Below, piece by piece: positions 1-21,392 of a DNA stretch of 21,392 nucleotides. The notes beneath the pieces were generated by a model that had not been told where the DNA came from, did not search any database, and was given only the letters and a program-made list of their open reading frames with translations. The DNA comes from a virus. Both the position numbers and the translations under genes were made by a program. Within the stretch, counting starts at the first letter, position 1. Each line of letters starts with the position of its first letter. The DNA is taken from positions 1 through 21,392 of IMG/VR virus record IMGVR_UViG_3300031952_000179; one strand, written 5' to 3'.

Positions 1-545
1 GAAGCTTCTTTTTTCTTCTTATAATTAGTATCATTATTAAGAATAAACCATCGTTTAGCAATAGTACCAAAATATGAATATGCTTTAGGTGGAGTTATTT
101 TAGATAATTTTTCTTTACACGGTACTGATAGGTGGGGTAATGATGCTATAAATGTATTTATCTGCTCTTGTGTTACCTTATCTACTTCACCTACATATTC
201 TTCAAAATTAGATATATATTCTTCCTTAAATTCTTTTATAATAATCTTAACAAATCTATCTTGTATATTTTTTCTATGGTTATATTTATGTATTTTACTA
301 AGTAAAAATAAAATAGCCTCATGTTGTAGATCTTCTATATCATTAACTTCAGTATGATAAAATTTAAAAGTATGAATAAGATTCTGGGTAAGTTTAAAGA
401 AAGCAAAATGTATGTCTCTTTGATAAATAAGACTTTTTTCAGCCGGTTCAGTAGCGTTATTATAAGCTATAATAGCGTCTTCTGTTGCCTGTGTAAAATA
501 TATTTTTTCTTCTTTTTTCTTAAAATTATTTTGTACTACACTCAT
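1..545 (-). CDS. gp55-like late-transcription sigma factor, C-terminus cut by window edge
   Basis: The first 181 codons of a minus-strand gene that runs off the left edge. A helical segment rich in EDLQHEAILFLLSKIHKYN (about residues 71-89) followed by AYSYFGTIAKRWFI (155-168) has the layout of sigma region 2 as seen in T4 gp55 and its relatives, where the second motif is typically AFSYFTTVA-like. An insert of roughly 65 residues separates the two. Such proteins replace the host sigma on RNA polymerase and direct late-gene transcription, with T4 late promoters reduced to a -10 box (TATAAATA). The start ATG overlaps the stop of the upstream membrane-protein gene (ATGA), so translation is probably coupled. 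The family call is from motif recognition only; the DNA-contacting and polymerase clamp-binding C-terminus is not visible. Confidence 0.7.
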   Translation of the reverse strand, partial: MSVVQNNFKKKEEKIYFTQATEDAIIAYNNATEPAEKSLIYQRDIHFAFFKLTQNLIHTFKFYHTEVNDIEDLQHEAILFLLSKIHKYNHRKNIQDRFVKIIIKEFKEEYISNFEEYVGEVDKVTQEQINTFIASLPHLSVPCKEKLSKITPPKAYSYFGTIAKRWFILNNDTNYKKKKEA

Positions 546-835
546 AATTCTTTCTTTTTGAATTCATTAAGTTTACTTTGTATAAGCTTAATTTGTTCAA
601 AAAAGAAGCCCACCTCATCATCTGATTTATAATGCCCTCTAGCATCTACCTCTAACATTTTCTTATCAGCATATTCTATAATATCTGCCATTTGATTAAG
701 GTACATATTATAAGACATTAATATAGCCATCTGGTCTAAATTTAATTCTTCTTGTTTCTCATTTTTATTAAGAAGATTTCTTATTATATAAATAGCTATA
801 ATAAGTAAAATTGTAATTATTATTCCGTATATCAT
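542..835 (-). CDS. small one-pass membrane protein with helical tail
   Basis: A 97-aa protein. Residues 3-20 form one strongly hydrophobic stretch (IYGIIITILLIIAIYII), followed by positively charged residues. That fits an N-terminal anchor with the charged, probably helical remainder in the cytoplasm. No enzyme motif is visible. Its stop overlaps the sigma-factor ATG (ATGA) and its own start overlaps the HD-protein stop by 4 bp, so it sits inside a tightly coupled three-gene unit. Function unknown. Confidence 0.75.
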   Translation of the reverse strand: MIYGIIITILLIIAIYIIRNLLNKNEKQEELNLDQMAILMSYNMYLNQMADIIEYADKKMLEVDARGHYKSDDEVGFFFEQIKLIQSKLNEFKKKEL

Positions 836-1605
836 AATTCGTTTAACATATTTTGAAAGCTACTCTTAACTTTTACTGTAGATAAAGCTTTTGCTTTAAT
901 AGGTATTTTTGTTTTAGTAATTACTTTATCTCCCTTATATAGACTAGAAGCAACATTAAATTTTGGATTCCATTCATTTTCGAATTCAATACGAGATGCC
1001 ATTAGGTCAGCTTGATGAATAATAAAAATTAGGTCAGTTCTAGGCTTAGTTTCAGGTGCCCATCCTCCCATAATATAGCTCTTATTTGCTTCTTCATATA
1101 AACCATCATGAAGACGAATTGCTAGTAGTTCATTTTTAGAATATTTTATTCCATTACTAGTTAATAAATATAAACTACGCTCAGGAACAGTCATATATTC
1201 AAGTTTAGTGTTATGTGTATATTCTTCTCCTAGTTTATCTCTTCTCCACTGATCAGTTTGTGGAATATAAGCTTCATTATCTTCATCACCTATTTTACCT
1301 AAGTCATGATTAAGAGCTGAGAATACCAGTTCCTCCTTAGTAAATGTAGACATGTCTGCACCCATTGCTTCCCAAACATTTGATAATGCAATAGCACTAT
1401 GTATTACTCTTAATATATGATCTACATATCCTCCTGGAAATGAATTATGGTATTCTTTCTTACTGCTGGCAGGCATAAGAATAATTCGGTCCTGGTATTT
1501 ATTATATAGATCTAGAAGTTGTTGACGTCTAGGTTCTGAAATATGTGTTTTTATCACATTTTCTAGATCAGTCCAGTTTTGTTGGATTTTTTCTGGTGTA
1601 ATCAT
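832..1605 (-). CDS. HD-domain phosphohydrolase
   Basis: A 257-aa protein with the metal ligands of the HD superfamily in order: His63 in GGYVDHILRV, the His100-Asp101 doublet in ALNHDLGK, His166-Asp167 in IRLHDGLY, and Asp200 in HQADLMAS. HD proteins are metal-dependent phosphohydrolases acting on nucleotides, cyclic nucleotides or RNA ends; phage copies often act on (deoxy)nucleotides, but the substrate cannot be read from sequence. It lies upstream of the membrane protein and sigma gene with a 4-bp overlap. The start has no Shine-Dalgarno and is preceded by an A-rich stretch, as is usual for Bacteroidota. Confidence 0.8.
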   Translation of the reverse strand: MITPEKIQQNWTDLENVIKTHISEPRRQQLLDLYNKYQDRIILMPASSKKEYHNSFPGGYVDHILRVIHSAIALSNVWEAMGADMSTFTKEELVFSALNHDLGKIGDEDNEAYIPQTDQWRRDKLGEEYTHNTKLEYMTVPERSLYLLTSNGIKYSKNELLAIRLHDGLYEEANKSYIMGGWAPETKPRTDLIFIIHQADLMASRIEFENEWNPKFNVASSLYKGDKVITKTKIPIKAKALSTVKVKSSFQNMLNEL

Positions 1606-1619
1606 AACTTTTGTGTTTT

Positions 1620-1799
1620 TTAACCTGTTATTGTTTCTTGTTCTAAGAAATCTTTAGCCTGATTAATATTATCACGCATTATTTCTATCAGTTCTCTATA
1701 AGTTTCTGCTGATGTTGGTTGATTCAAATAGAAATTTAATTTATTGATATTACTCTCAATATTTTCTAATTTTCTTACTATAATGTCTCTGTTTCTCAT
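1620..1799 (-). CDS. small helical hypothetical protein
   Basis: A 59-codon minus-strand ORF starting MRNRDIIVRKLENIE and ending EQETITG. It is charged and strongly helical, with leucine/isoleucine spacing that could form a coiled coil, and its composition matches neighbouring genes. It fills the gap between the HD-domain gene and the next hypothetical gene in the same direction, which supports it as real. No family recognised. Confidence 0.65.
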   Translation of the reverse strand: MRNRDIIVRKLENIESNINKLNFYLNQPTSAETYRELIEIMRDNINQAKDFLEQETITG

Positions 1800-1829
1800 A
1801 ACTATACTTATTTTATTATTTATCTGAAG

Positions 1830-2273
1830 TTACGTCTCCTCTTTAGGGAAGCCAAACTCTTCTTGATGAAGGTTTATTCTATCTATAATACTCTTAATAA
1901 ACGCGCATTTTTCATATTCTTCATAGCGTTCATAGTGTTTTTTACTTTTTATGAGCGCCATCATTAAATCTTCGCTATATAGGGATAATAAAGCATCTAT
2001 ATGGCTTTCCATATTAAGGTCAACATTTTTTATGTATTCCCAAGCTCTTGAATATAATATAATATTACCAGCTATACGTATTTCATCTTCTTCTAATTCA
2101 GGATTATTTTTCTTAATAGTTTTAATAATAGTTTCCTTAAAAGAAATATGATTAATAATAATCTTCTTAAACATACCTATCCATACAACAGGATGTTGTG
2201 AGAAATCAACTATAACTGTAGCTGATTCATCTTTAAAGCTAGCAAATATTTTTTCTATATCCATTTCAATCAT
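1830..2273 (-). CDS. hypothetical protein with UVR-like C-terminal helix
   Basis: A 147-aa protein, mostly helical. Near the C-terminus (about 115-131) the pattern YERYEEYEKCAFIKSIIDRI resembles the UVR helical hairpin found in UvrB/UvrC, Clp partners and many phage small proteins, where it mediates protein-protein contacts. The rest is unrecognised. Met1 and Met4 are both possible starts. It is preceded by an AT-rich 50-bp gap without the promoter box found right of 4.8 kb. Confidence 0.6.
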   Translation of the reverse strand: MIEMDIEKIFASFKDESATVIVDFSQHPVVWIGMFKKIIINHISFKETIIKTIKKNNPELEEDEIRIAGNIILYSRAWEYIKNVDLNMESHIDALLSLYSEDLMMALIKSKKHYERYEEYEKCAFIKSIIDRINLHQEEFGFPKEET

Positions 2274-2322
2274 AAATATGTATGATTAATATAGGAAAAA
2301 GAGATTAAATATCCAAGTTTCC

Positions 2323-2532
2323 CTAACATTCATAACCCTTCCTCAATATATACTTATTCTTGAGTTCTTCAATCTTTTTGCCTATTGGATTAAGTAACCG
2401 TTCAATAGGATATATACCTTGCTCTTGTTCATCCCATAGATGCCAATCTTCACATAAGTCATAAAGGAAATCTAAAAACTGCTTCTCCACCGCATCAATC
2501 AGCTTATCAGATTCAGGTTTGTTTTCTTCCAT
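2323..2532 (-). CDS. small hypothetical protein
   Basis: A 69-aa acidic helical protein with the pattern FLYDLCEDWHLWDEQEQ in the middle. Its first 20 bp overlap the end of the next upstream gene, so the two are probably co-translated. No known domain seen. Confidence 0.6.
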   Translation of the reverse strand: MEENKPESDKLIDAVEKQFLDFLYDLCEDWHLWDEQEQGIYPIERLLNPIGKKIEELKNKYILRKGYEC

Positions 2533-2884
2533 TGTAGTTTATTTTGTAGTTAGTCAATCGTTTCAATTTACCTTCTGTGGTGTGTTGTGGTTCGGATTTA
2601 AAAATTATATCCTGTGAATCTTTATCATCAACACCAACTATATTCAATTCAATACTCTTTGGTTCTTTTTTTAGAGATTCCACCTCAAAATAAAACAAGT
2701 CCATATCAACTGCTTGCTCTTTTGATGAAGTGCAGATTACTTTCTTACGATTATACATTTGCTCATTAAATAAATACTGATAAATTTCACATGATATTTC
2801 ATCATAGTAATATTCACCTTCTTTTATTTCTTCATCACTAACTCCTATGTAGTGATTGTCTTGTTTGATTAGTTGGCAGGTCAT
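2513..2884 (-). CDS. hypothetical protein
   Basis: A 123-aa protein with no recognised motif. The first half is rich in Tyr/Glu and likely beta, with two cysteines (CEIYQYL and VICTSS). It overlaps the gene downstream by 20 bp and the one upstream by 47 bp; both overlaps are longer than usual here, so the starts could be somewhat further in. Confidence 0.55.
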   Translation of the reverse strand: MTCQLIKQDNHYIGVSDEEIKEGEYYYDEISCEIYQYLFNEQMYNRKKVICTSSKEQAVDMDLFYFEVESLKKEPKSIELNIVGVDDKDSQDIIFKSEPQHTTEGKLKRLTNYKINYNGRKQT

Positions 2885-3116
2885 TTATTTTTAATCTTTC
2901 AATTTTTTTAATTAGTGTTTCTGCCTGAGTTCTTTGATGCGCCCATTCCTGATATTGGTCACTCATTACACGACCACCCATACATCCTTCCTTTGTGGTT
3001 GGAACTTTCCCATCGTCATACGACTTTTCAATATGTTTCATTTTAACCAATGCTCCATTAACGGTTTTACATCCGGTCAATTCAAATAATTCATTTAACA
3101 ACAATTTCCTTTTCAT
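2838..3116 (-). CDS. small hypothetical protein
   Basis: A 92-aa basic protein beginning MKRKLLLNELFELTGCKTVNG. The N-terminal half has a short helix-turn-helix-like layout (LLNELFELTGCKTVNGALVKM), which could suggest nucleic-acid binding but is too weak to assign. The last 15 codons overlap the next gene in another frame. Not recognised. Confidence 0.5.
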   Translation of the reverse strand: MKRKLLLNELFELTGCKTVNGALVKMKHIEKSYDDGKVPTTKEGCMGGRVMSDQYQEWAHQRTQAETLIKKIERLKINDLPTNQTRQSLHRS

Positions 3117-3253
3117 GTTTTTTTTATTTTATGACTACCTAAAGCTTCGCACTTTTCTTTTTTACTGTCAATTAATTATCGTATTGGTTACATTGCACTT
3201 CACAGAACAAACAATTTAAGAGCAATGAATACACTACTTTAAATTGCCCTGTG

Positions 3254-3487
3254 TTAGTAGCCATTTAAAAGACTGCATTCAAGTGCCTCAATTAACTTTG
3301 TTTCCATTTGTCTAAAATCCAATCCTTCATCTTTGTGCTTCCACCAACTATTATATGCAACACACCATCCATTTCTAATCATAATCCTTTCTTGCTCTGA
3401 ATAAACGGCTGCTAACAGCACATTTGCAATAGGCGGGGCTTCCTGCTCCGTTGAAAGTTTTTCGTTTTTATTAAGTTCTGTTTTCAT
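3254..3487 (-). CDS. small hypothetical protein
   Basis: A 77-aa protein with conserved-looking aromatic residues (NGWCVAYNSWWKHKDEGLDF) and an acidic N-terminus. No family recognised. It stands alone between two noncoding gaps and is followed on its upstream side by an attC-like hairpin, which makes it cassette-like in setting. Confidence 0.55.
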   Translation of the reverse strand: MKTELNKNEKLSTEQEAPPIANVLLAAVYSEQERIMIRNGWCVAYNSWWKHKDEGLDFRQMETKLIEALECSLLNGY

Positions 3488-3529
3488 ATTAAGTGTATTT
3501 TAAGTTGATAATTTTGTGTTCCAAATCGC

Positions 3530-3555
3530 TAACAGTGTTTAGCTGCAAACCGTTA
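3530..3555. repeat. attC-like imperfect hairpin
   Basis: An imperfect inverted repeat: TAAC / GTTA outer arms, a small asymmetric loop (AGT opposite C), GTTT / AAAC inner arms and the loop AGCTGC. The layout resembles the folded recombination site of integron gene cassettes and similar repeats common in Bacteroidota intergenic DNA. The consensus core GTTRRRY is not matched exactly (GTTATGT), so this is a resemblance, not an identification. Confidence 0.3.
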
Positions 3556-3571
3556 TGTGTAATAAAAAATT

Positions 3572-3805
3572 TTATCCAACCTCTGAATCGTTAGATGGAT
3601 TTATCACCACCATATTATCTCTCGCTTTCTGAATGTCTCTTTTCAATTTCTCCGCTTCTTCATAATCTTCTACTTCAATACATTCTTTAAGTTTCATCTC
3701 CATCCAGCCAATGAAAAGAGACCCTTCTTTTGATATTGGTAGTGTTCCATCATCAACTATGAAAAGTCCATCTAACTTGTTGTTATCTTTACTTTCTTGT
3801 TCCAT
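3572..3805 (-). CDS. UVR-motif small protein
   Basis: A 77-aa protein. Residues about 38-60 read LKECIEVEDYEEAEKLKRD, a good match to the UVR motif (L..A....DYE.A..LRD.I) that forms a helical hairpin in UvrB and UvrC and in some stress and phage proteins. It is not a repair enzyme by itself; a role as adaptor or inhibitor is inference. It has no obvious operon partner. Confidence 0.6.
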   Translation of the reverse strand: MEQESKDNNKLDGLFIVDDGTLPISKEGSLFIGWMEMKLKECIEVEDYEEAEKLKRDIQKARDNMVVINPSNDSEVG

Positions 3806-3864
3806 ATTAAGTTTGTCTATTAAAATTTTTTACATACACATAACAAGGTGTATAAGAAAGTTTG

Positions 3865-3996
3865 CTATATTACAAATCCATCAGGATATTTAGTTGATTG
3901 TGGATTAATAGTTAATCCTAATGAAATTGTAGATTCATTACATTTACTACACTTTTTATTTGGAAGAACTGAATTATGATAAAAAACTATCATCAT
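3865..3996 (-). CDS. possible 43-aa CxxC microprotein
   Basis: A minus-strand ORF starting with two consecutive Met codons and containing a CSKC pair (KKCSKCNES), followed by a hydrophobic/beta segment, stop TAG. It fills a gap between genes of the same direction and the CxxC suggests half of a zinc ribbon. A similarly long ORF exists on the opposite strand over the same bases, so coding status is uncertain. Confidence 0.35.
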   Translation of the reverse strand: MMIVFYHNSVLPNKKCSKCNESTISLGLTINPQSTKYPDGFVI

Positions 3997-4052
3997 ATCC
4001 ACCTCCAAGAATCTCGTTCGGACGGCGTCGCTATTCTGTCTCCCGTACTTGA

Positions 4053-4256
4053 TTAATTACTTTCGGTTAGGCGTTTCCGAATAAAAAAGAGTATCTCCTC
4101 ATTAGAGACATCTGCATCCAACGAGACTATTGGCTTATCAAGCCTGTATGTATTTTCTGTACCAACTATCTGACCTTCCTCAGCACTCACAACCGTGAAT
4201 GATAAAAACTCATGTGGAAGTGATTCTATCCAGTCTTTTATTTCTTTCAATGTCAT
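4053..4256 (-). CDS. small conserved-type phage protein
   Basis: A 67-aa protein beginning MTLKEIKDWIESLPHEF, with a beta-rich centre and SLDADVSNEEILFFI near the end. The style is typical of small phage proteins, but no function can be given. Its ATG overlaps the TGA of the 25-aa gene upstream (GTATGA), indicating coupled translation. Confidence 0.65.
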   Translation of the reverse strand: MTLKEIKDWIESLPHEFLSFTVVSAEEGQIVGTENTYRLDKPIVSLDADVSNEEILFFIRKRLTESN

Positions 4257-4330
4257 ACGGTAAAGATAGTCGATTCTTTTTCATGGTCAATCATTTCTAA
4301 ATGTTTCTGTATTAGAGTATCTTTTGTCAT
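4253..4330 (-). CDS. 25-aa microprotein nested by ATGA overlaps
   Basis: MTKDTLIQKHLEMIDHEK plus seven more residues. The ORF starts in the stop of the upstream gene and ends in the start of the downstream gene, with 4-bp ATGA overlaps on both sides. Exact double overlap is hard to get by chance and supports real, coupled translation. The peptide is amphipathic and helical; function unknown. It may mainly carry ribosomes from one gene to the next. Confidence 0.55.
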   Translation of the reverse strand: MTKDTLIQKHLEMIDHEKESTIFTV

Positions 4331-4566
4331 TTTATGTTGGTTAAAGGGTAAGCGTTTATGATTGCATCTTTAGAAAATTCATTGTAGTGCTTTGGGTCAC
4401 CTTTATAAAAATTATCTCTACTTTCACTTGCGGCTTTCAATGCTGCTTCTACATGAAATTTAGCAAATTCAATCATTATATCTGATGGTGATTTTAGTTT
4501 ATCATTTTTACATGATAAATTCCAAAATTCTTCTGCTGTTGAAATAAAATGCTCTTTCTTTTTCAT
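4327..4566 (-). CDS. small hypothetical protein
   Basis: A 79-aa helical protein with AEEFWNLS near the start and AKFHVEAALKAASE in the middle, a pattern common in small phage proteins of unknown function. Its stop overlaps the next ATG. The nearest promoter box lies about 250 bp upstream, beyond a long leader. Confidence 0.65.
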   Translation of the reverse strand: MKKKEHFISTAEEFWNLSCKNDKLKSPSDIMIEFAKFHVEAALKAASESRDNFYKGDPKHYNEFSKDAIINAYPLTNIK

Positions 4567-4578
4567 AGTTTAATCGTT

Positions 4579-4755
4579 TTAAATATAACATTCAATTAAG
4601 TGAAATTGTGAATACACAACTTCTTTAATTTCGATATAAATTGTGGCTATTTTATATAAGTATATATTTGTCGACCTGTATAGGTAGTTGCGCTGTGACT
4701 CTCGATCTAGTTCTTTTTTACACATACGCCATGTTATATGGATAACAACATGCAT
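4579..4755 (-). CDS. uncertain 58-aa ORF in leader region
   Basis: An open frame of 58 codons beginning MHVVIHITWRMCKKELDRES and rich in Tyr/Ile later on. It ends 12 bp before the next gene and starts 66 bp after a promoter box. A start at the internal Met11 is equally possible. The composition is odd for this genome, so it may be a noncoding leader that happens to be open. Confidence 0.3.
   Translation of the reverse strand: MHVVIHITWRMCKKELDRESQRNYLYRSTNIYLYKIATIYIEIKEVVYSQFHLIECYI
4732..4747. repeat. hairpin, 6-bp stem
   Basis: TGTTAT / ATAACA arms around the loop ATGG. It lies in the leader between a promoter box and the next genes, next to a stronger hairpin. Confidence 0.4.
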
Positions 4756-4769
4756 GGTATCTTAATATA

Positions 4770-4792
4770 TATGGCGGCATATCGCCGCCATA
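4770..4792 (-). terminator. GC-rich hairpin (terminator-like)
   Basis: Perfect 9-bp stem TATGGCGGC / GCCGCCATA with a 5-nt loop, strikingly GC-rich in this AT-rich region. It lies downstream of the 4840-5130 gene but is not followed by a clear U-run, and it also lies downstream of a promoter box. It could be an attenuator or RNA-stability element of the leader rather than a simple terminator. Confidence 0.5.
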
Positions 4793-4821
4793 ATATCTCT
4801 CTATCTTATATCCTTATTATC

Positions 4822-4833
4822 TAAATATAAGTA
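4822..4833 (-). promoter_or_regulatory. promoter-like box TACTTATATTTA
   Basis: The leftmost of 19 copies of a shared element, read on the minus strand as TAC(T/G)TATATTTA and usually preceded by A/T tracts such as AAAATTTTT. TATATTTA probably plays the -10 role. Here it heads the long leader of the 4053-4566 unit. Assignment rests on repetition and constant placement upstream of starts. Confidence 0.6.
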
Positions 4834-4839
4834 AGAAAT

Positions 4840-5130
4840 TTAGTTTTTCCAAATTCCTAAAAATTCTTCAATTTCATATTTCACATTTCCATTAATATCT
4901 AATTGTTGTCTTAATGTTGAACCATTATTGTAACCTAGATATGTTAGATCAATACTTAAATTTGGATATTGTTCTAAACATTCTTTTACAGTTTTACATT
5001 TAGTCTTAATACTAAATGGTTCACTGTAAGCATGTCGTCCATGTATCACAAAGTAATCTTTATGATAATGTTTTGATTGTGTTGAACGAGTAACTGTTAC
5101 ACACAATTCTGTTTTTTTATTTATTTTCAT
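4840..5130 (-). CDS. hypothetical protein
   Basis: A 96-aa, probably beta-rich protein (TELCVTVTRSTQS, DYFVIHGRHAYSEPF) with a short helical segment KTVKECLEQYP. No family recognised. The promoter box lies only 4 bp before the ATG. A terminator hairpin belonging to the upstream gene precedes it. Confidence 0.65.
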   Translation of the reverse strand: MKINKKTELCVTVTRSTQSKHYHKDYFVIHGRHAYSEPFSIKTKCKTVKECLEQYPNLSIDLTYLGYNNGSTLRQQLDINGNVKYEIEEFLGIWKN

Positions 5131-5134
5131 AATG

Positions 5135-5146
5135 TAAATATAAGTA
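5135..5146 (-). promoter_or_regulatory. promoter-like box, 4 bp from ATG
   Basis: TACTTATATTTA ending 4 bp before the ATG at 5130. If TATATTTA is a -10 box, the transcript would start at or inside the start codon (leaderless). Confidence 0.6.
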
Positions 5147-5180
5147 AAAATATGAATAAAACAAAATTGGCTAATATGAA

Positions 5181-5211
5181 AAGGTGCACCTTATATATTT
5201 TGGTGCACCTT
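5181..5211 (-). terminator. intrinsic terminator-like hairpin
   Basis: Perfect 10-bp stem AAGGTGCACC / GGTGCACCTT with an 11-nt AT loop, 17 bp after the stop of the AT-hook-like gene. On the minus strand the stem is followed by a short T-rich stretch. It likely ends that transcript. The arm GGTGCACC is itself palindromic, so a protein operator is an alternative. Confidence 0.65.
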
Positions 5212-5227
5212 GTTTCATGTTACTATA

Positions 5228-5617
5228 TTACCCTTCTTCAATTTCAGACGCTGTAACAGTTACCACTTCTTCAGGGGCAACTTTTTCTACAACTGGACGA
5301 CCTTTTTTAATCGCAATCCCATTTTCTAATTTCCAAGCTTTCTCAGCAGCTGCAATCTGTTTTTTACTGTTAGGATTGATTGGGCGACCTTTTTTTAATT
5401 CACCTGAAACGCGTTTTTCAGCTAACTCAGCTTCACGAATCTGGCGTTTCGATCCCTCAACTACGGGGCGACCGAGTTTGAAATTACCGCTCTCTTTACG
5501 AGCTTGAATTTCGTTAATTCTTTGTTGGCGAGCCGAACTTGCGTTTACGGGGCGACCTAACTGTTTTGGAGCTGCTACTGCAACCTCCTGGTTTTGTTGT
5601 TCTTGGTTGTTGTTCAT
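5228..5617 (-). CDS. AT-hook-like repeat protein
   Basis: A 129-aa, highly charged, low-complexity protein with four GRP-centred repeats spaced about 25-30 residues apart: QLGRPVNASSARQQR (19-33), KLGRPVVEGSKRQ (47-59), KKGRPINPNSKKQ (76-88) and KKGRPVVEK (104-112). The GRP core flanked by basic residues is the AT-hook signature, which binds the minor groove of AT-rich DNA. The C-terminus is acidic. In an AT-rich phage such a protein could coat or organise DNA or affect transcription. It is flanked by its own promoter box and terminator, so it is a single-gene unit. The SSAR/GSKR/NSKK tails are unusual for classical AT-hooks. Confidence 0.6.
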   Translation of the reverse strand: MNNNQEQQNQEVAVAAPKQLGRPVNASSARQQRINEIQARKESGNFKLGRPVVEGSKRQIREAELAEKRVSGELKKGRPINPNSKKQIAAAEKAWKLENGIAIKKGRPVVEKVAPEEVVTVTASEIEEG

Positions 5618-5666
5618 AACCTTTTTTTTTTAAATTGTTACTTAATTTTCTTACTTTTCTAATACT

Positions 5667-5678
5667 TAAATATACGTT
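5667..5678 (-). promoter_or_regulatory. promoter-like box AACGTATATTTA
   Basis: Lies 49 bp before the AT-hook-like gene. It overlaps the stop codon of the upstream 32-aa gene. Confidence 0.55.
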
Positions 5679-5775
5679 AAACTTTTTGTTGAGCCAAACT
5701 ATAAATGGTTAATAAAATAAAACTAATCATAACTACAACTACATACATCTTACAAATTTTATCTATTTTTTTCAT
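5677..5775 (-). CDS. 32-aa membrane microprotein
   Basis: Starts MKKIDKICKMYVVVVMISF and continues with a hydrophobic stretch (about residues 10-27) typical of one membrane span, then SLAQQKV. A promoter box sits 4 bp before the ATG and the stop falls in the next promoter box, so the gene occupies exactly one promoter-to-promoter interval. Function unknown. Confidence 0.55.
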   Translation of the reverse strand: MKKIDKICKMYVVVVMISFILLTIYSLAQQKV

Positions 5776-5779
5776 ACGT

Positions 5780-5791
5780 TAAATATAAGTT
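5780..5791 (-). promoter_or_regulatory. promoter-like box, 4 bp from ATG
   Basis: AACTTATATTTA directly before the 32-aa membrane microprotein. Confidence 0.55.
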
Positions 5792-5811
5792 AAACTTTTT
5801 GTAAGACCAAA

Positions 5812-5946
5812 CTAAATATTAATATTGGTAGTCATTACTGGTTTAGTTTTAGTTATCATCATTGGACAACCAAAACCACGGGCACATGAACTCATTGCTA
5901 TTGCAACTAAGATCATAAGTGCTAACATTTTTGCTACATTTTTCAT
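5812..5946 (-). CDS. 44-aa putative lipoprotein
   Basis: MKNVAKMLALMILVAIAMSS followed by Cys21 gives a signal peptide with a lipobox (AMSSC), so the mature product would be a short lipid-anchored peptide of about 24 residues. Short phage lipoproteins often act at the envelope, for example in superinfection exclusion or lysis control; that role is inferred. It ends with TAG. A promoter box lies 15 bp upstream and AAGGTT precedes the ATG. Confidence 0.65.
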   Translation of the reverse strand: MKNVAKMLALMILVAIAMSSCARGFGCPMMITKTKPVMTTNINI

Positions 5947-5961
5947 AACCTTTATTTTTCT

Positions 5962-5973
5962 TAAATATACGTT
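5962..5973 (-). promoter_or_regulatory. promoter-like box AACGTATATTTA
   Basis: 15 bp upstream of the lipoprotein ATG; overlaps the end of the zinc-ribbon gene. Confidence 0.55.
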
Positions 5974-6202
5974 AAACTTTTTCTAAAGCCAAATATCTTT
6001 TAGCACAATCAGGACAAGTTACAAATCTATATTTATTAAAATTTGGTCCTAATAAATCACCATCTAGACCACATATAAAATCGCACTTATAATCAGCCAT
6101 TTCTCTGATATGTATAAGATCAGTTGTTTTACTAACAGCTAAATAATAGCTACTATCATTCCTAACAAACGACATCTTAAATCTTGGTTTAGCTACTATC
6201 AT
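5972..6202 (-). CDS. zinc-ribbon family protein, intact copy 1
   Basis: A 76-aa member of a family repeated in this window. Shared layout: MIVAxP start, a HIRE-type motif (LIHIREMADYKC), one or two cysteines (CDFICG), and a C-terminal TCPDCAKRYLAL. The C...C...CxxC set, perhaps with the histidine, would bind one zinc ion. Function is unknown; small zinc ribbons of phages often bind nucleic acids or host proteins. It has its own promoter box 22 bp upstream. Confidence 0.65.
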   Translation of the reverse strand: MIVAKPRFKMSFVRNDSSYYLAVSKTTDLIHIREMADYKCDFICGLDGDLLGPNFNKYRFVTCPDCAKRYLALEKV

Positions 6203-6224
6203 CTATAACCGTTTATTTATTTCT

Positions 6225-6236
6225 TAAATATACGTC
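6225..6236 (-). promoter_or_regulatory. promoter-like box GACGTATATTTA
   Basis: 22 bp upstream of zinc-ribbon copy 1. Confidence 0.55.
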
Positions 6237-6263
6237 ATTAATTTTATTCAGCCAATATTTATA

Positions 6264-6430
6264 TCACCTAGATAACGCTCTATAAGACGTTTTACACATG
6301 GGGCAAGTAATAAAATCATCAGCAATACAAAATATACGAGTATAGGTTATTTCCATACCACATAAGTAGGTGTTTTTTTTTATGTTCTCTGATATGATTA
6401 TATCCATCACCCATTAATATTTACTATCAT
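6264..6430 (-). pseudogene. zinc-ribbon family, frameshifted copy
   Basis: Read on the minus strand, MGDGYNHIREHKKK is followed by a frame change in a run of ten A bases (6373-6382). A -1 shift restores YLCGMEITYTR and the family ending DDFITCPMCKTSYRAL. The shared features HIRE, LCG and TCPxC leave no doubt about homology with the intact copies at 5972 and 6439. About 20 N-terminal residues of the family are missing. The shift may be decay, a homopolymer sequencing error, or real slippage on the A run. Confidence 0.65.
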
Positions 6431-6438
6431 TTAGTACA

Positions 6439-6669
6439 TCACTTGGATCTATCATAAGCTAAACATTTTGGACATGAAACGAATTCAGGAATAAGTGTGT
6501 TTGGATCACTTATTCTTCTTCTATCCTCACTAGTTAAAGGTATACCACATACTAGTTCTTGACTACAGACAATTTTGATATGTGAATAACCATCATCCCA
6601 CATAGTTGGGTAGCCATCCATTACATTCATATCTAACCATCTTCTCCGACTTGGGTTAGCTACTATCAT
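6439..6669 (-). CDS. zinc-ribbon family protein, intact copy 2
   Basis: A 76-aa paralogue of the 5972 gene: MIVANP start, GYSHIKIVCSQELVCG, and the C-terminal FVSCPKCLAYDR. The central part is more diverged, with an RRRISDP segment. It overlaps the next gene's stop by 4 bp (ATGA). Confidence 0.65.
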   Translation of the reverse strand: MIVANPSRRRWLDMNVMDGYPTMWDDGYSHIKIVCSQELVCGIPLTSEDRRRISDPNTLIPEFVSCPKCLAYDRSK

Positions 6670-6869
6670 TTTTCCCAGCGATTTATTAACTGTTCAGCCA
6701 TATCTAAATTTTCTCTAACAGTCTCATCAAAGCAAAATGTATCAGTTTCCTTAAACATTCTTGCCACTTCACCATCCCAGGCGCTAGTGAATTTGTATTT
6801 CTGGTCCAGATTGCGCAGCTTCTTTACTGCTGTCTCACGTGCTATTGTTATTTCTCTTTTTCCAGCCAT
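6666..6869 (-). CDS. small hypothetical protein
   Basis: A 67-aa basic-then-acidic helical protein starting MAGKREITIARETAVKKLRN. Ends translationally coupled to zinc-ribbon copy 2. No domain recognised. Confidence 0.65.
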   Translation of the reverse strand: MAGKREITIARETAVKKLRNLDQKYKFTSAWDGEVARMFKETDTFCFDETVRENLDMAEQLINRWEK

Positions 6870-6891
6870 CTTATCTGTTTTTTTTATTACC

Positions 6892-6903
6892 TAAATATAA
6901 GTA
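6892..6903 (-). promoter_or_regulatory. promoter-like box TACTTATATTTA
   Basis: 22 bp upstream of the 67-aa gene; preceded on the minus strand by an A/T tract. Confidence 0.6.
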
Positions 6904-6936
6904 AAAATTTTTACAAAGACGCGAAAATCTTTCAAC

Positions 6937-7002
6937 TTAACGAATTTGTTTTAAGTTATCAAAAATTTCTTGAGAAGCCAAACTTTCTTTAACCTCCATC
7001 AT
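6937..7002 (-). CDS. possible 21-aa microORF
   Basis: Begins with two Met codons (MMEVKESLASQEIFDNLKQI) and overlaps the stop of the 51-aa membrane protein upstream. Coupling is the only support. Confidence 0.3.
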   Translation of the reverse strand: MMEVKESLASQEIFDNLKQIR

Positions 7003-7154
7003 ATATTATCTATTTCTGAGAAGAATGCTAAAACAAAACAGGCCCAAACTAATCCTGGTGAAAGGTGTCCTGTTTGATGTACTAGTAATACTAATACAGT
7101 TGCTCTGAAGAGCTGTCTTGTTATGGTTTGGATATATTCGCTAACTTTTTTCAT
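6999..7154 (-). CDS. 51-aa membrane protein
   Basis: Two hydrophobic stretches, about residues 18-27 (RATVLVLLVH) and 35-46 (LVWACFVLAFF), separated by a short polar hinge, suggest a small hairpin membrane protein. It starts MKKVSEYIQTITRQ and ends EIDNI. A promoter box is 23 bp upstream. Function unknown; holin-like size, but no evidence for that. Confidence 0.55.
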   Translation of the reverse strand: MKKVSEYIQTITRQLFRATVLVLLVHQTGHLSPGLVWACFVLAFFSEIDNI

Positions 7155-7177
7155 ACATAACCTATTTTATTTATTCT

Positions 7178-7189
7178 TAAATATACGTA
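7178..7189 (-). promoter_or_regulatory. promoter-like box TACGTATATTTA
   Basis: 23 bp upstream of the 51-aa membrane protein. The 150 bp further upstream (7190-7337) contain no ORF that I can support. Confidence 0.55.
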
Positions 7190-7337
7190 ATATTTTCAGA
7201 TTCGCCAAATTTATTCAAATAATCGCAGCTGTCTGTATATAAGACGCTTAACTATGTTAGGTAAGGCGAACACACACCATGAATTATACCCTGCCTACCT
7301 TTATTCCACCCTATACCTTTCTATAAGTCACATACCA

Positions 7338-7679
7338 TCAATCATCACCCAATATTCCGTCATCATAGATCGGGTTGGTCACCATCTCAGCCATCAGGAG
7401 ACATATATTTTGTCTGTCAGCTGATGTGGCTTTAAGGAAATAACAACTGTCAATATTTATAGGTTCATTCACCAGCTCCAGTTCTGGTAACATGTTCTCT
7501 ATTAGTCGGGTAAAACTGTATGTGTATTGTTTCTCATCTCCCGTTACTAGTCGGTAGGCCATACATATTCCAAATTTGTACTCATCATTATTAGTAATAC
7601 ACCTCTTATTGGTTCTGTATCCCTCACCCATGAATCGGGCTATGCGTCTATAGATTGCGGCTCTTTTTTTCTTTTCCAT
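7338..7679 (-). CDS. GICxA/FPEL family protein, copy 1
   Basis: A 113-aa member of a four-copy family in this window. Shared layout: an N-terminal helix with AxIYRxIA, then GICMAY, then LPELEL, then ADRQNICLLMAEM near the C-terminus. The closest relative is the gene at 8204 (KRAEIYRAVA, GICWAF, FPELDM, EDRIIMMLLLAEM). Probably a small all-helical domain; function unknown. Confidence 0.65.
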   Translation of the reverse strand: MEKKKRAAIYRRIARFMGEGYRTNKRCITNNDEYKFGICMAYRLVTGDEKQYTYSFTRLIENMLPELELVNEPINIDSCYFLKATSADRQNICLLMAEMVTNPIYDDGILGDD

Positions 7680-7685
7680 ATATTA

Positions 7686-7955
7686 TCATTTCCAAGGTAT
7701 TAATCCTAAACTATCAACCCACAACGTGTCAATTGTCCAACCATCTAACACATCTTGATTTTTACTCATATAGTCAGCTCTGATCCAGGCCGAGTTATGA
7801 AAGTCTTGGTTCTTTCTAAATGTCCAAAAACTAGTAATAGTTGTACTAACTTTTGGAGACACATAACAAATCTTATACACATGTTGATATGTTGCATCTT
7901 TGGCGCAACCAAACATGGTTAAGGCTAAAACTGCTATTAACATTACTTTTTTCAT
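7686..7955 (-). CDS. putative lipoprotein
   Basis: An 89-aa protein with the signal peptide MKKVMLIAVLALTMF and lipobox TMFGC (Cys17), so it is expected to be lipid-anchored after signal peptidase II cleavage. The mature part is beta-like with several Trp. No family recognised. Exposure at the periplasmic or outer surface is plausible. Promoter box 19 bp upstream. Confidence 0.7.
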   Translation of the reverse strand: MKKVMLIAVLALTMFGCAKDATYQHVYKICYVSPKVSTTITSFWTFRKNQDFHNSAWIRADYMSKNQDVLDGWTIDTLWVDSLGLIPWK

Positions 7956-7974
7956 AACTTATTTATTTTATTCT

Positions 7975-7986
7975 TAAATATACTGA
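7975..7986 (-). promoter_or_regulatory. promoter-like box TCAGTATATTTA
   Basis: 19 bp upstream of the lipoprotein; the least conserved first half among the copies. Confidence 0.45.
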
Positions 7987-7987
7987 A

Positions 7988-8217
7988 TTATTTTATATGA
8001 GCCAAGCGATACAATCCTACACATCTAGGACATGTTACAGTTGCCTATATAGTAACTTTCCCCCATCTAACCTCAATAACCCCCTTCCCTCAACTCAACA
8101 TATAATAGTATTTTTAGCACCTGATTCTCTAATATGGATAACCTTATCATCATTCCATAACGAAAATGGATAATAATTACCCTGTTTTATTCTTGGTGGT
8201 GGACTATTTACTATCAT
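7988..8217 (-). pseudogene. zinc-ribbon family, degraded copy
   Basis: Starts MIVNSPPPRIKQGNYYPF and continues WNDDKVIHIRESGAKNTIIC, matching the family, then hits an in-frame TGA where the family has CG (TGT-TGA in place of TGT-GGA). A further frame change is needed before the ending VTCPRCVGLYRLAH. Two separate lesions indicate a decaying gene rather than a sequencing slip. Confidence 0.65.
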
Positions 8218-8500
8218 TCATTTCAGCTAGGAGTAACATCATTATAATTCTATCTTCCTTATCACAGTTTAAATATGAACTAACATATTTATCATGTCTC
8301 ATCGTATATTCTTTCAGATTATACATGTCTAGTTCTGGAAATAGTTCTATTGACGCGTCTGAAAATACTATCCCTGGATGATATGGGTCTACATATGTTT
8401 GTATTTTATACTGACTAAATGCCCAACATATACCCATGTATCCTTCTTCATCTATGATTTCAGCTACTGCTCTGTAGATTTCGGCTCTTTTTCTTTTCAT
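8204..8500 (-). CDS. GICxA/FPEL family protein, copy 2
   Basis: A 98-aa paralogue of the 7338 gene, with KRAEIYRAVAEII, YMGICWAFSQ, ELFPELDMYNL and EDRIIMMLLLAEM. Its end overlaps the start of the degraded zinc-ribbon copy by 14 bp, and its start overlaps the next gene's stop (4 bp). Confidence 0.65.
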   Translation of the reverse strand: MKRKRAEIYRAVAEIIDEEGYMGICWAFSQYKIQTYVDPYHPGIVFSDASIELFPELDMYNLKEYTMRHDKYVSSYLNCDKEDRIIMMLLLAEMNDSK

Positions 8501-8682
8501 ATCTTTGTGTAATGTATTAGTTGTTGGTATGTTGGGTATGTTAGATCATTAATACTATAACTAAGATAATTGCAATCACACCATACTATAAATTCTTTCA
8601 TATTACTGTCTTTCCACTCTAACAGAGCATAGTATTCATTAGCGTCAACTTCTATTCCTGATCTTAATTTCTTTTTATTCAT
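8497..8682 (-). CDS. small hypothetical protein
   Basis: A 61-aa protein with VDANEYYALLEWKD and a CDC pair (VWCDCNYLSY). Coupled by a 4-bp overlap to the downstream paralogue. The promoter box sits 4 bp before its ATG. Not recognised. Confidence 0.65.
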   Translation of the reverse strand: MNKKKLRSGIEVDANEYYALLEWKDSNMKEFIVWCDCNYLSYSINDLTYPTYQQLIHYTKI

Positions 8683-8686
8683 ACTT

Positions 8687-8698
8687 TAAATATAAGTA
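8687..8698 (-). promoter_or_regulatory. promoter-like box, 4 bp from ATG
   Basis: TACTTATATTTA directly before the ATG at 8682; preceded by a long A/T tract. Confidence 0.6.
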
Positions 8699-8720
8699 AA
8701 AAATTTTAATAAGAAAAATA

Positions 8721-8873
8721 TTATTTATTTGAATAAGATGGTAATATGCCATTTTTGAGTACAATATAAATAGTAACACAGGGGATAATATTAATACAAT
8801 ATCTCTTATTGTATGGAGAATAATGTATACCCATCCAAAATGATTGAAATCTAAATAATAATCCTATTTTCAT
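8721..8873 (-). CDS. 50-aa conserved-type phage protein
   Basis: Contains SFWMGIHYSPYNKRYCINII, a pattern I associate with short proteins common in tailed phages (SFWIG.HYSP.NKRWCIN.IPC), followed by a hydrophobic end. Its ATG overlaps the stop of the upstream gene (ATGA), which fixes the start. Function unknown; perhaps membrane associated. Confidence 0.7.
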   Translation of the reverse strand: MKIGLLFRFQSFWMGIHYSPYNKRYCINIIPCVTIYIVLKNGILPSYSNK

Positions 8874-9259
8874 CCGAAAATTATATCTTCAAAAAAGACA
8901 GTTTGTATAAGTACATCAGCTGTGATTACATCATCTGTTCCTCCTATCATATCTGCTAAATGTTGTTCAGGCATCTTTGATACTCGTTCATGAACATCCT
9001 TGATAGTTATGGTTCTTGTATATTCACCCTCTTCATCATCAACCATAGTTAATCCATATCCCATTCTTAGTCGTTCCATAGCTATATCTTCATAACAAGG
9101 ATGTTCTTGTCCTTTTTTAGCTAGGCTTTCTTTAACCACACTATAATGGTTATCATTAATTTCTAACATTAACCCATAACCCATCATATAACCTGTACCT
9201 ACAGCGTTACATAGCGCATTATAAAACATATCTTCGCTTTCTTCATTATTTAATGTCAT
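8870..9259 (-). CDS. conserved phage protein of unknown function
   Basis: A 129-aa protein with glycine-rich helices YNALCNAVGTGYMMGYGLML, the segment CYEDIAMERLRMGYGLTMVD, and the ending VLIQTVFFEDIIFG. I recognise this layout as a recurrent phage family of unknown function. It is coupled to both neighbours by 4-bp overlaps, forming the unit 9603-8721. Confidence 0.7.
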   Translation of the reverse strand: MTLNNEESEDMFYNALCNAVGTGYMMGYGLMLEINDNHYSVVKESLAKKGQEHPCYEDIAMERLRMGYGLTMVDDEEGEYTRTITIKDVHERVSKMPEQHLADMIGGTDDVITADVLIQTVFFEDIIFG

Positions 9260-9603
9260 AGTGCTTTATTTATGTAGATCAGGTCAAGAATCATTCCTAT
9301 TTCTTCAAATGAAAATCTTTTCTCATCATTAAGAGAGGTAAGATCTATTCCTAATTTTTTTCTAAAATGTCCATTAATTTGTTTCAACCATTTAGGAGCA
9401 TTAGGTTGTTCATTAGGCATATAACCATCCATTACCCCTTCTAGGGACATATCAATTTTAAGTTTGGTTTTAGGAATAAGTACTTTACAAGCTACTCCTA
9501 AACAACAATACCCATGTTCGCTTTGGAGTACAAATGTACCTTGTTTGTATTCTCCGCTATAAAGAACATTGATCCACTTATGTAGTTGTTTTTTATTATT
9601 CAT
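9256..9603 (-). CDS. conserved phage protein (CCLGVACKV type)
   Basis: A 115-aa protein with EHGYCCLGVACKVLIP and a C-terminal SLNDEKRFSFEEIGMILDLI. This combination (a CCLGV core followed by a LNDxxxxSFxxIAxxI helix) is common in phage proteins of unknown function. Adjacent cysteines could hold a metal or a disulphide. First gene of a coupled three-gene unit. Confidence 0.7.
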   Translation of the reverse strand: MNNKKQLHKWINVLYSGEYKQGTFVLQSEHGYCCLGVACKVLIPKTKLKIDMSLEGVMDGYMPNEQPNAPKWLKQINGHFRKKLGIDLTSLNDEKRFSFEEIGMILDLIYINKAL

Positions 9604-9609
9604 ATCGTT

Positions 9610-9705
9610 TTAGTTTAAACAAATTATCCAAAAATGTAAAGCGTCAGTACCCCAAACTGTTGACGATACTACTGTAAATGGATTAGGATTAACAAATGTA
9701 TTCAT
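9610..9705 (-). CDS. possible 31-aa microprotein
   Basis: MNTFVNPNPFTVVSSTVWGT and a hydrophobic end (LHFWIICLN). Fills the gap between two genes and overlaps the upstream one by 17 bp. Weak but consistent with the gene packing here. Confidence 0.35.
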   Translation of the reverse strand: MNTFVNPNPFTVVSSTVWGTDALHFWIICLN

Positions 9706-10150
9706 TTATTAGTTGTTTTAGTTTTGGACTATGTTTTTTATTCCAGGTGCTATTCCAGTCTCCTTTTTCAAGTGCCGCTCTTAACATTTCTGGTTTATAA
9801 TAACCTTGTTCCATTGTATGAAATTCCATCTCGTCATAGTTTTTCCCATCAAATATATGTCCTTTTAGACTAATCATAAAATGAGTAGCTGATAAATTAT
9901 GAGCATCATATTCTTTACCCTTCACAACATTTAGGTAATTTTTGATTTTACTCTTGATAGTCTTATTATTACTAAGTACTAATATTTTTGGTTTATACCC
10001 TAATTCAACAAGACGTTTATAACAATAGTAAGTAAATATCCCACACCCACCTCTGTTAATAGTTGGATAACACTTAGCTATTTTAGGTATGAGTCGTTTT
10101 TCTATTTGTTCTAAGATAGGTAACGGTTTACTTTTCTTAACAAAAATCAT
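9689..10150 (-). CDS. cysteine-peptidase/transglutaminase-like protein
   Basis: A 153-aa protein. NRGGCGIFTYYCYKRLVELGY (Cys36 at the start of a helix), THFMISLKGHIFDG (His90, Asp101) gives the Cys-His-Asp order and spacing of papain-like/transglutaminase-fold enzymes. These cleave peptide or isopeptide bonds or transfer acyl groups. The target may be host or phage protein; unknown. No signal peptide, so cytoplasmic. The call depends on the motif order alone. Confidence 0.5.
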   Translation of the reverse strand: MIFVKKSKPLPILEQIEKRLIPKIAKCYPTINRGGCGIFTYYCYKRLVELGYKPKILVLSNNKTIKSKIKNYLNVVKGKEYDAHNLSATHFMISLKGHIFDGKNYDEMEFHTMEQGYYKPEMLRAALEKGDWNSTWNKKHSPKLKQLINEYIC

Positions 10151-10168
10151 AACCTTAATTTTTTTTCT

Positions 10169-10180
10169 TAAATATAAGTA
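10169..10180 (-). promoter_or_regulatory. promoter-like box TACTTATATTTA
   Basis: 18 bp upstream of the cysteine-peptidase-like gene; overlaps the tail of the upstream intergenic tract. Confidence 0.6.
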
Positions 10181-10187
10181 AGAATTT

Positions 10188-10469
10188 TTACTCTTCCATA
10201 CAAGCTAATAATAATAAAGCTATCATACGATCTTCATTTGCTTTTCTGACTGACATTATATTTCTACTCTGTCCTCTTTTTTTCTTTACTTCATAAATGA
10301 ACCAAGCAATACACAAACCCTCCTCAGCACCCCATTCAGGATCAAATAAATCTTGAAATTTGTCTCTCATATCTCCATAAGGTAAAAAATAACATAGAAA
10401 CCAATGTTTGTGTTCAATATGATTTGCTATCCTTTCAGCTAGCTCTAAGTATGTTTCTTTGTTGTTCAT
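10188..10469 (-). CDS. GICxA/FPEL family protein, diverged copy 3
   Basis: A 93-aa protein related to the 7338 and 8204 genes by an N-terminal helix ending in a large hydrophobic patch, GLCIAWFIYE in place of GICxA, and the ending NEDRMIALLLLACME. The FPEL segment is replaced. Overlaps the upstream zinc-ribbon gene by 35 bp. Confidence 0.6.
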   Translation of the reverse strand: MNNKETYLELAERIANHIEHKHWFLCYFLPYGDMRDKFQDLFDPEWGAEEGLCIAWFIYEVKKKRGQSRNIMSVRKANEDRMIALLLLACMEE

Positions 10470-10818
10470 ATCTTATTAGTAGTTGTATGATTGATAATTC
10501 TTCTTCACCTCTCCCCCATCTTCCATCAATGTGTGGTTCCCATCCTTTATCTATTAACCATTTATTAAATCGCATTATGGTTGAGAAACATAAACTCCTG
10601 ATAAGTTTGGCTTTATCCTCTTCATCACTAACTTCAGTCACTATCAGAAGAGATATATCTAGAATAGATTCATTACTCTTACTTATGACATCATCCAGTT
10701 CCTCAGGCATATCCTCATAGTCACAATGATTACCACATTCAGGACATATTCCTATATCTGAACTGTCGCTATCTCCATTCCCTTTTGGTGGCGCTCCACA
10801 GCAGTTACTAATATACAT
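10435..10818 (-). CDS. zinc-ribbon N-terminal phage protein
   Basis: A 127-aa protein whose first 32 residues carry SNCCGAPP (Cys6, Cys7) and GICPECGNHC (Cys25, Cys28, Cys32), a four-cysteine zinc ribbon of the kind often placed at the start of phage proteins. The rest is helical, with WLIDKGWEPHIDGRWGR. Function unknown; nucleic-acid or protein binding is plausible. Confidence 0.65.
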   Translation of the reverse strand: MYISNCCGAPPKGNGDSDSSDIGICPECGNHCDYEDMPEELDDVISKSNESILDISLLIVTEVSDEEDKAKLIRSLCFSTIMRFNKWLIDKGWEPHIDGRWGRGEEELSIIQLLIRYEQQRNILRAS

Positions 10819-11215
10819 ATTCGTTTGTAAGTTTATCTATCAAAGCATTCATTTCTTCACCACCCCCTATACTTGCTAAAGTTATTTTAGCTTGAATATT
10901 ACTTCTCTCCTTCCATGGTATCGTTATTCTGTCTGTATTAATAGATATCCTACCTTTATAATTTACATTAATAATTGTATTATCATTAAACTTTTTTTGA
11001 TTTCTAAAACGTTTCTCAGCTACTGCTTCAAGATCTTCCAACTTCTTATTAGCTAATGATATGGCTTTTTCAAGTTCATCTACTTTAGCGTTATGTGTTT
11101 TAATATAAGCTTTATCACTGTTACTAACAGGATTATTATCTCTTAATTTATTCTCAATTTTTTGAACAGTAGTACCTACTATTGCTTCAATTTCAAATGC
11201 TCTTAGTTTTGCCAT
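10808..11215 (-). CDS. coiled-coil hypothetical protein
   Basis: A 135-aa protein. Residues about 45-75 (KVDELEKAISLANKKLEDLE) show heptad spacing of Leu/Ile/Ala, a coiled coil likely to give oligomers. A beta-rich C-terminal part follows. It overlaps the downstream zinc-ribbon gene by 11 bp. No enzyme motif. Confidence 0.65.
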   Translation of the reverse strand: MAKLRAFEIEAIVGTTVQKIENKLRDNNPVSNSDKAYIKTHNAKVDELEKAISLANKKLEDLEAVAEKRFRNQKKFNDNTIINVNYKGRISINTDRITIPWKERSNIQAKITLASIGGGEEMNALIDKLTNEYVY

Positions 11216-11223
11216 GGTTATTA

Positions 11224-11406
11224 TTATTTAGTTTTTCGTTCGTAAACAGCTGATAATTCTAGGTAATATTCGTAATAGGGAATATAGTCATCAAGGTGAT
11301 TTACCTGTTTCTGGTAGGCAGCATGTTCTGTTTTAGCGAATTTTTCAAATTCAGCTTCAGACATAAGTTGTTTCCTGATTTTTTCTTTATCCCACCTATT
11401 AGTCAT
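11224..11406 (-). CDS. small hypothetical protein
   Basis: A 60-aa helical, charged protein starting MTNRWDKEKIRKQLMSEAEF. It ends 8 bp before the coiled-coil gene. Not recognised. Confidence 0.65.
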   Translation of the reverse strand: MTNRWDKEKIRKQLMSEAEFEKFAKTEHAAYQKQVNHLDDYIPYYEYYLELSAVYERKTK

Positions 11407-11479
11407 TAATAGTATGTTTTATTACATTTACAACTACTATCCCTACTAGGGTTGCTATTGTTATTATTGCTGTTATCAT
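11399..11479 (-). CDS. 26-aa membrane microprotein
   Basis: MITAIITIATLVGIVVVNVI then KHTIND: a single membrane span with a polar tail. Overlaps the next gene's start by 8 bp, typical of the coupled small genes in this region. Confidence 0.45.
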   Translation of the reverse strand: MITAIITIATLVGIVVVNVIKHTIND

Positions 11480-11489
11480 GTTTATGTTT

Positions 11490-11645
11490 TTAGATTTGTA
11501 TTAAGCTGATCAGTTCTTCACCTGTTCCTTTACCATTCTTGGTGATTTCATAGTTTGGGTCCATTCCTGATAATATAACATCATCAATAAGTTCTTCAAT
11601 GCTTCGAAATGACTTGTCGTAATATGAACATTTTAAACTATACAT
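11490..11645 (-). CDS. 51-aa hypothetical protein
   Basis: MYSLKCSYYDKSFRSIEELI followed by an acidic helix and EITKNGKGTGEELISL. It has its own promoter box (22 bp) and AAGGTT before the ATG, which supports it strongly. Possibly a compact alpha/beta domain; not recognised. Confidence 0.65.
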   Translation of the reverse strand: MYSLKCSYYDKSFRSIEELIDDVILSGMDPNYEITKNGKGTGEELISLIQI

Positions 11646-11667
11646 AACCTTTATTTTATTATTACCT

Positions 11668-11679
11668 TAAATATAAGTT
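11668..11679 (-). promoter_or_regulatory. promoter-like box AACTTATATTTA
   Basis: 22 bp upstream of the 51-aa gene; overlaps the last codons of the frameshifted zinc-ribbon gene. Confidence 0.55.
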
Positions 11680-11913
11680 AAAATTTTTGAAAGGCCAAAT
11701 AAATTCTTTGACATTTTAAACATGTTATATTTCTACCTTCATTATTTATATCACCCCATACCCAAACATCATCACATAAAAAGGTTTAGTAGATTCACAA
11801 ATCCCTATATGACTAACACCTGTAGTTTGGTGTGAAGGAAATAATAAATTTATTCTATCCTTATTAAGGTATGTCCCATAAGGTAACCTAAATCCTGGTT
11901 TAGCTACGTTCAT
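11678..11913 (-). pseudogene. zinc-ribbon family, single-frameshift copy
   Basis: Starts MNVAKPGFRLPYGTYL and continues VSHIGICESTKPF; a -1 change of frame at a run of five T bases then restores LCDDVWVWGDIN and the family ending ITCLKCQRIYLAF. Only one lesion separates it from a full-length member (about 78 aa). Without the shift the first frame stops at 55 aa. Confidence 0.6.
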
Positions 11914-12226
11914 ATTTCGTTATTTCAAGAACAATGTTTGAACCTGTTTTTGGGTCTATTACTTTAGCCTCAATAGTAAAATTATTATTATCTATAAGAC
12001 GTGCTAAAGTTTTATTTATGGTTAATTCTTTAACCTCATTCGTTCGTCCTGTCTGAGTCCATACTGAAACCCTTATAGTACCTAAATCACTTTCAATAGT
12101 TTTATAATGATGGGTATTTATTATATTATCATTATTTATGAAAGGTAAGATATGATTAGTTGTCTTAAGGAGACTTGTTAGGTGCTCAGGCTCGAATTGC
12201 TTTATATGCCAAAATTTATCCATCAT
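11900..12226 (-). CDS. hypothetical protein
   Basis: A 108-aa protein with a helical first half (FEPEHLTSLLKTTNHILPF) and a beta-rich second half (GTIRVSVWTQTGRTNEV). No family recognised. Overlaps the upstream gene by 4 bp and the downstream zinc-ribbon copy by 14 bp. Confidence 0.65.
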   Translation of the reverse strand: MMDKFWHIKQFEPEHLTSLLKTTNHILPFINNDNIINTHHYKTIESDLGTIRVSVWTQTGRTNEVKELTINKTLARLIDNNNFTIEAKVIDPKTGSNIVLEITKYERS

Positions 12227-12543
12227 TTAGCGAAGAAATCATTAAGAGTTTTTTCAATAGTATCTCCAATATTATTCATGTGTAACACCAAATCTTCAAG
12301 AATGATTTCATTTCCACTCTTTACTCCAAATTCAGCACTATCGAAATCAACAGTTTCATCTGTTTCCATCCTTTCAATAGCCTCCTTTAGTTCATCCTTT
12401 AACTCTTCTATTTTTTCTTCAGGTATGAATATTTCTTCATTCTCAATACTGTTAAGTATTAGAAGAACATCTTCTTTACTGAATATGGTAGGAAAACATG
12501 TTTCTGTCTCTGAAATGATTTGAGCTAATGGTTTCTTTATCAT
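12223..12543 (-). CDS. phage helical protein (FSKEDVLLIL type)
   Basis: A 106-aa protein from the start MIKKPLAQIISETETCFPTI. An upstream Met at 12645 is in frame, but the extra 34 residues are unlike the rest and contain a poly-A derived KKK tract, so the shorter start is preferred. FSKEDVLLILNSIE and a long acidic coiled-coil-like segment recall a widespread small phage family with an FTKEDV core of unknown function. Confidence 0.6.
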   Translation of the reverse strand: MIKKPLAQIISETETCFPTIFSKEDVLLILNSIENEEIFIPEEKIEELKDELKEAIERMETDETVDFDSAEFGVKSGNEIILEDLVLHMNNIGDTIEKTLNDFFAK

Positions 12544-12711
12544 GAGTATTATTGTTTTTTTTTTAAAGAAATAGCCAAATACAGAACTCACTTTCAACCT
12601 ATCCCTTTCAGGTATAAGAGTTTTTGGCGTGACTAGTTTACACAATGTAACTAAGCAGGTAAACTGTTTTGGTCTATTATTTAATCTTCGTCCTATTTTT
12701 AAAATAAATAG

Positions 12712-12783
12712 ATGGGGTGAGTTTAGTCCTCAAATTGGCTAAAGTAACTTTATTATATGGCGTCGCATAATTATCCACCCCAT
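12712..12783. repeat. 72-nt structured noncoding element
   Basis: Perfect 8-bp outer arms ATGGGGTG / CACCCCAT enclose two inner hairpins (TTTAG / CTAAA with a 12-nt loop, and TATG / CATA with a 6-nt loop), giving a three-way junction on either strand. It is tRNA-sized but lacks a T-loop and a clear anticodon arm. The surrounding 12645-12819 segment carries no supportable gene. Confidence 0.4.
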
Positions 12784-12819
12784 ACTAAGCTCTCACGCTA
12801 CATGACATCACCCTACTAT

Positions 12820-13107
12820 TTAATCTTCATTATCATCTTCTAACATATCCATATCTGCATCCTCATCCTCATCTTCATTATCATCTTCTAACATATCCAT
12901 ATCTGCATCCTCATCCTCATCTTCACAAACCTCCATCAATGTAACTAATAAATTATTGTAGTCACCACTCATACATTTATCCGTAACAGTTTTAATTTCT
13001 TCTGACGTCCATTTTTCACGACGCGCTTGCTTCTGAAAAGCACCCATGAGTGAAAACGCGTTTCCATCTAAACCTACTAATGTTAATTTAACTTTTTTAC
13101 CTTCCAT
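12820..13107 (-). CDS. phage protein with duplicated acidic tail
   Basis: A 95-aa protein. The first 60 residues (VKLTLVGLDGNAFSLMGAFQ, then WTSEEIKTVTDKCMSGDYN) look like a compact conserved phage domain of unknown function. The tail is two copies of DEDADMDMLEDDNEDE made by a perfect 48-bp tandem duplication. Strongly acidic tails can mimic DNA or contact basic proteins; that is inference. Promoter box 17 bp upstream. Confidence 0.7.
   Translation of the reverse strand: MEGKKVKLTLVGLDGNAFSLMGAFQKQARREKWTSEEIKTVTDKCMSGDYNNLLVTLMEVCEDEDEDADMDMLEDDNEDEDEDADMDMLEDDNED
12824..12919. repeat. perfect 48-bp tandem duplication
   Basis: Two identical, in-frame 48-bp units (12824-12871 and 12872-12919) followed by the first 6 bases of a third. 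They encode the acidic tail of the overlapping gene. Identity indicates a recent duplication or active copy-number variation. Confidence 0.9.
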
Positions 13108-13124
13108 AACCTTAATTTTTTTCT

Positions 13125-13136
13125 TAAATATAAGTA
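13125..13136 (-). promoter_or_regulatory. promoter-like box TACTTATATTTA
   Basis: 17 bp upstream of the acidic-tail gene. Confidence 0.6.
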
Positions 13137-13144
13137 AGAAATTT

Positions 13145-13435
13145 TTAAAAACCTAATTCTCGTTTAGCGCTGATAGATATGTTTTTGTCAAGGGTCCCTA
13201 TATGAAAATTATGTGTTTTATCATTATCTAGAATTGAATATTCTTCCCAATCATATATAGTAAAGGAATCACCTCCGTCAGTTTCACAAATAAATTCAAC
13301 ATTTACTTTATCTGAACCATCATTCTCATAATATTGAGGTTCACCTAGTTTATCTATCAGTTCATTAACAGTTGTCTTAATAATAACATCATGAAAACTT
13401 GTACCGTTTGATTCCTTTTTAGATAGTTTAGCCAT
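13145..13435 (-). CDS. hypothetical beta-rich protein
   Basis: A 96-aa protein: DVIIKTTVNELIDKLGEPQY, then VEFICETDGGDSFTIYDWEE. The motif of a short helix with LGxP followed by beta strands resembles small single-domain phage proteins, but no name can be given. Starts 8 bp inside the upstream gene. Confidence 0.65.
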   Translation of the reverse strand: MAKLSKKESNGTSFHDVIIKTTVNELIDKLGEPQYYENDGSDKVNVEFICETDGGDSFTIYDWEEYSILDNDKTHNFHIGTLDKNISISAKRELGF

Positions 13436-13778
13436 TATCTTTACTTATTTCGTTTAGTTTTTTAATAAACTCATAAAGAACCATATAATCATCTTTCACG
13501 ATAGTTTCGCTCCATCCTTCGAGTTCTTTCTCGAATCTATCCTCTAACTGTTGAAGTATACCTCCCCATTCTTCAGCATAGGTGAAATACCATTCATTAC
13601 TATCTGAAACCATTGACTTGAGTAAAAGTGCAATATTAATATAACCAGAAGTGTTATATTCATTTGCTTCATTCATCATCTCTTTTTCCATCTTGAGACG
13701 AATACCTTCTATTACATTACTAGCAAAGTCAGATGCTTCATCTGATGAACCGATGCTTTCAATACCCATGAATCCCAT
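13428..13778 (-). CDS. hypothetical acidic helical protein
   Basis: A 116-aa helical protein. Met1 (MGFMGIESIG) is used, but Met4 is equally possible. No known domain; Trp-rich centre (EWYFTYAEEWGG). Confidence 0.6.
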   Translation of the reverse strand: MGFMGIESIGSSDEASDFASNVIEGIRLKMEKEMMNEANEYNTSGYINIALLLKSMVSDSNEWYFTYAEEWGGILQQLEDRFEKELEGWSETIVKDDYMVLYEFIKKLNEISKDNG

Positions 13779-13784
13779 ATATCT

Positions 13785-14006
13785 TTATTTTTGTTTAATT
13801 ATTCTCCAAGCACTTTTTACATGCCAATTTTTTACTCCTGTATCTATTACTCGTCCTTCTTTTACAGTTGTAACATGTCCTCTTACTCGTACTATAAATG
13901 TACCTTGTTTTTTCTGCTCTATAAAACGACTTATTGATGTTACTGTCTCAGTATTTATTTCAAAGTATTCTATTCCATATCTTTCTAGGAACATATTATA
14001 CACCAT
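13785..14006 (-). CDS. small hypothetical protein
   Basis: A 73-aa basic, beta-rich protein (GTFIVRVRGHVTTVKEGRVI then NWHVKSAWRI). The layout of short strands and basic residues suggests a small barrel or nucleic-acid-binding fold, not assignable. Confidence 0.6.
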   Translation of the reverse strand: MVYNMFLERYGIEYFEINTETVTSISRFIEQKKQGTFIVRVRGHVTTVKEGRVIDTGVKNWHVKSAWRIIKQK

Positions 14007-14033
14007 TTACCTAGGTATTTACGGTTTAAGGAA

Positions 14034-14294
14034 TTAATCAAATGTTGTTCCATCAGTTATTGTTATGCAAAATGCTAATACTGTTAATCTTTCTGCTCGT
14101 TCTATTTCACCATCATTATTATTAAACCATCTAAATGCACCAGGAAATGGTTCAAAAAGAGCCATTTCAGGGAAATCATTCATTATTGTTTGAGTTTTAT
14201 AATCTTCTCCTCCTAATAAATAACATAAACATAACATTGGTCGTGATGATTCTCCTAACTTAAGATAAGCATCCCTATATTGTTTATTTCTCAT
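14034..14294 (-). CDS. GICxA/FPEL family protein, diverged copy 4
   Basis: An 86-aa protein with the family order: N-terminal helix (YRDAYLKLGE), MLCLCYLL, NDFPEMALFEPF, and RAERLTVLAFCI. The fold is likely shared with the 7338 and 8204 genes. Coupled by a 4-bp overlap to the membrane protein upstream. Confidence 0.6.
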   Translation of the reverse strand: MRNKQYRDAYLKLGESSRPMLCLCYLLGGEDYKTQTIMNDFPEMALFEPFPGAFRWFNNNDGEIERAERLTVLAFCITITDGTTFD

Positions 14295-14515
14295 TTAAAA
14301 AAGAATTCAAATGTTTGATGAATAATAGTTATATTAATTTGTTCATATAATATCCATTTAAGGATAGCTAGAGGTGTGAAGAAAAAATCCATAATACTCC
14401 AAAATATTGAACCATGAATATGATAACCTACCATTGCAGTCAGGAGACAAAAAATACTATAAAGGAATTTCATAATTGGGTTTGTAAATGGTGAAAAAGT
14501 GTATTTAAGTTTCAT
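14291..14515 (-). CDS. small membrane protein
   Basis: A 74-aa protein with two hydrophobic segments, about 15-31 (KFLYSIFCLLTAMVGYH) and 36-56 (SIFWSIMDFFFTPLAILKWI), and a short C-terminal tail. The HGSIFWSIMDFFF...LAILKWI pattern recurs among small phage membrane proteins. Topology likely a two-span hairpin. Function unknown. Confidence 0.7.
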   Translation of the reverse strand: MKLKYTFSPFTNPIMKFLYSIFCLLTAMVGYHIHGSIFWSIMDFFFTPLAILKWILYEQINITIIHQTFEFFFK

Positions 14516-14519
14516 TTTA

Positions 14520-14705
14520 TTAATAAGTTATTACCATTTTATCAGGTGCCTTTTGTAACATTTCCATTGGATTATCCCATCTCATTTTAATTTCTGGGTA
14601 TAATTCTATACCATTTGGACAGTCAATAACTAATGGTAATTCTCTTTTATCAGGACTGATTGCTTGTAATTCTCTAATAAAAGTATTTATTGTGCGTTTA
14701 TTCAT
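14520..14705 (-). CDS. small hypothetical protein
   Basis: A 61-aa protein, TINTFIRELQAISPDKRELP then IELYPEIKMRWD. The LQAISPDKRxLPL pattern is typical of a small phage family whose members start with a short helix followed by strands. Its ATG overlaps the stop of the upstream 49-aa gene (ATGA). Confidence 0.65.
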   Translation of the reverse strand: MNKRTINTFIRELQAISPDKRELPLVIDCPNGIELYPEIKMRWDNPMEMLQKAPDKMVITY

Positions 14706-14851
14706 AGACTTTGATAAAATTCAATTAATTTAAAAATAGGTGAATCAAATTCACCTGTAATAATCCAATGAATAGGCGAAACAATAAATAATGTTCCTAT
14801 AAAACAAAACGGGAATATAATTGTAAAAAACAATCTTTTTATTATTTTCAT
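14702..14851 (-). CDS. 49-aa membrane protein
   Basis: MKIIKRLFFTIIFPFCFIGT and more hydrophobic residues to about 37, then a polar tail. It has one long or two short spans. A promoter box lies 4 bp before the ATG, and ATGA couples it to the downstream gene, so start and stop are both well supported. Confidence 0.65.
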   Translation of the reverse strand: MKIIKRLFFTIIFPFCFIGTLFIVSPIHWIITGEFDSPIFKLIEFYQSL

Positions 14852-14855
14852 ACTT

Positions 14856-14867
14856 TAAATATAAGTA
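14856..14867 (-). promoter_or_regulatory. promoter-like box, 4 bp from ATG
   Basis: TACTTATATTTA directly before the 49-aa membrane-protein ATG. Confidence 0.6.
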
Positions 14868-14874
14868 AAAATTT

Positions 14875-15063
14875 TTAATCTTCCTCTTCTAAGAAAATAT
14901 CATCTAAAGTCTGCTCATAAGCATCTGCTTCATCTTCATCATCAAATGTTTCTCCATCTGAACAATAATAAAGATGTTCTGTCTCTACTTCACAATTAAA
15001 ACATTGGTTTCCATCCTGTTTTCTTGATGTATCACCACATATAGTACAAGTCCATTCTATCAT
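14875..15063 (-). CDS. zinc-ribbon acidic protein
   Basis: A 62-aa protein: WTCTICGDTSRK and QCFNCE form two CxxC pairs 12 residues apart, a compact zinc ribbon. The C-terminal half is strongly acidic. Such combinations may bind host nucleic-acid machinery. Coupled by 4 bp to the upstream membrane gene. Confidence 0.65.
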   Translation of the reverse strand: MIEWTCTICGDTSRKQDGNQCFNCEVETEHLYYCSDGETFDDEDEADAYEQTLDDIFLEEED

Positions 15064-15263
15064 AAATCTCTATATTTAGGTAAACATTTTTGGTAATCAG
15101 GTTCACATTTATTCCATTTTTCTGTCTCAAGAAAACCAAAACAACTAAGACAATATCTCACTATTGCTTCATCTATATTATAAGTAGGTAATTTTTTATA
15201 GTCCTTTACCCAAGTAGATGCTGCTGCTCCCAAAAATAAAATTACCATTATTACCACTACCAT
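15060..15263 (-). CDS. small membrane-anchored protein with Cys pairs
   Basis: A 67-aa protein with an N-terminal hydrophobic segment (VVVIMVILFLGAAAST), then CLSC at about 39-42 and two further cysteines (NKCEPDYQKCLP), which could form disulphides or bind zinc. The N-terminus may be an uncleaved anchor. Confidence 0.65.
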   Translation of the reverse strand: MVVVIMVILFLGAAASTWVKDYKKLPTYNIDEAIVRYCLSCFGFLETEKWNKCEPDYQKCLPKYRDL

Positions 15264-15412
15264 AAATCATTAAATTTTGTAAGTTTAAAATAACCAATAA
15301 TATAAATAATAATAATAGCAAATGAATAACTTATTTTTCCTTGACTTACTAAGCCTGTCATAATTATACAAGCAATTAATCCTAACCAAAATGGATAATA
15401 TCTCTTTATCAT
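15257..15412 (-). CDS. 51-aa membrane protein
   Basis: MIKRYYPFWLGLIACIIMTG and a second hydrophobic segment SFAIIIIYIIGYF suggest a two-span hairpin. Ends with TAG and overlaps the next gene by 7 bp. Promoter box 14 bp upstream, AGGTT before the ATG. Confidence 0.65.
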   Translation of the reverse strand: MIKRYYPFWLGLIACIIMTGLVSQGKISYSFAIIIIYIIGYFKLTKFNDLW

Positions 15413-15426
15413 AACCTCTATTTTCT

Positions 15427-15438
15427 TAAATATAAGTA
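15427..15438 (-). promoter_or_regulatory. promoter-like box TACTTATATTTA
   Basis: 14 bp upstream of the 51-aa membrane protein. Confidence 0.6.
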
Positions 15439-15445
15439 AACTTTT

Positions 15446-15724
15446 TTAACCTTCCAAGTATTCCTTACCATCAATCTTCAGAGCCGTAATTGTTTCTCTG
15501 TTGATCATCTTATAATGTTTCTTCTGAATGTCATAGACAGGAATTAATCCTTTTTGCTTAGGACTATATGATAATGTACCACCTTTAAGGTGTTTTTTAA
15601 CTCCTAAGCGAGCATTCATTACTCTAGTACTATTATCTTTTTTGATAAATGTAACTGTGAAGAATTTACCTTCAGCAGTCTCTATCAATCTAATCATTTC
15701 TTCTCTTGTTGTTTTTATCATCAT
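15446..15724 (-). CDS. SH3-like beta-barrel phage protein
   Basis: A 92-aa protein with FFTVTFIKKDNSTRVMNARL, GVKKHLKGG, LIPVYDIQKKHYKMIN and ALKIDGKEY. I recognise this order as a recurrent small protein of Bacteroidota phages usually described as an SH3-type beta barrel. Function unknown; such barrels bind nucleic acid or protein. Coupled by 4 bp to the upstream gene. Confidence 0.55.
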   Translation of the reverse strand: MMIKTTREEMIRLIETAEGKFFTVTFIKKDNSTRVMNARLGVKKHLKGGTLSYSPKQKGLIPVYDIQKKHYKMINRETITALKIDGKEYLEG

Positions 15725-16020
15725 AAGTATGATTTTGTTGAAAATGTATTTTCTTTTAGATCTCCACTCTCTATTAACATTACTAAATGGTCCCTTTCTG
15801 CTCTTGGCATCAATGATGCTTTTCTAAGAATAAGTTCATACTCATCATTCATAGAACGACGATTATCACAAAGATGAGCATATATTCTTCCCCATAATCT
15901 ATCTTCTCTACTAGTTGGATATGGGAAGTTAGAAAATTCCTTCCCATCTGGAGATACATGGAATCCTTCAACTTCCTTCATGTCTGAGCCATCGGCTGTC
16001 TTACCTGTATAGAATGGCAT
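15721..16020 (-). CDS. hypothetical protein
   Basis: A 99-aa protein starting MPFYTGKTADGSDMKEVEGF, with WGRIYAHLCDNRRSMNDEYE and MPRAERDHLVMLI. No motif of known function. First gene after a 58-aa gene in the same direction. Confidence 0.65.
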   Translation of the reverse strand: MPFYTGKTADGSDMKEVEGFHVSPDGKEFSNFPYPTSREDRLWGRIYAHLCDNRRSMNDEYELILRKASLMPRAERDHLVMLIESGDLKENTFSTKSYL

Positions 16021-16023
16021 ATA

Positions 16024-16200
16024 TTAAAAACAGCCTGAAGCTACTTCTTGTGCTGCGTCCCAAATAATATCTTCATCTAGATCAATATCTAGATCACGAG
16101 CCGTAGTCTCAGCATACATTGCATCGTCATCTATAGGTAATCCTTTTTCTGTCCATTGTGCTCTTAATAAACACATATGATTAAAGATTTTTTGATACAT
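16024..16200 (-). CDS. 58-aa hypothetical protein
   Basis: MYQKIFNHMCLLRAQWTEKG then a markedly acidic helical tail (DLDIDLDEDI). Its composition matches the neighbours and it fills the only gap between two larger genes, 5 bp after the RadA-like gene. Confidence 0.65.
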   Translation of the reverse strand: MYQKIFNHMCLLRAQWTEKGLPIDDDAMYAETTARDLDIDLDEDIIWDAAQEVASGCF

Positions 16201-16205
16201 ATTTT

Positions 16206-17150
16206 TTAATTTGTATTTATTGGGTTTGATAATACTTGAGGAATGATTATTTCAGCTGCTGCTTTAGCTGCTTCCGTTGCTGGTACTTCAAATTCTTGGT
16301 CTGTCTTAACCATAGTACCATAATATATAGCATTATTAAGTAGCTGGAATGAGAATTTAATATTTGCTGGGCCGTTTCTATTCTTGGTAAATTCTAAATA
16401 AGTATTACCTGTACTACCTCTGCCTGTCTCAATTCTCATCTCTAAAAGAGCATCAGTCATATGTTTTAACCGGTTACTACCAACAAAATCTCCACCTTTA
16501 GTAACTTGCTGTATTAATAAAAATGTTGTGTAAAGATTTTCTTTATTTTCACCTTTATTATTTTTAGTAAATGTTTCAACTAACCAAGATTCTGCTCTTT
16601 TTCTATCCCAGTCATTATCATCCCTAACCCCATCTAATACTTCAGCAATACTATCAACTAGAATTAGATCCCAACCTATATCTAAAACTTGCTCAATTAC
16701 ATCTTTAGTATTATGACTAAGATAGTCACTAACAAACATTGTCTGTACTATTCCGAATTGTGGGAATCGTTGAGTGTATTTAAACATTTGTTTTCTACCC
16801 ATTTCACCACAAATAAATAAACATCGTCTATCACTTTTATTCTGAACAGATGCTAATAGGTCTAAGAGACTTGTTGTTTTACCTACTCCAGCGTCACCTA
16901 CACACATAATATTTGTTGCGCAAGGCACTCCACCTTCATAACTAACAAGTTCATCTAAAGGTAAACCACTTACCATTGTCTCCATCATACGAGGATCAAT
17001 ATCAAGCGTATTTAGTTTCTCTATACCTCCTGAGAAATCAATAATAGGAATACGATGTGGATAAAGTGGATTGTTTAGTTTGGGTGGTCGACCCCTTTGT
17101 CTTTTTTCTGGAATAGTTGGTTGTGTGGGCATCTCTTTTTCATCTATCAT
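16206..17150 (-). CDS. RadA/RecA-family ATPase with AT-hook
   Basis: A 314-aa protein from the start MIDEKEMPTQ; a longer form from 17201 would begin upstream of the promoter box at 17172 and is unlikely. An AT-hook (KRQRGRPPK, 16-24) precedes a RecA-type core with Walker A GDAGVGKTT (85-93), FICGEM near 112-117, and Walker B DLILVDS (161-167). The part LKHMTDALLEMR ... FTKNRNGPANIKF matches the RadA/Sms arrangement (LEHMVDTVLYF ... KNRFGP) more than classical RecA or DnaB. RadA-like ATPases drive branch migration and recombination-dependent replication. No zinc finger and no Lon-like C-terminal domain are present, unlike full RadA. A phage recombination/replication role is inferred. Confidence 0.7.
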   Translation of the reverse strand: MIDEKEMPTQPTIPEKRQRGRPPKLNNPLYPHRIPIIDFSGGIEKLNTLDIDPRMMETMVSGLPLDELVSYEGGVPCATNIMCVGDAGVGKTTSLLDLLASVQNKSDRRCLFICGEMGRKQMFKYTQRFPQFGIVQTMFVSDYLSHNTKDVIEQVLDIGWDLILVDSIAEVLDGVRDDNDWDRKRAESWLVETFTKNNKGENKENLYTTFLLIQQVTKGGDFVGSNRLKHMTDALLEMRIETGRGSTGNTYLEFTKNRNGPANIKFSFQLLNNAIYYGTMVKTDQEFEVPATEAAKAAAEIIIPQVLSNPINTN

Positions 17151-17171
17151 AACCTTTATTCTTATTTTTTC

Positions 17172-17183
17172 TAAATATAAGTA
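17172..17183 (-). promoter_or_regulatory. promoter-like box TACTTATATTTA
   Basis: 21 bp upstream of the chosen ATPase start. Confidence 0.6.
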
Positions 17184-17190
17184 AAATTTC

Positions 17191-17442
17191 TTAAGAGACA
17201 AAATTTACTTCTAATATTTCTTCATTTTCCATAGTTATTACACAGCCTTTAAAGTTAGGTAAATATCTTTTTATACCTTTCTCATCTTCATATATAAGAT
17301 CTATTCTTTTTTGTTTACTTAGAGGAATAATATATGGATAATTACCCTTAATATCTCTCCATCTCTGTTTATCTGTCATGGTTTCTTCTCTTATAGAAGC
17401 CCATAACAAATTCTTTCTTATCTTAGACAAGATAAATTTCAT
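17191..17442 (-). CDS. hypothetical protein
   Basis: An 83-aa basic protein. Met1 (MKFILSKIRKNLLW) or Met22 (MTDKQRWRDIKG) could be the start. Two short beta segments (RIDLIYEDEKG, GCVITMENEEILEV) near the end. Starts 17 bp after the tmRNA 3' end, so it could be transcribed with the tmRNA. Not recognised. Confidence 0.55.
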   Translation of the reverse strand: MKFILSKIRKNLLWASIREETMTDKQRWRDIKGNYPYIIPLSKQKRIDLIYEDEKGIKRYLPNFKGCVITMENEEILEVNFVS

Positions 17443-17459
17443 AATCTATTTTTCATTTG

Positions 17460-17845
17460 TGGAGGCGGGGGAAGTTGAATCCCCGTCTTACTTAATTAGC
17501 ACTAAAGTTCATTTACAAGCTTATTTGATTTATTCATAAACCAACAAAATAAAGGTTTCATATAAGTGTGAACCAAACCTTAAGAACATGGTCTTGGAAT
17601 TATTTTAGACGAGCTCCAACCTGTGACCCGTTAATGTTTTATAGATTTCTGTTCCTAGGATTACTATATACCCGAATGATTAAGCCGTTACAGCTTCATC
17701 AGCACCTACTAATGCCATAGCATCAGCAAATGTAAAAGTTGACTTTTCGTCAATTAATTGTTTGAATGTTTTATTAAAGAGTCGTATCCATCCTAACTCT
17801 GCTTGCACTCTAATACGCCTAAAGCAATCAATACCCGGCGCCCCC
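17460..17845 (-). ncRNA. ssrA: tmRNA
   Basis: A 386-nt tmRNA. The 5' GGGGGCG pairs with the 3' CGCCTCC over 7 bp with a wobble at position 3 (the G3-U mark for charging with alanine), followed by discriminator A; CCA is not encoded. The T arm is GGGGA TTCAACT TCCCC. The D-like region reads CCGGGTATTGAT. Helix 2 pairs TTGCTT with AAGTAA and continues as ATTAG with CTAAT. A hairpin TTGAC/GTCAA (17739-17753) ends 11 nt before GCT at 17727, matching the PK1-to-resume-codon spacing known from E. coli. From there 15 codons run to TAA at 17680-17682: ADAMALVGADEAVTA. The tag position is inferred; the tmRNA itself is well supported. It rescues stalled ribosomes with SmpB, presumably supplied by the host. 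Confidence 0.8.
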
Positions 17846-17851
17846 TTGTTG

Positions 17852-17914
17852 TGATCTTATAAGGTTCCAATCCTTAACTAACTAAGTGTAATACACCTCC
17901 TGTTGGATAAGATC
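17852..17914 (-). ncRNA. tRNA-like element upstream of tmRNA
   Basis: 63 nt with a perfect 7-bp acceptor-like stem (GATCTTA / TAAGATC), a perfect 5-bp T-stem (TAAGG / CCTTA) with a 7-nt loop ATTGGAA, and discriminator-like A. The 31-nt middle is too short for normal D and anticodon arms, although GTGT/ACAC can pair. It lies between a broken small gene and the tmRNA 5' end, 6 nt from the latter. It may be a shrunken tRNA or a processing signal. Confidence 0.45.
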
Positions 17915-18076
17915 CTATTTTGTTGGTGTGTAATTTTTAATTATTAATCCTGAATATTTACTTTCTAATTTAGCTCTAGCGTATTGCCAACTTGAGTCTT
18001 CAATCGTTTCTTTTAGTTGCTTACCCTTAGCAGCTGGTGTTGTAAATGATACTTCCCATTTTTATAGTTTTGACAT
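17915..18076 (-). pseudogene. small conserved-looking gene with in-frame TAA
   Basis: Read from ATG 18076: MSKL, TAA (18062-18064), then KWEVSFTTPAAKGKQLKETI and SSWQYARAKLESKYSGL, ending IIKNYTPTK and TAG. The 48 codons after the TAA look fully coding. There is no ATG, GTG or TTG to restart between the stop and KWEVS. TAA is one change from AAA (Lys), so a nonsense mutation, sequencing error or readthrough are all possible. A promoter box sits 8 bp before the ATG. Confidence 0.55.
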
Positions 18077-18084
18077 TTTTATTA

Positions 18085-18096
18085 TAAATATCGTAA
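18085..18096 (-). promoter_or_regulatory. promoter-like box TTACGATATTTA
   Basis: 8 bp before the ATG of the interrupted small gene; a diverged copy followed by ATAATAAAA. Confidence 0.45.
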
Positions 18097-18113
18097 GAAT
18101 ATATAAAGTATTT

Positions 18114-18590
18114 TCAGCGGCACAGTACGTCAGCCATAACAGATGCGTAAGGTCCTAACGATTTAACTCTACTCTCGAAACCTAAACTTGCAACCCATCC
18201 TGTAGCTGCTATTAGGATTTGATTACTTTGATATCTTGGATCTGGATTCAAGTCTAGGTCAATATATTTGACATGAACATTTCCTGTTTCCTTTAAGAAT
18301 AAAGCTACATCAACTGAATTCACTACTTCCTTCCATAATCTTTCTGATGTTGTCTTATATTTTGGTAATTTTTCTTTAGCATAAAGCACATGTCCACCAT
18401 GATTTCCATAATGAAATACTAATACAGTAGCAAACATTGACTGATTTCGGCTATTTTGACTATCTGTACCTACATAAATAGAAACATCTTTTTTAGTTGC
18501 TAAAATATTTTTAACATAATCTAATAAGTCAATTTCTTTATGATCTGATAATGTATGAAATGTTAACATTGTTTTATTATTTAAAATCAT
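18114..18590 (-). CDS. RNase H-like YkuK-family (DUF458) protein
   Basis: A 158-aa protein with SIYVGTDSQNSRNQSMFATVLVFH (Asp43 in GTDSQ), ERLWKEVVNSVDVA (Glu83) and KYIDLDLNPDPRYQSNQI (Asp111/Asp113). This set matches the ribonuclease H-like YkuK family, whose acidic residues on the RNase H fold suggest metal-dependent nuclease action; no member's substrate is certain to me. A start at Met8 is also possible. Its 14-bp overlap with the cyclic-phosphate receiver gene indicates co-expression. Confidence 0.7.
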   Translation of the reverse strand: MILNNKTMLTFHTLSDHKEIDLLDYVKNILATKKDVSIYVGTDSQNSRNQSMFATVLVFHYGNHGGHVLYAKEKLPKYKTTSERLWKEVVNSVDVALFLKETGNVHVKYIDLDLNPDPRYQSNQILIAATGWVASLGFESRVKSLGPYASVMADVLCR

Positions 18591-18996
18591 TTACATATTG
18601 GATAGGATAAAATGTTCTAATACAATTTTCTTCTTGCCCACAATATCTTTGAAACTGTTTTACTATTGCCTGTATATTTTCACTACCTAACTCATTTGCT
18701 GAATGAACTGTTACTTCTTTTAATGGTTTATTTTTTCTAATACAATAATTTATAAGGTATTCTACACATTCTCTTCCTGTCTCTATCTTAAAACTATCAT
18801 AGTCAATAAATTTTTCTCCATTGTATTGATGAAGAAAATAATCTTTCATATGTTCCTCTGCTAGATCATGATCAAAAGATACAAGATCAGGTACCCCAAA
18901 TTCTTCTATAGCAGTAACAAACTCTTTATAGTTTCTTACTACTGTCCAACCTTCATCAAAAGGTGTTCTAACATCGTCAAGATATAATCTTATCAT
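18577..18996 (-). CDS. cyclic-phosphate processing receiver-domain protein
   Basis: A 139-aa protein from MIRLYLDDVRTPFDEGW. The acidic pair Asp7-Asp8 and the SFDHDL motif (Asp42, Asp44) are typical of the divergent receiver-like family described as cyclic-phosphate processing receiver domain, not of a two-component response regulator. The family has been predicted to act on cyclic-phosphate-containing molecules such as RNA 2',3'-cyclic phosphate ends; that is prediction. An in-frame extension to 19032 would overlap tRNA-Arg, so the ATG at 18996, 4 bp after the tRNA, is chosen. Confidence 0.7.
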   Translation of the reverse strand: MIRLYLDDVRTPFDEGWTVVRNYKEFVTAIEEFGVPDLVSFDHDLAEEHMKDYFLHQYNGEKFIDYDSFKIETGRECVEYLINYCIRKNKPLKEVTVHSANELGSENIQAIVKQFQRYCGQEENCIRTFYPIQYVNDFK

Positions 18997-19000
18997 TTTG

Positions 19001-19073
19001 TGCCCTCTATGAGATTCGAACTCATAAAACACCCTTAGAAGGGGCGTGGTTTATCCAGTTAGCCTAAGTGGGC
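19001..19073 (-). tRNA. tRNA-Arg (TCT)
   Basis: Acceptor GCCCACT / AGAGGGC (one A-A mismatch), anticodon loop CTTCTAA reads AGA, T-loop TTCGAAT, discriminator A. AGA is the favoured Arg codon in AT-rich genomes. Last tRNA of the array, 4 bp before a protein start. Confidence 0.85.
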
Positions 19074-19078
19074 AATGG

Positions 19079-19168
19079 CGGAAGAAGCGAGACTCGAACT
19101 CACACGCCAACTTTTCGTCGACGAACAGTTTAGCAAACTGCGGCAGTACCAATTATGCTTATTCTTCC
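19079..19168 (-). tRNA. tRNA-Ser (GCT)
   Basis: Acceptor GGAAGAA / TTCTTCC, anticodon loop TTGCTAA, long variable arm as expected for Ser, discriminator G. Own promoter box 21 bp upstream. Confidence 0.9.
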
Positions 19169-19189
19169 TTTTTTTTATTTCTCTTATTA

Positions 19190-19201
19190 TAAATATAAGT
19201 A
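19190..19201 (-). promoter_or_regulatory. promoter-like box inside tRNA array
   Basis: TACTTATATTTA between tRNA-Cys and tRNA-Ser(GCT); the only gap (60 bp) in this part of the array, so Ser(GCT) and Arg(TCT) plus the protein genes behind could be a separate transcript. Confidence 0.6.
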
Positions 19202-19228
19202 AAAATTTTTATAAAACCTAACAAATAG

Positions 19229-19298
19229 AAGTAGGGGTGAGTAACAATCTCACTCCATAAGTTTTGCAGACCTATTAGCCGTCTCGACTGACCCTACT
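19229..19298 (-). tRNA. tRNA-Cys (GCA), unusual T-loop
   Basis: Acceptor AGTAGGG / CCCTACT perfect; anticodon loop CTGCAAA; discriminator T, as required for Cys. The D loop is short and lacks GG, and the T-loop is ATTGTTA in place of TTCRANN. Only 70 nt. Confidence 0.75.
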
Positions 19299-19302
19299 AT
19301 AG

Positions 19303-19374
19303 TGCATTATAGAGAACTCGAATCCCTATTCTCCGGTTCGTAGCCGAAAGTCCTATCCATTGAACGAATAATGC
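19303..19374 (-). tRNA. tRNA-Arg (ACG)
   Basis: Acceptor GCATTAT / ATAATGC perfect, anticodon loop CTACGAA, T-loop TTCGAGT, discriminator A. A34 would need deamination to inosine by host TadA to read CGN. Confidence 0.9.
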
Positions 19375-19379
19375 TTATG

Positions 19380-19452
19380 TACCCATAGCGAGATTCGAAC
19401 TCGCACACTACGCTTCTAAGGCGCATACGACTACCAGTTACGTCATACGGGT
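19380..19452 (-). tRNA. tRNA-Leu (TAG anticodon), short variable loop
   Basis: Acceptor ACCCGTA / TATGGGT, anticodon stem TGCGC / GCGTA with loop CTTAGAA, T-loop TTCGAAT, discriminator A. Reads CUA. Leu tRNAs of bacteria normally have a long variable arm; here it is only 4-5 nt. Leu is assigned by anticodon alone. Confidence 0.75.
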
Positions 19453-19463
19453 ATTTAATGTTG

Positions 19464-19537
19464 TATTCCTGAAGGGAGTCGAACCCTCACTGTATGGGTC
19501 TTAAGCCCATTGTGACTACCAGTTGCACCACAGGAAT
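19464..19537 (-). tRNA. tRNA-Leu (TAA anticodon), short variable loop
   Basis: Acceptor ATTCCTG / CAGGAAT perfect, anticodon stem ATGGG / CCCAT with loop CTTAAGA, variable loop ACAGT, T-loop TTCGACT, discriminator A. Reads UUA, a very common codon here. The class I variable loop is unexpected for Leu. Confidence 0.8.
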
Positions 19538-19547
19538 ATATATGTTG

Positions 19548-19621
19548 GGTGTCTAAGTGGATTCGAACCTCCATCTCCCCAGTTCACAGCCGGGAGCTTT
19601 AACCAGTTAAGCTATAGACAC
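19548..19621 (-). tRNA. tRNA-His (GTG)
   Basis: Acceptor GTGTCTA / TAGACAC, anticodon loop CTGTGAA, discriminator C as in bacterial His tRNA. The base before position 1 is T, not the usual encoded G-1. Confidence 0.85.
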
Positions 19622-19623
19622 AG

Positions 19624-19714
19624 CGGAAGTAGCAAGAATTCAACTTGCACAACAGGATTGGTTACCGTCCTAGGCGTTTTCAAGACGCTGTACCTCTGTC
19701 CATTGGGTACTTCC
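19624..19714 (-). tRNA. tRNA-Ser (TGA)
   Basis: Acceptor GGAAGTA / TACTTCC, anticodon loop CTTGAAA, long variable arm, T-loop TTGAATT, discriminator G. Confidence 0.9.
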
Positions 19715-19723
19715 ATATTATTG

Positions 19724-19796
19724 CACGAGTAGAAAGCAACGATCTCTCAACCTTTGGGTTTGGAATCCAACGCTCTACCAATTGAGCTATACTCGC
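19724..19796 (-). tRNA. tRNA-Trp (CCA), unusual T-loop
   Basis: Acceptor GCGAGTA / TACTCGT (first pair G-T), D arm GCTC / GAGC, anticodon loop TTCCAAA, discriminator G as expected. T-loop ATCGTTG has A54/T58 exchanged relative to the standard T54/A58. Confidence 0.8.
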
Positions 19797-19801
19797 ATTT
19801 G

Positions 19802-19871
19802 TGGGATAGGTAGAACTCGAATCTACTAGCAGTTGATTTACAGTCAAGGCTTCCTACCCTGGGTCTATCCC
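19802..19871 (-). tRNA. tRNA-Tyr (GTA), short variable loop
   Basis: Acceptor GGGATAG / CTATCCC perfect, anticodon loop CTGTAAA, T-loop TTCGAGT, discriminator A. The variable loop is 5 nt where bacterial Tyr tRNA has a long arm, and the D arm is reduced. 70 nt in all. Confidence 0.75.
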
Positions 19872-19876
19872 TATTG

Positions 19877-19949
19877 TACTCTAAATCAGACTCGAACTGA
19901 TAATAATTGGATGTAAACCAACCGTGATTAGCCATTTCACTATTAGAGC
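19877..19949 (-). tRNA. tRNA-Val (TAC)
   Basis: Acceptor GCTCTAA / TTAGAGT, anticodon loop TTTACAT, T-loop TTCGAGT, discriminator A. Confidence 0.85.
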
Positions 19950-19956
19950 TAATTAG

Positions 19957-20029
19957 TACTCATGGTTGGACTTGAACCAACATCCTTGGTGGTATAAGCA
20001 CCCTGCTCTCACATTGGAGCTACATGAGC
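19957..20029 (-). tRNA. tRNA-Ile (TAT)
   Basis: Acceptor GCTCATG / CATGAGT, anticodon loop CTTATAC, T-loop TTCAAGT, discriminator A. Reads AUA directly; most bacteria use a lysidine-modified CAT tRNA for that codon. Confidence 0.8.
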
Positions 20030-20037
20030 ATTTTTGG

Positions 20038-20110
20038 TACTGATAGAAGAACTTGAATCTTCAATCTCTCGCTTATCAGGCGAGTGCTTTAACCATTTAG
20101 CTATATCAGT
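20038..20110 (-). tRNA. tRNA-Ile (GAT)
   Basis: Acceptor ACTGATA / TATCAGT perfect, anticodon loop CTGATAA, T-loop TTCAAGT, discriminator A. Confidence 0.9.
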
Positions 20111-20117
20111 ATTTATG

Positions 20118-20190
20118 TGGACCATATCAGGAACGATCTGATATCTGATGGTTGCAAACCACCTGTTCTAGCCAATTGAACTAACAGCCC
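20118..20190 (-). tRNA. tRNA-Ala (TGC), unusual T-loop
   Basis: Acceptor GGGCTGT / ATGGTCC includes the G3-U70 pair that marks Ala; anticodon loop TTTGCAA. T-loop ATCGTTC has A54/T58 in place of T54/A58. Discriminator A. Confidence 0.8.
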
Positions 20191-20193
20191 AAG

Positions 20194-20245
20194 TACTTCT
20201 AATCAGATTTGAACTGATAGTCGACGGTTAAGAGCCGCCTGATGG
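20194..20245 (-). pseudogene. truncated tRNA-Lys (CTT)
   Basis: The anticodon arm (GGCGG CTCTTAA CCGTC), T arm (ATCAG TTCAAAT CTGAT) and 3' acceptor strand TAGAAGT are intact, but no matching 5' acceptor strand or D arm exists before tRNA-Gln begins. The adjoining 11-mer GCAACCATCAG also occurs in tRNA-Ala, suggesting loss by recombination between tRNAs. Confidence 0.65.
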
Positions 20246-20318
20246 TTGCCCCTCCTGGATTCGAACCAGAAGTCTTTTGATTCAAAATCAAACGTGTTGC
20301 CAATTCCACTAAGGGGCA
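20246..20318 (-). tRNA. tRNA-Gln (TTG)
   Basis: Acceptor TGCCCCT / AGGGGCA with the U1-A72 pair typical of Gln, anticodon loop TTTTGAA, T-loop TTCGAAT, discriminator A. Confidence 0.9.
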
Positions 20319-20325
20319 ATTTAAG

Positions 20326-20398
20326 TACCGATACAGAAACTCGAATTCTGGATTCGTCCTTATGAGAGACGCGTGATAGCCTACTTCACCATATCGGC
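20326..20398 (-). tRNA. tRNA-Met or Ile2 (CAT)
   Basis: Acceptor GCCGATA / TATCGGT, anticodon loop CTCATAA, T-loop TTCGAGT, discriminator A. Likely elongator Met, since AUA already has a TAT tRNA. Confidence 0.8.
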
Positions 20399-20404
20399 AT
20401 TTAG

Positions 20405-20481
20405 AAGCGAGGGTCAGATTCGAACTGACATTATGAAAGGCTTATGAGACCTACGCAGGAACCATTCCTGTCCACCTCGCG
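20405..20481 (-). tRNA. tRNA-fMet-like (CAT)
   Basis: The 5' end CGCGAGGTGGA and the unpaired first position (C1 against U72) recall bacterial initiator tRNA, which has a 1-72 mismatch. Anticodon loop CTCATAA, T-loop TTCGAAT. The D arm (CAGG / CCTG) is shifted, the anticodon stem lacks three G-C pairs, and the expected discriminator A is T. Confidence 0.6.
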
Positions 20482-20489
20482 ATGTATTA

Positions 20490-20562
20490 GCGAAACAAAA
20501 AGATTCGAACTTTTACTCCCGCGCTTTTAGAGCGCAGTGTGCTACCGTTACACCATATTTCT
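20490..20562 (-). tRNA. tRNA of uncertain identity (CTA suppressor-like or TAA)
   Basis: D arm GTGT / GCAC and T arm AAAAG TTCGAAT CTTTT are normal. Acceptor AGAAATA / TGTTTCG has a mismatched first pair and discriminator C. The anticodon arm can be read two ways: best pairing (TGCGC / GCGCG) gives loop TCTAAAA with anticodon TAA but C at invariant position 33, whereas loop CTCTAAA keeps T33 and gives anticodon CTA, which reads UAG, at the cost of stem mismatches. Confidence 0.55.
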
Positions 20563-20617
20563 GTCCAAGATTATAAGTTTTGGACTCAAGACAAAGTTAA
20601 TTATTCTCTATCTTTAG

Positions 20618-20691
20618 AGCAGGTACCCAGATTTAAACTGAGACCATCGCATTGGAAGTGCGAGATGCTAATCGTTAAACACTATACCTGC
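20618..20691 (-). tRNA. tRNA-Gly (TCC)
   Basis: Acceptor GCAGGTA / TACCTGC perfect, anticodon stem TCGCA / TGCGA with loop CTTCCAA, T-loop TTTAAAT, discriminator T as expected for Gly. Confidence 0.85.
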
Positions 20692-20703
20692 TTATTTATT
20701 TTG

Positions 20704-20779
20704 TACTGCAGACGAGATTCGAACTCGCAATGCTCGACCTTGAAAGGGTGAGGACTTAATCCAGTTTGTCAACTGCAGC
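20704..20779 (-). tRNA. tRNA-Glu (TTC)
   Basis: Acceptor GCTGCAG / CTGCAGT, anticodon loop CTTTCAA, T-loop TTCGAAT, discriminator A. First tRNA of the array. Its 5' 24 nt also encode the last codons and stop of the gp32-like fragment. Confidence 0.85.
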
Positions 20780-20944
20780 ATATTTGTCTAAGAGGTGGAA
20801 ATCGAAATCATTGATGTCTGTGTAATCACCATAATCTTCATCCTCCGCAATACCTAAAAGCTGCATGTAAATTTCTTTACCAAATTCCCATAAACGTACT
20901 CCTTTTTCCTCTTCACCCCTAACAACAATAGGAGCAACTTTCAT
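20756..20944 (-). CDS. gp32-like ssDNA-binding protein fragment
   Basis: A 62-aa ORF: GVRLWEFGKEIYMQLLGIAE and DEDYGDYTDINDFDFHL recall the conserved stretch of T4-type gp32 homologues (a W/FxFGKxxYxxLL segment then DEDYGDITDP and a strand). Full gp32 is about 300 aa, so this is a small excerpt with its own start. The stop lies in the D region of tRNA-Glu. It may be a remnant left when the tRNA array was acquired, or a small independent gene. The family call is by eye. Confidence 0.45.
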   Translation of the reverse strand: MKVAPIVVRGEEEKGVRLWEFGKEIYMQLLGIAEDEDYGDYTDINDFDFHLLDKYAAVDKLD

Positions 20945-20978
20945 TTTACTATTTTTATATAAATAGCTTTGGTATTAT

Positions 20979-21004
20979 AAAAAAAAACCCTTGACTTGCA
21001 AGGG
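20979..21004 (-). terminator. intrinsic terminator
   Basis: Minus-strand stem CCCTTG / CAAGGG with a 5-nt loop followed by a run of nine T bases, 32 bp after the stop of the 93-aa gene. The clearest rho-independent terminator in the window. Confidence 0.9.
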
Positions 21005-21035
21005 CTCTTTAAGGTTTATTTTTTATTAATTTGTT

Positions 21036-21317
21036 TTAACTATCAGCAAGTTTAATATCACTTCCTATCACTTCTCTACCTCCTTCAGTTGAATAACCGG
21101 CACCATCATCTCTTTTAATATGACCGCTTACACTGTAGTAATTTCCATATCTGCCAAAGATTTGTCTTGGTTTGGTTTCAAATTCTCCTTTATCTTTAAT
21201 AAATACCATATCACCTTCTTTAAAATCCTCTGCTTCATTTAAAATTTCCATTATTTTTTTAGCTTGTCCTTCGGTAATAGTACCGGCTAATTGATTCATT
21301 CTTATTAAGTCTTTCAT
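21036..21317 (-). CDS. phage protein with QLAGTITEGQ N-terminal motif
   Basis: A 93-aa protein, MKDLIRMNQLAGTITEGQAK, followed by a beta-rich barrel-like domain with GDMVFIKDKGEF and GGREVIGSDIKL. The RMxQLAGxITEGQ opening recurs in small proteins of large Bacteroidota and T4-like phages; a role in capsid or DNA packaging contexts has been suspected by position only. Ends TAG and is followed by a strong terminator, so it is a single-gene unit. Confidence 0.55.
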   Translation of the reverse strand: MKDLIRMNQLAGTITEGQAKKIMEILNEAEDFKEGDMVFIKDKGEFETKPRQIFGRYGNYYSVSGHIKRDDGAGYSTEGGREVIGSDIKLADS

Positions 21318-21336
21318 TTTATGATTTTATTTATTA

Positions 21337-21348
21337 TAAATATATATA
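21337..21348 (-). promoter_or_regulatory. promoter-like box TATATATATTTA
   Basis: 19 bp upstream of the 93-aa gene, directly after a hairpin. Its first half departs from consensus; the TATATTTA part is retained and continues ATAATAAA. Confidence 0.5.
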
Positions 21349-21380
21349 AAGTTCGATTCATTAATAAAGAATCAAACTTT
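21348..21380 (-). terminator. hairpin (terminator of upstream gene)
   Basis: AAAGTT-C-GATTC / GAATC-A-AACTTT, 11 pairs and one mismatch around a 9-nt loop. Probably ends a transcript entering from the right; it abuts the promoter box of the next gene. Confidence 0.55.
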
Positions 21381-21392
21381 ATTGCAGTTCGT

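Follow-up and report, generated by a model that had tools for sequence, protein, structure and literature searches.

A predicted one-piece tmRNA in a virus contig and its apparently phage-only family of long tags

Our analysis of an IMG/VR virus record of 21,392 bases (the whole stretch analysed, hereafter the window) revealed a tmRNA gene with a tag of 23 amino acids, DEKSTFTFADAMALVGADEAVTA, whose frame is conserved in related phages. We consider it likely, judging from the sequence comparisons below, that the gene encodes a working one-piece tmRNA of a tailed, probably Bacteroidota phage and that it is a member of a widespread, phage-only family with long tags. This family bears on the question of why phages carry tmRNA. 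Its tags, which are two to three times as long as those of the likely hosts and conserved across at least 118 environmental phage sequences, would point to selection on the content of the tag and not just on ribosome release, and the family supplies a concrete peptide and RNA element.

Identification of the tmRNA gene

A search with the Rfam tmRNA model (RF00023; curated cut-off, or gathering score, 47 bits) gave a single match in the window, from 17845 to 17457 on the minus strand, with 82.0 bits and an E-value of 9.8e-31 over the full model (1-374). The preliminary description of this DNA had predicted such a strong match at 17460-17845. The E-value, together with the homologous tmRNAs in related phages, excludes a match by chance. 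The main parts of the gene are as follows.

17460..17845, minus strand: phage tmRNA gene (ssrA), G1 to A73, 386 nt
17839..17845, minus strand: 5' strand of the acceptor stem, GGGGGCG, whose G3 belongs to the alanine identity pair G3-U70
17461..17467, minus strand: 3' strand of the acceptor stem, CGCCUCC (with U70), next to the discriminator A73 at 17460
17468..17484, minus strand: T arm GGGGA-UUCAACU-UCCCC
17764..17800, minus strand: pseudoknot 1 (PK1; stem 1 AGAGUU/GACUCU, stem 2 GGAUG/CAUUC)

The acceptor stem (7/7 pairs, including G3-U70), A73 and the T-stem (5/5 pairs) of the tRNA-like domain (TLD) fit a tmRNA, as had been described, and all 78 unique full-length family members among the matches listed have G3-U70. 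The CCA end is not encoded, the bases after A73 being CAA, and the region of PK2-PK4 aligned poorly with the Rfam model, with many non-canonical pairs. ARAGORN called 16 tRNAs in the window and missed the tmRNA, as it missed about 40% of the family loci scanned, showing that phage tmRNAs are under-annotated. The 16 tRNA genes are clustered upstream of the tmRNA at 19000-20779 on the minus strand, and an RNase H-like protein (PF04308) and a cREC_REC protein (PF20274) are encoded between the tmRNA and this cluster (18114-19032).

Resume codon and reading frame of the tag

17752..17763, minus strand: 12-nt spacer AAACAAUUAAUU from PK1 to the resume codon; U(-5) is base 17756 and A(-4) base 17755
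17680..17751, minus strand: tag reading frame from the resume codon GAC to the stop UAA, with homologous frames in 119 other rows of the family table described below

The preliminary description had placed the resume codon at GCT (17727-17725), giving a tag of 15 amino acids, and had judged its spacing to fit a tmRNA. Homology, the distance from PK1 and the UA at -5/-4 instead place it at GAC (17751-17749), eight codons (24 nt) upstream, so that the tag has 23 amino acids. In Escherichia coli, the resume codon lies 12 nt after PK1, and A86 is essential (PMC2481249). We rejected GCT, which lies 36 nt and not 12 nt after PK1 and has C and not U at -5, and from which a start would drop residues common to the relatives; the residues DEKSTF of the window tag also occur in independent relatives. 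The long conserved module ahead of the degron, the truly distinctive feature of the tag, had been overlooked because the resume codon was put inside it. The C-terminus had been read correctly, the frame ending in ...DEAVTA and a stop, and the basic proposal of a phage-encoded tmRNA with an unusual tag was right. The same description had allowed for a resume codon elsewhere that would give a normal ALAA-type tag: the codon does lie elsewhere, but in the same frame, and the VTA end stays.

In many relatives, ARAGORN, which has no knowledge of the tag family, put the start of the tag in the column of the window's GAC. Of the 94 unique upstream regions of family members among the matches listed, 86 contained an equivalent PK1 in a pseudoknot search, compared with 7 of 94 shuffled ones; in 85 of the family regions, PK1 lay 8-13 nt ahead of the resume codon. 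The script that listed the resume codons demanded G at +1 and A at -4, and the universal presence of these two residues (A at -4 in 120/120 rows) is therefore no independent evidence. A at -3, which the script did not demand, was found in all 120 rows among the matches listed; the independent support for the predicted GAC resume codon is this residue, the spacing and the homology.

A family of long tags in phages

To recruit relatives of the window independently of the tag, we used a different, unrelated gene (ATPase, 16206-17201) and then applied the tmRNA model to their whole records. In eight of these phage contigs, the model matched a tmRNA over its full length, with seven scores over the curated cut-off and one under it, and seven of the eight have the tag frame and module of the window. 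The tags of the relatives are DEKSTFTYEDALAFVSADLAVAA, DNVELSTWTFEDMMSFVGADEYAVAA, DNELSTMTFDDLMSFVGADYALAA, DEMSTMTFDDLVAFVGAEEYAYAA, ANVELSTWTIEDALAFVDGEFALAA, AVELSTMTFEDVMSFVGADYAVAA and AVELSTMTFEDAMSFVGADLAVAA. In the related phage L086, whose tmRNA scores below the Rfam cut-off, the tag module has been swapped or lost, and an unrelated long frame, DNKIARQEEGASIINMAFANVAMAA, is present.

We defined the family as tmRNAs whose tag contains the module T-[FYI]-x-D-x(3)-[FL]-V-x-[AG]-[DE], which the window tag matches. A scan of IMG/VR with a degenerate DNA pattern gave at least 119 stretches, at least 118 of which are short frames ending in a stop, amounting to at least 118 further phage tmRNAs with tags of 23-26 amino acids after the resume signal. 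A complete acceptor stem was detectable in most of these frames. Together with the window and one extra locus, the pattern matches make up a family table of 120 partly redundant rows, in which the matches listed comprise 85 unique core sequences and 65 unique tags with the consensus (A/D)xELSxMTFEDAMAFVGADYAVAA.

The same pattern had seven matches in 84,980 bacterial and archaeal species genomes, all of them in ordinary coding regions with no tmRNA; at the sensitivity of the pattern, the family tag is absent from prokaryote genomes. Nor was the family found among the INPHARED phages, which gave no match to the window tmRNA (blastn) or to two of the tags (tblastn). A long tag by itself is not new, since tags of 8-35 amino acids are already known (PMC8012679). 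We found no description of the conserved phage-only module in the largely open-access literature searched, and the window tmRNA apparently belongs to a large, previously undescribed, phage-only tmRNA family. A search for a conserved neighbour gene as a possible adaptor yielded none present at more than 39 of about 119 loci among the matches listed, where the commonest neighbour was a small lipoprotein-like ORF.

Selection and RNA hairpins in the tag frame

In the family core, the mean entropy at codon positions 1, 2 and 3 was 0.37, 0.21 and 1.07 bits among the matches listed. The pN/pS ratio of 0.20 in this core is biased by the search pattern, which dictates many of the first and second codon positions of the core; the ratio was 0.38 in codons outside the search pattern (among the matches listed) and 0.29 in the eight members that the structure model had identified by itself. 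The same DNA read in other frames gave ratios above 1.8. Two hairpins were also recognized in the tag frame of the window.

17739..17753, minus strand: hairpin 1, UUGAC-GAAAA-GUCAA, containing the resume codon, with covarying equivalents in relatives
17703..17732, minus strand: hairpin 2, 13 bp, closed by the loop UAUG (folding and covariation)

For hairpin 2, the 83-nt region of the window folds at -27.7 kcal/mol (z -4.6), and none of 200 shuffled sequences was as stable. For the first-codon hairpin, GUAGA-AUUA-UCUAC accompanies the peptide VELST and GAAGA-AUUA-UCUUC the peptide EELSS, while the DEKST class, which includes the window, has UGAC...GUCA. Among the matches listed, the pair -17/-6 of this hairpin is UA in 33, AU in 16 and mismatched in 3 sequences; in the core hairpin, GAUGC/GCAUU (32) alternates with GACGC/GCGUU (4); and the Ser class uses a second register, GAAGAC/GUCUUU, fully paired in 36 of 40. 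The mean stem length was 4.79, compared with 3.86 (sd 0.10) in synonymous-codon shuffles, and the mean stem energy was -3.94 compared with -2.32 (sd 0.14) kcal/mol, both differences being inflated by related sequences. Whole-region z-scores from dinucleotide shuffles gave no distinction between the family and host tmRNAs (mean -1.3 vs -1.5), and our argument for the hairpins therefore rests on the covariation and the synonymous-codon shuffles.

Part of the amino acid conservation in the tag may serve these hairpins. A module driven by RNA structure only, in which the amino acids have no role, would explain why pairs are kept through synonymous or double changes, as in GUAGA/UCUAC vs GAAGA/UCUUC and GAUGC/GCAUU vs GACGC/GCGUU. 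We nevertheless regard it as unlikely: the invariant T, D and V and the near-invariant F hold while third bases vary, as the low entropies at first and second positions indicate, and nearly the same peptide is served by two different hairpin registers. Judged from these substitution patterns, the module is constrained both by amino acid conservation (pN/pS about 0.2-0.4) and by covarying hairpins.

The VTA end of the window tag

17686..17688, minus strand: ACG (Thr) codon that makes the VTA end; Ala in 82 of 85 unique family cores among the matches listed

The window tag ends in VTA and not in the two alanines of the canonical ssrA degron (LAA or VAA type), and the preliminary description had proposed that products might be marked differently, or not for degradation. 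Among the matches listed, 116 of the 120 rows end in AA, like bacterial degrons (VAA 74, LAA 29, IAA 8, YAA 3, MAA 1 and TAA 1), and the other ends are VSA (2), VHA (1) and VTA (1), the last being the window alone. The end of the window frame, GTA-ACG-GCT-TAA, differs from GTA-GCG-GCT-TAA of the relative L083 by one transition (G-to-A). In view of the prevailing AA ends and this single transition, the case for a change of product fate is weak, and we regard VTA as a variant of a degradation tag, either lineage-specific or erroneous. The idea that products are not marked for degradation is likewise unsupported, VTA being one transition from the usual end; the VTA end would probably weaken degradation or leave it intact rather than abolish it.

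It seems quite unlikely that the VTA end is itself functional, releasing ribosomes while marking proteins against degradation by host ClpXP or for another protease. The VTA, VSA and VHA ends do indicate that the penultimate residue can change, and unusual ends without AA are known from Cellulophaga phage Calle (...AVGV), the crAss-like phage cr50_1 (GNNFVTDYTAIGA, ending AIGA) and Bacillus phage G (AKLNITNNELQVA, ending LQVA). However, VTA is the sole case in the family among the matches listed, the terminal Ala and a hydrophobic residue before the Thr are retained, and the closest relative by tmRNA sequence among the matches listed (L241, about 0.7 identity) has a tag ending in LALAA. The exact end VGADEAVTA-stop had no match in IMG/VR, and a scan for further tags ending in [ST]A recovered just the known VSA pair and one chance match, L259.

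A single base in one metagenomic contig could also be a meaningless change, due to faulty sequencing or assembly or to incipient decay, and the usual Phe and Tyr are also missing from the window tag (ALV, DEAV). This explanation is quite improbable as well, because the TLD and PK1 are intact, as are the resume signal and the stop, and several relatives have lower model scores. The odd residues of the window, Ala for Glu and Leu for Phe, speak against random decay too: they fall in the two arms of hairpin 2 and make it longer.

Host and predicted mode of action

None of the 37 window genes (0/37) has a Shine-Dalgarno motif, and the upstream regions are A-rich. Both features are typical of Bacteroidota, and the missing Shine-Dalgarno sites suggest that the host of the window phage is probably a member of this phylum. 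A gene of the related contig G039 has 30% identity to Flavobacterium phage immuto and 32% to a Microcystis phage. About 30 tmRNAs sampled from the phylum to which a Bacteroidales genome belongs had tags of 9-10 amino acids, of the GENNYALAA or ANDYSYAMAA type, so that the window tag, with 23, falls outside the host type. The one-piece tmRNA of Bacteroidota (RF00023) shares with the phage family G3-U70 and A73, PK1, the UA signal before the resume codon and a YALAA/YAMAA degron, whereas the tags of the phage family have 23-26 amino acids and add the ELSxMTFEDAMAFVGAD module, with hairpins in the frame. Given the short tags of Bacteroidota, those of the phages resemble a host-type end preceded by an extra module.

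From these features we infer the following course. After processing, the phage tmRNA would be charged with alanine by host AlaRS through G3-U70, bind host SmpB and enter stalled ribosomes during infection; the tmRNA of mycobacteriophage Wildcat, its most highly expressed lytic gene (PMC7474061), is a precedent for use in infection. Translation would resume at GAC, adding (A)DEKSTFTFADAMALVGADEAVTA, and tagged products would most likely be degraded by the host Clp system, since the family C-terminus is the usual host-type degron (YAVAA/YALAA). The module of about 14 residues before the degron would most likely tune tag recognition or ribosome engagement, and selection on protein and RNA together would keep it. 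In the family as a whole, the tag resembles an ordinary degradation tag to which a conserved module has been added. It is possible, but doubtful, that the conserved 23-26-residue tag replaces the short host tag in a large phage group, its N-terminal module acting as a second signal, addressed to an adaptor, protease or other factor of host or phage, and leaving the fate of rescued proteins to the phage, with the hairpins controlling resumption and VTA shifting the fate further.

Of 50 related contigs, 2 encode SmpB; its absence from the others is weak evidence, since most contigs are probably fragments, the window itself being a 21-kb fragment. Proteins with the Clp protease fold (PF00574, L262-L271), which might be a phage partner or a head protease, occur in 10 of 50 family contigs.

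Other phage tmRNAs

Like the window, mycobacteriophages (the Bxz1 group and Wildcat) and Bacillus phage G carry tmRNAs (PMC4131195), although the phage G tag differs from that of the window. TLD-only phage tmRNAs, such as that of mycobacteriophage DS6A, have been discussed as inhibitors (PMC4131195), and a TLD-only copy also occurs in the huge phage LR756508. That the family tmRNA is such a decoy, titrating SmpB or host tmRNA function without tagging, is nonetheless highly improbable, as the tag frame, resume signal and stop, needless for a decoy, are conserved across the family.

Cellulophaga phages Calle and phi38:1, Chryseobacterium phage MA9V-3 and crAss-like phages are known or thought to be phages of Bacteroidota and have tmRNAs, several with long tags, but the tag sequences are unrelated to the family and some end in VGV or IGA. 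ARAGORN calls the crAss-like and MA9V-3 tmRNAs permuted. For Calle and phi38:1 (L272, L276), it gives the tag AQIEANMEAVNAILNLEVAVGV; the start may be earlier, at GGA (GNNTNAVNAQIEA..., about 30 amino acids), with the end VGV. The phi38:1 tmRNA is unannotated.

Huge phages likewise encode tmRNA and sometimes SmpB too, in a report that describes no tag sequences (PMC7162821). LR756508 differs from the window in having a frame of about 36 amino acids that ends in PAAV: its full tmRNA (L298, LR756508.1:92434-92880) reads GVNNADYESAGFTAEDFAQMDGESLYHGSERKPAAV after CUAUAACU, ending in AAV, and the different tag given by ARAGORN is unlikely. The TLD-only copy in this 484-kb phage (L301, LR756508.1:414804-414915) is a mini-tmRNA of 112 nt that resembles the TLD-only gene of DS6A.
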